Part shown: piece by piece, positions 1 through 64,000 of the stretch
Position numbering within the stretch: position 1 is the stretch's first letter
Layout of the letters: every line of letters starts with the position of its first letter
Origin: Brevibacterium moorei
Lineage (GTDB): Bacteria > Actinomycetota > Actinomycetes > Actinomycetales > Brevibacteriaceae
Assembly (NCBI RefSeq): GCF_024580735.1
Contig: NZ_JANIJX010000017.1
Coordinates: 1-64,000 of the forward strand
Reading direction: 5' to 3'
Length of the DNA: 64,000 nt
Translations under genes and position numbers: made by a program
The notes under the pieces: generated by a model
Seen by the model: only the letters and a program-made list of their open reading frames with translations
The model's database searches: none
What the model was told of the DNA's origin: nothing

Positions 1-73
1 CGGGATCGGCCCGGGCATGGATGACGAGCGCGACGGCGCGAGCCTTGAGTTCGTCGGTGTATTTCACTGGCAC
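1..73 (-). CDS. IS3-family transposase OrfA, N-terminal fragment
   Basis: Only the first 24 codons are in the window. Translation from the GTG at 73 gives VPVKYTDELKARAV followed by ALVIHARADP, the usual opening of the HTH_Tnp_1 helix-turn-helix of IS3/IS911 OrfA proteins. A strong ribosome site, GAAGGAGA, lies 7 bases before the GTG and favours this start over the in-frame GTG at 67. In the family OrfA is the DNA-binding half of a transposase made by frameshifting into OrfB. OrfB is not visible here. Confidence 0.7.
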   Translation of the reverse strand, partial: MPVKYTDELKARAVALVIHARADP

Positions 74-127
74 GAGAGAATCTCCTTCTTCCAATCTCCC
101 TGCCTCTATTATTCCCGGGGCGATTCA
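1..127 (-). mobile_element. End of an IS3-family insertion sequence (rest lies left of the window)
   Basis: On the minus strand, DNA beginning TGAATCGCCCCGGG at base 127 looks like an IS3-type terminal inverted repeat (TG at the tip, followed by CGCCCCGG). It is followed 54 bases in by a transposase start reading inward. The element begins exactly where the reading frame of the neighbouring HNH gene breaks off. The other end and the short target duplication lie outside the window, so completeness cannot be judged. Family assignment rests on the end sequence and the first 24 residues of OrfA. Confidence 0.72.
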
Positions 128-1375
128 GTTGGCTGCTGTGGTGGGTCCGCCTGCTGTGGGGTTTTCGTGGTTGAAGGGTTCGATGTGGTCGAGGTCGCAG
201 GTTTGGGCTGGTCGGGTGCAGCCGGGGGCTGTGCACCAGGCCCATTTGTTTTGCAGGGTGGTGCGCAGGGCTGTGGGGATGTGGTAGCTGCGGGCTTGTT
301 CGTCGAGCACGGCCCCGGTTGCCGGGTCGGTGAGGAGGCGGCGTAGTGAGGGTGCTTGTGAGGCGAGGTGGCAGGCGATGTCGGCGGGGATGGGGGCTTT
401 GCCTGCGAGTTGTCCGGGGAGTGGTTCGTCGCCGGAGAGGGTGAGGAAGGGGACTGTGGTGGAGACCTGGGCTTGGGAGGCGAGCCAGGAGTCGTTGGTG
501 GGGATGGTCACGGTGATCTGCTGGGTGCTGGTGGGTTCGGCTGTGTCGTGGGCATCTTCGTCATTGCCGTTGTCTGCAAGGGTCTGACTGGTTGTGGGGT
601 GTTCGGTGACGGTGATGTCGAGGCTTGCGGGTGTGTTGGCGAGGATGTCGAACATGAGTTGGCCGAGGTTCCGGTCGTCGGTGATGGTGTGGTTGCCGGC
701 GTTTTTGAGGAGGATGGGGTCGGCGGCGCGGATGGCTTTGGCGAAGGCTTTGAGTCTGGCGTCGAGGGCGGTGAGGGTGTGGATGGGTCCGGTGAGTTCG
801 AGGATGCCGAGTCCGTTGCCCAGGTCGGTCAGGTGGGTGCTGCGTTCTTCGAAGGCGTGTTCCGCCGAGTGTTCGGGGGTTTTGAGCAGTGTGATGGCGG
901 CTGTGAGGGTGGCGCGGTAGTGGGTGGCGTCCGTGGTGGGTGCGAGCAGGGTGAGTGCTTGGTCGAGGTAGTCGTAGGAGCCGGCTTCGATGTCTTGGGC
1001 GCGGGAGGTTGTGTGGTCGTAGAGGTCGAAGGATAGATTCCCGGATTGCATGGCTGTGGTGAGGCGGGGGAGGAGGAACCGGCCTTTGAGGATGCGGGTG
1101 GCCAGCGCGCGGGTCTGTCCGCGAGTTTTCCCAAGGGTGGTGGCCAGTTCCATCCAGGTGGTGGCGGGTACGGCGGTGAGTAGGTCTTTGAGGGCTTCGA
1201 TGATGGCCTGTGGGTTGCGGGCGTTCGGGGCATCATCGGAGTTACCGGCGTGTTCGATTTCCTCCATGGTGGTGCCGGTGGCGGTGAGGAGGTAGTCGAT
1301 GATGGTGGTCCAGCGGGTGGACTGGGTGTGTTGGTAGTCGTCTTGGACCGCGCGGAGACTGGGGAGAGTAGACAT
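125..1375 (-). pseudogene. DUF222/HNH endonuclease, 3' end removed by IS insertion
   Basis: The 416-residue product has the long Thr/Ala-rich helical DUF222 region (about residues 30-330) and the beginning of a C-terminal HNH nuclease domain: CTAPGC, then DLDHIEPF and NPTAGGPTTAAN. In complete members this is followed by a leucine, a Cys and a His-His pair that finish the metal site. Those are absent because the IS3-type end begins at base 127 and supplies the TGA stop. The product probably lacks nuclease activity. The ATG at 1375 is preferred over one at 1396 because GAAAGGAG stands 7 bases before it. These genes are multi-copy in many actinobacteria and their biological role is poorly known. 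Confidence 0.8.
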
Positions 1376-1719
1376 TCCGAGTCTCCTTTCGCGCATGGGG
1401 TGAAGGTGGTGCTCATGGTTGTTTGGGTCCCACTAGATCGACGCTGACTGTGTGGTTCCTTTTGTGCCTATATTCTATTATTCAATTCCTCCTTTGACTA
1501 GTGTTTTTCGAAGAAAAGTACTGATATTTCTTTTATCCACAGGCTGGTGACGCACGGTCGCATTCGCGGTAGTTCCTGTGGATTAAGTCTGTGTAAATGT
1601 GGATAACGTGCAGTCCTGCTGCTTGCACAGGGTGCTTACCGTGGGGCTTTGTCCGACATATCGGACAATCGGCATCGCGGGCGAGCCTCCGTGTCAGTGC
1701 CGTAAGACACACTTGAAAC
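1376..1719. other. Intergenic region between the HNH gene and hutI, with an AT-rich core
   Basis: No gene is recognised in these 344 bases. The stretch from about 1455 to 1545 is conspicuously AT-rich (for example CTATATTCTATTATTC) in an otherwise GC-rich window. It lies between two divergently transcribed genes, so it probably carries promoters for both, but I cannot place reliable -35/-10 pairs. The right part holds the palindrome listed separately at 1651-1666. Confidence 0.5.
1651..1666. promoter_or_regulatory. Putative hut operator upstream of hutI
   Basis: GTCCGACATATCGGAC is a near-perfect 16-bp palindrome with 6-bp arms GTCCGA/TCGGAC, and the flanking T/A extends it to 18. It ends 53 bases before the hutI start. 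Closely matching copies occur before hutU (7207-7222) and before the NCS1 permease gene (21639-21654). The only regulator inside the hut cluster is the IclR-type protein, a family that binds palindromes of this size, so it is the likely ligand. That assignment is inference. Confidence 0.65.
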
Positions 1720-3006
1720 ATGAGAACCTTGGTGACCGATATCGGCGAGCTCGTGACCAACGACCCCGCCCGCCCCGGGCTGCTGGGCACGGTGGCCGAT
1801 GCGGCATTCCTGATAGACGACGGCCGGGTAGCTTGGGTGGGCTCCTCGGCCGACCGGAACCTCGGCGATCAATCCAACCCGGACCTCGGCCCCGCGGACC
1901 AGATCGTGTCAGCCCGCGGGGCGGCTGTCATCCCCGGCTTCGTCGACAGCCACAACCATCTGCTGTTCGCCGGCGAACGCTCCGCTGAGTTCGCCGCCAG
2001 GATGGCCGGCGAGTCCTACTCCGCGGGCGGAATCGCCACCACTGTTGCCGCGACCCGGGCGGCGAGCGACGCCGAACTGGAGGCGAACCTGCGGGCCCTG
2101 CTAGCCCAGGCCCTGCATTCGGGCACGACGACGGTGGAGATCAAGTCCGGCTACGGGCTCACCGTCGCAGACGAACTGCGGGCACTGCGGATCGCCGCGC
2201 GCCACACCTCGGAGACGACTCTGATGGCGGCCCATGTCCTGCCGCCGGAATACCGGGACAATCCCGACGCCTATGTCGACCTGGTGATCGAGGAGATGAT
2301 CCCCGCCGTGGCCGCGCAGAGTCTGGCCCGCTGGGTCGACGTGTTCTGCGAAGAGGGTGCTTTCACAGAAGCGCAGACGGAACGGATTGTGACGGCCGCC
2401 GGAGCGGCGGGCCTGCTCACGCGGATCCACGCCAATCAGCTCACTGCCGGCGGGGCGCTGCGCCTGGCCGCGCGGCTGGGATGTGCCAGTGCCGACCATG
2501 CGACCTTCGCCTCGGCCGAGGACCTGCGCGCTCTGGCCGCTGCCGGCACCGTGGCGACCCTGCTGCCGGCCATCGAGTTCTCCACTCGGCAGCCATACCC
2601 GGACGCGCGCCGGTATTACGCGGCCGGGGTGGACGTGGCGATCGCCAGCGACACCAATCCTGGTTCGGGGTTCTCCAACTCGATCCCGTTCTCCATTGCC
2701 CTGGCGGTGCGGGATATGCGCTTCACCGTCGAGCAGGCCATCCACGCCGCCACGGCCGGTGGTGCCAAGGCACTGCGGCGAACCGATGTGGGCGGTATCT
2801 TCCCCGGTCAGCGGGCAGATTTCAGTATTCTGGACGCGCCAGGCTACCGTTATCTGGCCTACCGGCCGGGGGTCGCTCAGATCGCCAGGGTCTATCGCGG
2901 CGGTGAGCAGGTGGCAGAGAACCCGGCGCCGTATTACTTCGACCGCACTGCCGACCGGCGCGACCGCACAGACCACGCACCGCAGAACCATGAGGAGACC
3001 CGATGA
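1720..3006 (+). CDS. hutI: Imidazolonepropionase
   Basis: This cytoplasmic metal-dependent hydrolase opens the ring of 4-imidazolone-5-propanoate to N-formimino-L-glutamate, the third step of histidine degradation. The 428-residue protein shows the amidohydrolase features of HutI: the metal site SHNH (H78, H80), AHVLPPEY in the middle, HANQL, and the C-terminal ASDTNPGSG metal/substrate loop. Length is normal for the family. The start ATG has only a weak ribosome site; no better start is evident, because the protein already begins close to the conserved first strand. It is the first gene of a tight hutI-hutH-hutF operon, its stop overlapping the hutH start by 4 bases. Confidence 0.95.
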   Translation: MRTLVTDIGELVTNDPARPGLLGTVADAAFLIDDGRVAWVGSSADRNLGDQSNPDLGPADQIVSARGAAVIPGFVDSHNHLLFAGERSAEFAARMAGESYSAGGIATTVAATRAASDAELEANLRALLAQALHSGTTTVEIKSGYGLTVADELRALRIAARHTSETTLMAAHVLPPEYRDNPDAYVDLVIEEMIPAVAAQSLARWVDVFCEEGAFTEAQTERIVTAAGAAGLLTRIHANQLTAGGALRLAARLGCASADHATFASAEDLRALAAAGTVATLLPAIEFSTRQPYPDARRYYAAGVDVAIASDTNPGSGFSNSIPFSIALAVRDMRFTVEQAIHAATAGGAKALRRTDVGGIFPGQRADFSILDAPGYRYLAYRPGVAQIARVYRGGEQVAENPAPYYFDRTADRRDRTDHAPQNHEETR

Positions 3007-4682
3007 CCGTTGAACTCGACCCACAGACCCTGACTTTCGCCCAGGTCATCGCCGTCGCCAGACACGATGAACCCGTGACGCTGCCCGCGCATGTGCGCGA
3101 ACAGGTCATCGCCGCGCGTCGGAGCGTTGAACGGCTGGCCACCTCCGAAAAGCCGGTCTACGGCGTGTCCACGGGATTCGGCGCGCTGGCCCAGCGGCAC
3201 ATTCCGGCGGAGTCCCGGGCACAGCTGCAGAAGTCGCTCATCCGTTCCCACGCCGCGGGGGTGGGTGAACCCGTGGAGCGCGAGGTCGTGCGCGCCCTCA
3301 TGCTGCTGCGTGCGCGGACCCTGGCAACCGGCCGGACCGGGGTGAAGCCGGAGACCCTGGACGCCTATATCGCCCTGCTCAATGCCGGCATCACCCCGTG
3401 GGTCCACGAATTCGGCTCCCTGGGCTGCTCGGGCGATCTGGCGCCACTGTCCGCCTGCGCCCTGGTGGTGATGGGGGAGGGACTGGTCCACGACCCTGCA
3501 GTCGCCGCAGGCGCTGCACCCCGCGCGGTGGACGCCGCCGAGGTCCTGACAGCCGCCGGCATCACGCCGGTCGCGCTGGAGGAGAAAGAGGGACTGGCGC
3601 TGGTCAACGGCACCGACGGAATGCTGGGCCAGCTCATCATGGCTCTGTTCGACCTCGAGAAACTGCTGAGCACGGCCGATCTGTCCGCAGCCATGAGCGT
3701 GGAGTCCCAGTTGGGTACGGATACGGTGTTCCAGCCCGAACTGCACTATCCGCTGCGCCCCTTCGACGGGCAGGCACTGTCGGCTGCGAATATGGCGACG
3801 GCACTGCGGGGCTCGGCGATCGTGGCCGGGCACAAGGACTCGACCCATCTGGTGCAGGATGCCTACTCCCTGCGCTGCACCCCGCAGGTCACCGGTGCGG
3901 CCCGCGACGCCCTGGCCTATGCGGCGAACGTGGCTGCCCGTGAACTGCGGGCGGCTATCGACAATCCGGTGGTGTTGGACAGCGGAATGGTGTCGAGCAA
4001 CGGCAACTTCCACGGCGCCCCGCTGGCGCACGCCATGGACTTCCTGGCGATCGTCGTGGCGGATGCGGCCTCGATCGCGGAACGTCGCACTGACCGGGCG
4101 ATGGATCCCGCCCGCAATCAGGGGCTGCACGCCTTCCTGGCCGATGATCCCGGAGTGGACTCCGGTCTGATGATCGCGCACTACACGCAGGCGGCACTGG
4201 TATCGGAGACCAAGCGCCTGGCGGCACCTGCCAGCGTGGACTCGATTCCCTCGTCGGCGATGCAGGAGGACCACGTGTCCATGGGCTGGCACGCCGCCCG
4301 GAAGCTGCGCAAGGCCGTCGATAATCTGACCTCCGTGTTGGGGATCGAGCTCTACGCCGCAGCGCGGGCGACCGAGTTGCGCGATGCCGCGCCCGCGCCG
4401 GTGACCGGGGCGGTTATTGCGGGGCTGCGCGAACTGGTCCCCGGCTGCGGGCCGGACCGGTTCATGAGCCCGGAGTTGGCAGCGACGATCGAGTATGTGC
4501 GTTCCGGGAGTGCGCTGACCGCGGCTGAGGCGGCTACCGGCCCGGCGCGGGCCGGCGTGTCTGCAGACGGTGCGGGGGAGCAGTCCGGCGTGGTCGGCGG
4601 AAGTAAGGCCGGCGGGCTGGGGCACACCCTGACCGATACAGACGGAACGGTGCTCAGCGGCGTGGGGGCGCACACGGTATGA
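3003..4682 (+). CDS. hutH: Histidine ammonia-lyase
   Basis: Removes ammonia from L-histidine to give urocanate, the entry step of the pathway. The protein contains the MIO-forming loop in the sequence GSLGCSGDLAPLS, so the electrophile would form from Cys142-Ser143-Gly144 instead of the textbook Ala-Ser-Gly. I recall the Cys variant from other actinobacterial HutH proteins. YGVSTGFG near residue 53 and ERRTDRAMDP are further family motifs. At 559 residues it is somewhat long; the extra length is a Gly-rich C-terminal tail with no recognised domain. It sits between hutI and hutF with 4-base overlaps on both sides, implying translational coupling. Confidence 0.95.
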   Translation: MTVELDPQTLTFAQVIAVARHDEPVTLPAHVREQVIAARRSVERLATSEKPVYGVSTGFGALAQRHIPAESRAQLQKSLIRSHAAGVGEPVEREVVRALMLLRARTLATGRTGVKPETLDAYIALLNAGITPWVHEFGSLGCSGDLAPLSACALVVMGEGLVHDPAVAAGAAPRAVDAAEVLTAAGITPVALEEKEGLALVNGTDGMLGQLIMALFDLEKLLSTADLSAAMSVESQLGTDTVFQPELHYPLRPFDGQALSAANMATALRGSAIVAGHKDSTHLVQDAYSLRCTPQVTGAARDALAYAANVAARELRAAIDNPVVLDSGMVSSNGNFHGAPLAHAMDFLAIVVADAASIAERRTDRAMDPARNQGLHAFLADDPGVDSGLMIAHYTQAALVSETKRLAAPASVDSIPSSAMQEDHVSMGWHAARKLRKAVDNLTSVLGIELYAAARATELRDAAPAPVTGAVIAGLRELVPGCGPDRFMSPELAATIEYVRSGSALTAAEAATGPARAGVSADGAGEQSGVVGGSKAGGLGHTLTDTDGTVLSGVGAHTV

Positions 4683-6160
4683 AGCTGTGGTTCGAACGGG
4701 CCTACCTCGCCGGCGCGGCGGGAGCGACCGTCGGTCGGGAGGACGGCGTTCGTTCCGGCGTCGAGGTGACGGTCGGCGCAGACGGCCGTGTCGCCTCGGT
4801 CTCGGTGGATGTCGCCGAACCGCGTGATCCTGCGGTGCGGTGTTATGCCGGCCTGGCCCTGCCGGGAGCGCAGAATGCGCATTCGCATGCCTTCCACCGC
4901 CTGCTGCGCGGGCGCACGCACGGTGACGGCGGCTCGTTCTGGACCTGGCGGGACGTGATGTACCGGGCGGCCGCACAGCTGACCCCGGAGAACTACTTCG
5001 ACCTGGCGTGCGCTGTGTTCGCCGAGATGGTGGCGGCGGGCTACACCGCGGTGGGCGAATTCCACTATGTGCACCACCGGCCCGATGGAACCCCCTACCC
5101 GGATCACGATATGGAGCTGGCCCTGGCGCAGGCTGCAGCCGCAGTCGGGATCCGGCTGACCCTGTTGGATACCTGCTATCTGGCAGGCGGGATCGCCCCG
5201 GACGGAACGTATCTACCGCTGGGTGGTGAGCAGGCCAGGTTCTCCGACGGCTCGATCGAGGGATTCCTGGACCGACACTCCCGACTGGCGCTCGCCCTGG
5301 ACTCCCTGGCCAGGTCCCAGCCGGCGGTTGGCCAACTGGTCACTCTGGGCACCGCCATCCATTCGGTGCGGGCCGTTCCACGTGAAACGCTGCCCGCATT
5401 CAGGGAGCTGCCCGGTCCGCTGCACGTGCACCTGTCCGAACAGCCTGCGGAGAACGAGGCTTGTCTGGCCGCCCACGGCATGAGCCCCACCGAACTGCTG
5501 GCCGAGGCCGGTCTGCTGTCCCCGCGTCTGTCCGCCGTGCACGCGACACATCTGAGCGCCCACGACATTGAACTGCTGTCCGGCGCCGGTGTGCACATCG
5601 TCATGTGCCCCACCACGGAGGCGGACCTGGCCGATGGCATCGGACCCGCCCGTGCCCTGGCCCATGCCGGAGCTGTAGTGGCTCTGGGCTCGGACCAGCA
5701 TGTGGTGCTGGATCCGCTGTTGGAGGCCCGCGGCTTGGAGGCCGGGGAGCGCCTGGCCTCGGGGCTGGGCGCTGTGGGTTTCGACGCGGCAGGTTCTGGC
5801 TTGGCCGGGCAGCGCGGTCGCTTCTCACCCGAAGAACTCGTGGCCGCGCTGAGCGAGGGCGGGGCAGGGTCCCTGCGGCCGGGCGCCGTTACCGATAGCG
5901 CGCTGGTGGACGCAGCCCCCGGCCTTGTACTCGGTGGGTCGGGGTTCGCGCCCGGTGCGCTTGCGGACTATTTAGTGCTCGATACTGGGTCGGTGCGGAC
6001 CATCGGCTCGCTGGGCGTGCAGGCAGTGCTGGCTGCGACCTCGGCCGATGTGAGGCATGTGCTGGTGGGTGGCCGGGAAGTGGCCAGGGGCGGCGTGCAC
6101 GCTCGACTGGGCTCGGTTGCCGAGCTGTATCGCGAGGCGCTCGCGCACTTTGAGCTGTAA
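4679..6160 (+). CDS. hutF: Formimidoylglutamate deiminase
   Basis: Converts N-formimino-L-glutamate to N-formyl-L-glutamate and ammonia. It is an amidohydrolase-superfamily protein of 493 residues with metal ligands in NAHSHAFHR (H68, H70), HVHLSEQ, ATHLS and GSDQH. HutF normally works with HutG (N-formylglutamate amidohydrolase), which completes the five-enzyme route, but I see no HutG in this window. The ATG overlaps the hutH stop. A large hairpin begins 8 bases after the hutF stop. Confidence 0.93.
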   Translation: MKLWFERAYLAGAAGATVGREDGVRSGVEVTVGADGRVASVSVDVAEPRDPAVRCYAGLALPGAQNAHSHAFHRLLRGRTHGDGGSFWTWRDVMYRAAAQLTPENYFDLACAVFAEMVAAGYTAVGEFHYVHHRPDGTPYPDHDMELALAQAAAAVGIRLTLLDTCYLAGGIAPDGTYLPLGGEQARFSDGSIEGFLDRHSRLALALDSLARSQPAVGQLVTLGTAIHSVRAVPRETLPAFRELPGPLHVHLSEQPAENEACLAAHGMSPTELLAEAGLLSPRLSAVHATHLSAHDIELLSGAGVHIVMCPTTEADLADGIGPARALAHAGAVVALGSDQHVVLDPLLEARGLEAGERLASGLGAVGFDAAGSGLAGQRGRFSPEELVAALSEGGAGSLRPGAVTDSALVDAAPGLVLGGSGFAPGALADYLVLDTGSVRTIGSLGVQAVLAATSADVRHVLVGGREVARGGVHARLGSVAELYREALAHFEL

Positions 6161-6167
6161 GCGGCAG

Positions 6168-6241
6168 CACATCATTGGGTCGTTTGTCTCAGATGTGGCT
6201 GTTTGAACGGTCCAATCTGAAACAGATGGCCCAATGATGTG
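6168..6241. terminator. Long inverted repeat after hutF
   Basis: CACATCATTGGG (6168-6179) is exactly repeated in inverse at 6230-6241, and pairing continues imperfectly to about 28 bases per arm around an 18-base loop. Its position 8 bases after the hutF stop fits a terminator, although no T-run follows. It could also be a regulatory site, because the IclR gene begins 60 bases downstream. Confidence 0.55.
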
Positions 6242-6300
6242 GGCGCGCCAGGGTGCCGGCGCGTAACAGGCGTGAAAAGCCGGGTGCATAAGGTGATGCC

Positions 6301-7116
6301 ATGACCTCGGACTCGCCGGCGCTGCGCCGTGCCATTGCGATCCTGCGCCACCTGGCCTCCGGCAACCGGCCGATCAGCGCAGGCGCGCTGAGTCGCAGCC
6401 TCGACATCCCGCGCTCCTCGACCTATGAACTGTTGGCCGTGCTGGACGAACAGGGGCTCGTCGCCAAGGCCGAAACGGGCTACATGCTGGGCGCGGGCGT
6501 CGCGGAATTGGGCAGTGCGTACTCGCGGGCGAACCCCCTGCAACGACTGGCCCAGCCGATGCTGGTGAAACTGGCGGAGGCGACCTCCGGGACCGCGCAG
6601 CTGGCCGTGTTGCGCGGCTGGGAGACGATCTACATCGCCAAGGAACAGGCGGTCAGTTCCGTCGCGATCATCACCGCGACCGGGGTGCGGATGCCGGCCT
6701 ACCTGACGGCCACGGGCCGGGCCATGATGGCCGGGCTGTCCAGGCGCGAGGTCCTGGCCCTGTTGTCGGGCGAATCCTCCTTCGTCAACCGCACGGGTGT
6801 GGGCCCGCGCAATGTCCGCGAGCTCAATGCAGAGCTGGCGGCATCGCGGACCCGCGGGTTCGCCCTGGAACGCGGGGAGATCACGCCGGGGGTGGTGACG
6901 GTGGCGGCCGCGGTGCTCGACGCCGTGGACCGTCCGGTGGCCGCAGTGGGCCTGAGTGTGCAGGAACGGGACGTGCGGGACCTCGGCGCCGGGCAGGGGC
7001 GAGATGTGCGGAAACCGGGCGGCGGCCTCGGCCCGGGAGCGGCGGAGGAGGCTCTGGAATCCCTGGGCACGCGGGTACAGGATGTGGCCCGCCGGCTCAG
7101 CCGCCGGCTGCGCTAG
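6301..7116 (+). CDS. IclR-family transcriptional regulator, probable hut regulator
   Basis: The 271-residue protein has an N-terminal winged helix-turn-helix (about residues 5-68, ALRRAIAILRHLA and SLDIPRSSTYELLAVL) and an IclR effector-binding domain (about 80-215). The C-terminal tail is Gly- and Arg-rich and less conserved. Actinobacterial histidine-utilisation clusters are often controlled by an IclR protein (HutR in corynebacteria), and this gene sits between hutF and hutU. It therefore probably senses a histidine-pathway metabolite and binds the GTCCGA-type palindromes near hutI and hutU. Whether it represses or activates cannot be told from the sequence. Confidence 0.85.
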   Translation: MTSDSPALRRAIAILRHLASGNRPISAGALSRSLDIPRSSTYELLAVLDEQGLVAKAETGYMLGAGVAELGSAYSRANPLQRLAQPMLVKLAEATSGTAQLAVLRGWETIYIAKEQAVSSVAIITATGVRMPAYLTATGRAMMAGLSRREVLALLSGESSFVNRTGVGPRNVRELNAELAASRTRGFALERGEITPGVVTVAAAVLDAVDRPVAAVGLSVQERDVRDLGAGQGRDVRKPGGGLGPGAAEEALESLGTRVQDVARRLSRRLR

Positions 7117-7126
7117 GGGATGGGCT

Positions 7127-7150
7127 CACATCTGTAGGCCTACATGTGTG
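7127..7150. promoter_or_regulatory. Palindrome upstream of hutU
   Basis: A perfect 10-bp palindrome, GTAGGCCTAC (7134-7143), is flanked symmetrically at 3 bases by CACA and TGTG, giving a 24-bp dyad 11 bases after the IclR gene stop. It may be a second regulator site for hutU or a weak terminator of the IclR gene. No second copy was seen. Confidence 0.35.
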
Positions 7151-7206
7151 GGTAGGCTTCCGGAAAGAACCCCACGCCCCGGGAATCGTCCGCACACCCC
7201 GCTCCT

Positions 7207-7222
7207 GTCCGAAATACCGGAC
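7207..7222. promoter_or_regulatory. Putative hut operator upstream of hutU
   Basis: GTCCGAAATACCGGAC matches the hutI-upstream palindrome GTCCGACATATCGGAC at 13 of 16 positions, with the same spacing of half-sites. It lies about 110 bases before the hutU start. See the copies at 1651 and 21639. Confidence 0.65.
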
Positions 7223-7335
7223 GCAATATGGTCCAGGGCACCTGCCTGCCATCAACCGAGCGGGCACGATGGAGGGCAGGAGAAGAAGCCGCCGCCACCT
7301 CGGCGCACAGCGGCCCCAACGCGAAGGAGCCCGCC

Positions 7336-9048
<1,713 letters not shown>

Positions 9049-9113
9049 GAGGGTCTCCTGGGGCCAGGACCCCTATGGCACCCTGGTCACAGGACGAATG
9101 AGGAGCTGGGATT

Positions 9114-10310
9114 ATGCGCATCGCGGTGATCGGCGCCGGCATCGGCGGTTTGGTGGCGGCGGCCGGCTTGCAGCGTCAGGGCCACGAGGTCCACGTCTTC
9201 GAACGCCGGGCCGAACCCGGCGCTGTGGGTGCGGGCATCACGTTGGGTGGCAATGCCTTCGCAGCCCTCGACGACATCGGGTTGGGCGATGTGGTCAGAG
9301 GAGTTAGCGGATCGGCACTGGGCAGTATGCGCTCGGGCCAGCGACAACCGTCGGGCCGCTGGCTGGTCTCCCTGCCCCCGTCCGAGACCTCACCCATGCG
9401 CAGTATGCACCGGGTCGAACTGCACCACGCGCTGCTGGCCGAACTGGCCGCCGGCAGCGTCCACGCGGACAGCCGCGCGCACGTGGCGCCGGACGGCGAA
9501 CCCGAAATCGAAGTGACCGTTGGCGCGGAGAGTCCGGAATGCCCGGGCAACCCGTCAGCTGGCACTACGCGCCGGGAGCGCTTCGACCTGGTGATCGCCG
9601 CCGACGGACTGCGCAGTGCGGCCCGCAGCGCCTGGGGACTGGATCCCGGAGTGCGCTTCGCCGGATACACGGCCTGGCGCGGGGTCACGGAATCCGCCGG
9701 CCACCTGGCCGACGAGGTCGGGGAGACCTGGGGCCGCGGCGCCCGATTCGGGATCGTCCGGCTGCCCGACGACCGGGTCTACTGGTTCGCCGCACTATCG
9801 ACTCCCGCCGGTGCGGTGTTCGCCGATGACCGCGCGGCCGCCCGCGACATCTTCGGGGGCTGGCACGAGCCGATCGCCGAGCTGATCGAGGCGACCCCGC
9901 GCGCCGCGATCTTGCGCCACGACATCTACGACCTGGCGCGGTTCCCGCATTCCTTCGTCGTGCGCCGCGGTGTGCTGCTGGGCGATGCCGCGCACGCCAT
10001 GACCCCGGATCTGGGGCAGGGTGCCGGGCAGGCGATCGAGGACGCCGCGACCTTGGTGCTCCTGCTGGGCGGGGCCTCGGCCGAGGCTGTGGTGGGTGCG
10101 GGCCTGGACGCCGTGGTGCAGCGGTACTCGCGGCTGCGCCGGGCCCGGACCCGGCCACTGTGGCGCGGTTCGCACGCCATGGGCCGGATCGCCCAAGCCC
10201 GCGGGTCAATCGTCTCCCGGGTGCGCGACGCCGCGCTGCGCAGCATCCCCGGTCCGCTCGTGGCCCGTGCTGCCGCGACCGCCGGAACCCCCGGCTGGCC
10301 TCGGCCCTGA
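9114..10310 (+). CDS. FAD-dependent aromatic-ring monooxygenase (PHBH fold)
   Basis: A 398-residue class A flavoprotein monooxygenase. It has the N-terminal FAD motif GAGIGG (residues 7-12), the DG motif in IAADGLRSAAR, and the GDAAHAMTPDLGQGAGQAIED ribityl-binding region near residue 290. Such enzymes hydroxylate aromatic or heteroaromatic acids with NAD(P)H and oxygen. The layout resembles salicylate hydroxylase and the urate hydroxylase HpxO, but the motifs do not decide the substrate. It follows hutU by 65 bases, so it could be cotranscribed, although a short GC-rich dyad lies in the gap. A role in purine or imidazole oxidation is possible but unproven. Confidence 0.75.
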   Translation: MRIAVIGAGIGGLVAAAGLQRQGHEVHVFERRAEPGAVGAGITLGGNAFAALDDIGLGDVVRGVSGSALGSMRSGQRQPSGRWLVSLPPSETSPMRSMHRVELHHALLAELAAGSVHADSRAHVAPDGEPEIEVTVGAESPECPGNPSAGTTRRERFDLVIAADGLRSAARSAWGLDPGVRFAGYTAWRGVTESAGHLADEVGETWGRGARFGIVRLPDDRVYWFAALSTPAGAVFADDRAAARDIFGGWHEPIAELIEATPRAAILRHDIYDLARFPHSFVVRRGVLLGDAAHAMTPDLGQGAGQAIEDAATLVLLLGGASAEAVVGAGLDAVVQRYSRLRRARTRPLWRGSHAMGRIAQARGSIVSRVRDAALRSIPGPLVARAAATAGTPGWPRP

Positions 10311-10437
10311 GGGGCAGACCGTTTGTGTGGGCCACGATCTAAGCTCCCTTGCTTGTGAAAGTGTTTCGTCGCTTTGACAAGCCAGGATCGCTTTAGTGGC
10401 GGGGCAATGAGTGTCATCAGGCTGATGAAATCTCCCA

Positions 10438-10492
10438 TTGACAATGTGTGAGATCGGTATCACACTTGAGTGAACTGATAACGATCTCACAC
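10438..10492 (+). promoter_or_regulatory. Promoter and operator of the sugar-amine operon
   Basis: TTGACA (10438-10443) is a consensus -35 box; 17 bases later CACACT/TATCAC forms a poor -10. The region holds an exact 11-bp inverted repeat, GTGTGAGATCG (10446-10456) and CGATCTCACAC (10482-10492). A shorter dyad, GTGTGA/TCACAC, is nested at 10446-10465. The TGTGA...TCACA shape resembles LacI-family operators, and a LacI-type gene closes the operon. Overlap with the promoter suggests repression. Confidence 0.6.
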
Positions 10493-10521
10493 AAGAGCAA
10501 TGGAACACTCCGGGGGGACTC

Positions 10522-11550
10522 ATGGCAAAGACAGTTCAAGGTCGAGGCGTAGTCGGCATGCAAGAGACGGTCATCGATGACGTGGCAGAGGTGGCCAGTG
10601 GTGAGACCCTGGCGGCGGTCAAGGCTTTCGTGGCGCAGGCGGTGCGCCCCACCACGAAGGTCATCTATCTGCTGGGCTGCGGTGGTTCGCACTACATGTT
10701 CGGCGTCTTGAAGTATCTGTTGGCGGCATCTCCCATCCCCGCGGTCGATCTGAATTCCGCGGAGTTCACCGCAACTCCGCCTGCGGCGCTGGGAGCGGAT
10801 TCCATCGTCATCGCCTCGTCCACCCACGGGACGACTATGGAGACGGCAGAGGCGATCACGGTAGCCAGGAAGGCAGGTGCTCCTGTCCTATTGGTATCGC
10901 AGACCAGTGACAATCCCTGCGGTGAAGCCGCGGAGTACATCGTCAACCACAATGGTGTCGAGGCCAAGCAGGTACTGCTGGCAGCATTGGCTCACGAACT
11001 CCTGATGGCGCAGGATGCGGTGCCGGCCGGCCTTCCATCCGCGCAGGACCTGGTGGGGATCGGCGAAGTGTTCCCCGAATCGAACCGCGTGTGGGATGAA
11101 AAGCTCAACGATATCGCAGCAGCGGTCGCACAGGCACCGGTCACATTCATCGCGGGCTCCGGCCCTAACGACGGTGCCGCCGACACCCTAGCCGCCTGTT
11201 ACCTGATGGAGATGCAGAACCTGATCGCCGTTGCCTCGGGCGCCAACGACTTCCTCCACGGAACTCATGAGATGGTGACGGAATCGACCAACCTCGTCGT
11301 ATTCCTCGGGGAGGACGGTTCCCGGAGCGTCGCCCAGCGGACGGTGGACTTCGGGAACCGGTTCAGCGATAACTGCCACGTGCTCGACACCGAAGAGCTG
11401 CCGATGACCGGAGTAGCCCCGGAACACCGTGGCGCGGTGTCGGCGATCCTCTTTGCCAGCTCGATCATTGCCTTGCTGGCCAAGCACGTGGAGGCGAAGA
11501 CCAACGAGCCATTGATCAGCCGAAAATACATGTGGAAGGTCGAGTACTGA
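10522..11550 (+). CDS. frlB: SIS-domain sugar-phosphate deglycase, FrlB-like
   Basis: The 342-residue protein has two SIS folds, typified by LLGCGGSHYMFG (about residue 51), SSTHGTTMETAEAI, and ACYLMEMQ followed by DFLHGTHEM with catalytic-type His/Glu. The C-terminal RKYMWKVEY is almost the same as the end I recall for Bacillus subtilis FrlB, the fructoselysine-6-phosphate deglycase that splits phosphorylated Amadori compounds into glucose 6-phosphate and the free amino acid. The following FrlD-like kinase gene supports this. It is the first gene of the operon, with a G-rich ribosome site close before ATG. Which amino acid the natural substrate carries is unknown. Confidence 0.82.
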   Translation: MAKTVQGRGVVGMQETVIDDVAEVASGETLAAVKAFVAQAVRPTTKVIYLLGCGGSHYMFGVLKYLLAASPIPAVDLNSAEFTATPPAALGADSIVIASSTHGTTMETAEAITVARKAGAPVLLVSQTSDNPCGEAAEYIVNHNGVEAKQVLLAALAHELLMAQDAVPAGLPSAQDLVGIGEVFPESNRVWDEKLNDIAAAVAQAPVTFIAGSGPNDGAADTLAACYLMEMQNLIAVASGANDFLHGTHEMVTESTNLVVFLGEDGSRSVAQRTVDFGNRFSDNCHVLDTEELPMTGVAPEHRGAVSAILFASSIIALLAKHVEAKTNEPLISRKYMWKVEY

Positions 11551-12413
11551 TGCCCATCGCGGTCGTCGGGGACAACATTGTGGATGTGCTCTCCGGTGCT
11601 GGTGCGGATACCCTCGCATCGGTGGGCGGAAATTGCCTGAACGTGGCGGTCAACCTGCATCGGCTGGGTGCCCGGGTCCAGTACATCGGCAGTGTCGGTG
11701 ACGATGCGGCGGGCGTCGCGGTGATTGCGCAGCTGGACGCCGAGGGCCTGGCGGCTGACAGAATCGTCAGGATATCGGGGGCGGCCACCGGCTTCGCTAC
11801 TATCTACCACGTGGAGGGGGACCGGCGTTTCGGGGCCTTCGACCGAGGGGCGAGCGAGGCTCCGCTGGCCCCCGAGCAATGGTCCGCTCTGTCCGGAGCA
11901 CAGCTCATTCATACGAGCTATTCGTCCGCGTTGGAAGCTCAGGTCGAACAACTGGCGTCCATCGCTCCGGTGTCATTCGACTTCGATGAACACTTCGACG
12001 ACGCTTATGTCGATTCGCTGATCCCCTTCGTCAGCCACGCCTTCTTTTCGGCCGCGGCCAGGGACGATGACGAGATCCGTGCCTATGCGCGGCGTCTGTT
12101 GCAGATTGGGGTACAGACGGTCACGGTAACCCGCGCCGAACGCAGTGCCATGCACTTTCGCGTCGAGGGCGAGTGGCACCAGCCCAGTCTGCCCATCGAA
12201 GCCGTTGACACTCTGGGAGCCGGAGATGCATTCATCGCGGGAATGATCGCAGGCATAGTCGGCGGCGCCGACCCCCAGAGTACTTTGATCCGAGCGGCCG
12301 AGATCGCGGCCCGGACCTGTTCGGAACAGGGGTCGGTCGGCCTCTTCATCGACCCCGACTTGGTCGGGGGATACAGAACATCGCACAAGGGACCACGAAT
12401 CTCACATCGATAG
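11550..12413 (+). CDS. frlD: PfkB-family sugar kinase, FrlD-like
   Basis: Predicted to phosphorylate the sugar part of an imported fructosamine at C6 before FrlB cleaves it. The 287-residue ribokinase-fold protein has the N-terminal substrate segment GGNCLNVAVNLHRLG (residues 28-42) and the C-terminal PfkB signature DTLGAGDAFIAGM, with the catalytic Asp in GAGD. Start: the ATG at 11550 overlaps the frlB stop by one base (TGATG), typical of translational coupling. The short in-frame extension upstream would overlap frlB more and has no better signal. Confidence 0.82.
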   Translation: MPIAVVGDNIVDVLSGAGADTLASVGGNCLNVAVNLHRLGARVQYIGSVGDDAAGVAVIAQLDAEGLAADRIVRISGAATGFATIYHVEGDRRFGAFDRGASEAPLAPEQWSALSGAQLIHTSYSSALEAQVEQLASIAPVSFDFDEHFDDAYVDSLIPFVSHAFFSAAARDDDEIRAYARRLLQIGVQTVTVTRAERSAMHFRVEGEWHQPSLPIEAVDTLGAGDAFIAGMIAGIVGGADPQSTLIRAAEIAARTCSEQGSVGLFIDPDLVGGYRTSHKGPRISHR

Positions 12414-12426
12414 GGAAGTGATTGCT

Positions 12427-13320
12427 ATGAAACGTCTGATCGCATTCGCCGCCATTGCCTGCGTCGGCCTGCTGACGGCCTGTGGTGGAGGAGACACCGG
12501 GAGTTCGGAACAAGCGGGCTCCGGCAGTGCGCCTGCAACCGTCGCCAAAGACGACGCGGTTGCCGACAAAGTCCCCGACAAGTTCAATGACGGAGTCAAT
12601 GTCGCGGTGTACAGCGACTGGGCTCCGGAGGAATATGTGGAGAACGGGGAATTCAAAGGCTGGTCGGTGGAACTGGCCAAAATCTGGTCCCAGAAGATGG
12701 GAACGGATTTCAAGCTCAACGCCAGTGGCTTCGACTCCATCGTCCCCGGTATGGAGAACGGACGCTACGATATGGCGGTCGCCAGTCTGGGAGTGACGGA
12801 TGAACGCATCAAGACGCTCGACTTCGTCCCCATGCAGAAGGAGGGCACCTCGTTCGCCTGGGCGAAGACCAAGCCGGACAACAAGGTGACCAAGGTCGAA
12901 GAGGCCTGCGGGAAATCGGTCGCAGTGCTGACTGGCGCCTGGGAGTACGACTATCTCACGAAGAACATGAAGAAGCTGTGCGCGACGTCTCCGATGGACA
13001 TCCAGCAGTTCAAAGATCAACCATCTGCCGAGCTGGCGGTCACTTCCGGGCGTGTCGATCTGGTTGCTGCAGGCTCGGGCAAGTTAGGTTACGCCGCCCA
13101 GCAGTCCGGCAGCCTGGACGTGGGTGACTTCATCGTCAATGCCGTGTACAACGGTGTGGGGGTGCCCAAGGGCAGTGAACTGGGTCCGGTGCTACGCGAC
13201 GCCATGCAATCTGCGATCGACGACGGCAGCTATGAGAAGTTGCGCCGGTCCTACGGAGCCTCGGAAGCAGGCGACTTGAAGAAGGCCGTCCTGCTGACGG
13301 AAGACCAGCCGAACGGGTGA
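12427..13320 (+). CDS. Amino-acid-type ABC transporter substrate-binding lipoprotein
   Basis: A 297-residue extracellular solute-binding protein, family 3. The signal peptide ends in the lipobox LLTAC, so the mature protein is lipid-anchored at the Cys near residue 18. The body contains family features such as YSDWAPEEY, GWSVELAK and MAVASLGVTDERIKTLDF. The ATG at 12427 is preferred over the GTG at 12418 because GGGAAG lies 8 bases before it. With the next two genes it forms a complete importer. In the operon context it probably binds a fructosyl-amino acid rather than a free amino acid. Confidence 0.85.
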   Translation: MKRLIAFAAIACVGLLTACGGGDTGSSEQAGSGSAPATVAKDDAVADKVPDKFNDGVNVAVYSDWAPEEYVENGEFKGWSVELAKIWSQKMGTDFKLNASGFDSIVPGMENGRYDMAVASLGVTDERIKTLDFVPMQKEGTSFAWAKTKPDNKVTKVEEACGKSVAVLTGAWEYDYLTKNMKKLCATSPMDIQQFKDQPSAELAVTSGRVDLVAAGSGKLGYAAQQSGSLDVGDFIVNAVYNGVGVPKGSELGPVLRDAMQSAIDDGSYEKLRRSYGASEAGDLKKAVLLTEDQPNG

Positions 13321-13326
13321 GGTGCC

Positions 13327-14280
13327 ATGTCTTCTTCAACATCGTCTCGCGACCGCAAACCGCAGGCCCCGGGCCACCATCGTCTGGCCGATAACCAGAC
13401 CCACGTCCACCACCTGAAACATCCCTGGTGGTGGGTCGGCGGGGTCGTGGTCATCGCCCTGATCGCCGCGTTCATCCACCTGTTGATGACGAACCGGAAC
13501 CTGAAGTGGAACGTCGTCGGCGAATACCTCTTCAACGGGGAGATCCTGCACGGTCTGTGGGTGACCATCGAACTCACGGTACTGGCGATGATCATCGGCC
13601 TGGCGTTGGGAATCGTCCTGGCCATTATGCGACTGAGCCGCAACCCGCTGTTCTCCTCGGTCGCCTGGATCTGGATCTGGTTCTTCCGGGGCGTTCCACC
13701 CCTGGTTCAGATGATCTTCTGGTTCAACCTGGCGACATTGATCCCCGTACTCAAACTGGGTATTCCATATACCGGGATCGCCTGGGCCCAATGGGATATG
13801 AACCAGGTGATGACGTCGTTCGCCGCGGCTATTCTGGGCCTGGCTTTCACTGAAAGTGCCTATGCCGCCGAGATGATCCGCGCCGGCATAATGGCGGTGC
13901 CGCACGGCCAGGTGGAAGCCGCCTCAGCTCTGGGCATCAGGTCGTCGAAGATCATGCGGACGATCATCCTTCCGCAGGCCCTACGTATCGTTATCCCGCC
14001 GATCGGCAACGATCTGATCTCCATGCTCAAGTTCACCTCTTTGGTCAGTGTCCTAGCGACGCCCGACCTGCTCTACAGTGCTCAGATGATCTACTCTCGC
14101 ACGTATCAGACCATTCCCCTCCTCCTTGTAGCCACAGTCTGGTATCTGGTGCTTACGACGATCTTCACCATCGCGCAACAGCTGATAGAACGTCGCATAC
14201 ATGATCAGCCGATGCTCAATGTTCGGAGACTGCGGTTCAACCCGTTTGCCTCGAAGGGCCCGAAGAAGGTGATGGCGTAA
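13327..14280 (+). CDS. Amino-acid-type ABC transporter permease
   Basis: A 317-residue HisM/GlnP-type membrane protein. After a hydrophilic N-terminus of about 35 residues come five or six membrane helices. The ABC-ATPase coupling (EAA) loop reads [17 protein letters not shown] and continues [16 protein letters not shown]. It is the only permease gene for this importer, so the channel is presumably a homodimer. Its stop overlaps the start of the ATPase gene by one base. Confidence 0.88.
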
Positions 14281-15089
14281 TGAATGAACAAATTTCTACG
14301 GCCGGGGTCTCCGGCTTGGCGGATGTGGAATGGCCACTGCTCAAGGCCGATGGGATCCATAAGAGATTCGGGAGCAATCATGTTTTGCGTGGGGTATCGC
14401 TCGATGTGCACAAAGGCGAAGTGCAATGTGTGATCGGACCGTCCGGGTCGGGCAAGAGCACCCTGTTACGGTGCCTCAATCTGTTGGAAAGACCTGATGC
14501 CGGCTATGTCTACCTAGACGGCGAACCGGTGGGCTACTCATGGCGCGGTGATGATCTGAGCGAGATGAGATCGGCTCAGCTGGCGCGGCAACGGGAACGC
14601 ATGGGAATGGTGTTCCAGAGTTTCAACCTCTTCGGACACTTGAGCGTGCTGGAGAACGTGACTCTGGCACCCCGTCTGGTCAATGGCTCCAGAGGAACCG
14701 CGATCAACACAGAAGCCATGGAACTGCTGACCTCAGTCGGTCTAGCCGATAAAGCAGGGTTCAAACCCGCACAGCTCTCCGGCGGTCAGCAACAGCGCGT
14801 CGCCATTGCCAGAGCTTTGGCGATGCATCCGGAAGTCATGCTTTTCGACGAGCCGACCTCGGCGCTCGATCCGGAACTGGTCGGCGATGTTCTGGAGGTC
14901 ATGAAGAATCTGGCCGACCAGGGGATGACGATGGTCATCGTCACCCACGAGATGGGCTTCGCGGCCGACGTTGCAGACAAGGTCGTTTTCATGGACGGGG
15001 GAATCATCGTGGAAGCCGGCACTCCCAGGGAGATCTTCAAGGACAGCGCACATCCGCGCACTACTGAATTCTTGGCTAGGGTGCTATGA
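14280..15089 (+). CDS. Amino-acid-type ABC transporter ATP-binding protein
   Basis: The 269-residue cytoplasmic ATPase has Walker [12 protein letters not shown], signature [15 protein letters not shown], Walker [14 protein letters not shown] and the switch His in VTHEMGF, all intact. It belongs to the GlnQ/HisP group of polar amino-acid importers and powers uptake with the two preceding genes. The start overlaps the permease stop, and its own stop overlaps the next gene by 4 bases, so the operon is tightly coupled. Confidence 0.93.
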
Positions 15090-16081
15090 GTACGTCGAGC
15101 CCGTTCCGCCTGTATTCCGCTGCGGAGTGTATGAAAGCGGTTCCCGATTCCACCGGAGTCGAGCTGATGGGGCTGGCGGGGTGCATTGCGAAACATGTGG
15201 GTGTCCTGCAATCGCAGTTCGGCGGTCGAGTGGAGCGGGCAGTAGATCAGCCAGAGGCCCTCCTCTTCGGACACATGGGCTTCGTCCCCGGCCTGGGAAC
15301 CTGTGTGAAATCGGGTATGCAGGTAAACGACAATGCACGCCTGGGGCTCGATCGGGTGCAGGCGTCCGTAACGCTCTTCTCCGCACAGACGGGAGAACCT
15401 CGGGCGGTTCTCGACGGCGGTGTGGTAACGGTACTGCGAACAGCTGGAGCATTAATCGCCGGGGTGCGAAGCGTGCTGACGATTGAAGCCCCCGTGGTGG
15501 CCGTGATCGGCTACGGTGCACAGGGCAGGCAAGTGGCGCGGCTAGCCAGTAGCGTGCTGGGGGCTTCTGAAGTTCGGATCTGGGCACCGTCAAGGCCGTC
15601 TGTCGACGACGGGGAAGTCTTGGCCGAAAGCAAGGCTGCGGCGCTGCAGGGAGCGGATGTCGTCGCCTGCTGCACCTCGAGTCGCAGCCCGGTAATCGAA
15701 TTGTGGGAGCTTGAAGCCTCAGCAGCAGGGGAAAGCACGATAGTCGCCTCAATAAACTCCTTCGCCCCCGATCACAGCGAGATCGCTTCGGATATTGTGG
15801 CGGCATCCCGGCTGGTGATTACCGACATCGACGATGTGGATTCCTTCGGCCCCGTCCACGGTGCCGGGGGACTAGCAGGAAATCCACAGTACCTCCGTCT
15901 GGGCGCGGACGTGCTTGGTGCGTACACGGAGGATTTCGGGCGAATGCCTGGCCTGAAGACAGTGTTGATCGGCGGTGAAGGAACCCAGGACGCCCTGATG
16001 GCCTGGGCTATCGTAGATGGTGAGGCCGCAGTCATTGAGGCGGTGTCCGGCCTTGCCGGCGATCGGGCCGGAGCCGACTGA
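15086..16081 (+). CDS. Ornithine cyclodeaminase / mu-crystallin family protein
   Basis: A 331-residue NAD(P)-dependent protein. The N-terminal half carries the substrate-site elements [16 protein letters not shown] and [10 protein letters not shown]; the Rossmann half has [15 protein letters not shown] near residue 137. Family members cyclise or deaminate ornithine/lysine, act as alanine dehydrogenases, or reduce ketimines. The position at the end of a fructosamine operon suggests it processes the amino acid freed by FrlB or a cyclic imine derived from it. Known frl operons, as I recall them, do not carry this gene, so the exact activity is open. Confidence 0.75.
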
Positions 16082-16129
16082 AAGTAGTCGTAGCCGTTTT
16101 CAAACAGCGGGGTGGATGGAGGCCGTCGG

Positions 16130-17212
16130 ATGAAGAATGTGACGCTCAAGGATGTTGCCGCCGCCGCCGGAGTTTCGCGTGCCAGTGCCGCACGTGTACT
16201 GGGCGACTATGGATATGCCAGCGACACGGTGAGAAATGCTGTGCTACGGGCTGCGGAAGAACTTGACTATGCGCCTTCGAAGCTGGCCAGGGCGATGCGC
16301 AACGGACGTACCCAGCTCTTGGGCTTCATTTGCGCAGATATTTCCGATGGGCTCTTCTCCCAGGCCCTTGCCGGAATCTGCCGTGTTGCCGAGCCCGCAG
16401 GTTACCAGGTGGTGGTCTTCACCAGTTCGGATCAGCTCGGAGTGGAACGTGATGGGGTATCGGCACTGCTGTCCCATGGTGTGGAAGGCCTGATCGTGTC
16501 ACCGGTGATCGTTGAAGAGCGATCGCATCTGGCCGATGCCACTGTGCCGGTTGTCTATCTCGACCGTGCCCCTGAGGACGTGTCTGGGGTGGTATCCGAC
16601 AATGTCGGAGCAGGAAGTCTGGCTGCGCAGCTACTGGTGGATGCTGGACACCGCCGAATCGGCATGACGGCTGCTGTCCAGACGGAAGAACCGATCGTCG
16701 TCACTCCAGGTGAGGTCCAGCGGGACGGAGGCGCGGAGCTGAGCGTTCACGGAGCTGATAGACCATCCGTCCTCCGTGTCAGGGGTTTCGTCAAGACACT
16801 GCAGGAAAACGGCCTGCAGGTCGAGGAGGACGACTTACTGCTGAGTCCGCATCGAAGTCCGGACGCGCAAGACCGGCTGACCACTTGGCTGCGAGGGCAC
16901 CGGGACCTAACTGCCATTGCGGCCGTGGACTCGTACCAGGCGCGCAGTCTTTATCGTGCGGTTGGCGAGCTCGGTATGCATGTGCCGGAAGACCTGTCGA
17001 TCGTCGTGTTCAGCGATGACGATTGGGTCGAATTCACCAGGGTCCCCCTGACGACGATTCAACTGGACGGAGTCGAAATGGGTGCCCGGGCCGCGGAAAA
17101 GCTCCTTGCAGCACTTTCCGAGGAGAAGACGAGGGATGCGATCGTCGACGTGATACCGGTTATCAGGCGAGCCGGGGCCAGTATTGCGCAAGCGCCGGCC
17201 ACAAGTCGGTAG
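16130..17212 (+). CDS. LacI-family transcriptional regulator
   Basis: The 360-residue regulator begins with a LacI helix-turn-helix, VTLKDVAAAAGVSRASAARVL, and hinge region SKLARAMRNGRTQLLGF, followed by a periplasmic-binding-protein-like sensor domain ending in FSDDDWVEFTRVPLTTI. The ATG at 16130 is chosen because GGAGG stands 7 bases before it. It lies 48 bases after the cyclodeaminase-like gene on the same strand and is the obvious candidate for control of the operon through the TGTGA/TCACA repeat at 10446-10492. The sensor domain probably binds a sugar or sugar-amine. Confidence 0.85.
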   Translation: MKNVTLKDVAAAAGVSRASAARVLGDYGYASDTVRNAVLRAAEELDYAPSKLARAMRNGRTQLLGFICADISDGLFSQALAGICRVAEPAGYQVVVFTSSDQLGVERDGVSALLSHGVEGLIVSPVIVEERSHLADATVPVVYLDRAPEDVSGVVSDNVGAGSLAAQLLVDAGHRRIGMTAAVQTEEPIVVTPGEVQRDGGAELSVHGADRPSVLRVRGFVKTLQENGLQVEEDDLLLSPHRSPDAQDRLTTWLRGHRDLTAIAAVDSYQARSLYRAVGELGMHVPEDLSIVVFSDDDWVEFTRVPLTTIQLDGVEMGARAAEKLLAALSEEKTRDAIVDVIPVIRRAGASIAQAPATSR

Positions 17213-17249
17213 CGTCCATGCGGACATTCACCTATTCCAGGTGGAACTC

Positions 17250-17307
17250 CACCGCGGTTTTCCCGGTTTGAATCGGAATCCCGATTCAAACCGGGAAAAC
17301 CGCGGTG
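17250..17307. terminator. Perfect 27-bp stem-loop between convergent genes
   Basis: Bases 17250-17276 are the exact reverse complement of 17281-17307, with only a 4-base AATC loop. The arms contain CCGCGGTTTTCCCGG and its complement. It lies midway between the LacI gene and the oppositely oriented SHOCT gene, where a bidirectional terminator is expected. There is no T-run after the stem on either strand. Confidence 0.75.
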
Positions 17308-17345
17308 CTGACCTGTTGTACCGGAGTTCGCCCAGCCGGAGCCGG

Positions 17346-17792
17346 TCACGGCCGCCCGGGTGCGGCCTCGGCGGCGGTGTTGGCCCGGAGGACTTCGAGG
17401 CGCTCGCGGTATTCGACCTCGTCGATATCGCCGCGGGCGAAGCGCTCGGCCAGGGTGCGCTGGGCCTGGAACAGCGGGCCGGCCTGCTGCGAGCGCAGCC
17501 CGCGCAGCGCCGAGGTGCGCCTGACCAGCAGCACCACGAGCACGACGATGGCGGCGATGAACAGGGCGGTGAAGAACATGCCGATGAACGGGACGAACGG
17601 CGGAACGTGCGGGCCGAATCCTCCGGGCCCGTAGCCGGTCGGTCCGCCGGCGCCCGGTCCGAAGGGGCCGTGGCCGCCGCGGATGTAGCCGCCGACCCCA
17701 CCGGAGTCGTCTCCGCCGGCCGGTGCGGTGGTGACCGCCGAGCTTGCCGCTGCCACTGTGGTTGCCGCGGAGGCGGCGAGTGCGCTGAACAT
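17346..17792 (-). CDS. Small membrane protein with C-terminal SHOCT domain
   Basis: A 148-residue protein of unknown function. The N-terminal 20 residues are Ala-rich and hydrophobic, followed by a Gly/Pro-rich stretch, then a membrane helix (about residues 75-97, FIGMFFTALFIAAIVVLVVL). It ends with a SHOCT motif, LAERFARGDIDEVEYRERLEVL. SHOCT domains are short oligomerisation modules at protein ends. The start at 17792 follows GAGGAG at 7 bases; the upstream in-frame extension is not hydrophobic. It sits downstream of the two-component genes in the same direction and may be a target or accessory. Confidence 0.7.
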   Translation of the reverse strand: MFSALAASAATTVAAASSAVTTAPAGGDDSGGVGGYIRGGHGPFGPGAGGPTGYGPGGFGPHVPPFVPFIGMFFTALFIAAIVVLVVLLVRRTSALRGLRSQQAGPLFQAQRTLAERFARGDIDEVEYRERLEVLRANTAAEAAPGRP

Positions 17793-17930
17793 GATGATCT
17801 CCTCTGCGCTGGAGGCCCCGGCAATGAGCGCGGGGCCGATTCGTACCTCCATCCAAGCCCGAACCGGGCCGCCGCACATCCGGCCCGGGGAGTGTTCCGC
17901 CGTGCTCCCGGGGGAGTACCGGGGCCGAGG

Positions 17931-18608
17931 CTACTGCCAGCCGGGCGCCACCAGGCCGGCCTCATAGGCCGTGACCACCAGCTGGGCGCGGTCGCGGGCC
18001 CGCAGTTTCTGCATGATGCGGGAGACATGAGTCTTCGCGGTCAGTGGGGAGAGGACGAGCCGCTCGGCGATCTCGTCGTTCGTCAAGCCCTGTCCCACCA
18101 GCCGCAGCACCTCGTGTTCGCGTTCGGTCAGCCCCGCCAGCAGCGCGGTATCGGGCGTGGCGCGCAGTCCGGTGGCCGCTCGGTCCAGCAGCCGGCGTGT
18201 CACCCCTGGTGAGAGCACTGCGTCCCCGGCGCAGGCGGCGCGGACGGCCCGGATGAGATTGGCCGGTTCCGTGTCCTTGACCAGGAAGCCCGCGGCACCG
18301 GCCCTGATCGCGCGGACCACGTACTCGTCGAGTTCGAAGGTCGTCACGATCACCACGCGCAGTCCGTCCAAGGCGGGATCCGCTGCGATCTGCTCGGTGG
18401 CCCACAGGCCGTCGCCCTCGGGCATCCGGATGTCGACGAGGACCACGTCCACGGGGGCGCCCCGGTCCGCGGCGTCCCGCACGGCGGCCAGGAGCTCATG
18501 CCCGCCGGCGGCCTCGGCGACCACCTCGATGTCCTCTTCGGCGTCGAGCAGGGCGCGGAAGCCCGCGCGCACCAGCTGGTGATCATCGGCCAGGGCCACG
18601 CGGATCAT
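17931..18608 (-). CDS. NarL/LuxR-type response regulator
   Basis: The 225-residue protein has a receiver domain with acidic pair D8-D9, phospho-acceptor D59 in LVDIRMPEGDG and K105-type lysine in FLVKD. A LuxR helix-turn-helix follows (LTEREHEVLRLVGQGLTNDEIAERL). It pairs with the histidine kinase gene directly upstream, whose stop overlaps this start by 4 bases. The regulated genes are not evident; the SHOCT protein downstream is one candidate. Confidence 0.93.
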   Translation of the reverse strand: MIRVALADDHQLVRAGFRALLDAEEDIEVVAEAAGGHELLAAVRDAADRGAPVDVVLVDIRMPEGDGLWATEQIAADPALDGLRVVIVTTFELDEYVVRAIRAGAAGFLVKDTEPANLIRAVRAACAGDAVLSPGVTRRLLDRAATGLRATPDTALLAGLTEREHEVLRLVGQGLTNDEIAERLVLSPLTAKTHVSRIMQKLRARDRAQLVVTAYEAGLVAPGWQ

Positions 18609-19918
18609 GTCGGCTCCTCTTCATCCACCGGGTCAGTGGCCGGATGCGCGGCCCGGTCTGGAACCCGGTCTGCAGCCGGGTCCTGCGCCCAGGGCAGGCG
18701 CGCGGTGATGCGGGTGCCGCGGCCCGCAGCTCCCGCGGTTATCTCCAGGGTGCCGCCTGCCAGTTCGGCGCGCTCGCGCATACTGCGCAGCCCGCCACCG
18801 GAGGGGGCGTGTCGCGAGCCGGCCTGCCCGCCCGGGTCCGTAGGCCCGTTCCGGCCCACAGACCCGCTGGGCTCCGTCGGCTCGTCCGGCCCGACCCCGT
18901 CGTCCTCGACGAGCACCACGAGCCGGTCCCCGTCCCGCTCCAAGCGGACCAGCGCACGGTCCGCCGCGGAATGCCGCAGGACGTTCGTCAGGGCCTCGCG
19001 CACGATCCGCAGGGCGGTCGCCTGAATGGGACCGGCGGGCCGGGTCCGACCGGCGTCCGCAATCCGGTCGTCGAAGACGATGTCCAGGCCCAGGGAGCGG
19101 TGCGCGGAAATGAGTTCGGGCAGCTCGGCGAGCTGGGGCGCGGGGCTCAGCGGGGCATCCTCGCCGCGCAGTGCCGCCAACACACCACGGGCCTCGGCCA
19201 GGCCAGAGCCGGCGAGTCGTCGGATATTGCTCAGGGCCTCGCGCGCCTGTGCAGGGTCGCGGTCGAACAGGTGCAGCCCCATGCCCGACTGCACGGAGAT
19301 CTGGCTGAGCGAATGGGACAGCACGTCGTGGAGTTCGCGGGCGATGGCCGCGCGTTCGGCCTGTTCCGCGGCCCTGGCGCGCTCGGCGAGTTCCTGTGCG
19401 CGGCGGGTGGCGCGGGCCGTCCTGGTCCGGATCGTCACACCGATGCCGGTGCACACGGCCAGGGCCACGGTGCCCGCGATGATGCGCGGGCCCGCGTGCT
19501 GCGGCGAGAGGAATTCGACCAGCGTGACACCGGCCAGCCAGGCCGCCCCGGCCGAGGCCACAGCCCAGACGGGCGCGGCCCACACCAGGGCGGCGATCAG
19601 GGCGAAACCGAGCGCGAGCGGGGGCGGACCGAGCTGGGGCGGGACGAACAGCATGGCCAGGGACAGTCCGGCGATCACCGCGACGGTGGGACCCGGCCGG
19701 CGGGCCGCGGCGAGCAGGGTCAGGGCGGAAGCCGCGGCGAGCACGACCTTGAGGACGATCCAGGCCGTGGACTGGCTGTGCAGCACGCCCAGGGCGATGG
19801 TGGGCGGGGTCTGCACGAGCAGGGCGATGGCGGCTGCGGCCACGAGGAGCGCGGGCGGCCGGGCGGTGGTGCCCGCCGGCCGGCCGGTGTGTCGATCCCC
19901 GTCTCGATCCCCGTGCAT
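18605..19918 (-). CDS. DesK/NarX-type sensor histidine kinase
   Basis: A 437-residue membrane kinase. Five or so hydrophobic helices (about residues 22-165) form a compact sensor without a large external domain. The HisKA_3 dimerisation segment is ARELHDVLSHSLSQ, with the phosphorylated His at 197, and the ATPase domain carries VEDDGVGPDE and GGGLRSMRERAEL. A TAGACT box stands 6 bases before the ATG at 19918, so the transcript may be leaderless. The signal is unknown. This layout resembles cell-envelope or membrane-stress kinases of Gram-positive bacteria. Confidence 0.9.
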   Translation of the reverse strand: MHGDRDGDRHTGRPAGTTARPPALLVAAAAIALLVQTPPTIALGVLHSQSTAWIVLKVVLAAASALTLLAAARRPGPTVAVIAGLSLAMLFVPPQLGPPPLALGFALIAALVWAAPVWAVASAGAAWLAGVTLVEFLSPQHAGPRIIAGTVALAVCTGIGVTIRTRTARATRRAQELAERARAAEQAERAAIARELHDVLSHSLSQISVQSGMGLHLFDRDPAQAREALSNIRRLAGSGLAEARGVLAALRGEDAPLSPAPQLAELPELISAHRSLGLDIVFDDRIADAGRTRPAGPIQATALRIVREALTNVLRHSAADRALVRLERDGDRLVVLVEDDGVGPDEPTEPSGSVGRNGPTDPGGQAGSRHAPSGGGLRSMRERAELAGGTLEITAGAAGRGTRITARLPWAQDPAADRVPDRAAHPATDPVDEEEPT

Positions 19919-19970
19919 GGGCCGAGTCTACGCGGCGGAATCAGTGCCCGGCGTCGTCCGGGAGGAGGCC

Positions 19971-20052
19971 GTCCGGGTACTCCCGGGGGATGAGGAATGG
20001 GGAGACCCCACCGCTGTCTCATCCCCACAGGCCGTGGGCCGAGTACCCGGAC
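19971..20052. terminator. Three-tier nested inverted repeat between NCS1 gene and kinase gene
   Basis: GTCCGGGTACTC (19971-19982) pairs exactly with GAGTACCCGGAC (20041-20052). Inside, GGGGATGAG (19986-19994) pairs with CTCATCCCC (20018-20026), and inside that GGGG (19999-20002) pairs with CCCC (20006-20009). It begins 6 bases beyond the NCS1 permease stop on the minus strand, which fits a terminator. It also lies before the promoter of the kinase gene. Confidence 0.6.
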
Positions 20053-20058
20053 GAGCGC

Positions 20059-21552
20059 TCAAAGGGAGACCGCTCGCCCCTCCTCGTGTTCCGGGAAGAT
20101 CGTCGCGGGCGGTGCGACATTGATCCTGCGGGCCCAAGGAATGTAGATGAGGGCCGTGACGACCAGCCCGAGGATCCAGGAAACGTCTGCGCCGCCGATC
20201 AGCTCGACCATCGGACCCGTGTACAGCGTTTGATCCAGGAACGGAATCTGGACGACGACGCCGATGACGTAGCTGGTCAGCGCCGCCGCGTTCCAGCTGC
20301 CGTAGCGTCCCTTCCGTGTATAGAGCGCGGGGATGTCGAAACGGTCCTTGGACACCAGGTAGTAGTCCGCGAGGTTGATGATCGACCACGGGGTGAACAC
20401 CATGAGCAGGAGCAGGACGAAGTTCTTGAAGAAGCCCAGGAACTCTGCGGATGCGGCCAGGGCCACGATCACGGTGAGTGCGACGATGGTGCAGACGAAA
20501 ACCGCTCGGGTCGCCTTGGTGACCGCGGCGCGGTGGTTCCACGAGGTGGCGATTGTCAGAGTGCACATGAAGGCGCCGTAGGCGTTGAGGGTGTTGACCG
20601 TCAGCTTGCTCATCAGGATGACGATGAACATGAGCAGGGCGAGCACTCCGCCGCCGGCCAGCTCGCCGATGAACCCGACCTGGTTGGACAGGAACAGTTC
20701 GCCCGCGGCGGTGGCGATGATGACGCCCAGGATCATCGACCACTGCGAGCCGACGACCGATCCGAGGAACGTCCAGCCGAATGTTGTGGACTGCTTGGTG
20801 GAACTGGGGAGGTAGCGCGAATAGTCGGCGACATAGGGTCCGTAGGTCATCTGCCACCCGGCCGCCAGTCCCACCACCGAAAGGAAGGTCGGGAATGAGA
20901 AGGTGGTGTCACCGAAGACGGCGCCCAGGTCCACCTGGGTGATCACACAGATGGACAGGTAGACGAACCCGATGAAGCCGGTAATCGTGCTGATCCGGCC
21001 CAGCACATGGATGTACCGGTACCCCAGGAGCGCGACCGCCGCGGTGAGGACGCCGAATATCACGATGCCGACCCACGGCGTCTCCACTCGCAGGATCCCG
21101 TTGACCGCCTGTCCGGAGAGCACTGCGCCGGTGGAGGCGAACCCGATATACATGAGGACGACGAGGACCAAGGGGACGACCGCGCCGATCACACCGAACT
21201 GTGCGCGGGAGGAGATCATCTGCGGCAAGCCGAGTTTGGGGCCCTGAGCGGAGTGCAGTGCCATGATCACCCCGCCGATGATATTGCCGATGAGCAGGGC
21301 GATGATCGCCCAGAGGGCGCCGGACTTGAAGGCGGTGACGGCGAGCGCCCCGTCGACGATGGCGGTGATCTGCGTGTTCGATCCGAACCACAGGGTGAAT
21401 TGGGAGAACGGCCTGCCATGTCGTTCGCGTTCCGGGACCCAGTCGATGGTGCGGGCCTCCACCAGGCTCTGAGCGCCTTCTTCGACGGCATAGTGCAGAT
21501 CCCGGGGATCCGGGTCCAGTCTCTTGTGCGGGTGTTCGGGTTCGGTCGCCAT
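20059..21552 (-). CDS. NCS1-family permease (nucleobase/hydantoin/imidazole type)
   Basis: A 497-residue, about 12-helix transporter of the nucleobase-cation-symport-1 family. The first membrane region reads FSQFTLWFGSNTQITAIVDG, and later LLIGNIIGGVIMALHSAQGP and PQMISSRAQFG are characteristic. Family members import cytosine, purines, allantoin, hydantoins or thiamine. The start at 21552 follows AGGAGA at 7 bases; the in-frame extension upstream is charged and atypical. Its upstream region carries a third copy of the palindrome found at hutI and hutU, which points to an imidazole compound such as urocanate or histidine derivative as cargo. Nucleobase or hydantoin import remains the alternative. 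Confidence 0.85.
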   Translation of the reverse strand: MATEPEHPHKRLDPDPRDLHYAVEEGAQSLVEARTIDWVPERERHGRPFSQFTLWFGSNTQITAIVDGALAVTAFKSGALWAIIALLIGNIIGGVIMALHSAQGPKLGLPQMISSRAQFGVIGAVVPLVLVVLMYIGFASTGAVLSGQAVNGILRVETPWVGIVIFGVLTAAVALLGYRYIHVLGRISTITGFIGFVYLSICVITQVDLGAVFGDTTFSFPTFLSVVGLAAGWQMTYGPYVADYSRYLPSSTKQSTTFGWTFLGSVVGSQWSMILGVIIATAAGELFLSNQVGFIGELAGGGVLALLMFIVILMSKLTVNTLNAYGAFMCTLTIATSWNHRAAVTKATRAVFVCTIVALTVIVALAASAEFLGFFKNFVLLLLMVFTPWSIINLADYYLVSKDRFDIPALYTRKGRYGSWNAAALTSYVIGVVVQIPFLDQTLYTGPMVELIGGADVSWILGLVVTALIYIPWARRINVAPPATIFPEHEEGRAVSL

Positions 21553-21638
21553 AGAGGTTCTCCTGGTCTTGTCCGAGTGGGGCGCTAGCCATGTTCTCAA
21601 ACGTGACCGGTGACACAAGCGTGTCGGGAGGTGAAAGC

Positions 21639-21654
21639 GTCCGACATCCCGGAC
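21639..21654. promoter_or_regulatory. Putative hut-type operator upstream of the NCS1 permease gene
   Basis: GTCCGACATCCCGGAC matches the hutI operator GTCCGACATATCGGAC at 14 of 16 positions and the hutU one at 14 of 16. It lies 86 bases before the permease start. All three copies share GTCCGA, the central AT and CGGAC at the same spacing. Confidence 0.6.
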
Positions 21655-21712
21655 TGCGGGGCCTGGTCCGATGGCCTGGCCCGATTCGCACCGTCGGCCC
21701 GCCGACTATCCG

Positions 21713-22639
21713 CTATCCGAAGGTCTCCTGCAGTGCCTCGAGGAGGACCTCGGCCGCCGGACCGTCCGCTGTCGTGCCTGCCGTCGTGTCAGTTGAGGTG
21801 CCCGCTGTCGTGCCCGCCGCCCCGTCCTCGACCTCGGCGCGGACCATCGCCACGATCGTGCGCGCACCGCATTCGGTGCCGGGCACCACGGTGGCCACGC
21901 CCGGCGCCAGGGCCAGCATCGTGGGGGTGGCCAGGGTCAGCCCCACCCCGGCGCCGGCCATGGCCAGGGATACCGCGGTGTCCGTGACGATGTGCCGCTC
22001 CACCGGGGCGAAACCCAGGTCCGCGCAGGCGAAGCGCAGGGCTCGGCCGAAGGACGAGTCGTTCGGCGGCAGGATCCACGGGGCCGTGTGCAGATCGGCG
22101 GGCAGCCCGCCGCGCATGCCGTAGACCATGAAGGTCTCGTGGCGCAGGGGCACCATCCGCGCTCCGCGCAGAGGTGCCAGGGGCGCGGCGGGGTAGTCGA
22201 TGCCGATGCCCACGTCGATGCGCCCCTCGATCACGGCCTGCTGCATGTGTTCGACGTCGACCTCGTGCGCGCGCACCTGCACCCCGGTGTCGGCCAGGCG
22301 TTCGAGCACCGGGCCGATCGCCACGAGCGAGGCGGAGCCGAACACGCCCAGCGTCAGTGTCTGGACGAACTCGGCCTGGGCCCCGCGCAGCGCTTCGGCG
22401 GCCTGGGCCTCGGCGGCCAGGATCCGCCTGGCCCGCGGCAGCAGGGCGCGGCCAGCCGGGGTCAGTTCGACCGTGCGGCCGGCCGGGCGCAGCAGGGTGG
22501 CGCGGGTGGCCCGTTGGAGGGCGGAGATGTGCTGGCTGACCGCCCCGGTGGTATAGCCCAGTTCGCGGGCGGCACGGGTCATAGTGCCGTGGTCGGCGAT
22601 TGCGACGAAGGCGCGCAGCTGTGTCAGGGTCCAGTTCAT
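21713..22639 (-). CDS. LysR-family transcriptional regulator
   Basis: A 308-residue LysR protein with the N-terminal winged helix (LRAFVAIADHGTMTRAARELGYTTGAVSQHISALQ, given here only as position 8-42 of the product) and a substrate-binding domain. The C-terminal 30 residues are rich in Thr, Gly and Ala with repeats of TAGT-type tetrapeptides and are probably unstructured. The start at 22639 puts the helix-turn-helix at the usual position; an alternative ATG 12 codons upstream adds nothing recognisable. It is transcribed divergently from the amine oxidase operon and probably controls it, and itself, from the shared 140-base region. Confidence 0.88.
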   Translation of the reverse strand: MNWTLTQLRAFVAIADHGTMTRAARELGYTTGAVSQHISALQRATRATLLRPAGRTVELTPAGRALLPRARRILAAEAQAAEALRGAQAEFVQTLTLGVFGSASLVAIGPVLERLADTGVQVRAHEVDVEHMQQAVIEGRIDVGIGIDYPAAPLAPLRGARMVPLRHETFMVYGMRGGLPADLHTAPWILPPNDSSFGRALRFACADLGFAPVERHIVTDTAVSLAMAGAGVGLTLATPTMLALAPGVATVVPGTECGARTIVAMVRAEVEDGAAGTTAGTSTDTTAGTTADGPAAEVLLEALQETFG

Positions 22640-22657
22640 ATGGGGCTCATTATCCAG

Positions 22658-22698
22658 TAGACCTAAACGGAACATTCAAATCCTATCGATAGACCTAA
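22658..22698. promoter_or_regulatory. Direct repeats and palindrome in the LysR/oxidase divergent region
   Basis: TAGACCTAA occurs at 22658-22666 and again at 22690-22698, a start-to-start distance of 32 bases or about three helical turns. The second copy is abutted by the palindrome CTATCGATAG (22683-22692). LysR proteins bind extended sites between divergent promoters, so these are good candidates. Confidence 0.5.
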
Positions 22699-22780
22699 TG
22701 GTTTCTACCGGTGAGACTGTTGGAAAGTGATACGCAACACAGATCCAAAACACTGAGTCACGCCACAGAAAGGTGGTGTC

Positions 22781-23977
22781 ATGTCCACTCCCACAGCACC
22801 CGCCCGACCCACTCCGGCTGCCCGCCCTGCACCGGCGAATGCGACCGTCGTCATCGTCGGCGGCGGCATCATGGGCGTGGCCAGCGCCTATGAGCTGGCC
22901 CGCGCAGGGGTCACCGACATCGTCGTGATCGAGCGCAACGAACTGGGCTCGGGCTCCACTTGCCGCGCCGCCGGCGGTCTGCGCAGCCAGTTCTCCGACG
23001 CCGTCAACATCGCCCTGGGCGCCCGCAGTCTGGAGACCTTCCGCCGGTTCAAGGACCTGTTCGACCAGGACATCGACTTCGTGGGCAGCGGCTACCTGTT
23101 CCTGCTCGACGGCGCCGAGGACGCGGCGGCCTTCGAGGACAATGTCGCCGTGCAGCGGGGCATGGGACAGAACTCACGGATGCTGACCGTCGCCCAGGCC
23201 GCCGAACTGTGCCCCGTCATCTCCACCACCGGCCTGGTCGGGGCGGCCTTCAACCCCGATGACGCCCACTGCACCCCCGAGTCCGCAGTGGCCGGCTATG
23301 CCCGCGCCGCCCGCCGACTGGGCGTGACGATCCTGACGGGGACCTCGGTCACGGGGATCACGGTGGAATCCGGGGCCGTCACCGGAGTGGACACGTCCGC
23401 CGGGCCGATCGCCACCGGCACCGTGGTGTGCGCCGCCGGCGCCTGGTCGCAGCAGGTGGGCGCGCTGGCCGGAGTGGACCTGCCGGTCACCCCGCTGCGC
23501 CGCCAGATCGTGGTGAGCGAGCCGATCAGCGCCTTCGATGCGCGCAGGCTGCCCTTCACCATCGACTTCTCCACCTCGTTCTACTTCCACTCGGAGGGCT
23601 CGGGCCTGCTGTTCGGTGCGCCAGAGGCCGGGGACGTCAATGCCTTCGACACCCGCCGCGACCCCGCTTGGCTGGACCACCTGGGCGAACTCATGGAACG
23701 GCGCGCGCCGGCCCTGACCGATGTTGGACTGGGGCGCGGCTGGGCCGGCCTCTACGAGTGCACGCCCGACCACAATGCGCTCATCGGCGTGGCCGAGGAG
23801 GTCGCCGGTTTCATCTACGCCTGCGGCTTCTCCGGCCACGGCTTCCTGCAGGGCCCGGCGGTGGGCGAGGTGGTGCGCGACCTGTACCTGGGCGCCACCC
23901 CCTTCGTCGATGTCTCCGGCATGTCCGTGCAGCGCTTCGCAACCCAATCCACCCGAACCGAACTGAACTTCGTCTAA
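22781..23977 (+). CDS. FAD-dependent amine/amino-acid oxidoreductase (DadA/SoxB-like)
   Basis: A 398-residue flavoprotein of the DAO fold. The dinucleotide motif GGGIMG is at residues 27-32, followed by ERNELGSGSTCRAAGGLRSQ and a C-terminal CGFSGHGFLQGPAVGE. Family members oxidise secondary or D-amino acids such as sarcosine, D-proline, pipecolate or glycine. The adjacent ALDH7-type dehydrogenase makes L-pipecolate (as in Pseudomonas AmaA) or another cyclic amine a plausible substrate. AAAGG stands 8 bases before the ATG. It is followed by a large dyad, so the downstream genes may be partly uncoupled. Confidence 0.8.
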   Translation: MSTPTAPARPTPAARPAPANATVVIVGGGIMGVASAYELARAGVTDIVVIERNELGSGSTCRAAGGLRSQFSDAVNIALGARSLETFRRFKDLFDQDIDFVGSGYLFLLDGAEDAAAFEDNVAVQRGMGQNSRMLTVAQAAELCPVISTTGLVGAAFNPDDAHCTPESAVAGYARAARRLGVTILTGTSVTGITVESGAVTGVDTSAGPIATGTVVCAAGAWSQQVGALAGVDLPVTPLRRQIVVSEPISAFDARRLPFTIDFSTSFYFHSEGSGLLFGAPEAGDVNAFDTRRDPAWLDHLGELMERRAPALTDVGLGRGWAGLYECTPDHNALIGVAEEVAGFIYACGFSGHGFLQGPAVGEVVRDLYLGATPFVDVSGMSVQRFATQSTRTELNFV

Positions 23978-23991
23978 CCCATCGTCAACCT

Positions 23992-24065
23992 CGTCCACTA
24001 CTTACCGAAATGTCGACTTTCGGGCGAAAATCCCGATATATCAACATTTCGTCAAGTAGTGGACG
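23992..24065. repeat. Large palindromic element between the oxidase and ALDH genes
   Basis: CGTCCACTACTT at 23992-24003 is matched inversely by AAGTAGTGGACG at 24054-24065, and pairing continues with CGAAATGT/ACATTTCG to 24 bases per arm (21 matches). An inner hairpin TCGGG/CCCGA sits in the centre. It begins 15 bases after the oxidase stop and ends 22 bases before the ALDH start. The AT-rich core is unlike its neighbours. It may be an attenuator, a terminator or an intergenic mobile palindrome. Confidence 0.65.
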
Positions 24066-24087
24066 GGGCGGAGAGAAAGGAAACACC

Positions 24088-25665
24088 ATGACGTCATCCC
24101 TTCCCACACGCGAGGACGTGCTCGCCCTGGCACAGGCCGGCCTGACCGGCTGCGGGCTCGACTTCGAGGCCCTGCTGGGTGCGGATTCCGGCGCCGCCGG
24201 CGCTTCCGCTTCTGCGGATTCCGGCACGGCCCCCACCATTCCCGCGCGCTCGCCGCTGACCGGCGATGTGCTCGGCCAACTGGCCGCCGACACCCCGGAC
24301 ACGGCCTCGGCGAAACTGGACCGGGCCCGCGCCGCCTTCGAGACCTGGCGCGATGTGCCGGCCCCCGTGCGCGGCAAGGTGGTGCAGCGCTGGGGCGAGC
24401 TGCTGCGCGAGCATAAGGCGGATCTGGGCAAGTTGGTCACCGTGGAGGCCGGCAAGACCCCTTCGGAGGCCGAGGGCGAGGTCCAGGAGATGATCGATAT
24501 CTGCGAGTTGGCCCTGGGCCAGTCGCGCCAGCTCTTCGGCAAGACCCTGGCCAGCGAGCGCCCCGGCCACCGGCTGATGGAGACCTGGCATCCGCTGGGC
24601 GTGGTTGGCATCATCTCGGCGTTCAACTTCCCGGTGGCACCCTATGCATGGAACACGGCCCTGGCCATCGTGTGCGGCGATCCCGTCGTCTGGAAGCCCT
24701 CGGAGGTTGCGACGCTGTCCGCGGTGGCCGCCACGGCTCTGCTGACGCGCGCCGCTGCGGAACTCGGGGCGCCCGCGGACCTGGCACAGGTGCTCGTGGG
24801 CGACCGCACTGTCGGCCAGGTGCTGGTCGACGACGCCAGGGTGGACCTGGTGTCGGCCACCGGTTCGGTCCGGATGGGCAGGGAGATCGGTCCGGCCGTG
24901 GCGCGCCGGTTCGGCCAGTCCCTGCTGGAACTCGGCGGCAACAACGCCGCGATCGTGGCTCCCAGTGCGGATCAGGACCTGGCGATCCGCGGTTCGGTGT
25001 TCGCCGCCGCCGGCACCGCCGGCCAGCGCTGCACCACACTGCGTCGGCTGATCGTGCACTCGTCGATCGCCGAGGACTTCACGGCTGCGCTGGTCGCGGC
25101 CTATGACACCCTGGCGATCGGATCGCCCACGACTCCCGGTGTGCTGGTGGGCCCGCTGATCTCGAAGCCTGCCTATGAGGCGATGCAGGCGGCCCTGGCC
25201 GCCGCCGTCGAGCAGGGCGGCCAGGTGCTCACCGGGGGTGAGCGGGTGCTGGTCGAGCAGGCCCCCGACGCCTACTACGTGAAGCCCGCCGTGGTGAAGA
25301 TGCCGGCTCAGACGCAGATCGTCACGGAGGAGACCTTCGCCCCGATCCTCTACGTGATGGAGTACGAGGACTTCGATGCCGCGATCGCGATGAACAACGC
25401 GGTGCCGCAGGGCCTGTCCTCGGCGGTGTTCACCACCGAGCTCAAGGAGGCCGAGCGCTTCATCGCGCGCAGTGACGCCGGGATCGCCAACGTCAACATC
25501 GGGACCTCGGGCGCGGAGATCGGCGGGGCCTTCGGCGGGAACAAGGAGACCGGTTGGGGTCGCGAATCCGGCACGGACTCCTGGCACGCATACATGCGGC
25601 AGGCGACGAACACCGTCAACTACTCCGATGAGCTGCCGCTGGCCCAGGGAGTCGAGTTCCTGTGA
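24088..25665 (+). CDS. Aldehyde dehydrogenase, ALDH7 (antiquitin / piperideine-6-carboxylate) type
   Basis: The 525-residue NAD-dependent enzyme oxidises an aldehyde to the acid. Catalytic E281 is in ELGGNNAAIV and nucleophile C315 is in FAAAGTAGQRCTT, a form typical of the ALDH7 group that acts on alpha-aminoadipate semialdehyde/piperideine-6-carboxylate. FNFPVAPYAWN and WKPSE are the usual cofactor-site motifs. The N-terminus carries an extra Ala/Ser-rich insert near residues 31-50. GAGAAAGG lies before the ATG. Its stop overlaps the next gene by 4 bases. An upstream amine oxidase supplies a likely aldehyde/imine. Lysine or pipecolate breakdown is the best guess, not proof. Confidence 0.85.
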   Translation: MTSSLPTREDVLALAQAGLTGCGLDFEALLGADSGAAGASASADSGTAPTIPARSPLTGDVLGQLAADTPDTASAKLDRARAAFETWRDVPAPVRGKVVQRWGELLREHKADLGKLVTVEAGKTPSEAEGEVQEMIDICELALGQSRQLFGKTLASERPGHRLMETWHPLGVVGIISAFNFPVAPYAWNTALAIVCGDPVVWKPSEVATLSAVAATALLTRAAAELGAPADLAQVLVGDRTVGQVLVDDARVDLVSATGSVRMGREIGPAVARRFGQSLLELGGNNAAIVAPSADQDLAIRGSVFAAAGTAGQRCTTLRRLIVHSSIAEDFTAALVAAYDTLAIGSPTTPGVLVGPLISKPAYEAMQAALAAAVEQGGQVLTGGERVLVEQAPDAYYVKPAVVKMPAQTQIVTEETFAPILYVMEYEDFDAAIAMNNAVPQGLSSAVFTTELKEAERFIARSDAGIANVNIGTSGAEIGGAFGGNKETGWGRESGTDSWHAYMRQATNTVNYSDELPLAQGVEFL

Positions 25666-27467
25666 CGCACGGTGAGGCCTGGGTGAGCGAGGCCCCGACC
25701 GGGGCGGGTGCGCCCACGGCGGCCGAGGCCTCGGCCGTCGACGCTGCGGTCGCACCCGACCCGGCTGCACCCGGTTCGGCTTCCCCCACCGCTGCCGAGC
25801 GCTCGGCCGGGCACGCGATCGTCGAGCAGCTGCTGGCCTTCGGCATCGAGCGCGTGTTCGCCGTGCCCGGCGAGAGCTATCTGGACGTGCTCGACGGGCT
25901 GTACGAGCACCGCGAGTCCATCGACCTGGTGATCACCCGCCAGGAAGGGGGCGCTGCGATGATGGCGGCGGCCCACGGGCAGCTCACGGGAAGCCCGGGG
26001 ATCTGCATGGTCACGCGCGGGCCCGGCGCCACGAACGCCTCGATCGGGGTGCATGTGGCGGGTCAGGACGCCAGCCCCATGGTGCTGTTCATCGGCCAGG
26101 TGCCCACGGCCGTCAACGGCCGGCGGGCCTTCCAGGAGGTTGACTACCGGCTCATGTTCGCAGGGCTGGCCAAGGAGGTCGTGGTCATCGACCGCCCGGA
26201 GCGGGCCCCGGAGCTCACCGCCTACGCCCTGACCCTGGCGGTTTCGGGGGAGCCGGGCCCGGTGGTGGTCGTGCTGCCAGAGGACACCCTGGTCGAACCG
26301 ACCAGCGCGCCCGTGGTGCCCCGCCTGCCGCGCCCCGATCCGCAGCCGGCCATCCACGAGTTGGAGCGCGCAGCGGCCCTGTTGGCACAGGCCCACCGGC
26401 CCCTGGTGATCGCCGGTTCGGACCATTGGGATGTCGGGACGGCGCGCCTGCTGGCCGAGTTCGGCGAGTCCTCCGGCATCCCGGTGGCCACCGTGGTGCG
26501 CCGTCAGCACGCGCTCGACAACGACTCGGAAGCCTATGTGGGCACCCTGGGCCTGAACACCACGGCGGGCCTGGACGCCCTGATCCAGCGGGCGGACGTG
26601 GTGTTGCTGCTGGGCGCCAGGCCCGATGGCCTGTCGGTGGCGAATGCTGATCTGCTGTTCGCCTCCGACCCGGGCAGGCGGTTCATCCACGTCTACCCGT
26701 CATCTGATGTGATCGGCCGGATCTACCCTGCACATGTCGGTGTCGTGGCGAAGCCGGGAGCCTTCCTCGAGGGGCTTGCGAACCTGGCCGGGCCCGAGGC
26801 CGCCGGCGGGCAGGCGCCCGGTGAGCAGACGCCGGGTGGCGCAGTGCCCGAGGCCGCGGCCTCGGCGGCGGAGCGGGCTGCATGGCTGGCCGAACTGCGC
26901 GCGAACTACCTGGCGGTCTCCCGCCCGGACCCGGCGGCCCCGGAGACGCCGGCCGCAGCGGTCTACATGGACGTGTTCAATCGGCACTTCGACGCCGACA
27001 CCGTGATGACCGTGGGTGCCGGTGACTACGCCGCCTTCCCCCAGCGCTACCACCGGTACCGCGCCTATCCCAGCCAGGTGGCAAGTCAGTCGGGGTCCAT
27101 GGGGTTCGGCGTGCCGGCCGCCACCGCGGCGGCACTGGCCCTGCCAGGGCGGCAGGTGGTGTGCTTCGCCGGCGATGGCTGCCTGCTGATGAACGGGCAG
27201 GAATTGGCGACGATCGCGCGCTACGGGCTCAACGTGCTGGTGGTGCTGGTGAATAACTCGCGCTTCGGCACGATCCGCCGGCACCAGGACGGGCGGTATC
27301 CGGGCCGGGTGTCCGGCACGGATCTGGTCAACCCGGACTTCATCGCCTACGCCGGGTCCTTCGGCGCGCGCACCGCCAGGGTGGGCACGCCCGAGGAGTT
27401 CGACGCGGCGCTGGCCGAATTGGCCACCGTCCCCGGCCTGCGCTTCGTGGAGGTCGTCACCGCCTGA
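25662..27467 (+). CDS. Thiamine-diphosphate-dependent enzyme (acetolactate synthase / 2-oxoacid decarboxylase-like)
   Basis: A 601-residue ThDP enzyme with an Ala/Pro-rich N-terminal extension of about 45 residues. The PYR domain carries catalytic-type E95 in ITRQEGGAAMM, a middle Rossmann-like domain follows, and the C-terminal PP domain has the cofactor motif G504-D505-G506 through VNN at 530-532. Substrate is uncertain. A 2-oxoacid decarboxylase making an aldehyde for the neighbouring ALDH would fit, for example on 2-oxoadipate or a keto-arginine-like acid; AruI-type enzymes are one precedent. It starts with GTG overlapping the ALDH stop, so it is translationally coupled to it. Confidence 0.78.
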   Translation: MTHGEAWVSEAPTGAGAPTAAEASAVDAAVAPDPAAPGSASPTAAERSAGHAIVEQLLAFGIERVFAVPGESYLDVLDGLYEHRESIDLVITRQEGGAAMMAAAHGQLTGSPGICMVTRGPGATNASIGVHVAGQDASPMVLFIGQVPTAVNGRRAFQEVDYRLMFAGLAKEVVVIDRPERAPELTAYALTLAVSGEPGPVVVVLPEDTLVEPTSAPVVPRLPRPDPQPAIHELERAAALLAQAHRPLVIAGSDHWDVGTARLLAEFGESSGIPVATVVRRQHALDNDSEAYVGTLGLNTTAGLDALIQRADVVLLLGARPDGLSVANADLLFASDPGRRFIHVYPSSDVIGRIYPAHVGVVAKPGAFLEGLANLAGPEAAGGQAPGEQTPGGAVPEAAASAAERAAWLAELRANYLAVSRPDPAAPETPAAAVYMDVFNRHFDADTVMTVGAGDYAAFPQRYHRYRAYPSQVASQSGSMGFGVPAATAAALALPGRQVVCFAGDGCLLMNGQELATIARYGLNVLVVLVNNSRFGTIRRHQDGRYPGRVSGTDLVNPDFIAYAGSFGARTARVGTPEEFDAALAELATVPGLRFVEVVTA

Positions 27468-27494
27468 GGTGATGCGCAGGCCGGGGCGGGCCGG

Positions 27495-27532
27495 CTCAGT
27501 CCGGCAGGCCCTGCTCAGTCCGGCAGGCCCTG
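27495..27532. repeat. 19-bp tandem duplication spanning the APC permease stop codon
   Basis: The unit CTCAGTCCGGCAGGCCCTG occurs twice head to tail at 27495-27513 and 27514-27532. The second copy contains the stop and last codons of the permease gene on the minus strand; the first copy repeats them just past the stop. GCAGG/CCTGC in each copy gives a small dyad. It lies in the 47-base gap between convergent genes. Confidence 0.8.
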
Positions 27533-29041
27533 CTCCCGACGCACGTCCATCGCCGGACGGGTGTCGACTCCGCGCTTGGCCAGGGTGGACTTGACCGCAG
27601 GCCACAGTGCGAACAGTGCTGCGGTCAGGATCAGGCTGGTCCACACCTGGATCCGGGTGCCGCCGTCATTCGGATCGATGATCATGATGACGACGATAAC
27701 CAGCACCAGCGCGATCACCAGGATGTTCAGGTACGGGGTGAGCCAGGAGCGGATCTTCAGGCCCTTGCGCTGTTCGGGTGTGAGCTTCAGGCGCATCCGC
27801 CACTGCGCCAGGGCGATGAACACGTAGATGAACAGGGCGACCAGACCGCCGGAGTTCATGATGAAGTCGAAGATCACGGTGCCCTTGTCGCCGGCGTAGT
27901 TCGCGATGATCGCGATGAGCGCCGCCACACAGGAGGCGAACAGGGCCACCACCGGGGTGCCGTAGCGCGAGCGCTTGGCCACGAACCTCGGGGCGAAGCC
28001 CTTGTCGGCCAGAGCGGCCATCATCCGCGGGGCCGAATACAGACCCGAGTTCAACACGGAGATGACGGCCGTGAACAGGACGATCTCCATAATCGTCGAG
28101 GCCCCCGGCAGGCCGAACATGCCGAAGATGTAGGCGAACGGCGCGGTGATGGAGGGATCGGGCAGTTCGTCCCACGGCACGGCCATGACGATGATGAGCA
28201 CGCCGCCGACGAAGAACAGCAGGATGCGCCAGATGACGGTCTTCGTCGCCTGGTTGATACCGCGGGCGGGGTCGACGGATTCGGCCGAGGCCATCACGGC
28301 GATCTCGGTGCCGAAGTAGCTGAAGATGACGGTGGCGATCGCGATGAAGATCGCGGGCACGCCCATCGGGGCGAAACCGTCATGGGCCCACAGATTGGAG
28401 ATGCCGGGATCGTGGTCTGCGGCGGTGGGCCACAGGTGCAGGACGAACAGGGCGCCGACGACCAAGAACACGATGATCGTGACGACCTTGATGCTGGCCA
28501 GCCAGAACTCGATCTCGCCGAAGATCCGCACCGAGAACAGATTGGTCATGATGAACACGGCCACCAGCAGGATCGACCACGCCCAGGTGGGGACCGCGGG
28601 GAACCAGCCGTTGAGCAGCCCGCCGCCGATCACCGCCTCGTAGGCGATGATGCCGGCCCAGTAATACCAGTACAGCCAACCGGTCAGGTACGAGGCGTAG
28701 CCGCCCATGGACTCATTCGCGTACTCCATGAAGGAGCCGACGGCGGGCTTGCGGGCGGCCATCTCGCCGAGCATCCGCATGGCCAGGAAGACCAGGAGGC
28801 CGCCGATCAGATAGGCGATGATGGCCGCCGGGCCCACTGCGCGCACCACATTGCCAGAACCTACGAACAGGCTGGCGCCGATGATGCCGCCCAGGGTGAT
28901 CATGGTGATGTGGCGGTTGGCCAGTTTTCCCTTGTCGCGTACGACGATATCGTCGATGCGCTCGCCGAGTTCGGCACCGCCGTCCTTACCGGTGCCCTGG
29001 TTGCGGGCATCGCCGTGCTGGGGTCTGTTTTCAGATTTCAT
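27515..29041 (-). CDS. APC-family amino acid permease (first of two tandem copies)
   Basis: A 508-residue, roughly 12-helix amino-acid/proton symporter of the GabP/LysP/CycA group. A hydrophilic N-terminus of about 40 residues precedes KLANRHITMITLGGIIGASLFVGSGN (only positions 41-66 of the product), the usual first helix with the unwound GxG site, followed by LGEMAARKPAVGSF. The ATG at 29041 follows AGGAAA at 8 bases. It is a close paralogue of the next gene. Orientation is convergent with the oxidase/ALDH/ThDP operon, so it may import the substrate of that operon, for example lysine or GABA-like compounds. Confidence 0.88.
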   Translation of the reverse strand: MKSENRPQHGDARNQGTGKDGGAELGERIDDIVVRDKGKLANRHITMITLGGIIGASLFVGSGNVVRAVGPAAIIAYLIGGLLVFLAMRMLGEMAARKPAVGSFMEYANESMGGYASYLTGWLYWYYWAGIIAYEAVIGGGLLNGWFPAVPTWAWSILLVAVFIMTNLFSVRIFGEIEFWLASIKVVTIIVFLVVGALFVLHLWPTAADHDPGISNLWAHDGFAPMGVPAIFIAIATVIFSYFGTEIAVMASAESVDPARGINQATKTVIWRILLFFVGGVLIIVMAVPWDELPDPSITAPFAYIFGMFGLPGASTIMEIVLFTAVISVLNSGLYSAPRMMAALADKGFAPRFVAKRSRYGTPVVALFASCVAALIAIIANYAGDKGTVIFDFIMNSGGLVALFIYVFIALAQWRMRLKLTPEQRKGLKIRSWLTPYLNILVIALVLVIVVIMIIDPNDGGTRIQVWTSLILTAALFALWPAVKSTLAKRGVDTRPAMDVRREQGLPD

Positions 29042-29204
29042 CAAGAGTTTCCTGTATCGGTCTTTCTGTCGGGGATACTGCGTCGCGCGGTTGCGCGCAC
29101 ACGTGGGCCGTGCGGCAGAAGTGGCTCCAGGCATATGGAGTGTTCCAAAGCACAGGTCAGTCTACTGAATGTTTGTTTCAGAAAGAGCCGCCGGACACGG
29201 AAGT

Positions 29205-29240
29205 GGCCGAGGACACACCCGGGTGGGTGTGGCCTCGGCC
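29205..29240 (-). terminator. Hairpin terminator between the tandem permease genes
   Basis: GGCCGAGG followed by ACACACCC (29205-29220) pairs with GGGTGTGG followed by CCTCGGCC (29225-29240), 15 of 16 positions, around a 4-base loop. It lies 42 bases past the stop of the upstream permease gene on the minus strand and before the promoter area of the downstream one. It suggests the two copies are separate transcription units. Confidence 0.7.
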
Positions 29241-29281
29241 AGGGTTGCGGCGGCCGGTTCGCCCCGGCCCGCGCGCGGCGG

Positions 29282-30781
29282 TCAGCGAGCGCTCGGCTCC
29301 TTTCCGGCCGCCTCGGTTTCGGCGCGGATGTCCATGGCGGGGCGGGTGTCGATCCCGCGCCGGTGCAGGGTCCGTGACACCAGCGGCCACAGCACGACCA
29401 GTACGGCGGTGGCCAGCAGGCTGGTGAACACCTGGGCGCGGCCGCCCGGGGTGAGCAGCATGATGATGATGACGGCGATGACGGCGGCGAAGACCACGAG
29501 GTTGAGCCAGGGGACGAACGCGACCTTCAGTGGCAGCTCGGCGCGTTCGGCGGGGGAGAGCTTCATGCGCATGCGCAGCTGGGCCCAGGCGATGCAGACG
29601 TAGACGAACAGGGCGACCAGACCGCCGGAGTTCATGATGAACGTGTAGATGTTCTCCGCCCCCGCGAAGTTCGCCACGATCGCGGCCAGCGCGCCCACGC
29701 ACGACAGCAGCAGGGCTCCGATCGGGGCGCCGGACTTGGTGCGGCGGCCGATCCACGTGAAGGCGAAGCCCTTGTCCGACAGGCTGGCCAGCATGCGCGG
29801 GGCCGAATACAGCCCGGAGTTGAGCACGGAGATCGCCGCGGTGAACAGCACCAGGTTCATGATGAGTTTGGCCTGGGGCAGGCCCAGCATCTCGAAGACG
29901 TAGGCGAAGGGTGCGGCGACATCGGTGGGCGGCAGTTCGTTCCACGGCACGGCCATGACGATGATGAGCACGCCGCCGACGAAGAACAGCAGGATGCGCC
30001 AGACGACGGTGCGGGTGGCCAGTTTGATGCCGCGGGCGGGGTCGACGGACTCCGCTGCCGCCATGACGGCGATTTCGGTGCCGAAGTAGCTGAAGATGAC
30101 GGTGGCGACCGCGACGATTGCGGTGCCGGCCCCCTCGGGCATGAAGCCGCCGTGGCTCCACAGATTGGAGATGGCCGGATCGTGGGCGCCCGAGGTGGGC
30201 CACAGGTGCAGGACGAACAGGGCGCCGGCGACGAGGAAGACGATGATGGTGATGACCTTGATGCTGGCCAGCCAGAATTCGATCTCGCCGAAGATGCGGA
30301 CCGAGAACAGGTTGGTCAGCAGGAAGATGACGACCAGCAGCGAGGTCCAGGCCCAGCTGGGCACTGCGGGGAACCAGCCGAAGAGGGTGTTGCCGCCGAC
30401 CACGGACTCATAGGCGATGATGCCGACCCAGAAGTACCAGTACAGCCAGCCGGACAGATAGGCGGCCCAGCCGCCCAGTGATTCGTCGGCGTACTCCATG
30501 AAGGAGCCGACGGCGGGCCGGCGGGCGGCCATTTCGCCGAGCATCTGCATGGTCAGCCAGACCAGCAGGCCGCCGATCAGATAGGAGATGATGGCGGCGG
30601 GGCCCACCGAGCGGATGACGTCGCCGGAGCCCACGAACAGGCTGGCGCCGATGATGCCGCCCAGCGTGATCATGGTGACGTGGCGATTGGCCAGTTTGCC
30701 GCGGTCGCGTACGACGACCTCGTCAGTGGCGGGGGAATCGGGGGTGGCGCCCGCTGGGGCACCGGAATCCGAGGATTTCAT
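29282..30781 (-). CDS. APC-family amino acid permease (second tandem copy)
   Basis: A 499-residue paralogue of the neighbouring permease, with the same helix pattern and motifs: VVRDRGKLANRHVTMITLGG at the N-terminus, LGEMAARRPAVGSFMEYA and NSGLYSAPRMLASL. Long stretches are identical in DNA, for example 62 bases at 28172-28233 and 29942-30003, pointing to recent duplication or gene conversion. Of two close starts, ATG 30781 has AAGGA just before it, while the GTG 12 bases earlier has no ribosome site. Substrate is unknown; divergence from its twin may give a different amino-acid preference. Confidence 0.87.
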   Translation of the reverse strand: MKSSDSGAPAGATPDSPATDEVVVRDRGKLANRHVTMITLGGIIGASLFVGSGDVIRSVGPAAIISYLIGGLLVWLTMQMLGEMAARRPAVGSFMEYADESLGGWAAYLSGWLYWYFWVGIIAYESVVGGNTLFGWFPAVPSWAWTSLLVVIFLLTNLFSVRIFGEIEFWLASIKVITIIVFLVAGALFVLHLWPTSGAHDPAISNLWSHGGFMPEGAGTAIVAVATVIFSYFGTEIAVMAAAESVDPARGIKLATRTVVWRILLFFVGGVLIIVMAVPWNELPPTDVAAPFAYVFEMLGLPQAKLIMNLVLFTAAISVLNSGLYSAPRMLASLSDKGFAFTWIGRRTKSGAPIGALLLSCVGALAAIVANFAGAENIYTFIMNSGGLVALFVYVCIAWAQLRMRMKLSPAERAELPLKVAFVPWLNLVVFAAVIAVIIIMLLTPGGRAQVFTSLLATAVLVVLWPLVSRTLHRRGIDTRPAMDIRAETEAAGKEPSAR

Positions 30782-31010
30782 AGCTTCCTTCACGACGGCT
30801 CGATGACGGCTCTTCGGGGCCGGAGTCCGCCATTGTGCAGTGTAAGCACGTAAAAGTTGGTGTGCATAGTTTTGAGGGCTGGGTCACTTGGCGGATAGGA
30901 TCGCGGCGAGACGGATTGGCGGCGGCGAGGCGGGGCAAAGGAGCCCCGGCACAGCGCGGGAACGGCGCAGCGCGGGAACGCACAGCACAGAAGCGGAAGA
31001 GGAGTGGAGC

Positions 31011-31856
31011 ATGGGTAGGGACCGAGGGACGATCGCGGTGATCGGCGGGCACGGCAAGACGGGTCGTGCGGTGATCGGCGGCCTGAAACGGCTGGATCAG
31101 GAGTCCGTGGCCGTGGGCAGGGCCCAGCTGGCGGACCCGGGCACAGCGCTGTCAGAGGCCGCGGCCATCTACCTCATCGCCCCGAATATGTGCGCCGACG
31201 AATCGGGATTCGTCGACACCTGGCTATCCGCCGCGGCCGAGGCCGGGGTCGAGCGGGTGGTCTACCATTCCGTGGCAGCCCCCTACGCCCCACAGATGCC
31301 GCACCACCTGCACAAGGCGATGAGCGAGGACCTGGTGCGCCGCAGCGGCCTGGACTGGACGATCCTGCAGCCGTGCGCCTATGCGGAGAACCTGCTGCCG
31401 GGCCTGCGCGAACCCCAGCCGCAGATCCGGATCGCCTACAGTCCGGACACACCCTTCGGGCTGATCGGCCTGGACGATGTGGGCGCGATCGCGGCCCGGG
31501 TGCTCCTGGAGTCCGGGCACACCGGCGCGAGCTACGAACTGGGCGGCCCGGAGCTGGTGACGGTGCGCCAGGTGGCGCGGATCGCCGAGGCGGCACTGGG
31601 CAGACCGGTCGATCTGCGGGTGGAGTCGGTCGACGACTGGGCAGCCGGCCCCGGCGCCGGACTCGAGGCCAGGGAGCGGGACTGGCTGGCGGCCATGTTC
31701 GCCTATTACGACGCCCACGGCCTACCCGTCGGAGGCAGGGTCGCGCAGATGCTCCTGGGACGTCGCCCCGAGTCCATGGAGCGGCTGCTGCGCCGTGCCC
31801 TGGTGCCCGAGGCCGAGGCGGCGGACCAGGGAGGCCGGCGGGAACGGGATTCCTAG
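31011..31856 (+). CDS. NmrA-like NAD(P)-binding protein (atypical SDR)
   Basis: A 281-residue Rossmann-fold protein with the N-terminal nucleotide motif VIGGHGKTGRAV and the C-terminal substrate region YELGGPELVTVRQVARIAEAALGRPV. These atypical short-chain dehydrogenases include NmrA, quinone reductase QorB and redox-sensing regulators; most lack the catalytic Tyr-Lys pair, and none is evident here. The ATG at 31011 is preceded by GAGGAGTGGAGC. Its stop codon shares the palindrome CTAG with the stop of the convergent moeB gene. A promoter-like TAGGAT is at 30895-30900. Confidence 0.7.
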   Translation: MGRDRGTIAVIGGHGKTGRAVIGGLKRLDQESVAVGRAQLADPGTALSEAAAIYLIAPNMCADESGFVDTWLSAAAEAGVERVVYHSVAAPYAPQMPHHLHKAMSEDLVRRSGLDWTILQPCAYAENLLPGLREPQPQIRIAYSPDTPFGLIGLDDVGAIAARVLLESGHTGASYELGGPELVTVRQVARIAEAALGRPVDLRVESVDDWAAGPGAGLEARERDWLAAMFAYYDAHGLPVGGRVAQMLLGRRPESMERLLRRALVPEAEAADQGGRRERDS

Positions 31857-33010
31857 GTGGACCGGGATTCCAGGGCGCGCCAGGCGCGCATCCCGCCGGT
31901 CACGTCGATGGGTTGCAGGCCGGGTGTCCCTCCCAGGAGGCGCACGGCGTGGGCCGACCTGGTGCCCGACTCGCAGTAGACATAGCACCGGCGCGGTGCG
32001 CCCGCGCCGGGTTCCCCGCCGAGTTCCATCAGGCGGGCCACGGCCCCGACGGGGTCCGCGGCGATGTCCTCGACCGGCAGGTTGATCGATCCCGGGATGG
32101 CGTCGGCGGCGTGTTCGGCCGGGGTGCGGACGTCGACCACCGGCACTGCCGTCCCCGTGGTGCCGGTCCCGGTAGCAGCCTCGGGCGCAGCGTGCCCCGT
32201 CCCTGCCAGGAGCCGGTGCAGTTCGCCCGCGCTCACCGCGGGGGCCAGGCCCTGGCCGATCTGGTCGGGGCCGGCCGGTCGGAGCGTCGATTCCCGGGCC
32301 GCGAGGTCGATGAACTCCCACTGCGCGGTGCGCATATCGTAGACGCCCACCCGGCCGCGCAGCACAGTGCCGATCCCGGTGATCAGCTTGATCGCCTCGG
32401 CGGCCAGGGCGGTGCCCATGATGCCGGGGAGTACGCCGAGGACCCCGGCCTGCACGCAGCTGGGCACCGACCCTGGCGCTGGAATCCGCGGGAAGAGATC
32501 ACGGTAGGTGGGACCCGTGACCGGATCGAAGACGCTGAGCTGTCCGCCGTAGCCCAGGACCGCCGCCCACAGGTGGGGGATGCCCAGCAGGGTCGTGGCA
32601 TCGGAGACGATATAGCGGGTGGCGAAGGAGTCGCTGCCGTCGATCACCAGGTCCCAGCCGTCCACGAGTTCCACCGCGTCGGCGGCGTCCAGTCTGCGGT
32701 CGATCGGCACGATCCGGACATCCGGGTTCAGGGCGCGCAGCGTGCGGGCGGCCGAATCGACCTTCTTCAGCCCCACATCCGCGGTGGTGTGCAGGGGCTG
32801 ACGGTGCAGATTCGACAGTTCGACCCGATCGTCGTCGATCAACCCCAGCGTGCCGACGCCGGCGGTGGCCAGGTAGATCGCGGCGGGGGAGCCCAGGCCG
32901 CCGGCGCCGATGCACAGCACCCGGGCCCGCGCCAGAGCCTCCTGGCCGCGGGAGCCGAAGCCGGGCAGGCTGATCTGCCTGGCATAGCGGTCATCGGGCT
33001 CAGTGCCCAT
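31853..33010 (-). CDS. moeB: MoeB-type adenylyltransferase with C-terminal rhodanese domain
   Basis: Activates the C-terminal Gly-Gly of MoaD by adenylation (ThiF/E1 fold, residues 1-250) and probably transfers sulfur with its rhodanese domain (about 285-385; active loop YCESGTRS, C346). The ATP loop GAGGLGSP (35-42) and SCVQAGVLG (C185) are present. Unusually, the zinc-binding cysteines of classical MoeB are missing: TYRD (168-171) stands where CYRC is usual, and the second CxxC is absent. The start ATG at 33010 overlaps the upstream mog-moaE stop; the in-frame sequence further upstream reads through that gene and is not real. It completes MoaD sulfuration for molybdopterin synthesis. Confidence 0.87.
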   Translation of the reverse strand: MGTEPDDRYARQISLPGFGSRGQEALARARVLCIGAGGLGSPAAIYLATAGVGTLGLIDDDRVELSNLHRQPLHTTADVGLKKVDSAARTLRALNPDVRIVPIDRRLDAADAVELVDGWDLVIDGSDSFATRYIVSDATTLLGIPHLWAAVLGYGGQLSVFDPVTGPTYRDLFPRIPAPGSVPSCVQAGVLGVLPGIMGTALAAEAIKLITGIGTVLRGRVGVYDMRTAQWEFIDLAARESTLRPAGPDQIGQGLAPAVSAGELHRLLAGTGHAAPEAATGTGTTGTAVPVVDVRTPAEHAADAIPGSINLPVEDIAADPVGAVARLMELGGEPGAGAPRRCYVYCESGTRSAHAVRLLGGTPGLQPIDVTGGMRAWRALESRST

Positions 33011-34061
33011 CGATGCCCACCCAGGTGTGCTCGCCGGTGGCATAGCTCTGGCGCTTCCAGATCGGCACCGTGGCCTTGACGGCATCGACGACCGCAGCGC
33101 AGCAGGCGAAGGCCTCGCCGCGGTGCGGGGCCGAAACCGCGACGACGATCGCGTCATCGCCGACGGCCAGCCGGCCGGTCCGGTGCGTGCAGTGGATCCG
33201 GGCCTCCGGGAAGTCCGCGGCGATCCGGGCCACGGTGCGCTGCATGATCGCGGCTGCATCCGGGTGGGACGAATACTCCAGCCCGGTGACATCGGAGCGC
33301 CCGGAATCCGTATTGCGCACGGTGCCGACGAAGTCGACGGTGGCCCCCGCTCCGGCACGAGACACCGCGCGGCGGGCCGAGGCCGGGTCCAGTGGGAGCT
33401 CGCTGAGCCCGGTGACAACGGCCGGGACCGCTTCGGCTGTGCCGGCTGCTTCGGCTGTGCCGGGTGCACCGGTCGCATCGGGTGTCGCCGCGCCCGCGGC
33501 GGACTCCGCCGGGTCTCCGGCCGAGGGCGCGGCCTCGGCCGGGGCCTCGGGAGTGTGGGTGCGGATGTCGCGGACCTGGGCCAGCAGGTGCCCGAGCAGC
33601 GGGGAGAGGACCGCGATCGCATCGCGCGCCGCGCCGAGGGAGCCGGGCAGGTTGATGAGCACGGTGCTCCCGGCGATCCCCGCACGCCCGCGGGACAGTG
33701 CCGCCAGCGGAGTGGATTCCCGCCCTCCGGCCAGCAGTGCGTGCACGATCCCCGGCAGCTCGCGGTCGATGTAGCGGGCCGTCTGTTCGGGTGTCAGATC
33801 GTCCGGGGTGGCGCCGGTGCCGCCGGAGGTCAGGATCAGATCGGGCCGCGCGCCCGCCGGTGCGGACAGTCGTTCGCCCAGCAGGTGGCCCACGGGGGCG
33901 CCGTCGGCGACCACCAGGGGGCCGGTGACGGCGAAGCCGGCCTGTGCGAGCCAGTCGACCAACACGGGGCCCGACCGGTCCTGGGCCCTGCCATGGGCCG
34001 CCGAGGTGGAGGCGACGATGACGGTGGCGCGGGGCTGTGGGTCGAGGGTGACGTCGGTCAT
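33000..34061 (-). CDS. moaE: Fused Mog/MoaB-like and MoaE protein (molybdopterin adenylyltransferase - molybdopterin synthase large subunit)
   Basis: A 353-residue fusion of two cofactor enzymes. Residues 1-168 form a MoaB/Mog domain (LTSGGTGATPDDLTPE, INLPGSLGAARDAI), which adenylates molybdopterin. A low-complexity Ala/Thr/Pro linker (about 169-215) leads to a MoaE domain (about 216-353; VGTVRNTDSG, HRTGRLAVGDDAIVV, IWKRQSYATGEHTW), the large subunit that joins MoaD to make molybdopterin. The ATG at 34061 sits 8 bases after a TAGTCT box and the sequence is in-family from there. It is divergent from moaA. Confidence 0.88.
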   Translation of the reverse strand: MTDVTLDPQPRATVIVASTSAAHGRAQDRSGPVLVDWLAQAGFAVTGPLVVADGAPVGHLLGERLSAPAGARPDLILTSGGTGATPDDLTPEQTARYIDRELPGIVHALLAGGRESTPLAALSRGRAGIAGSTVLINLPGSLGAARDAIAVLSPLLGHLLAQVRDIRTHTPEAPAEAAPSAGDPAESAAGAATPDATGAPGTAEAAGTAEAVPAVVTGLSELPLDPASARRAVSRAGAGATVDFVGTVRNTDSGRSDVTGLEYSSHPDAAAIMQRTVARIAADFPEARIHCTHRTGRLAVGDDAIVVAVSAPHRGEAFACCAAVVDAVKATVPIWKRQSYATGEHTWVGIDGH

Positions 34062-34069
34062 GGGGCCAA

Positions 34070-34075
34070 GACTAT
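34070..34075 (-). promoter_or_regulatory. -10 box for mog-moaE, likely leaderless
   Basis: TAGTCT on the minus strand ends 8 bases before the ATG at 34061, with no ribosome site between. This places the transcription start at or within a base or two of the start codon. The divergent moaA gene has the same arrangement. Confidence 0.5.
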
Positions 34076-34153
34076 CCAACCGGGCGCCCGGGCGGACAAC
34101 GCCGTCCGCCCAAGCGGGCGCGGCCGATGAATGGACTCCGCCGACGCGGTTGG

Positions 34154-34159
34154 TAACAT
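34154..34159 (+). promoter_or_regulatory. -10 box for moaA, likely leaderless
   Basis: TAACAT is followed after 7 bases (CGGTCAC) by the moaA ATG at 34167, again without a ribosome site. The pair of divergent promoters shares about 80 bases of DNA. Confidence 0.5.
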
Positions 34160-34166
34160 CGGTCAC

Positions 34167-35297
34167 ATGTCTGTGGCGTTGGGAATGCCGATGGTCCGCG
34201 GCGAGGATACGGTCACGGTGGCGCGCAGGCGACTCGTGGAGCGCACGGAGGACTTCCCCGGAGGGCCGGGGCTGGCCGACCGGTTCGGCCGGATCGGCGA
34301 GGACCTGCGGATATCGGTGATCGACAAGTGCAATCTGCGCTGTGGCTACTGCATGCCCGCGGAGGGGATGCAATGGCTCCCGCGCGAGGACCTGCTCAGT
34401 GCCGCCGAGATCGTGCGGATCGTGCGCATCGGGGTCCGGCTGGGCGTGCGGGAACTGCGCCTGACCGGGGGCGAACCACTGGTGCGCCCCGATCTGGAGG
34501 AGATCATCGCCGGGGTGCACAGCGCACACCCCGAGCTGCCGATCTCCCTGACGACCAACGGGATAGGCCTGGACAAGCGCGCCGCCGGCCTGGTGCGCGC
34601 CGGCCTGCGGCGGATCAACGTGTCCCTCGACACCGTCGACCCGCAGGTGTTCGCCCGGATGACCCGCCGCGACCGGCTGCCGCGGGTGCTCGCCGGGATC
34701 GCCGCGGCGCGGGCCGCCGGGCTCGACCCGATCAAGGTCAACGCCGTGGTGCTGCACGGACAGAACGACCACACCGTGCTCGAACTCCTGGACTACTGCC
34801 TGGCCCACGGCCTGCAACTGCGCTTCATCGAGCAGATGCCCCTGGACGCCGACCACGGGTGGACGCGCGAGCGGATGGTCGACGCCGCCTGGCTGCGCAC
34901 CACCCTGGCCCGGAAATACGTGCTGGAACCGGTGGCCGAACCGCGCGGGGGCGCTCCGGCCGAACTCTACGAGGTCCGCGCGGCGGACCCTGTGGCGCCC
35001 GGGAGGGCCGCCGTGCTGGGCCGGGTCGGGATGATCGCCTCGGTCACGGAGCCGTTCTGCGCTGCCTGCACGCGGACCCGGATCACCGCAGACGGGCGGG
35101 TCCGCTCCTGCCTGTTCTCCCGGGAGGAGTTCGATCTGGCCGGGCTGCTGCGCTCCGGGGCGGGCGACGCCCTCATCGCCGACACCTGGCAGCGCGCCAT
35201 GTGGCTCAAGCCCCGCGCCCATGGAATGGACCATGCGGGTCTGGGCGATGCGGACTACGTCCAGCCGGAGCGCAGTATGAGCGCGATCGGGGGATGA
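34167..35297 (+). CDS. moaA: GTP 3',8-cyclase (radical SAM)
   Basis: First committed step of molybdenum-cofactor synthesis: rearranges GTP with S-adenosylmethionine radical chemistry. The N-terminal [4Fe-4S] motif is DKCNLRCGYCMP (C55, C59, C62); the C-terminal cluster site is FCAACTRTRITADGRVRSCL, and the chain ends in the Gly-Gly tail (SAIGG) important for MoaA activity. At 376 residues it is slightly long because of about 30 extra N-terminal residues. The ATG at 34167 is chosen from its TAACAT box 7 bases upstream. MoaC, the partner enzyme, is encoded at 61366. Confidence 0.95.
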   Translation: MSVALGMPMVRGEDTVTVARRRLVERTEDFPGGPGLADRFGRIGEDLRISVIDKCNLRCGYCMPAEGMQWLPREDLLSAAEIVRIVRIGVRLGVRELRLTGGEPLVRPDLEEIIAGVHSAHPELPISLTTNGIGLDKRAAGLVRAGLRRINVSLDTVDPQVFARMTRRDRLPRVLAGIAAARAAGLDPIKVNAVVLHGQNDHTVLELLDYCLAHGLQLRFIEQMPLDADHGWTRERMVDAAWLRTTLARKYVLEPVAEPRGGAPAELYEVRAADPVAPGRAAVLGRVGMIASVTEPFCAACTRTRITADGRVRSCLFSREEFDLAGLLRSGAGDALIADTWQRAMWLKPRAHGMDHAGLGDADYVQPERSMSAIGG

Positions 35298-35304
35298 TGG
35301 TCCG

Positions 35305-35619
35305 GTGAGACTGGATGAGATGACACGGGATGCCCCCGGCGGGGCCGAGGCCCCTGTCCGGGTGCGGTACTTCGCCGCGGCCAGGGCGGCCGCCGGCCTG
35401 GCCGAGGAGACGGTGGGGCTGCGGGCCGGGGCGCTGGACGCCGCCGGGCTGCGCCGGGAGCTGGGACGGCGGCATCCGCAGCCGCCCGTCGGCGAACCCG
35501 CCCTGCACGAGGTGCTGGAACTGTCGAGCCTGCTGTGCGAGGGCCTGGTGCTCGAACCCGGCGACGAGGTCCCCGCAGGCGCGGTGGTCGATGTGCTCCC
35601 GCCCTTCGCCGGGGGCTGA
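35305..35619 (+). CDS. moaD: Molybdopterin synthase sulfur-carrier subunit
   Basis: A 104-residue ubiquitin-like protein that carries the thiocarboxylate sulfur for molybdopterin. The core VRYFAAARAAAG is typical of MoaD, and the chain ends PPFAGG, the Gly-Gly terminus that is adenylated by MoeB and sulfurated. The GTG at 35305 follows a GATGAT box at 6 bases; an ATG at 35320 is the alternative start. It lies 7 bases after moaA on the same strand. Confidence 0.9.
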   Translation: MRLDEMTRDAPGGAEAPVRVRYFAAARAAAGLAEETVGLRAGALDAAGLRRELGRRHPQPPVGEPALHEVLELSSLLCEGLVLEPGDEVPAGAVVDVLPPFAGG

Positions 35620-35764
35620 GCAGGCCGCCGGTGGAAACACCCCGGTAACCCTTTGTCAGGTTTTGCCGGTGACTGTGTTTTCGGTTGGCGGAATATGCCG
35701 ATGGAGTGATGCCCGTCACTTGGAAAAATAGTCTCAGCAGACAAAGCAGCCTGAAGGGACTCAG

Positions 35765-37894
35765 ATGTCGAATCACAGTTCGCGTATCCGTATCGGTATC
35801 GACACCGGCGGTACGTTCACCGATGTCGTCGCATTCAACGAGGCGACCGGGGAATTGACCACCACCAAGACTCCGTCGACCCCGTCGAACCCCGCCGACG
35901 GTTTCATCAACGGCATCGACAAGGTGCTGGGCATGTTGGGCGCGGACGGCGAGGACATCGTGGCGGTCAGCCACGGCACCACGGTGGCCACCAACCAGTT
36001 GCTCGAGGGCAAGGTCGGCGACCTGGGCTTCATCACCACCGAGGGCTACGAGTTCGTCCTCGAGATCGCCCGCCAGGCCGTGCCCGACGGCTACGGCAAC
36101 TCCTACTTCTGGGTCAAGCCCGACCGCATCGTGCCGGCCGACCTGGTCAAGACCGTGGGCGGCCGGATGGACTTCGAGGGCAATGAGGTCCGCCCCTTCG
36201 ACGAGGACGCCGCCCGCACGGTGGCGCGCTGGTTCAAGGACAAGGGCATCACCACCCTGGGCGTGAACTTCCTGCACGCCTACGCCAACCCCGCGCACGA
36301 ACAGCGGATGCGGCAGATCCTGCACGAGGAGCACCCCGGGGCCATCGTCTCCCTGAGCTCCGAGGTGCTGCGCGAATACCGCGAATACGAACGCTCCATG
36401 ACCACCCTGGTCGACGCGGCCGTCAAGCCCAAGGTGTCGAAGTACGTGGCGAACATCCACGACCGCCTCGACCAGTACACCGGCACCGCAGCCGGCAAGC
36501 GCGCCGCGATCCCCTTCTACATCATGAAGTCCAACGGCGGCGTGCTCTCCGCCGACGAGGTCGTCAACCAGCCCATCACCCCCGTGCTCTCGGGACCCGC
36601 CGCCGGCGCCCTGGGCGCCGGGCTGATCGCCCGCGAAGCCGGCTTCGACAAGGTCCTGACCTGCGACGGCGGCGGCACCTCGACCGATGTGACCGTGGTG
36701 CTCGACGGCGACCCGGCGCTGACCACCGAGGGCTCCGTTGGCGTCTACCCCTCGAAGATCCCGATGATCGACGTGGTCACGGTGGGCGCCGGCGGCGGCT
36801 CGATCGCCTGGACCACCCCGGAGGGCCAGCTCAAGGTCGGCCCGCAGTCGGCCGGCGCCGACCCCGGCCCCATCTGCTACGGCAACGGCGGGACCGAGCC
36901 CACCATCACCGACGCCCACGTGTACCTGGGCCGGATCCCCGCGCACCTGCTCGGCGGGGAGATCCCGCTGGACGCGGACGCCGCCCGCTCCGGCATCGCG
37001 CAGATCGCCGCGAAGCTGGGCCTGTCCACGGAGAAGGCCGCCACCGGCATCCTGGAGATCAGCGCCTGGAACCAGGCGAACGCCCTGAGCCAGATCTCCG
37101 TCAAGCGCGGCCTGGACGTGCGCGACTTCATGCTCGCGACCTTCGGCGGCTCCGGCTCGCTGCTGGCCTGCCGCCTGGTCGACATCCTCAACCTGGCCGG
37201 CGTGGTCGTGCCGCTGAACCCCGGCAACGTCTCCGCCTTCGGCCTGCTGACCGTGGACGTGAAGAACGACTACGTGCAGACCCACGTGGCCAAGGACATC
37301 GGCCTGGACATCGACACGATCGCCGGGATCTTCGACGAACTGCAGACCAAGGCCACCGCAGCGCTGGACAACGAGGGCTTCGCCGCCGCCGACCACCGCT
37401 TCGACCGCTCGGTCGACCTGCGCTACTTCGGCCAGGCCTTCGAGGTCAGGGTGCCGGCCCCCTCCGGCGCGATCACCCGCGACTGGGCGGACGAGGTGAC
37501 CCACGCCTTCCACGCCGAACACCGCCGGCTCTACGGCTACGACTTCGAGGGCAATGCCGATCAGCAAGTCGAATGGGTCAACGTCCGGGTCTCCGGCATC
37601 GGCCCGATCACCCGCCCGCAGATCAAGCAGATCGCCTCGGCGACCGGGGCCGCGGCCCTCGACGAGCGGGCCCGCACCGGAGAACGCGGCGTGTGCTTCG
37701 ACGCGGAGGCCGGCTTCGTGGAAGCGCCCATCTACTGGCGCCCCGAACTGCTGGCCGGCGATGTCATCACCGGCCCCGCCATCATCGAGGAATTCGGCTC
37801 GACCGTGCCCCTGCACCCGGGCTTCACCGCCCGGATCGACCAGGCGGCGAACATCATCATCACCCGCAGCGCAAACCAGGAGGCAGCCAAGTGA
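35765..37894 (+). CDS. hyuA: Hydantoinase/oxoprolinase family protein, subunit A
   Basis: A 709-residue HyuA-type protein. The actin-like ATPase features include GIDTGGTFTDVVAFN (residues 11-25), VSHGTTVATNQLLEG, SNGGVLSADE and CDGGGTSTDVTVV. With HyuB it forms an ATP-dependent enzyme that hydrolyses cyclic amides such as hydantoins, N-methylhydantoin or 5-oxoproline; related pairs carboxylate ketones. The exact substrate cannot be read from sequence. GAAGGGA precedes the ATG. A TAGTCT box at 35730-35735 may be its promoter. The gene starts a run of seven co-directional genes, with only short overlaps or gaps until xdhC. In this purine/pyrimidine context a hydantoin-like ring is the likely target. 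Confidence 0.88.
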   Translation: MSNHSSRIRIGIDTGGTFTDVVAFNEATGELTTTKTPSTPSNPADGFINGIDKVLGMLGADGEDIVAVSHGTTVATNQLLEGKVGDLGFITTEGYEFVLEIARQAVPDGYGNSYFWVKPDRIVPADLVKTVGGRMDFEGNEVRPFDEDAARTVARWFKDKGITTLGVNFLHAYANPAHEQRMRQILHEEHPGAIVSLSSEVLREYREYERSMTTLVDAAVKPKVSKYVANIHDRLDQYTGTAAGKRAAIPFYIMKSNGGVLSADEVVNQPITPVLSGPAAGALGAGLIAREAGFDKVLTCDGGGTSTDVTVVLDGDPALTTEGSVGVYPSKIPMIDVVTVGAGGGSIAWTTPEGQLKVGPQSAGADPGPICYGNGGTEPTITDAHVYLGRIPAHLLGGEIPLDADAARSGIAQIAAKLGLSTEKAATGILEISAWNQANALSQISVKRGLDVRDFMLATFGGSGSLLACRLVDILNLAGVVVPLNPGNVSAFGLLTVDVKNDYVQTHVAKDIGLDIDTIAGIFDELQTKATAALDNEGFAAADHRFDRSVDLRYFGQAFEVRVPAPSGAITRDWADEVTHAFHAEHRRLYGYDFEGNADQQVEWVNVRVSGIGPITRPQIKQIASATGAAALDERARTGERGVCFDAEAGFVEAPIYWRPELLAGDVITGPAIIEEFGSTVPLHPGFTARIDQAANIIITRSANQEAAK

Positions 37895-39924
37895 CGCAGG
37901 CAGCGCAGAACACCGTGCAGACCCCCACCGACTCCGGATCCATGCTGGGCCTTGAACCACTGACCGGCCAGGCCCTGCAGGACTACATCGAGGCCCAACC
38001 GATCAACCCCGCCGGCCTGCCGACGCCGTACGAACACGGCGAACGGCTGACCCCGGAGGGGACCTCGGTCGACCCGATCGTCGTCGAAATCGTCGAGGGC
38101 ACCCTGGCCAGCGTGGAGATGGAGGTGGAGACCGCCATCGCCAGGACCTCGCGCTCGCCGATGATCCGCGACGCCCACGACTTCCGCGCCGGCATCCACG
38201 ACCGGCAGCTGCGCAAGCTGACCGGCCGATCGTACTCCGCCCTGGTCCACCCCGTGGTGCGTGACTACCCCATCGACCAGATGAAGGAAGGCGACGTCTT
38301 CTTCCACAACGACGTCTACGAATCCGAAGGCGGCATCGGCCACCTGCCGGACATGTGCGTGACCGTCCCCGTGTTCGCCGACGGCAAGGTCGTGTGCTTC
38401 GTGCAGGCCTTCGGCCACCACGACGACATCGGCGGCGCGACACCGGGCTCCATGCCCTCGGCCGCGACCAGCGTGTTCGAGGAGGGCCTGATGATCCCCC
38501 CGATCAAGCTGTGGGACCAGGGCGTGCCGAACAAGTCCGCCCAGCGCATCATGACGCGCAACTCCCGGATGCCCGACTCCATCGCGGCGGACCTGGACGC
38601 GGAGTGCTCCGCCTGCCTGATGGGCGCCCGCCGGCTGTCCGAGCTGTTCACCCGCTACGGCGTGGACACCGTGGAGGCCGCCTTCGACACGATCCTGGAC
38701 AATACGACGGAGATCTACCGGCGCGAGATCCTCTCGAAGATCCCCGACGGACAGTACGTGTGGGAGGACTACGCAGAACACGACGGGGTCTCCGATCCGA
38801 TGCTGCACACCCAGCGGATCACCCTGACGAAGACCTCGACGGGCGGCCCGGGCGATGGCCCGCGCCTCATCATCGACTTCACCGGCACTGCGGCCCAGGC
38901 TGTGGGCCCGATCAACCACTGCGGCGACTACGTGGGCGGGAACTTCCTGAAGAAGTGGCTGGCGCCGATCCTGCGCAACCTGGCAGACACCCCGGAGCGG
39001 ATGGCCGAACTGGACGTCAACGAGGGCATCGTGCCGCTCATCGAGATGCGCTTCCCCGAGAAGGGCACGCTGCTCACCCCCGTGTTCCCCGGGCCCACGA
39101 ACGCCCGCACCTTCGTCATCCTGCGCCTGCTGGGCGTGCTGGCCGGCGTGGTCGCCAAGGCCGTGGACGGACAGATGCCGGCGGACCAGGAGACGATCCG
39201 CTACACCGGCGTCTACGGCAAGGACCGCGACGGCAACGACTATCTGATGCGCGAAGTGCTCGGCGGCGGCTCCGGCGGGCGCTACTACTCCGACGGCGAG
39301 GACACCATCCACGTGGTGCCCGACTCCCGCAACCTGCCCACCGAGTTCACCGAGTCCCGCTTCCCCTTCCTAGTGGAGCGCCTGGGCCTGGCCCAGGATT
39401 CCGGCGGTGCCGGCCGCTACCGCGGCGGGCTGGGCTATGAGAAGCACATCCGGATGCTCAAGGACGGACACTTCATGTCGATCGCCGACAGGTCCATCCT
39501 GGCCTGCTGGGGTGTCAAGGGCGGTCTGGCGGGCAAGCCCTTCCAGGTCACCATCGACCCGGGCGGCCCGGAGGAGCGCGAAGTTGAGGCGCTGGCCGAC
39601 GACGAGCCGATCAGGGCCGGCCAGGTGGTGCGCATCCGCACCACCGGCGGCGGCGGCTGGGGCGACCCGCTGGAGCGGCCCTATGACGAGGTGCTGCGCG
39701 ATGTCCGCTGGGCCAAGGTGTCCGTGGCCGGGGCGCACGACTCCTACGGCGTCGTGATCACCGGCACCGGCGACGATGTCGCGGTGGACGTCGCGGCCTC
39801 GGACGCGCTGCGCGCCGAAATGCGAGCCGGACGCACCGGCGAGGAGCCGTTCTTCGACCGCGGGCCCGGCTTCGCGGCCCTGGCCGGCGACGGGTCCCAG
39901 GCGCCGTCCGTGGACTGGCTGTGA
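37891..39924 (+). CDS. hyuB: Hydantoinase/oxoprolinase family protein, subunit B
   Basis: A 677-residue HyuB-type subunit, partner of the preceding HyuA. Family segments seen are DPIVVEIVEGTLASVEMEVE, the HNDVYESEGGIGHLPD region, GHHDDIGGATPGSMP with its metal-site-like His pair, and the C-terminal TTGGGGWGDPLERP. It starts with GTG (37891) overlapping the hyuA stop, preceded by AGGAGG at 7 bases; longer in-frame sequence upstream lies inside hyuA and is not coding. Together the two subunits should bind ATP and open a cyclic amide. Confidence 0.9.
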   Translation: MTQAAQNTVQTPTDSGSMLGLEPLTGQALQDYIEAQPINPAGLPTPYEHGERLTPEGTSVDPIVVEIVEGTLASVEMEVETAIARTSRSPMIRDAHDFRAGIHDRQLRKLTGRSYSALVHPVVRDYPIDQMKEGDVFFHNDVYESEGGIGHLPDMCVTVPVFADGKVVCFVQAFGHHDDIGGATPGSMPSAATSVFEEGLMIPPIKLWDQGVPNKSAQRIMTRNSRMPDSIAADLDAECSACLMGARRLSELFTRYGVDTVEAAFDTILDNTTEIYRREILSKIPDGQYVWEDYAEHDGVSDPMLHTQRITLTKTSTGGPGDGPRLIIDFTGTAAQAVGPINHCGDYVGGNFLKKWLAPILRNLADTPERMAELDVNEGIVPLIEMRFPEKGTLLTPVFPGPTNARTFVILRLLGVLAGVVAKAVDGQMPADQETIRYTGVYGKDRDGNDYLMREVLGGGSGGRYYSDGEDTIHVVPDSRNLPTEFTESRFPFLVERLGLAQDSGGAGRYRGGLGYEKHIRMLKDGHFMSIADRSILACWGVKGGLAGKPFQVTIDPGGPEEREVEALADDEPIRAGQVVRIRTTGGGGWGDPLERPYDEVLRDVRWAKVSVAGAHDSYGVVITGTGDDVAVDVAASDALRAEMRAGRTGEEPFFDRGPGFAALAGDGSQAPSVDWL

Positions 39925-39928
39925 CGCG

Positions 39929-40858
39929 ATGAGGGTACTGGTGGCCCTGGGCGGCAACGCCATGACCGGGCCGGACGGGGACGCCTCACCGGACGCCCAG
40001 CGGCGCGCGATCGCCCGGGCCGCCGTGCACCTGGCCGATCTGGTGGCGGCCGGCCACGAGGTGGTCGTCACCCACGGCAACGGCCCGCAGGTCGGCAACA
40101 TCATGCGCAAGAACGAGCTGGCATCGGTCGAGCTCCCACCGGTCAGCCTGGACTGGTGCGGGGCGCAGACCCAGGGCACCCTGGGCTTCACGATCGTCAA
40201 CCGGATCGAGAAGGAACTGGGTGCCCGCGGGATCGACAAGCACGTCACCGCGCTCGTCACCCGCACCGTGGTGGACCCGGACGATCCGGCCTTCGACGAT
40301 CCGGTCAAGCCGATCGGGTCCTACCAGGACGCGGCCCACGCCGCGCGGATGAGCGCGCTGGGCCAGGTCTGGAAGGACTTCGGGGCCAAGGGCTGGCGGC
40401 GCGTCGTGCCCTCGCCGGATCCGCAGGAGATCCTGGAGACGCCCACCGTGACCCATCTGGTGGACGCCGGCTGGATCGTGGTGGCCGCCGGTGGCGGCGG
40501 CATCCCCGTGGTGCCCGACGGTACCGGCTACAACGGGGCCTCGGCCGTGATCGACAAGGACCTCAGCGCGGCCAGGCTGGCGCTGTCGGTGGGCGCGGAC
40601 CGGCTGGTCATCGCCACCGATGTGCCCTATGCGGTCGCGGGCTTCGGCACGCCGGAGGCACGCGATATCGAACAGGTGGACGTGGCCGGACTGCGCGCGA
40701 TCGCAGCCCAGGGCACCTTCGCTTCCGGGTCCATGGGCCCCAAGGTCGAGGCGGTCCTGCGCTTCGTCGAGGGCGGCGGGCCGATGGGCGTGATCGCCTC
40801 CTTGGACGCCCTGCCCGAGGCCGTGGCCGGCACCGCGGGCACGGTGGTGACGGCGTAG
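39929..40858 (+). CDS. arcC: Carbamate kinase
   Basis: Transfers phosphate from carbamoyl phosphate to ADP, giving ATP, CO2 and ammonia. The 309-residue protein has VALGGNAM at residues 4-11, VVTHGNGPQVGN, VVAAGGGGIPVV and GSMGPKVEAVLRF, all typical. No arginine deiminase or ornithine carbamoyltransferase lies nearby, so the carbamoyl phosphate must come from elsewhere. The AllFGH-like genes (44911-48941) are the natural source, as AllK/YlbK pairs with them in E. coli. The ATG lies 4 bases after the hyuB stop. Confidence 0.94.
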   Translation: MRVLVALGGNAMTGPDGDASPDAQRRAIARAAVHLADLVAAGHEVVVTHGNGPQVGNIMRKNELASVELPPVSLDWCGAQTQGTLGFTIVNRIEKELGARGIDKHVTALVTRTVVDPDDPAFDDPVKPIGSYQDAAHAARMSALGQVWKDFGAKGWRRVVPSPDPQEILETPTVTHLVDAGWIVVAAGGGGIPVVPDGTGYNGASAVIDKDLSAARLALSVGADRLVIATDVPYAVAGFGTPEARDIEQVDVAGLRAIAAQGTFASGSMGPKVEAVLRFVEGGGPMGVIASLDALPEAVAGTAGTVVTA

Positions 40859-40927
40859 CGGCGGACGCCGGGCCCGGTCGGTGGCGCTCGACCCCCTCCA
40901 CCAGCTGCGCCGCTTAGGATGGAGGCG

Positions 40928-41641
40928 ATGGTCACACCGAAGAATCCACAGATCCCCGTGGTCCTGTTGGCCGCGGGCCGGGGCCGCCGCATGGGTGGGC
41001 CCAAGGGCCTGTTGCGCGACGACAGGGGCCGGTCCCTGGTGGCCTGCCAGGTGGAGTCGATCCGCCGGGCCGCCGCCCTGGAACCGCACCTGGATCCAGA
41101 TCCGATCGTGGTGCTCGGCGCCGCCGCGCAGCGGGTGGAGCACCTGGTGCCCGCCGGTGCGCGGATCGTCCACAACCCCGACTGGGCCTCCGGGATGGGC
41201 GGCTCGCTGGCCGCCGGCCTGCGCGCCGTGCCGGCGGATGCGCCAGGGGCCCTGGTGATGTTGCTCGACCTGCCCCACGTCCCGGCCGAGGCCCTGGCCC
41301 GCCTGGCCGCACAGACGGACCCCGGGCAGCTGGCCCGGGCGCTGTGGAACGGCGTGCCCGGACACCCCGTGGCCATCGGCGCAGCGCACATCCCGGCGGC
41401 CATCACCGCCTGCCACGGCGATGCCGGCGCGCGCGGATTGTTCGCCGCCGCGGAACCCGCCGCCGTGAACCTGGTCGAATGCGCCGATCTGCTGGCGCCC
41501 GGCGTGCACGGGGACGCCGATATCGACACACCGGAACAGGCGGCTGCCGCAGGGTTGCGGCTGCCCGCAGCGCTGCCCGCCCAGGGACATGGGGCCGACA
41601 CGCGCGAGGATGCCGGACGGGCCAGAGGAGAGCGCGCATGA
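40928..41641 (+). CDS. mocA: Molybdenum cofactor cytidylyltransferase-like protein (MobA-like NTP transferase)
   Basis: A 237-residue nucleotidyltransferase with the GT-A loop LLAAGRGRRMGGPKGLL and the segment NPDWASGMGGSLAAGL characteristic of MocA, which attaches CMP to molybdopterin to give the cytosine-dinucleotide cofactor used by xanthine-dehydrogenase/CO-dehydrogenase family enzymes. The ATG at 40928 is chosen because a TAGGAT box ends 7 bases before it, leaderless style; an ATG at 40919 lies inside that box. It is followed by the MoxR, VWA and XdhC genes, all maturation factors for the same enzymes. Confidence 0.87.
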   Translation: MVTPKNPQIPVVLLAAGRGRRMGGPKGLLRDDRGRSLVACQVESIRRAAALEPHLDPDPIVVLGAAAQRVEHLVPAGARIVHNPDWASGMGGSLAAGLRAVPADAPGALVMLLDLPHVPAEALARLAAQTDPGQLARALWNGVPGHPVAIGAAHIPAAITACHGDAGARGLFAAAEPAAVNLVECADLLAPGVHGDADIDTPEQAAAAGLRLPAALPAQGHGADTREDAGRARGERA

Positions 41642-42573
41642 CGGAACGATCAGAACACATCCCGCTCGACGGTCCCGAATCCTGCCGCCGGGCGCTGGCG
41701 GCCGCCGGCTACATCGCCGACGACGCGGTGGCCACCGCCTGCTTCCTGGCGCTGGAACTGGACCGGCCCCTGCTGTGCGAGGGCGTGCCGGGGGTGGGCA
41801 AGACCAGCCTGGCCCGGGCCCTGGCCCAGGTTCTGGGCGGACCGCTGATCCGCCTGCAGTGCTACGAGGGCCTCGACTCCACCCACGCCCTCTACGATTG
41901 GGACTTCGCCGCGCAGATCCTGCACGTGCGCACCCTGGAGGCCCAGGCCACGAGCACGGGGACCGCACTGGCGGCCGCCGGCATCGAAGACGAACTGCAC
42001 CGCGAGCGCTTCCTGGTCGCCCGGCCCATCCTCAAGGCCCTGCAGGCCGGCGCGCCCGTGGCTGCCGGCGCCGCGGGCGGGCGGGCGGTGCTGCTGATCG
42101 ACGAACTGGACCGGGCGGACGACGAATTCGACGCCCTGCTGCTCGAAGTGCTCTCCGACTGGTCCCTGACGATCCCGGAACTGGGCACCGTGCGCGCCGC
42201 GGTGCCGCCGGTGGTGATCCTGACCTCGAACCGGACCAGGGACGTCCACGATGCGCTCAAGCGCCGCTGCCTCTACCACTGGTTCGACCAGCCGGGCCCC
42301 GAGCGGGAACGCGAGGTGCTGGCCCTGCACGTCCCACATGCCGCGAGCGGGCTGCGCGGTGCCGTGGTCGCCGCCGCCGGGCGCCTGCGGGCGGCCGATC
42401 TGCTCAAACCGCCGGGGACCTCGGAGACGATCGACTGGTTGCGCGCCCTGCACGCCCTGCGGGTGGACGAACTGGACGAGCCGGCGCTGCGGGCGAGTCT
42501 GTCCGCGGTGGTCAAGGACGCCGCAGACATCCCCGTGGCGCGCGAGGTCCTGGGCGTGACCGGCGGTGCCTGA
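41638..42573 (+). CDS. MoxR-type AAA ATPase (CoxD-like)
   Basis: A 311-residue AAA+ chaperone with Walker A GVPGVGKTSLARAL (residues 48-61), Walker B VLLIDELDRADDEFD and sensor ILTSNRTRDVHDALKRR. CoxD-type MoxR proteins act with a VWA protein to mature the Mo/Cu site of CO-dehydrogenase-like enzymes. The ATG at 41638 overlaps the mocA stop by 4 bases and follows AGAGGAG. The following VWA gene overlaps it by 8 bases, so the pair is coexpressed. Confidence 0.9.
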   Translation: MTERSEHIPLDGPESCRRALAAAGYIADDAVATACFLALELDRPLLCEGVPGVGKTSLARALAQVLGGPLIRLQCYEGLDSTHALYDWDFAAQILHVRTLEAQATSTGTALAAAGIEDELHRERFLVARPILKALQAGAPVAAGAAGGRAVLLIDELDRADDEFDALLLEVLSDWSLTIPELGTVRAAVPPVVILTSNRTRDVHDALKRRCLYHWFDQPGPEREREVLALHVPHAASGLRGAVVAAAGRLRAADLLKPPGTSETIDWLRALHALRVDELDEPALRASLSAVVKDAADIPVAREVLGVTGGA

Positions 42574-43648
42574 ACTGGCCCGGGTGCTCACGGACTTCGC
42601 CGCAGCGCTGCGCGCCCAGGGGCTCGCCGCCGACCCCACCAGAGTGGGCCTGTTGCTGCGCGCTGTGGCATTGGTGGACCCGCTGGACGTGGCGCAGGTG
42701 CGCGCCGCGTCCCGGACGATCATGTGCTCACAGCGGGAGCACCCGGCCGTACACGACCGCGTCTTCGACCGCTACTTCGGCCTGGCCGGCCGCCGGCTGC
42801 CGCGTTCGACCCCGGACGAGGTCCGGGTCCCCACGGCACAGGAGGGCGCCGGCGGGCAGGACGGGGAGGAGGGCGCGGGGCCCATCGTGCCGCAGGCCAG
42901 GGCGGCGCGCACCGAACTGCTGCGCCACGTCGACCTGGGCGCCTCCGAACTGGCCGGCGAGGCGCTGGCCCTGATGGAGCGGCTGGAGCTGCGCAGTCCC
43001 CGGCGGCGCTCGCACCGCGTCCGCCCTGCGCCGCGGGGCACGCCGGATGAGCGGCGGACCCTGCGGCTGCTGGCCCGCGGACGCGAACTGGACCGACTGC
43101 CCACCGCCCGGCCCCGGGTCCGGCGCCGCCCGGTGATCGTGGTCGCCGATGTCTCCGCTTCGATGGACGAATGGCTGCCGGCGCTGTTGCGCTTCATGCA
43201 GCGGGCCGTGGTGGAGATCGACGCGCGCGCCTTCGCCCTTGGCACCCGGCTGACGCACCTGAGCCCGCGGCTGACCGGGCCGGGCGGGGTGGCGGCGGCT
43301 CAGCGCGCCATCCCGGATCTGGCCTCGGGCACCCGGCTGGGCGACGGGCTGCACGAGCTGGTGGACTCCCGGTGGCGCGAGGCCGTGCGCGGCAGCGTGT
43401 TCGTCCTCATCAGCGACGGCTGGGAGCGCGGGGACTGCGCCGGGCTGGAGGCGGCGGCGGGCCGGATCGGCCGGCTGGCGCGGCACTTCGTGTGGATCAA
43501 CCCGCGGGCCGGGCGCACCGGCTTCGCCCCCGAGATCCGCGGGATGCGGATCGCCCAGCGCTACAGCGATGCGCTGATACCCGCGACCACGGTGGCCGAT
43601 TGGCAGCGGGCCTGCACCCATATCGCGATGGAGAGGGAGATGCGATGA
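42566..43648 (+). CDS. VWA-domain protein, CoxE family
   Basis: A 360-residue protein of the CoxE group (VWA containing CoxE-like). The N-terminal helical half precedes a C-terminal von Willebrand A domain with the metal-ion-dependent site DVSASMDEW and the later SDGWERGD. With the MoxR ATPase it probably remodels the Mo hydroxylase during cofactor insertion. It starts with GTG inside the end of the moxR gene and ends overlapping the xdhC start. Confidence 0.9.
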   Translation: MPELARVLTDFAAALRAQGLAADPTRVGLLLRAVALVDPLDVAQVRAASRTIMCSQREHPAVHDRVFDRYFGLAGRRLPRSTPDEVRVPTAQEGAGGQDGEEGAGPIVPQARAARTELLRHVDLGASELAGEALALMERLELRSPRRRSHRVRPAPRGTPDERRTLRLLARGRELDRLPTARPRVRRRPVIVVADVSASMDEWLPALLRFMQRAVVEIDARAFALGTRLTHLSPRLTGPGGVAAAQRAIPDLASGTRLGDGLHELVDSRWREAVRGSVFVLISDGWERGDCAGLEAAAGRIGRLARHFVWINPRAGRTGFAPEIRGMRIAQRYSDALIPATTVADWQRACTHIAMEREMR

Positions 43649-44859
43649 GCACTGCGAACCCACCGGGGACTGCTCCGGGGGCTGCCCCGGGCGGCGAAGC
43701 GGGTCCGAGCACGGATCCGAGCACAGCCGAACTCGCCGGCACCCTGCTCGACTGGCTGCACACGGACCGGCCCTTCGCCCTGGCCCTGGTCGTGCAGACC
43801 TGGTCCTCGGCACCGCGGCCGGCCGGGGCGCTGATGGCCGTGGCCGCCGACGGGCAGGTGGTCGGCAGCCTGTCGGGCGGCTGCGTGGAGGGCGCGGTGC
43901 ACGAGCTGGCGCTCGACGTCCAGCGCACAGGAGGCGCTGCCCTGGCCCATTACGGGGTCAGCGACGACGATGCCTTCGCGGTGGGCCTGGCCTGCGGCGG
44001 CAAGCTCGACGTGCTCGTCACCGCGCTGGGCCCCGGCGACCGGGAGGCCCTGGCAGCCCATCTGGCGGCCGGCCGGGCGGGCGGCCCGAGCGCCCTGGCG
44101 GTGCGGCTGCCGGCCGGGCCCGGTGAGCCCGATCCGGCGGGGCCGCACCTCATGCGGATCGGGCCCGGTGGTGCGCCCGGGGCCGCGGACAGTTCCGCGA
44201 GTCCAGGCGCCGCCGCAGGGACCCTGGGGGACTCGGGGCTCGACGCCCGGATCGGGACTCTGGCCACTGACCTGATCGGCACCGGCGCCACCCGGGTCCT
44301 GCAGCCCGCGGACGGACCGCGGGTGCTGGTCACGGCCTCGGCGGCACAGCCGCGGCTCATCGTCTTCGGCGCGATCGACTACGCCGCCGCCCTGGCCGAA
44401 CTGGGCCGGTTCCTGGGCTACCGGGTGACCGTCTGCGACGCCCGCGCGGTGTTCGCCACCGCCGCGCGCTTCCCCGCCGCCCACGAGGTCGTCGTGGCCT
44501 GGCCGCACCGCTATCTGGCAGCCGAGGTGGACGCCGGGCGGGTCGCGGCCTCGACCGTGGTGGCGGTGCTCACCCACGACCTGAAGTTCGATGTGCCCGT
44601 GCTGGCCCAGGCCCTGGCATCGCCCGCGGCGTACATCGGCGCGCTGGGCAGCCGGCGCACGCACGCCCTGCGCGTTCAGGCCCTGGCCGAGGCCGGGGTG
44701 GCCGCCGAGGACATCGCCCGGATCCACGCGCCGATCGGCCTGGACCTGGGTGCGCGCACCCCGCAGGCCACGGCCGTGTCGATCTTCGCCGAGGTGATCG
44801 GCGCGGCAGCCGGCCACACCGGTGGGAGCCTGAAGGATTCCGTCGGCCCGATCCACTGA
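43645..44859 (+). CDS. xdhC: XdhC/CoxF-family molybdenum-cofactor maturation protein
   Basis: A 404-residue protein with an N-terminal XdhC_CoxI domain (SSAPRPAGALMAV, GSLSGGCVEGAV, GLACGGKLDVLV) and a C-terminal Rossmann domain (LIVFGAIDYAAALAELG, AYIGALGSRRTH, ARIHAPIGLDLGARTPQ). XdhC proteins bind the finished cofactor, protect it and deliver it to xanthine-dehydrogenase-like apoenzymes, often after sulfuration. An Ala/Gly/Pro-rich stretch of about 30 residues opens the protein. It is the last gene of the hyuA-to-xdhC run and ends at a strong terminator shared with the convergent fdrA-type gene. Confidence 0.92.
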   Translation: MSTANPPGTAPGAAPGGEAGPSTDPSTAELAGTLLDWLHTDRPFALALVVQTWSSAPRPAGALMAVAADGQVVGSLSGGCVEGAVHELALDVQRTGGAALAHYGVSDDDAFAVGLACGGKLDVLVTALGPGDREALAAHLAAGRAGGPSALAVRLPAGPGEPDPAGPHLMRIGPGGAPGAADSSASPGAAAGTLGDSGLDARIGTLATDLIGTGATRVLQPADGPRVLVTASAAQPRLIVFGAIDYAAALAELGRFLGYRVTVCDARAVFATAARFPAAHEVVVAWPHRYLAAEVDAGRVAASTVVAVLTHDLKFDVPVLAQALASPAAYIGALGSRRTHALRVQALAEAGVAAEDIARIHAPIGLDLGARTPQATAVSIFAEVIGAAAGHTGGSLKDSVGPIH

Positions 44860-44872
44860 CCGGGCCGGCGAC

Positions 44873-44903
44873 CCCGGGGCCGGGCCGGAAACCCGACCCC
44901 GGG
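44873..44903. terminator. Bidirectional terminator between xdhC and the fdrA-type gene
   Basis: CCCGGGGCCGGG (44873-44884) pairs with CCCGACCCCGGG (44892-44903), 11 of 12 positions, around a 7-base loop. It fills the 51-base gap between two convergent genes. Confidence 0.75.
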
Positions 44904-44910
44904 CGCTGGC

Positions 44911-47895
44911 TCAGGCCCGCTGGGCCAGGGTCTCGATGCCGGTGGTGAAGCACTCGCGCGGGGGATTGACCAGCCCGGCGCCCACCTGGCCCACACCTGC
45001 GACCCGGCCGGCCATGCCCGTGTTGATCTGCGGCAGCACGTTCGTGCGCAGCACCTTGACGATGTCGATGCCGGAGGGCACGCCGCGGAACTCCAGGATC
45101 GGGATCTGGTGGACCGGGTGCTCGCCCAGGGTGATCTCGTACATCCGCTGCGTGGTCTCCACGGCGAAGGGCACGTCCCCGCCCACCAGGCGCACTACGG
45201 CCGGTGCCGCGGCCATGGCCAGGCCGCCGATCCCGGCGGTCTCCGTGATGGCGGAGTCGCCGATGTCCGGGTTCGCGTCCTCGGGTCCGTAGGAGCCCAG
45301 GAACAGGCCCTCGGCGATCTGCGCGGGACCGGTGTACCAGGTGTCACCGGTGCCGGCCAGCTGCACGCCGAACTCCGTGCCGTTGCGCGCCATGGTCACG
45401 ACCATGGACGAACCGGCCACGCCCTTGGCCGCGTGCATCGCGAGCTTGCAGGTGGGCATCACCAGGTTGAGCGCGAAGTAGTCATTGGCGCCCAGGAAGC
45501 GGCAGACCTCGGCCAGATCGGAGGACTCCCAGCCGTCCAGGTTCAGCAGATCGGGCATCAGATCGCGCAGGAACAGCAGGGTCGCCGTGCGGTTGCGGTT
45601 GTGCCCCTCATCGCCGGACTGCAGCATCTGGGAGACATAGTATTTCGTGTCGATCGGACCGTGCGCGGCCACCGCCGCGCCCAACACAGGGCCCAGCACA
45701 TCGCGCATCCAGCGCAGCCGGGTGAGCACCTCGTCGTTGTTCGCGCCGTAGCGCAGCACTTTGCCCAGGCCCTCGTTGAGCGAACAGTAGGCGCGGCCGC
45801 CGTAGACCGGGTCGCGCAGCTCGAACATCCACATCGAGGGGCTGACCACGCCGGCCATCGGGCCCACCGCATCGCGCGAATGGCACGGGGCCATGGTGAA
45901 GCGGCCGTCGGCCAGGCCGGCCTCGGCCTCCTCGAGGGTATCGGCCAGGCCCTCGAAGACCACTGCGCCGGCCAGCGCGCCGCGCATCGGGCCCGAGGCG
46001 TTCTCCCACTGCAGCGGCGGGCCCGAGTGCAGGAACTCGTTGTCCGCCAGGCCCAGGCATTCGCGGGCGGGCCGTAGACCCACCAGTTCCGCTCCGGCAT
46101 TCAGGATCCGCTCGAGCGCCTCCTGGTTCGCCGCCAGTCTCCGGGGATCGGACATCACCCGGTAGATCGCGGCGGCATCGCCCAGCGGCGGCTGCCAGGG
46201 GACCTCGGTGACGTCGACGGCCTGGGCGCGCAGGGCATCGGCGAACAGCGCCACGCCCACGGTGGCGACCGTGGGCTCCCCGTCGAGCAGGCCGTGCAGC
46301 GCCGGGCCGGCGGCCTCGGCCGCGGCGGTCAGGGCGGACTCCGCACCGGCGGCAGCCGGCGCAGACCCGGCCGGCGCGGCTGCGGCCGGCTGCGCGGACG
46401 CGACGCCCAGCAGTTCCAGCGCCCGACGCACGGCCTGTGCATTGGAGGCGTAGACCTCGGCCCCGGCGGCCACCAGCGTCTGCGCCGTGGCGGCGAGGTC
46501 CTGCGGATCGGCGGGCGTGCCCAACAGGCTCACGACCACCGGCAGGTTCCGGCCGGAGTCCGCCGCGGCGGCCCTGGCGTCCGAGATCGCCGCGGCCAGA
46601 TCAGCCGCCGGGTCCTGATGGGCGCCATGGCCCAGCACCAGATCCAGCACCAGGACGCCGGCGTGTTCGGCCTGGGCGCGGATCGCCTCGAGGCGCAGGC
46701 CCGGATCGATCATCGGGTGGGCGCGCCCCTGGGTCATGGCGTCGTCGCCGAAGTCCACCACGGCATGACCGGTGGCCGGAATCCGCGCGCCGTCGATGCG
46801 CGGGGCGCCGGCCAGCGGGATGTTCGAGGGAATGGGGCCCAGCCCGGCCGCGGCGATCAGCATGGCCTCATCGGCCAGGGTGCCGCCGCAGAACAGACCG
46901 CGCAGCGGGCCGGCGACGTCTCCGGCCGCAGTGGTGCTCTCCGGCAGCCAGCGCGGCCACCGGGGTGCGGGGTGTCCGGCCGCGGCCAGGGCGTGCTCGA
47001 CGCCGGCCGTCAGATCGGGGGAGTCCGGGCCCAAGACGGCCCAGCTGACCGCCAGGCCCAGCTCGGCGGCCAGGGATTCGACCTTGGCCACGACCTGCGG
47101 ATCGGCCGGTTTGGACACGACGACGACGTGCTCGGTGGCGGGATCGGCGGCCAGGGCGCGCAGCGCCTGCTTGGTCGTCAGACCGCCGACCTGCGCGCTC
47201 AGATCGCGTCCGCCTGTGCCGATCAGATGACTCACACCCACACCGGCCGCGTCGAGCAGCGTCGAGACCTGCTGGGACCCGGTGCCAGAGGCCCCGACGA
47301 TGCCGAAGGAGCCGGCGGCGACCCGGTTGGCGAAGCCCAGACCCGCGCCGCCGATGATCGCGGTGCCGCAATCGGGGCCCATCAGCAGCAGATCGCGCTC
47401 GCCGGCGTAGCGCTTGAGTTCGACCTCGGTGGCGACGTCGACATTGTCGCTGAACAGCAGGACGGAACTGCCGGCGTCCAGGGCGGCCCTGGCCTCGATC
47501 CCGGCGTAGGCGCCGGGCACGGATACCACGGTGAGGTTGGCGCCGGCCCGGTCCACCGCGGACTCGACCGTCAGCGGGGGCTGGACGCCCGCGCCGAGGC
47601 CGCCGGCGGACTTCGCCGCGGCGGTCAGTTCCGCGAAGGCCGAGTCGACGGCGGTGCGCCCGGCGGCCAGGGTGTCCTCGTCGGTGGCGCGCAGGGCGAT
47701 GACCAGGTCGTTCGGGGTGACGTCGGCGGGTACCGGGAAGCCCACCCCGCGCATCAGTTCCAGGTTGAGTTCGGTGCCCATGCCGATCAGGGCATCGGTG
47801 ATTCCCTCCGTGGTCTGCTTGACCCGGGTCGAGACTTGCATGAGGGCGACGGAGTCGAAGTAGAGGCCGGCTTTGACGTCGAGGAGTTCGGGCAC
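44911..47895 (-). CDS. fdrA: FdrA-DUF1116 fusion, AllF-AllG-like carbamoyltransferase subunit
   Basis: A 994-residue fusion of two proteins that are separate in E. coli (FdrA and YlbE, now AllF and AllG, components of oxamate carbamoyltransferase). Residues 1-500 are FdrA-like, with a succinyl-CoA-synthetase-type nucleotide fold (LMGPDCGTAIIGG at 171-183, GIVGASGTGSQQV). An Ala-rich linker (about 500-535) joins DUF1116 (about 536-994). The GTG at 47895 is preceded by AAAGGGA and starts the conserved N-terminus. In-frame sequence upstream only mirrors the neighbouring DUF2877 gene. Expected role: phosphorolysis of a carbamoyl compound to carbamoyl phosphate for carbamate kinase. Confidence 0.88.
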   Translation of the reverse strand: MPELLDVKAGLYFDSVALMQVSTRVKQTTEGITDALIGMGTELNLELMRGVGFPVPADVTPNDLVIALRATDEDTLAAGRTAVDSAFAELTAAAKSAGGLGAGVQPPLTVESAVDRAGANLTVVSVPGAYAGIEARAALDAGSSVLLFSDNVDVATEVELKRYAGERDLLLMGPDCGTAIIGGAGLGFANRVAAGSFGIVGASGTGSQQVSTLLDAAGVGVSHLIGTGGRDLSAQVGGLTTKQALRALAADPATEHVVVVSKPADPQVVAKVESLAAELGLAVSWAVLGPDSPDLTAGVEHALAAAGHPAPRWPRWLPESTTAAGDVAGPLRGLFCGGTLADEAMLIAAAGLGPIPSNIPLAGAPRIDGARIPATGHAVVDFGDDAMTQGRAHPMIDPGLRLEAIRAQAEHAGVLVLDLVLGHGAHQDPAADLAAAISDARAAAADSGRNLPVVVSLLGTPADPQDLAATAQTLVAAGAEVYASNAQAVRRALELLGVASAQPAAAAPAGSAPAAAGAESALTAAAEAAGPALHGLLDGEPTVATVGVALFADALRAQAVDVTEVPWQPPLGDAAAIYRVMSDPRRLAANQEALERILNAGAELVGLRPARECLGLADNEFLHSGPPLQWENASGPMRGALAGAVVFEGLADTLEEAEAGLADGRFTMAPCHSRDAVGPMAGVVSPSMWMFELRDPVYGGRAYCSLNEGLGKVLRYGANNDEVLTRLRWMRDVLGPVLGAAVAAHGPIDTKYYVSQMLQSGDEGHNRNRTATLLFLRDLMPDLLNLDGWESSDLAEVCRFLGANDYFALNLVMPTCKLAMHAAKGVAGSSMVVTMARNGTEFGVQLAGTGDTWYTGPAQIAEGLFLGSYGPEDANPDIGDSAITETAGIGGLAMAAAPAVVRLVGGDVPFAVETTQRMYEITLGEHPVHQIPILEFRGVPSGIDIVKVLRTNVLPQINTGMAGRVAGVGQVGAGLVNPPRECFTTGIETLAQRA

Positions 47896-47963
47896 GGGCT
47901 TGTCCCTTTCGATCGGGGTGGATGGACGTGGACGTTTGGTAGTGCAGGATGCGCTGGTGCGGT

Positions 47964-48941
47964 TCACGGGGCGGCGCGCGCGGTCGCGGTGGCCGGGTCC
48001 GCCGGAGCCTCCGGTGCGCCGCGGGCCCGGTGGGCCAGGGCCGCTCCCAGCAGCAGGTCGTATCCGGAACTGTGGCCGATCCCGGAGACCAGTTGCAGGG
48101 CCGGTTCCGGGTCGGTGAGATCCGCGAGCGAGGCGATCGCGCGGGCCGTCTGCGGCAGGCAGTAGCCGGCCAGGGCGGCTTCGATCAGCGAGGCCGACAG
48201 CGCCGGGGTGCGCGCGTAGAGCAGGGGGCCGGGCAGGTGTTCGCGCAGGAGCGCCAGCGCGCTGTCCTGCCCGCCGGCGCGCAGGGCCAGGGCGACACCG
48301 CAGAGCAGATCGTCGCCCGAGGGCGTGCTGCCGGGGCCGAAGCCCAGCAGGTGGTGCACGGCGGAGGTCAGGGCAGGGGACCGCTCGGTCAGGGCGGCCA
48401 GCAGTTCCCGGCCCCGGCGGGCCAGGTCGGAGTGCCCGGTGTGTGCGGCGATCGTCGCGAGCACTTCGGCGGCCCCGCCGGCTGCGGCCCGTGGCGCCGC
48501 GGCGGGCGAAGGGCGGGCGGCCACCGGCTGTACCCGCCGACGGGCGATCCTGGTGGGCCGCCAGGTGCGGGCCGCGCGCAGCTGCAGGCCGTCGGTCTCC
48601 AACGCCCGCACGAGCCCTGTCCGGTCGGTGTGGACCAGGACCGGATCGCCGGTGGAGATTCCGGCCAGGTGCCGGTGGTCCAGTCCGGGGCAGCGCAGTC
48701 CGGTTGGCAGCTCGAGGGCGCCGGGGCCCAGGACGGGCAGCACGCGCGGGCACGGTCCGGTGGTGCAGACGTAGAAGCCGGTGCCGAAGATCTGCAGAAC
48801 GGCACCCGGCAGCACGGCTTCCGACCGGACCGTGCGGGGCCGGCCGGCAACTGGGGCCCCGGCCACCGGACTCGGGGTCGGCGGGGTCGAAAAGGGCAGG
48901 GGGGAGGCCGCCGCCGGGATGATAAGTGATCTGGACCTCAC
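47964..48941 (-). CDS. allH: DUF2877 protein, AllH-like
   Basis: A 325-residue DUF2877 protein with the family signature GFGPGSTPSGDDLL (near residue 200) and GHSSGYDLLLG near the end. Its E. coli homologue YlbF/AllH is the third component of the oxamate carbamoyltransferase. It is followed by the FdrA-DUF1116 fusion on the same strand with a 68-base gap, so all three functions are present. The GTG at 48941 is the longest start; the first 40 residues are Pro/Ala-rich and a later start is possible. It is divergent from pucR. Confidence 0.82.
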   Translation of the reverse strand: MRSRSLIIPAAASPLPFSTPPTPSPVAGAPVAGRPRTVRSEAVLPGAVLQIFGTGFYVCTTGPCPRVLPVLGPGALELPTGLRCPGLDHRHLAGISTGDPVLVHTDRTGLVRALETDGLQLRAARTWRPTRIARRRVQPVAARPSPAAAPRAAAGGAAEVLATIAAHTGHSDLARRGRELLAALTERSPALTSAVHHLLGFGPGSTPSGDDLLCGVALALRAGGQDSALALLREHLPGPLLYARTPALSASLIEAALAGYCLPQTARAIASLADLTDPEPALQLVSGIGHSSGYDLLLGAALAHRARGAPEAPADPATATARAAP

Positions 48942-48964
48942 TTTCCCAGGTTATCGCGGGCTGC

Positions 48965-48970
48965 TAGGGT
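48965..48970 (+). promoter_or_regulatory. -10 box for the PucR gene, likely leaderless
   Basis: TAGGGT ends 6 bases before the ATG at 48977, with no ribosome site between them. The divergent DUF2877 gene starts only 35 bases away, so both promoters and any operator must overlap here. Confidence 0.45.
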
Positions 48971-48976
48971 CCAAGC

Positions 48977-50662
48977 ATGTCAAACGATGCCAAGAAGAGG
49001 CCCGATTTGCAGCAAGAAATGCTACTCGAGCTCGAGGGTGTCGAAACGGTGGCGCTGACGGTCCGCGAAGTGCTTCAGCTGCCCAGCATGCGGGGCTGCA
49101 CCGTGGTCGCCGGTCGCGCGGGGCTGGACCGGCTGGTCGAGAAGACCAATGTCATGGAGGTCCCCGACATCCTCCCCTGGGTCAAACCGCGCGAACTCCT
49201 GTTGACCACCGGATATCCGCTGCGGGAGGCCCCCGACGCCCTGGTGGAGTTGCTGGGCCGCGTCGAAGCGGCGGGGGTCTCTGCCCTGTGCATCAAACCG
49301 GGTCGCTATATCGACCGGATCCCACCGCAGGCGCTGGCCGAGGCCGAACGCCTGTCCCTGCCCATTCTGGAGCTGGGCGAGGGCGTGGGATTCGACGAGA
49401 TCATGCACGAGGTGCTCTCCTCGAGCCTGAGCCGGGGCGTAGCCATGATCCGGCTGGCCGAACACACCATGCGGGAACTGGTCAACGTGGTCGTCGGCGG
49501 TGGCGACCTGACGGACGTGTGCCGGATGCTCATCGAGCGCATCGGCTTCGCCGCGGCCGTCACCACCCTGGACGGCCGCCTCAAGGCGATGGTGGCCGAA
49601 TCAGATGCCGAACGCGAACGCCTGCTGGGCCTGAGCTGCTTCGACGAATCCGGCAGGTTCATCGTCGAGGACGAGCCGGCCAGGGCGGCCAGGTCCCAGG
49701 GGCAGGTGTTCTGGGGCAACTGTCAGATCCTCGATGACGAGCGGACGCTGGGCCGGATCGTGGCGTTCTCCGACCGGACCCCGGGGGACGTCGAATTCCG
49801 GGTGCTGGAGCAGGCGGCCGCGGCCGCCGCCCTGGTGCTGGCCCGCGAGCAGTCGGTGGCGGCGGTGGAGAGCAAGTACCGCAGCGACTTCGTGCTCGAA
49901 GTGCTGCGCGGGCACATTGCATCCCCGGAGCGCACGGTGTCACATGCGAAGTCCCTGGGATGGGACCTGGACCGTGAACTCAACGTGGTCGTCGCCGAGG
50001 CCGATCCCAGCGATGACAGCGTGGCCGCCGACGATCTGTCCCAGTTGCAGACGCTGTTCGCCCGCGCCTGGTCCTCTGTGGTCTCCGCCGACGATCCCCA
50101 TGCGGCGGTCGTCGGGTCGGGCGATCAGGTGATCCTGCTGCTGGCGGCGGCCGACCGCGACGAGATCGTCGAGCGGGTGCGCGCCTACGCCACCGCGGTG
50201 CGGGGGCGCGGCGGCGGTGGCCGGAGGGAGTTCTCCGTGGGGATCTCGCGGCCCACCGCGGACGTCGTCGACCTGGCCGATGCCTATCAGCAGGCGACCA
50301 GGGCCCTGGACGTGGGGCGTCAGCTGGGGGCCGGCCACAACTTCAGCCACTTCGACGGACTGGGCGTCTACCGGTTGCTGCTGCACGTGGGGCAGAAGGA
50401 GGAACTGCGCGCCTTCGCCCAGGAGACCTTGGGCGTGCTGGCCGGCGATGACAAACCGGAATACGCGGACCTGCGGGAGACCCTGCAGGCCCTGCTCGAC
50501 CACAATCTCAACGTCGCGGAGACGGCACGGGCGCTGTTCTTCCACTACAACACGCTGCGCTATCGGATCACCAAACTCGAACGCATGATCGGTCCATTCA
50601 CCCGTGATCCGCACCTGCGGCTCGCCGTCGAACTCGCCCTGCAGATCGTCAAACTTCCATAG
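48977..50662 (+). CDS. pucR: PucR-family transcriptional regulator
   Basis: A 561-residue regulator. The N-terminal PucR domain (about residues 32-150) has LQLPSMRGCTVVAGRAGLDR and KPRELLLTTGYPL. A middle CdaR/GGDEF-like region follows, and the C-terminal helix-turn-helix is LNVAETARALFFHYNTLRYR (about 513-532). PucR controls purine catabolism in Bacillus; the family responds to purine or allantoin-type metabolites. It is divergent from the AllFGH-like genes and upstream of the NCS2 permeases, so it probably controls both. Sequence does not show whether it activates. Confidence 0.9.
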   Translation: MSNDAKKRPDLQQEMLLELEGVETVALTVREVLQLPSMRGCTVVAGRAGLDRLVEKTNVMEVPDILPWVKPRELLLTTGYPLREAPDALVELLGRVEAAGVSALCIKPGRYIDRIPPQALAEAERLSLPILELGEGVGFDEIMHEVLSSSLSRGVAMIRLAEHTMRELVNVVVGGGDLTDVCRMLIERIGFAAAVTTLDGRLKAMVAESDAERERLLGLSCFDESGRFIVEDEPARAARSQGQVFWGNCQILDDERTLGRIVAFSDRTPGDVEFRVLEQAAAAAALVLAREQSVAAVESKYRSDFVLEVLRGHIASPERTVSHAKSLGWDLDRELNVVVAEADPSDDSVAADDLSQLQTLFARAWSSVVSADDPHAAVVGSGDQVILLLAAADRDEIVERVRAYATAVRGRGGGGRREFSVGISRPTADVVDLADAYQQATRALDVGRQLGAGHNFSHFDGLGVYRLLLHVGQKEELRAFAQETLGVLAGDDKPEYADLRETLQALLDHNLNVAETARALFFHYNTLRYRITKLERMIGPFTRDPHLRLAVELALQIVKLP

Positions 50663-50776
50663 GGCCGACCGGGCCGTCTTTGGCAGAATCTGTGGGTTCG
50701 GCAGTGGTTCACACCACATAGCCTGGGGTATGAGACCTTCGTTCGATCAATGGTGATGAAGAACCCGGGAGCATTC

Positions 50777-52180
50777 GTGGCGATATTCGGTTGGACCGTC
50801 CATGGCGATGGCAAGCATGTGAAACAGGGTGAGGTCGTCAAGACCTATGAGCGCCTCACCTGGCCGCGGACCATCGGCTTCGGAGCGCAGCACGTGGTGG
50901 CGATGTTCGGCTCCACGTTCATCTTCCCCATCGTCATGGGGCTCAACCCGCAGCTGGCGGTGATGATGAGCGGGGTCGCCACCATCATCTTCCTGCTCAT
51001 CGTCAAGGGCCGGATCCCCAGCTATCTGGGAACGTCCGCGGCCTTCGTCGGAGGCGTCGCGGCGGTCCACGCCCAGGGCGGGACGCCGCAGGAGGTGACC
51101 GGTGCGATCATGGTCGCCGGCATCGTCCTGGCCCTTGCCGGCGTCTTCATCCACCTGGTCGGCGCGCAGTTCCTGACCAAGGTCCTGCCACCTGTGGTGG
51201 TGGGCGGGGTCGTCATGCTCATCGGTTTCAACCTGGCGCCCGTGGTGGCCAGGACCTACTGGCCCCAGGACCAGTGGATCGCCCTCATCGTCATGCTCTT
51301 CACCATCGTCATCGCCGTCGTGGCCAAGGGATTCCTGGGCCGGATGGCGGTCCTCCTGGGCCTGGTCTTCGGATACCTGCTGTCGTGGGTGTTCGACCGT
51401 GCGTTCGGCCAGATCACCTCCTTCAGCTCCTCCGCAGGAGAGGCGACGACGCACTGGCGGGTCGATTGGTCCTCCGTGTACGCGGCCGACTGGTTGGGGC
51501 TGCCCCCGATGACGGATGCCGCGGCCGGGGTCGTGGGCTTCCACCTGCCGGTCTTCAACGCGGCGGCGATCATCGTCATGCTGCCGGGGGTGATCGCCCT
51601 GGTGGCGGAGAACGTCGGACACGTCAAAGCGGTCGAGGAGATGATGGGGGAGCCGCTGGACAAGTACGTCGGGCGGGCGGTCGTCGGCGACGGGGTGGCG
51701 ACCGCCGTCGTCACCATGGTCGGCGGTTCCCCGACGACGACCCATGCGGAGAACATCGGTGTGATGGCCGCGACCAGGGTCTACTCCACCGCCGCCTACT
51801 GGGCGGCGGCCGGTATCGCGATCCTCTTCGGGTTCTCCCCGAAGTTCGGCGCGCTCATCTCATCGGTGCCCGGCGGCGTGCTGGGCGGGATCATGGTCGT
51901 CCTGTACGGCATGATCGGGCTGCTGGGGGCCAAGATCTGGATCGAGAACAAGGTCGACTTCGCGCGGCCGGTCAATATGGTGCCGCTCGCCGCGGGCGTC
52001 ATCATCGCCATCGGCGATGTCAGCCTGAAGTTCTCGGAGACATTCACCCTGTCCGGGATCACCCTGGGCACCATCGTCGTGCTGGTGATGTACCACCTGG
52101 GCCGCTGGCTGACGGACCGGTCGGCCGGCAGGGCCGGTGCGGCCGCCGACCCCGGCGTTCGCAATGTTAAGCGCGAGTAA
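50777..52180 (+). CDS. NCS2 (uracil/xanthine) permease, first tandem copy
   Basis: A 467-residue, roughly 12-14 helix nucleobase transporter of the NCS2/NAT family. It opens with AIFGWTVHGDGKHVKQGE, has QHVVAMFGSTFIFPIVMGLNPQ at the first helices, and the substrate-site segment ALVAENVGHVKAVEEM. The later VGGSPTTTHAENIGVMAATR is the family signature. The GTG at 50777 is preferred over an ATG at 50750. GGGAG lies just before it, and the protein then begins exactly like its downstream twin. Likely cargo is uracil, xanthine, urate or a related ring. Confidence 0.9.
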   Translation: MAIFGWTVHGDGKHVKQGEVVKTYERLTWPRTIGFGAQHVVAMFGSTFIFPIVMGLNPQLAVMMSGVATIIFLLIVKGRIPSYLGTSAAFVGGVAAVHAQGGTPQEVTGAIMVAGIVLALAGVFIHLVGAQFLTKVLPPVVVGGVVMLIGFNLAPVVARTYWPQDQWIALIVMLFTIVIAVVAKGFLGRMAVLLGLVFGYLLSWVFDRAFGQITSFSSSAGEATTHWRVDWSSVYAADWLGLPPMTDAAAGVVGFHLPVFNAAAIIVMLPGVIALVAENVGHVKAVEEMMGEPLDKYVGRAVVGDGVATAVVTMVGGSPTTTHAENIGVMAATRVYSTAAYWAAAGIAILFGFSPKFGALISSVPGGVLGGIMVVLYGMIGLLGAKIWIENKVDFARPVNMVPLAAGVIIAIGDVSLKFSETFTLSGITLGTIVVLVMYHLGRWLTDRSAGRAGAAADPGVRNVKRE

Positions 52181-52243
52181 ATGACCGCGCTCGTATGAGC
52201 AAACCTTGCCTGCGGACACCATTCGTCTTTGGCATATCTATCT

Positions 52244-52273
52244 GTGACCTGCGCCTCACGGCTGTCCTAGAGT
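52244..52273 (+). promoter_or_regulatory. Possible promoter for the second NCS2 permease gene
   Basis: GTGACC (52244-52249) and TAGAGT (52268-52273) are spaced 18 bases and lie in the 160-base gap between the two permease genes, 68 bases before the second start. It suggests independent expression of the second copy. Confidence 0.35.
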
Positions 52274-52340
52274 GTGGGATACGGCGCGGCCTGTCAATCA
52301 CGGAACCCCCACCTCGGCGCCACCGGCTAAGGAGCACAGC

Positions 52341-53795
52341 ATGGCGATATTCGGTTGGAAACTACACGGCGACGGCAAGACGATCGCCCCCGGCGACGCG
52401 GTCGCCCCCAGTGAGCGGCTGACGTGGCCGCGCACGATCGGACTGGGCTTCCAGCACGTGTTCGCGATGTTCGGCGCGACCTTCGTGTTCCCGGTCATCA
52501 TGGGGCTGAACCCGCAGCTGGCCGTGATGATGTCCGGCTTCGGCACGATCATCTTCCTGCTCATCGTCTCCGGGAAGGTCCCCAGCTACGTCGGCACCTC
52601 GGCTGCCTTCGTGGGCGGCACCGCCACTGTCACCGCTCAGGGTGGCAGCCCGGCACAGGTGACCGGCGCGATCCTGGTCTCCGGCGCCGTCCTGACCCTG
52701 GTGGGCGCCTTCATCCACTGGATCGGCGCCAGCGCCCTGACCCGGGTCCTGCCTGCGGTCGTCACCGGCGGCGTGGTCATGCTCATCGGCTTCAACCTCG
52801 CGCCCGTGGTGGCCAACACCTACTGGCCCCAGGACCAGTGGGTCGCCCTGCTGGTGATGGCGTTCATCATCCTGTTCTCCGTGTGCATCAAGGGATTCAT
52901 CGGCAGGGTCGCGGTGTTCCTCGGCCTGATCTTCGGCTACCTGCTCTCCTGGCTGTTCGACACGGTGTTCGGCAAGATCACCTCCTTCGACGCGGGCGCC
53001 GGCGAGGTCACCGAGCACTTCCGCATCGACTGGTCCGGCGTGCAGTCCGCGCCCTGGATCGGCCTGCCCCCGGTATCGGATGAGGCGGCCGGCGTGGTGG
53101 GCCTCCACCTCCCCGAATTCAACGCCGCCGCCATCGTCGTCATGCTGCCGGCGATCATCGCCCTGGTCGCGGAGAACGTCGGCCACGTCAAGGCGGTCGA
53201 GGAGATGACCGGCGAGAAGCTGGACAAGTACACAGGCCGAGCGGTGATGGGCGACGGCGTGGCCACCATGGTGGCCACCGGCGTCGGCGGTTCGCCCACC
53301 ACCACCTACGCGGAGAACATCGGCGTGATGGCCGCGACCAAGGTCTACTCCACCGCCGCCTACTGGGTGGCCGCGATCGTGGCGATCGTCTTCGGGCTCT
53401 CCCCGAAGTTCGGCGCGCTCATCGCGTCCGTGCCCGGCGGTGTGCTGGGCGGGATCACCGTCGTGCTCTACGGCATGATCGGCATGCTGGGCGCGAAGAT
53501 CTGGATCGAGAACAAGGTCGACTTCTCCAGCCCGCTCAACATGGTCCCAGTGGCCGCCGGCATCATCATCGCAATCGGCGACGTCAGCCTGAAGTTCAGC
53601 GAATCGTTCACGCTCTCGGGCATCGCCCTTGGCACCCTTGTGATGCTGGTCATGTACCATGTGGCGCGCTGGCTGGCGCCCAAGGACATCAGGGAGGCGG
53701 CCGAGTCCGATGTCGGTGGAACCGCTATCAGCGTCGGCTCGAAGGGCCTGGAGGAACGGGTTTCCGAGGAACTCCGGCAGGATCGGAAACACTGA
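52341..53795 (+). CDS. NCS2 (uracil/xanthine) permease, second tandem copy
   Basis: A 484-residue paralogue of the preceding permease, with the same opening (AIFGWKLHGDGKTIAPGD), helix pattern and signature VGGSPTTTYAENIGVMAATK. It has a longer, charged C-terminal tail of about 30 residues. The ATG at 52341 has AAGGAGC 5 bases before it; longer in-frame sequence upstream shows no conservation with the twin. It lies 33 bases before the Mo-hydroxylase genes, so it may be cotranscribed with them and import their substrate. Confidence 0.92.
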   Translation: MAIFGWKLHGDGKTIAPGDAVAPSERLTWPRTIGLGFQHVFAMFGATFVFPVIMGLNPQLAVMMSGFGTIIFLLIVSGKVPSYVGTSAAFVGGTATVTAQGGSPAQVTGAILVSGAVLTLVGAFIHWIGASALTRVLPAVVTGGVVMLIGFNLAPVVANTYWPQDQWVALLVMAFIILFSVCIKGFIGRVAVFLGLIFGYLLSWLFDTVFGKITSFDAGAGEVTEHFRIDWSGVQSAPWIGLPPVSDEAAGVVGLHLPEFNAAAIVVMLPAIIALVAENVGHVKAVEEMTGEKLDKYTGRAVMGDGVATMVATGVGGSPTTTYAENIGVMAATKVYSTAAYWVAAIVAIVFGLSPKFGALIASVPGGVLGGITVVLYGMIGMLGAKIWIENKVDFSSPLNMVPVAAGIIIAIGDVSLKFSESFTLSGIALGTLVMLVMYHVARWLAPKDIREAAESDVGGTAISVGSKGLEERVSEELRQDRKH

Positions 53796-53828
53796 AGGAA
53801 GAAGTCGACGAGGCAAGTGATATAAGGA

Positions 53829-54728
53829 ATGAAGCCGTCCCCATTTACCATCCATCGGCCCACGAGCGTGGAACAGACCCTGGAACTGCTGAGCGAGTTC
53901 GGCGCCCACGGCAAGATCATCGCCGGCGGCCAGAGCCTGGTCCCCGTGCTCAATATGCGGCTCGCAGCACCCGAACACCTCATCGACATCACCGCGGTCA
54001 GCGGACTGTCCGACATCGTCGTGCACGATGGCGACGTCGAGGTGGGAGCCCTGGTCAGCCATGCCCGGCTGGAACACGATGAGCGCGCCCACGCCGCACA
54101 GCCCGTGCTGCGGGCGGCCCTGAAGTGCGTGGCCCACCCCGCGATTCGCAACCGGGGGACCACGGTGGGCTCCCTGGCCCACGCCGACCCCAACGGGGAG
54201 ATGCCGATGATCCTGGCGCTGACCGGCGGGCACGTCGACGTGGTGAGCAGCAGGGGGACGCGCAGCCTGGAGGCCGCCGAACTCAATGTGGGCCCGTTGG
54301 AGACCTGTTTGGAATCCGATGAGCTCATCGTCAAGGCGGTGTTCGGCGGTCTGGCCCCCGGCCAGTCGGCGGACTTCGCCGAACTCACCAGGCGCACCGG
54401 CGACTACGCCCTGGCCGGGGTCGGCATGGTCCTGAGCGCCGATCCGGACACCGGCGAGTTGACCGGGCTGCGGGCGGGCTTCGTGTCCGTGACCGACCTG
54501 CCCGACATCCTGGACCTGGGCGGTGTCGTGGCCGGGACCCAGCGGGCCGAGGCCGCCGCCCTGGTGCCCACGATCGCACAGGCGGTCGAGGAGTTCGTCG
54601 ATCCGGTGGGCGACATCCATGCCACTGCGGACTATCGGCGCCACCTGGCCGGGGTGATGGCCGGTCGGGTTTTCACAGGACTGATCTCCGGGGCCGTCCC
54701 CGGAAGGGAAACGGAGGAGGCGGCATGA
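53829..54728 (+). CDS. coxM: Molybdenum hydroxylase FAD-binding (medium) subunit
   Basis: The 299-residue flavin subunit passes electrons from the iron-sulfur subunit to FAD and an acceptor. FAD-binding segments are AGGQSLVPVLNMRLA (residues 36-50) and NRGTTVGSLAHADPNGEMP (about 113-131). CoxM/XdhB-type length is normal. AAGGA lies 2 bases before the ATG, rather close; the protein start matches the family, so no other start is proposed. The stop overlaps the small-subunit start by 4 bases. Confidence 0.92.
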   Translation: MKPSPFTIHRPTSVEQTLELLSEFGAHGKIIAGGQSLVPVLNMRLAAPEHLIDITAVSGLSDIVVHDGDVEVGALVSHARLEHDERAHAAQPVLRAALKCVAHPAIRNRGTTVGSLAHADPNGEMPMILALTGGHVDVVSSRGTRSLEAAELNVGPLETCLESDELIVKAVFGGLAPGQSADFAELTRRTGDYALAGVGMVLSADPDTGELTGLRAGFVSVTDLPDILDLGGVVAGTQRAEAAALVPTIAQAVEEFVDPVGDIHATADYRRHLAGVMAGRVFTGLISGAVPGRETEEAA

Positions 54729-55297
54729 GCGCCGAAACGCTGAACAGGATCCGACTGACCGTCAACGGCGTCGATCACGATCTGGACGTCCCCGACCGCA
54801 AACTGCTCTCCGATGTGCTGCGCCAGGACCTGGAGCTGACCGGCACCCATGTGGGGTGCGAACACGGGGTGTGCGGGGCCTGCACGGTCCAATTCGACGG
54901 GGTTCCCGTGCGCTCGTGCCTGGTCTTCGCGGCCAGCGCACAGGGCCACGAGGTGACCACGGTCGAGGGCATCGGCAACGATCCTGAGCACCCCTCGCCC
55001 GTGCAGCAGGCCTTCATCGACTGCCACGGCCTGCAGTGCGGATTCTGCACGCCGGGCTTCATCACCACCATCGACGCCTTCATCAAGGACAACCCCCACC
55101 CAACGGAGGAGGAGTCCCGCGAGGTCGTCTCCGGCAATCTGTGCCGGTGCACCGGCTACCAGAACATCGTCAAGGCGGTGCAGCGCGCCGCCGAACTGCA
55201 GGAACAGGACAAGGCCCTGGCCGCGGGTTCCAGCGCGCCGTCCGGGAGCGGCGGCTGTTGCGGCGGGGGCTGCTGCGGGGAGGGAAGCGCCGAATGA
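54725..55297 (+). CDS. coxS: Molybdenum hydroxylase 2Fe-2S (small) subunit with Cys-rich tail
   Basis: The 190-residue subunit holds two [2Fe-2S] clusters. The plant-type site uses C45, C50, C53 and C65, and the second site uses C105, C108, C140 and C142 (QCGFCTPGF, CRCTGY). Electrons run from the Mo site through these to FAD. The usual protein ends near residue 162. Here an Ala/Gly/Ser-rich tail adds GGCCGGGCCGEG, four extra cysteines at 178, 179, 183 and 184. The tail resembles metal-binding CCxxxCC pairs and has no assigned role. ATGA overlaps join it to both neighbours. Confidence 0.93.
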   Translation: MSAETLNRIRLTVNGVDHDLDVPDRKLLSDVLRQDLELTGTHVGCEHGVCGACTVQFDGVPVRSCLVFAASAQGHEVTTVEGIGNDPEHPSPVQQAFIDCHGLQCGFCTPGFITTIDAFIKDNPHPTEEESREVVSGNLCRCTGYQNIVKAVQRAAELQEQDKALAAGSSAPSGSGGCCGGGCCGEGSAE

Positions 55298-57690
55298 CCA
55301 CCAGGATGTTCGGGCAGAAGATCAAGCGCCGCGAGGACCCGCGCCTGGTCACCGGGAACGGCCGCTACGTCGACGATTTGGGCGCCGGCGCCCTGGTCGC
55401 GGCCTTCGTCCGCAGCCCCCACGCGCACGCGAGTATCGTCGACATCGATGTCACCGACGCCATCGACGTCGACGGGGTCGTGGCGATCTGGACCCACGAG
55501 GACCTGCCGGGCGATGCCGCGGAACGCCTGCCCATGCTGCTGCCCCACCCCTCCATCGTCAATCCCATGACCGGATACGCCCTGGCCCGCGATCACGTGA
55601 ACTTCGTGGGCGAGCCGGTGGCCATGGTCGTGGCGGAGAACCGCTATATCGCCGAGGACGCGGCCGGGCGGATCTCGGTCGACTACGAATTCCTGCCCCC
55701 GGTGGTGGGAGTCGACCAGGCCCGTGCGGCGCAGACCGCGGTGCACGAGGGCATCGAGGACAATGTCGCGGCCCACTACCAGCAGACCGTCGGCGATGCA
55801 CCCGGTGCCATCGCCTCGGCCCCGCACAGCCTGGAGCTGGAACTGGAGGTGTCCCGTTCGGCCTGCATGCCGATGGAGGGCAAGGGTGTGGTCGCCAAAT
55901 GGAACACCGAGGACGGCACCCTGCTGCTGCACTCCTCGACCCAGACGGCATCGGGCCTGCGCGCGGCGATCGCCGCGAAGCTGGGCCTGCCGCTGACCAA
56001 GGTCGAGGTCGTCGCCCCCGACATCGGCGGCGGCTTCGGCGTGAAGATCAACCACCCGTGGCCGGAGGAGCTGGCCTGTGCCTGCGCCGCGCGCGCCCTG
56101 GGCACGACCGTGAAATGGACCGAGGATCGGCGCGAGCACTTCGTGTCATCGGCCCATGAGCGCGGCCAGATCCAGGAAGTCCACGTGGGCTTCGACGACG
56201 AGGGCCGGATCCTGGGCCTGGACGTGAAGTTCTGGCACGACAACGGCGCCTATCTGCCCTATGGCGTGATCGTCCCGCTCAACACCTCCACCCACATCAT
56301 GGGTCCCTACGACATCGCGAACTTCAACGTCGAATGGTGGTCGCTCTACACCAACTGCGTGATCGTCACCCCCTATCGCGGGGCCGGGCGCGTACACGCG
56401 ACCTTCATGATGGAGCGCACGATGGACGCGATCGCCGATGAGCTGGGCCTGGACCGGGCACAGGTGCGGTTGAACAACTTCGTGCGCGAATTCCCGCACC
56501 CCATGGGCGTGGTGATGCAGGACGGCGCCGAGGGCTGCCTGGACTCCGGGGACTTCCTGACCTCGCTGGACAAGCTCAAGGCACTGGTCGGCTGGGACGA
56601 ATTCGAGGACTACCGGAACCGGGCCAGGGCCGAGGGCCGCCACGTGGGCATCGGAATGGGCGCCTATGTGGAGAGCACGGGCGCCGGGCCCTATGAGGGC
56701 GGCCATATCGAGATCGAATCCTCCGGCCGGGTCAATGTGTGGACCGGCCTGACCACCCAGGGACAGGCACACGCCACCGTGTTCGCCCAGATCGTCGCCG
56801 ATGAACTGGGCGTGCCGATCGACACCGTCCACGTCACCACGGGCGACACCAGGAAGATGCCCTACTCCGTGGGCACCTGGGGTTCGCGCGGCGGGGTGAT
56901 GGCGGGCAACGCCCTGCACGTGACGGCGAAGAAGGTCAAGGCCAAGGCGCTGAAGATCGCCGGGGACCTGCTGGAAGTGTCCCCGGAGGACCTGGAGATC
57001 GTCGACGGCACGGTCCAGGTCAAGGGGGACCCGTCGGCCTCGATGCCGCTGGCCTCCGTGGCGGTGCTGTCCAATCCGCTGCGCTACGCCTTCGACGAGA
57101 GCGCCAAACAGGCGACCCAGTTCGCCAAGCCCGCCGATCCGAACACCCCGCCGATCAAGCCGGGGGAGGAGCCGGGCCTGGAGGAACAGGACTACTTCTC
57201 GCCCCTGCGCTCGACCGTGGCCAACGGCATGCACGCCGCGATCGTGGAGACGGACCCGGAGACGGCCGACATCACGATCCTCAAGTACTGCGTGGTCCAC
57301 GACTGCGGCCCGATGATCAACCCGATGGTCGTCGAGGGCCAGGTGCACGGCGGAGTGGCCCAGGGAGTGGGCGGGGCGCTGTACGAGAAGATGGCCTACG
57401 ACGCCGACGGCCAGCTGCTCAACGCATCGTTCATGGACTTCCTCATGCCCTTCGCATCGGAGGTCCCGAAGGTCGAGACGGACCATCTGGAGACCCCGAG
57501 CCCGCTCAACCCCCTGGGGATCAAGGGCGCGGGCGAAGCGGGGGCGATCCCCGTGGTCTCCGTCATCGCCTCGGCCATCGAGGACGCCGAGGGCTTCGAG
57601 ATCCGCAGCATGCCCATCGACCCGTCGACCCTGTGGGAGCTGCGCCGGAAGCACGCCGCCGGCGCCGTTCCCAGTCTGCACCGGGCCTGA
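55294..57690 (+). CDS. coxL: Molybdenum hydroxylase large (Mo-binding) subunit, form II CoxL type
   Basis: The 798-residue catalytic subunit binds the Mo-cytosine-dinucleotide cofactor and hydroxylates its substrate with water. Seen are PDIGGGFGVK (242-251), PYRGAGR (360-366) and the catalytic Glu748 in GIKGAGEAG. True CO dehydrogenase (form I) carries AYxCSFR at the 360 position; PYRGAGR marks a form II enzyme, whose substrates are mostly unknown heterocycles, aldehydes or purines. The ATG at 55294 overlaps the small-subunit stop; in-frame sequence upstream lies inside that gene. Neighbouring nucleobase permeases and PucR favour a purine- or pyrimidine-like substrate. Confidence 0.93.
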   Translation: MTTRMFGQKIKRREDPRLVTGNGRYVDDLGAGALVAAFVRSPHAHASIVDIDVTDAIDVDGVVAIWTHEDLPGDAAERLPMLLPHPSIVNPMTGYALARDHVNFVGEPVAMVVAENRYIAEDAAGRISVDYEFLPPVVGVDQARAAQTAVHEGIEDNVAAHYQQTVGDAPGAIASAPHSLELELEVSRSACMPMEGKGVVAKWNTEDGTLLLHSSTQTASGLRAAIAAKLGLPLTKVEVVAPDIGGGFGVKINHPWPEELACACAARALGTTVKWTEDRREHFVSSAHERGQIQEVHVGFDDEGRILGLDVKFWHDNGAYLPYGVIVPLNTSTHIMGPYDIANFNVEWWSLYTNCVIVTPYRGAGRVHATFMMERTMDAIADELGLDRAQVRLNNFVREFPHPMGVVMQDGAEGCLDSGDFLTSLDKLKALVGWDEFEDYRNRARAEGRHVGIGMGAYVESTGAGPYEGGHIEIESSGRVNVWTGLTTQGQAHATVFAQIVADELGVPIDTVHVTTGDTRKMPYSVGTWGSRGGVMAGNALHVTAKKVKAKALKIAGDLLEVSPEDLEIVDGTVQVKGDPSASMPLASVAVLSNPLRYAFDESAKQATQFAKPADPNTPPIKPGEEPGLEEQDYFSPLRSTVANGMHAAIVETDPETADITILKYCVVHDCGPMINPMVVEGQVHGGVAQGVGGALYEKMAYDADGQLLNASFMDFLMPFASEVPKVETDHLETPSPLNPLGIKGAGEAGAIPVVSVIASAIEDAEGFEIRSMPIDPSTLWELRRKHAAGAVPSLHRA

Positions 57691-57812
57691 GCGTCGGGGT
57701 CACGCGCTCCGGCTGCGGCGCTCCGGCGCGGTAGCCGCAGCCCGGCTCCCGCAGTCCTCACCGCATCATCACCGTATCGATCACCGCTTAGAGCACAGAA
57801 GGAAATCACACC

Positions 57813-58544
57813 ATGGAGATCACCGCCACTGCCCATATGGAAGCCGATCCGCAGACCGCCTGGGATGCGTTCCACGCGGAGTGGGTGCTGGCGCGCACGA
57901 TCCCCGGCGTGGAGTCGCTGACCCCCGCCGGCCCCGGAGCCTATGACGTTGTCATGACCATGGGGGTCGCGGCGATCAAGGGCACCTACAAGGGCTCGGT
58001 CGGCTTCTCCCAGGAGAAGGAACCGGAGTCCTTCGTGATGTCAGCCAAGGGCCAGGGCGGCCCCGGCACGATCGGCGCGGACGTCACCGTGCAGATGGCC
58101 CCCGGCGCGCAGGGCGGCACCGACATCACCTGGAGCGCCGACGCGGTCCTGGGCGGGGCGATCGGCGGAGTGGGCCAGCGGATGCTCACCGGGGTGGCCA
58201 AGCGGATCGCGGCCAAGTTCTTCAAGGACATCGACCAGGCGATCAAGGACGGCCCCGATGCCGGCAAGGCCGCGCCCGGAGCCGAGGCCGCCGGCGCGGA
58301 CGGTGCCGCAACCGCCGCAGCCGCCTCCGGCGGCGAGGCCGGTGTCGCCGCGGGACAACCCGCAGCGCCCGCGGGAGCCGTACCCGCCCCGGTCGCCGGC
58401 GGCTATCCCGCCCCGTTCGGCGCCTATCCCGTTGCCGCGGCACCCGCGCGCGGCGGAATGAACGAGTTCTTCGCGGGCGCCGTGGTGGGCGCTGGCGCCG
58501 CACTGCTGGGCACGTGCATCGGCATCCTGGCCGGCCGGAAGTGA
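57813..58544 (+). CDS. coxG: CoxG-family SRPBCC protein with C-terminal membrane anchor
   Basis: A 243-residue protein. Residues 1-150 form a SRPBCC/START-like fold of the CoxG family (MEITATAHMEADPQTAWDAF; GVAKRIAAKFFKDIDQAI). A long Ala/Pro/Gly linker leads to a C-terminal hydrophobic helix (FAGAVVGAGAALLGTCIGIL). CoxG is thought to recruit CO-dehydrogenase-like enzymes to the membrane, linking them to the respiratory chain. AAGGAAA precedes the ATG. It follows coxL by 122 bases and ends overlapping the amidase start by 4 bases. Confidence 0.9.
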   Translation: MEITATAHMEADPQTAWDAFHAEWVLARTIPGVESLTPAGPGAYDVVMTMGVAAIKGTYKGSVGFSQEKEPESFVMSAKGQGGPGTIGADVTVQMAPGAQGGTDITWSADAVLGGAIGGVGQRMLTGVAKRIAAKFFKDIDQAIKDGPDAGKAAPGAEAAGADGAATAAAASGGEAGVAAGQPAAPAGAVPAPVAGGYPAPFGAYPVAAAPARGGMNEFFAGAVVGAGAALLGTCIGILAGRK

Positions 58545-60034
58545 CGTCCGAACTGGACTACCTGTCCCTGCGCGAACTGGCGTGCGGATTGCGCTCCGGC
58601 GACGTGCGCGCCGGTGAGGCGATGGAGGCCCACCTGGACCGGATCGTCGAGGTCAACCCCGTGCTGGGCGCGGTGGTGACCGTGGACGCCGAAGGGTCGA
58701 TGGCCTCGGCCAGGGCGGCCGAGGCCCGCCTGAACATCGCGCGGCGGCGCGGCGACACCGCCGGGCTGCCGCCCCTGCTGGGCGTGCCGATGACGCACAA
58801 GGACACGCACGATACCGCGGGAATGCGCACCACCTACGGCTCGCCGATCTTCGCGGAGAACGTGCCCCGGCGCGATGCGCTGATCGTCGCGCGCCTACAC
58901 GCGGCCGGAGTGATCGGCACGGGCAAGTCGAACGTCCCGGAATTCGCCTGCGGGGCCCACACCTTCAATCCGCTCTTCGGCACCACCGTCAACCCCTATG
59001 ACCTGAGCCGGTCAGCGGCCGGCTCCTCCGGCGGCGCGGCGGCCGCGATCGCCGCGGGTGTGCAGGCCGCGGGCGACGGTTCCGATACCGGCGGCTCCCT
59101 GCGGATGCCCGCCTCGTTCAACAATCTGGTGGGGCTGCGGCCGTCCAACGGCTGGATCCCGCACACCCTGCCCGGCAATCCCTGGGAGTGGCTGAGTCAG
59201 GCGGGCTTCATGGCGCGCACGGTCGGCGACGTCGCCTGGCTGATGGACCTGGTGTCCGGACCGGACCCGCGGGCGGAGACGGACCGCCACGAACCGGGCC
59301 GATTCGACCTGCCCGAGTACACCCAGCCGGACTTCCAACCGGATCTTGGGGGACGGCGGATCGGGTTCGCCCCCGATCTGGGCGGCCTGCTGGAGGTCGA
59401 CGCCGAGGTCGCCGCCATTGTGGGAACCGCTGCCGAGGTGTTCGCCGGGCTGGGCGCTGACCTGGACGGGACGGTCCCCGACCTATCGTGCGCCGGCGAG
59501 GTGTTCGCTGTGGCCCGCGCCTTCGAGTTCGGCCTGAATTACGGGCACCTGCTGGCCGAGCACGCCGATCAGATGAAGCCGGCGCTGCGGGGGAACATCA
59601 GGGCCGGGCTCGAATTGGGCCCCGAACGGATCTTCGCGGCGGTCCACGCCAGGGGCCGCCTCTGGGCGGCCGTGCAGGATTACTTCGCCGACCATGCCGC
59701 GCTGGTGACCGTGACCAGCCAGGTGCTGCCCTTCGACGCGGAACTGGAATTCCCAGCCGAACTGGCCGGGCATCCGGTGCGGGACTATCTGTCCTGGATG
59801 GACGCGACCACGTTGATCTCGGCCACGGGCTGTCCCGCGGTGAGTGTGCCCGCCGGGTTCAGCGCCTCCGGTCTGCCGGTGGGCCTGCAGATCATCGGCG
59901 CGCCGGGGGATGACGCGGGCGTCCTGCAGATCGCCCACGCCTTCGAAGTCGCGACCGGCTACGGGATGCGCCGGCCAGGGCCGCTACCCGGCCCGTCGGC
60001 GCACAGGCTGCCCGGCGGCGGGCCGGCCGCATAG
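58541..60034 (+). CDS. Amidase-signature family amidohydrolase
   Basis: A 497-residue amidase-signature enzyme with the Ser-cisSer-Lys triad in place. K87 is in VPMTHKDTHDT, the cis-Ser is in AGSSGGAAAA (162-163), and the nucleophile S186 is in DTGGSLR. It hydrolyses an amide or carbamoyl bond. Candidates in this neighbourhood are an N-carbamoyl amino acid, oxamate, allophanate or a ring-opening product of the Mo hydroxylase, but motifs do not decide. The GTG at 58541 overlaps the coxG stop (GTGA). Its own TAG stop is also the first half of the moeA -10 box. Confidence 0.88.
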   Translation: MTSELDYLSLRELACGLRSGDVRAGEAMEAHLDRIVEVNPVLGAVVTVDAEGSMASARAAEARLNIARRRGDTAGLPPLLGVPMTHKDTHDTAGMRTTYGSPIFAENVPRRDALIVARLHAAGVIGTGKSNVPEFACGAHTFNPLFGTTVNPYDLSRSAAGSSGGAAAAIAAGVQAAGDGSDTGGSLRMPASFNNLVGLRPSNGWIPHTLPGNPWEWLSQAGFMARTVGDVAWLMDLVSGPDPRAETDRHEPGRFDLPEYTQPDFQPDLGGRRIGFAPDLGGLLEVDAEVAAIVGTAAEVFAGLGADLDGTVPDLSCAGEVFAVARAFEFGLNYGHLLAEHADQMKPALRGNIRAGLELGPERIFAAVHARGRLWAAVQDYFADHAALVTVTSQVLPFDAELEFPAELAGHPVRDYLSWMDATTLISATGCPAVSVPAGFSASGLPVGLQIIGAPGDDAGVLQIAHAFEVATGYGMRRPGPLPGPSAHRLPGGGPAA

Positions 60035-60037
60035 AAT
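60032..60037 (+). promoter_or_regulatory. -10 box for moeA, overlapping the amidase stop
   Basis: TAGAAT is a near-consensus -10 whose first three bases are the amidase stop codon. It is followed after 6 bases by the moeA ATG at 60044 without a ribosome site, so moeA is probably also read from a leaderless transcript. Confidence 0.5.
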
Positions 60038-60043
60038 CGAGCC

Positions 60044-61369
60044 ATGCCACAGACCCCTGCCCCCGCCCTGCGCGTCGAGGAGTACCGAGCCCGGATCTGG
60101 GATCTGGTGCACGTCCTGCGCCGGGTCGAAACCGTGTCGATCGCCGATCTGGCCGCCGCTCCCACCCCCGTGGTGCTGGCCCATGATGTGCACAGTCCGC
60201 TGGCTGTCCCGCCGTTCGACAATTCCCAGATGGACGGTTTCGCGGTGGACAGCTCCTTCGCCGGCGGGGCCCAGTCGGGCGCAGGGCCCGCCGGCGGGGT
60301 GGCGGAGTTGCCGCTCATGCCGATGGTCACCGCGGGCAGCCCGCCCCCGGCCCTGGAACCCGGATATGCGATGCCCGTGATGACGGGCGGGCGCATCCCC
60401 GCCGGGGCGGACTGTGTGGTGCCGGTGGAGGAGACGGAAGCAGGCTTCGCACACCGGGAGAGCGTGCGCCTGCGGGCCGATGCGCAGCTGAGCCCGGGGC
60501 GATTCGTGCGCACGGCGGGCAGCGACACGGCCCCGGGCGCGTTGATCGCCACCGCGGGAACGGTCCTCACGCCCGCCCTGCTGGGCGTGCTGGCCAGCGT
60601 GGGCCTGGCCGAGGTGCCCGTCCTGGCGCCTGTGCGCATCGCCCTGGTCTCCACCGGCGACGAGGTCGTGGCGCCCGGGCAGGAGCGGGGCCCGGCCCAG
60701 ATCTACGATGCGAACTCCTTCGCCGCGACCGCCGCACTGAACGCCGCGGGCGCCACGGTCGTCCACGTGCTGCGGGTGCCAGACGACCCGCGCCTGCTCT
60801 TGGACCGGATCGCCGCCATCCGGGCAGACGTCGACCTGGTGGTCTCGATGGGCGGGATCTCCAAGGGAGCCAAGGAAGTGCTCCGACTGGCCGCGGACCT
60901 CGAGGCCGAGCGAGCGGGTGAGCAGGCCGCGGGCGCGGAGCCGGCGGGTGCGGAACCTGCCGAGTGCGGCGAGCTGACATTCGCCTCGGTCGCCATGCAG
61001 CCGGGCGGACCCCAGGGCTGTGGCCGACTGGCCGGACTGCCGTGGATCGCAGCCCCCGGCAACCCCGTGTCCACCCTCATCACCATCGAGATGTTCATCC
61101 GACCCGCACTCCTGGGCATCGCCCCCGGAATCGCGCCCCGGCCGCACATGCGGGCGCGATTGAATGCGGAGTCGGGTGAGGCCTCGCCTGTGGCGAATAC
61201 CCAGGTGCGCAGGGCGCTGCTGTGCGAGGACGGCACCGTCACCCTGCAGGGCGGGCCGTCCTCGCACCTGCTGGCGGCCTATGCGCGGGCCGATGCGCTG
61301 GCCATCATCCCGGTGGGCGTCGACCGGGTGGAGCCCGGAGAGGAACTGGACGTGTGGAGGATCGGATGA
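60044..61369 (+). CDS. moeA: Molybdopterin molybdenumtransferase
   Basis: Inserts molybdate into adenylated molybdopterin, the last shared step of cofactor synthesis. The 441-residue protein has FDNSQMDGFAV (about residue 60), MTGGRIPAGADCVVPVEE, STGDEVVAPGQ, QIYDANSF, SMGGISKGAKE and PGNPVSTLITIEMF, covering the usual domains. An Ala/Gly/Glu-rich insert lies near residues 288-308. Its start is fixed by a TAGAAT box 6 bases upstream. The stop overlaps moaC by 4 bases. Confidence 0.95.
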   Translation: MPQTPAPALRVEEYRARIWDLVHVLRRVETVSIADLAAAPTPVVLAHDVHSPLAVPPFDNSQMDGFAVDSSFAGGAQSGAGPAGGVAELPLMPMVTAGSPPPALEPGYAMPVMTGGRIPAGADCVVPVEETEAGFAHRESVRLRADAQLSPGRFVRTAGSDTAPGALIATAGTVLTPALLGVLASVGLAEVPVLAPVRIALVSTGDEVVAPGQERGPAQIYDANSFAATAALNAAGATVVHVLRVPDDPRLLLDRIAAIRADVDLVVSMGGISKGAKEVLRLAADLEAERAGEQAAGAEPAGAEPAECGELTFASVAMQPGGPQGCGRLAGLPWIAAPGNPVSTLITIEMFIRPALLGIAPGIAPRPHMRARLNAESGEASPVANTQVRRALLCEDGTVTLQGGPSSHLLAAYARADALAIIPVGVDRVEPGEELDVWRIG

Positions 61370-61860
61370 GTGAGGACGGGGCAGTGAACCTGTCGCATAT
61401 CGACGAACAGGGCAGGGCGCAGATGGTCGACGTGTCCGCGAAGGCACAGACCAAGCGGGTGGCGCTGGCCACGGGAACCGTGCGGACCACGCGGGAGGTC
61501 ATCGAGCTGATCTCCTCGTGCGGCCTGCCCAAGGGCGAAGCACTGCAGGTGGCCAGGGTCGCGGGCATCATGGGGGCCAAGCGGACCCCCGAACTCATCC
61601 CGCTGTGCCACACCCTGCTGCTCTCCGGAGTCGAGGTCGAATTCGAGCTGGCGGAATCCGCCGTCCACATCAGCGCGCGCGTCAAGACCTCCGGGCAGAC
61701 CGGGGTGGAGATGGAGGCGCTGACCGCCGTCAGCGTGGCGGCCCTGACCGTGTTCGACATGATCAAGGCGGTGGACAAGGCCGCGGTGCTCACCGACATC
61801 CGCGTCGAGCACAAGTCCGGCGGCAAGTCGGGGGAGTGGGTGCGCGATGAGCGGAACTGA
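61366..61860 (+). CDS. moaC: Cyclic pyranopterin monophosphate synthase
   Basis: Works after MoaA to make cyclic pyranopterin monophosphate. The 164-residue protein is full length and has VNLSHIDEQGRAQMVDVS, the GIMGAKRTPELIPLCHTLLL region and TGVEMEALTAVSVAALTVFDM, with the catalytic lysine in the KAVDKA segment. The ATG at 61366 overlaps the moeA stop (ATGA); a longer in-frame reading upstream lies within moeA. It is about 26 kb from moaA, its functional partner. Confidence 0.95.
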   Translation: MSEDGAVNLSHIDEQGRAQMVDVSAKAQTKRVALATGTVRTTREVIELISSCGLPKGEALQVARVAGIMGAKRTPELIPLCHTLLLSGVEVEFELAESAVHISARVKTSGQTGVEMEALTAVSVAALTVFDMIKAVDKAAVLTDIRVEHKSGGKSGEWVRDERN

Positions 61861-62260
61861 CGGGCCCTGTTATCGGATCGCACAGGCGGCAGACCTGCTG
61901 GGCGTCAGCCCCGATACCGTGCGGCGCTGGATCGCCGCGGGACGCCTGCCGGACGGCAGTGACGAATCGGGGCGGACCGTGGTCGACGGTGCCGGTCTGG
62001 CCCAGCTGGCCCAGGAGCTGAGCACCGCTCCCGAGGGCGTGCACCAGTCCGCGAGTTCGGCCAGGAACCGTTTCGTGGGCCTGGTGACGGGGATCAAGAA
62101 GGACACCGTGATGGCCCAGGTGGACATCCAGGCGGGCCCACACCGGGTGGTCTCCCTGATCTCCCGCGAGGCCCTGGACGATCTGGGCCTACAGCTGGGA
62201 TCTTTGGCAGTCGCCACCGTGAAGGCGACGAATGTCATCGTGGAGAGTCCTGAAAGTTAA
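61847..62260 (+). CDS. Helix-turn-helix plus TOBE (molybdate-binding) protein
   Basis: A 137-residue two-domain protein. Residues 8-37 form a MerR/excisionase-type helix-turn-helix (IAQAADLLGVSPDTVRRWIAAGRLP). Residues about 70-134 form a TOBE/Mop domain (RNRFVGLVTGIKKDTVMAQV, ending VATVKATNVIVE), which binds molybdate in ModE and molbindins. It is a likely molybdate-responsive regulator of moa/mod genes, ModE-like in function though with a different DNA-binding type. It overlaps moaC by 14 bases and precedes modA. Confidence 0.85.
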   Translation: MSGTDGPCYRIAQAADLLGVSPDTVRRWIAAGRLPDGSDESGRTVVDGAGLAQLAQELSTAPEGVHQSASSARNRFVGLVTGIKKDTVMAQVDIQAGPHRVVSLISREALDDLGLQLGSLAVATVKATNVIVESPES

Positions 62261-62283
62261 GGCCCCGATTCGGCAAGTGCTCA

Positions 62284-62402
62284 TAGAATCCCAGAACTGT
62301 CGCCGCAGGTGCGTTCCTGGAGCCGTGATCGAAGACGCATGTGCGAAACTTGATTCCGACTTCTCCCATCGCTGTGCCAGATGAACGCCGCCAGTGCGGC
62401 GT
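62284..62402 (+). promoter_or_regulatory. Possible promoter and structured leader before modA
   Basis: The 206 bases between the TOBE gene and modA hold a near-consensus -10, TAGAAT (62284-62289), without a clear -35. It would give a leader of about 170 bases. In it ACGCCGC (62385-62391) pairs with GCGGCGT (62396-62402) around a CAGT loop. The length fits a cis-regulatory RNA or an operator for the TOBE protein. I cannot match it to a known riboswitch by eye. Confidence 0.4.
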
Positions 62403-62466
62403 CCTTCGGCCACCGGCGGGAACACTCGATCGGTCCCCACCCGGGACGAACGTAAGGAAGACGGAC

Positions 62467-63255
62467 ATGCGATTCAACGGCAAGCGGACTGCGGGCCTGC
62501 TGGCGGGACTCGCGGCAGCGGGACTGTTGCTGAGCGCCTGCGGGCAGGGGACCTCGGACGCCAAGGACGGAAATGGTGAGGAGAAGACCCTGACGGTCTT
62601 CGCCGCCGCCAGCCTGACCCAGACCTTCGACGAACTGGGCAAGACCTTCGAGGGCGAGCACCCCGGCGTGAAGGTCCGCTTCAGCTATGCGGGCTCCTCC
62701 GAACTGGTCACCCAGATCCAGGAGGGCGCGCCGGCCGATGTGTTCGCCTCCGCGGACGAGAAGAACATGCAGAAGGCCACCGATGCCAAGCTGATGGACG
62801 GTACCCCGGTGCCTTTCGCCACGAATGTGCTGACGATCGCCACCGCACCTGACAACCCGAAGAAGATCACGGGGTTCAAGGACCTGACGAAGGACGGCAC
62901 GAGCGTCGTGGTGTGCGCCGAGGGAGTGCCGTGCGGCAACGCCACCAAGACGGTGGAGGACAAGACCGGGGTGAAGCTCAAGCCCGTGAGTGAGGAATCC
63001 AAGGTCACCGATGTGCTGGGCAAGGTCCAGTCCGGTCAGGCCGATGCCGGGCTGGTCTACGTGACCGACGCCAAGGGCGCAGGGGACAAGGTCACCGCCG
63101 TGGACTTCCCCGAATCCGACCAGGCCGTCAACACCTACCCGATCGGCGTCGTGAAAGACGCCAAGCAGGCCGACCTGGCCCGCGAATTCCAGGACATGGT
63201 CACCGGCGAACAGGGCCAGAAGGTCCTCGGCGAAGCGGGCTTCGGCAAGCCGTGA
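62467..63255 (+). CDS. modA: Molybdate ABC transporter substrate-binding lipoprotein
   Basis: A 262-residue extracellular molybdate-binding protein. The signal peptide ends in lipobox LLSAC with the anchoring Cys at 25. The body has [50 protein letters not shown] and GLVYVTDAK (each a known ModA region; quoted in part). AAGGAAG lies 6 bases before the ATG at 62467; upstream in-frame sequence is not a signal peptide. It delivers molybdate to ModB. Its stop overlaps the modB start by 4 bases. Confidence 0.94.
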
Positions 63256-64000
63256 GGTCTGAGCCGGGGGCAGGCGGACGTGGACCGGCGGGGGTTCCCC
63301 TGCCGCGCTGGCTGTGGGTGCCGGCCGGGCTCGCCGCCCTGCTCGTGCTCCTGCCCCTGGCCGGCCTGCTCAGCCGAGTCGACTACACCCACTTCTGGTC
63401 GCTGGTGACCAGCGAGTCGGCGCTCACCGCGCTGCGCCTGTCACTGCTCACCGCCACGGTCGCGACCCTCATCTGCCTGCTGCTGGGGGTGCCCTTGGCA
63501 CTGGTCTTCGCCCGGACGAGGTTTCCCGGACGGTCCGTCCTGCGCTCGCTGACGCTGCTGCCGCTGGTACTGCCGCCCGTGGTCGGCGGTATCGCCCTGC
63601 TCTTCACCTTCGGGCGGATGGGCCTGGTCGGACGGCAGCTGGAAGCCGTGGGCATCCACATCGCATTCTCGACCGTGGCGGTGATCCTGGCGCAGGCATT
63701 CGTCGCCCTGCCCTTCATGGTGATGACCGTCGAGGGGGCGCTCAACAGTCTGGACAGCCGGTTCGAACTGGCGGCCCTGGCCCTGGGTGCCAAGCCGGGA
63801 TACGTGCTGCGCCGCGTCACCCTGCCCGTGCTGGGGCCGGCGCTGGTGTCGGGGACGGTGCTGTGCTTCGCCCGGGCGCTGGGGGAGTTCGGCGCTACCG
63901 TGACCTTCGCCGGGTCCCTGCAGGGCACCACCAGGACCCTGCCCCTGGAGATCTACCTGACCCGGGAGACGGATTCGGATGCGGCGGTGGCCATGTCGAT
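63252..64000 (+). CDS. modB: Molybdate ABC transporter permease, partial (runs off window)
   Basis: The gene starts with GTG at 63252 inside the modA stop (GTGA) and continues without a stop to the window end, 249 codons. After a Gly/Pro-rich start come hydrophobic helices ([34 protein letters not shown]), the conserved [15 protein letters not shown], and the coupling loop [20 protein letters not shown] followed by [14 protein letters not shown], all typical of ModB. The modC ATPase gene is presumably next, or fused, to the right of the window. Confidence 0.93.

Follow-up and report, generated by a model that had tools for sequence, protein, structure and literature searches.

As the original prediction on this DNA had assumed, AllF and AllG of oxamic transcarbamylase (OXTCase) are separate polypeptides in E. 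coli, where the K-12 genes have 555 and 419 codons, and a locus of Brevibacterium moorei raises the question of whether the two have become one chain there and what such a joining says about the build of the enzyme. We addressed this question in a 64,000-nucleotide stretch of the genome (the window).

A one-frame allF-allG gene and its surroundings

The original prediction placed a chain of 994 residues in a single frame at 44911-47895. These coordinates proved right, and the strand, which had been left unstated, is the minus strand (Table 1): read in reverse from 47895 to 44911, the DNA opens with GTG, runs through 994 stop-free codons and ends in TGA, and translation of the forward strand does not yield the protein. 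Within the chain, Pfam profiles detected CoA_binding (PF02629) at residues 197-266 (25.0 bits, cut-off 22.3), Ligase_CoA (PF00549) at residues 334-492 (92.5 bits, cut-off 24.5) and AllG (PF06545) at residues 667-881 (290 bits, cut-off 27). The NCBI FdrA profile (PRK06091/NF004760) aligned residues 7-581 with its positions 6-551 of 555, at a score of 388.6 bits that misses the cut-off of 433 bits for E. coli-type FdrA; judged by these profiles, the AllF half is homologous to PRK06091 FdrA, yet lies outside that NCBI subfamily. The FdrA part had been delimited correctly as residues 1-500, whereas residues 534-572, which had been counted as AllG, make up a separate module. As far as homology tells, this segment lies outside the AllG core, and E. 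coli AllG does not include it. The earlier reading overlooked the module at the start of the AllG half, and in E. coli the same module belongs to AllF.

Table 1. Features of the allF-allG locus, in positions of the window
Feature	Position	Strand	Remarks
Fused allF-allG gene	44911..47895	minus	GTG start at 47895, 994 codons, TGA at 44913-44911
Putative Shine-Dalgarno-like AAAGGGA	47903..47909	minus	7 nt 5' of the fusion GTG; spotted by eye
FdrA/AllF half, residues 1-500	46396..47895	minus	CoA_binding 197-266, Ligase_CoA 334-492
Ala/Pro-rich linker, residues 501-533	46297..46395	minus	low predicted confidence, varies among relatives
Module, residues 534-572	46180..46296	minus	strand 542-547, helix 549-557, strand 561-565; G547, W567, P569
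AllG/DUF1116 core, residues 583-994	44914..46149	minus	PF06545 match and 3clq_A structural match
allH (DUF2877)	47964..48941	minus	directly upstream of the fusion on the same strand; PF11392 69 bits, cut-off 25; start position approximate
Carbamate kinase (AllK role)	39929..40858	plus	frame listed from 39776, kinase starts at M52; NF009007 284.5 bits, cut-off 266
PucR-type purine-catabolism regulator	48977..50662	plus	divergent from allH-allFG; domain match

Besides the PucR regulator, the neighbouring genes encode xanthine dehydrogenase-type subunits, XdhC-, CoxE- and MocA-like proteins, an amidase, MoaA, MoeA and hydantoinases A and B, and of two permease frames nearby the one that was scanned is a xanthine/uracil permease. 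The carbamate kinase at 39929-40858 stayed under the TIGR00746 cut-off (332.3 vs 358.25). The genes for hydantoinases A and B (35765-39924) adjoin that for the kinase, and these enzymes may supply a carbamoylated substrate to the same cluster.

Since AllF-type, AllG and AllH domains exceed their Pfam cut-offs and genes for carbamate kinase and xanthine dehydrogenase lie nearby, we assigned the chain to the AllF-AllG core family. From homology and context we infer an oxamic transcarbamylase, and OXTCase activity can be presumed for this organism; to our knowledge, that activity is known from no Actinomycetota. The AllF-AllG core would be supplied as one chain, with AllH coming from the adjoining gene and a carbamate kinase encoded nearby; the enzyme would convert oxalurate and phosphate to oxamate and carbamoyl phosphate, from which the kinase would yield ATP and ammonia. 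We consider it unlikely, though worth keeping in mind, that the complex catalyses some other, related reaction, for example a different carbamoyl transfer or an acyl-CoA ligation. FdrA was long annotated as an acyl-CoA synthetase (available text of PMC11326118), the NCBI cut-off for E. coli-type FdrA is not reached, E. coli itself has a paralogous set of unknown role (YahEFG), and both E. coli sets, AllFG and YahFG, fall in other branches of our tree than the window protein; set against this is the joint presence of all three subunit families together with a carbamate kinase and a regulator of the purine type.

Spread of the fusion and nature of its joint

All 16 Brevibacterium genomes found to carry the gene, among 57 of the genus searched, have it fused in a single stop-free frame, and the other 15 proteins are 68-75% identical to that of the window. 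As the fusion is intact in every carrier, a sequencing or assembly error or a chance frame is excluded. The search in other genomes, which the original prediction had proposed as a check, recovered the fusion across Brevibacterium and in other Actinomycetota, Chloroflexota and Spirochaetota. Named fused loci in Actinomycetota are, besides Brevibacterium, those of Herbidospora cretacea, Streptosporangiaceae NEAU-GS5 and an unplaced Actinomycetota MAG; fused as well are a Tetrasphaera MAG, whose AllG is cut off by the contig end, a Coriobacteriia MAG, Treponema and Sphaerochaeta MAGs, and Leptolinea and another Chloroflexi MAG. Within the family of the window, one genome has the two genes split, and in another AllF and AllG share one frame with a single TGA between them (positions 2992-2994 of locus L018), which makes it a near-fusion.

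Rates were taken from genome-search samples and not from the named loci, the ranking of which favours one-frame pairs. Fused AllG places numbered 6 of 30 examined in the order sample (30 of 31 rows; 297 genomes), 3 of 73 in the class sample (73 of 74 rows; 296 genomes), 3 of 52 in the phylum sample (396 genomes) and 3 of 18 in Spirochaetota (296 genomes), with none among 27 in Thermotogota (103 genomes) and none among the best-scoring 30 of the places listed for Chloroflexota (301 genomes); these samples overlap, and those of Spirochaetota and Chloroflexota were built around genomes in which a fusion had already been seen. Taken by itself, the AllF-AllG fusion is a modest change to a known enzyme, and one that has come about repeatedly.

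We considered whether either subunit had lost a portion where the two meet, and rejected this, as the joint falls between the natural ends of split relatives. Between the AllF-domain match and the module, the linker spans 35-63 residues in the 16 Brevibacterium genomes and consists to 71-90% of A, G, P, S, T, E, D or Q, with a sequence that changes from one genome to another. The predicted Ala/Pro-rich character holds for the window, in which these two residues make up 59% of the linker, but is not conserved in the other 15 fusions (20-41%). Predicted confidence in the linker is pLDDT 33-78 by blocks of ten residues (AlphaFold2).

A long linker that is predicted to be disordered could be cut, or AllG could be made additionally from an internal start, and in either case separate AllF and AllG would arise and the stoichiometry would not be fixed. 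The window does contain a GTG with a GGAG-like site inside the module, and some other Brevibacterium linkers hold an isolated in-frame start with a GGAG- or AGGAG-like site. The internal GTG, however, would delete the first strand of the module, between 8 residues ahead of the end of the FdrA-domain match and 49 residues beyond it the window has no in-frame ATG, GTG or TTG, and the 16 fusions have no start or Shine-Dalgarno position in common. The claim of a single start may hold for the window and is tempered by the isolated candidates in some relatives; judged by sequence, an internal start for the AllG half is not favoured, and we regard a divided product as very improbable.

A short module in four arrangements

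Residues 534-572 have homologues in the final ~48 residues of E. coli FdrA, in the head of YahG and in free mini-genes; the module measures about 45 residues and has a consensus of roughly VVNVGLxxFADALxxQxVxVxxVDWRPP. Using a module profile seeded with the window copy, we located it at AllG heads, AllF tails and fused joints. It heads AllG in most relatives, sits at the joint in fusions, forms the FdrA tail in E. coli (residues 508-555), where the partner YlbE has none, and is a separate gene of 54-59 residues between allF and allG in Thermotogota and scattered others; at four loci that seemed to be without it, the module was present as such a small frame between the two genes. E. coli YahF is without a module and YahG opens with one, and K-12 therefore holds both arrangements in its paralogous sets AllFG and YahFG (L053 5681-8617 and L161 2779-5744).

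Exactly one module was found in each of 256 distinct F-G pairs: at the AllG head in 191 (two of them divergent), at a fused joint in 29, at the AllF tail in 20 and as a free gene in 16. These pairs are those of 287 distinct AllG places that have AllF in the locus; the 31 excluded places, without FdrA in the locus, comprised 17 with the module on AllG, four with a divergent module on AllG and ten without a module. Two loci first scored as module-less have a copy at the start of AllG that diverges enough to score under the profile cut-off. In the four genomes with a divergent module on AllG among the excluded places, the AllF match ends at profile positions 496-498, so that this AllF is module-less. 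At relaxed thresholds no second copy was detected at any of 207 AllF ends or 36 AllG starts. With the profiles frozen, a Spirochaetota sample drawn later again gave one module in 15 of 15 pairs (ten on AllG, one divergent on AllG that scored under the profile cut-off and was judged by eye, three fused and one free). Three of the 18 places in that sample are without AllF; two of these loci (L340, L344) are cut by the contig end, and the third (L346) shows no AllF and no module within the stretch examined. Another locus of the sample (L335) comes from the same genome as L093.

If each pair holds one module, a module-less AllG should be accompanied by a module-bearing AllF or by no AllF, and this prediction was tested. 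In G1157 (loci L286 and L316), the AllF lies about 4.5 kb upstream of a module-less AllG and ends with the module (match to profile positions 6-555 of 555); an allF-allG pair need not be adjacent. The other eight genomes (nine places) with a module-less AllG relative have no FdrA, only SucD-like stretches (profile 106-293) or nothing, with one of these places lacking coverage of the AllG start and two of the genomes being 68% and 81% complete. DUF1116 proteins at eight loci, in genomes without FdrA, have no module, and DUF1116 proteins of this kind may have another role.

Among 258 copies, which were picked by the profile, the module Gly is kept in all 258 and the Trp in 255. Most free module genes have a Shine-Dalgarno-like site and either overlap allF or are separated from it by a short gap, and with a median dN/dS of 0.136 (24 of 45 pairs usable) they are, on sequence grounds, under purifying selection. 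Two free copies lie on 2.97 Mb contigs of genomes of about 3.0 Mb, and broken assembly is therefore not their cause. Of five free module genes tested none matched a Pfam family, and all four tested against the NCBI FdrA profile matched its last 50 positions (E 2.9e-9 to 0.0094). The occurrence of the module in either subunit, at the joint or in its own gene suggests a working part in its own right.

Both AlphaFold2 models render the module as strand-helix-strand with high confidence. With a 111-row alignment, the chain reached pLDDT 94.2 and pTM 0.92 and the module about 95, and with 13 fused rows the values were 83.3, 0.80 and 90-94; the latter is the cleaner witness, because the larger alignment set some split-AllF ends wrongly on the module. 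The two halves have solved folds: the AllG core matched 3clq_A (Z 65, rmsd 1.0 over 412 residues), the Enterococcus faecalis AllG relative 3CLQ, the construct of which starts at residue ~54-59 of its protein and is thus without the module, and the AllF half matched 3DMY, E. coli FdrA, the sequence of which includes the module (chain 427-473), and SucD folds. In model 1 the 3DMY alignment extends into the module (105..571 on 103..541), though with an rmsd of 19.7, and in model 2 its range goes as far as a stray residue 952. SucD, the succinyl-CoA synthetase alpha subunit, resembles residues 13-312 (Z ~15, rmsd 2.6-3.1), but has neither an AllG partner nor a module. In covariation analysis, the module had 35 top pairs with AllF against 28 expected and 24 with AllG against 36 (226 pairs, effective number 132); neither the structural comparison nor covariation revealed a contact of the module with one half or the other. 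The FdrA variant D296Y described in the available text of PMC8550087 falls outside the module.

Origin of the fusion and its meaning for the complex

On a tree of 105 rows, from a quick IQ-TREE search without bootstrap and with the root placed for drawing only, fusion required eight changes, seven of them forced by well-supported branches, and the four module arrangements required 16. The fusions of Brevibacterium fall into a single clade (8 rows, SH-aLRT 99) whose sister row, from Ornithinimicrobium pekingense, has split genes and carries the module on AllG. In Brevibacterium and in most other Actinomycetota, the fusions are placed among relatives that bear the module on AllG; that of Coriobacteriia lies near relatives with the module on AllF, and two Chloroflexota fusions nest among split relatives of that kind. 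Given its placement, the Brevibacterium fusion most likely arose from AllF joining a module-headed AllG. An AllG that already bore the strand-helix-strand module would have been attached by its natural start to the natural end of AllF, with a new disordered linker inserted between the two.

The free variation of linker length and sequence would also fit a neutral fusion by stop-codon loss, kept in Brevibacterium by descent, with the module as a drifting interdomain peptide, and such joining is made easy by stop and start codons that overlap or sit close in many relatives. We judge this improbable, given that the fusion recurs, that the module keeps its Gly and Trp and has genes of its own with Shine-Dalgarno sites and a low dN/dS, and that a drifting peptide would not be retained exactly once.

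The reading that we prefer, with a probability of about 0.68, is that the window encodes an OXTCase AllF-AllG core as one chain in which the module has a function within the AllF-AllG complex, is present in one copy and couples the halves. The module would belong to the complex and to neither subunit, with exactly one per complex whichever gene encodes it, and may dock AllF to AllG, its most likely job being to complete or cap their interface.

The E. coli systems offer a comparison. AllFGH has the same three families, carbamate kinase in the same cluster and one module per AllF-AllG pair (PMC11326118, available text); its AllF and AllG, however, are separate chains and its module is an AllF tail, whereas that of the window comes from an AllG head. 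YahE-YahF-YahG, of unknown role, likewise combines DUF2877, FdrA-like and DUF1116 proteins and has YahG headed by the module as in the split relatives of the window, but consists of separate chains in another branch of the tree. According to the available text of PMC11326118, the OXTCase genes of E. coli were identified only in 2024 and the enzyme is unlike any other transcarbamylase; when AllF and AllH were tagged, untagged AllG was purified along with them, and when only AllH carried a tag, AllF and AllG were lost. This pattern fits an AllF-AllG core to which AllH is held more loosely, and the fact that AllF and AllG, and not AllH, are fused in the window agrees with it. Together with repeated independent fusion, these data partly support the original proposal that AllF and AllG act as one complex. 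As to the claim that fusion fixes their stoichiometry, one chain does impose 1:1 synthesis; equal AllF and AllG had already been predicted from SDS-PAGE in the same source, in which the western blot did not show equality. Table 5 of that paper gives AllG twice in the subunit formula, the second probably being AllH. We found no solved OXTCase complex.

On balance, we lean towards a bolder formulation, in which a 45-residue module is a fourth, hidden component of OXTCase; it would be encoded in four interchangeable ways, always once, would lie at the AllF-AllG interface or active site and would be able to act in trans, with Brevibacterium carrying AllF, module and AllG in one chain. The roaming, always single module is a less expected result than the fusion, and neither of them is mentioned in the available text of the open-licence PMC articles PMC11326118, PMC3364942, PMC12625717 and PMC12535856. 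Structural studies could use the fusion as an AllF-AllG core in one chain, and the module is a specific short segment for testing. Genomes with the free form carry a tiny gene outside any Pfam family that could escape notice, and if the module works in trans, its tail, head, free and fused forms would be a natural split-enzyme series, in which a part crosses gene boundaries while the enzyme stays unchanged.
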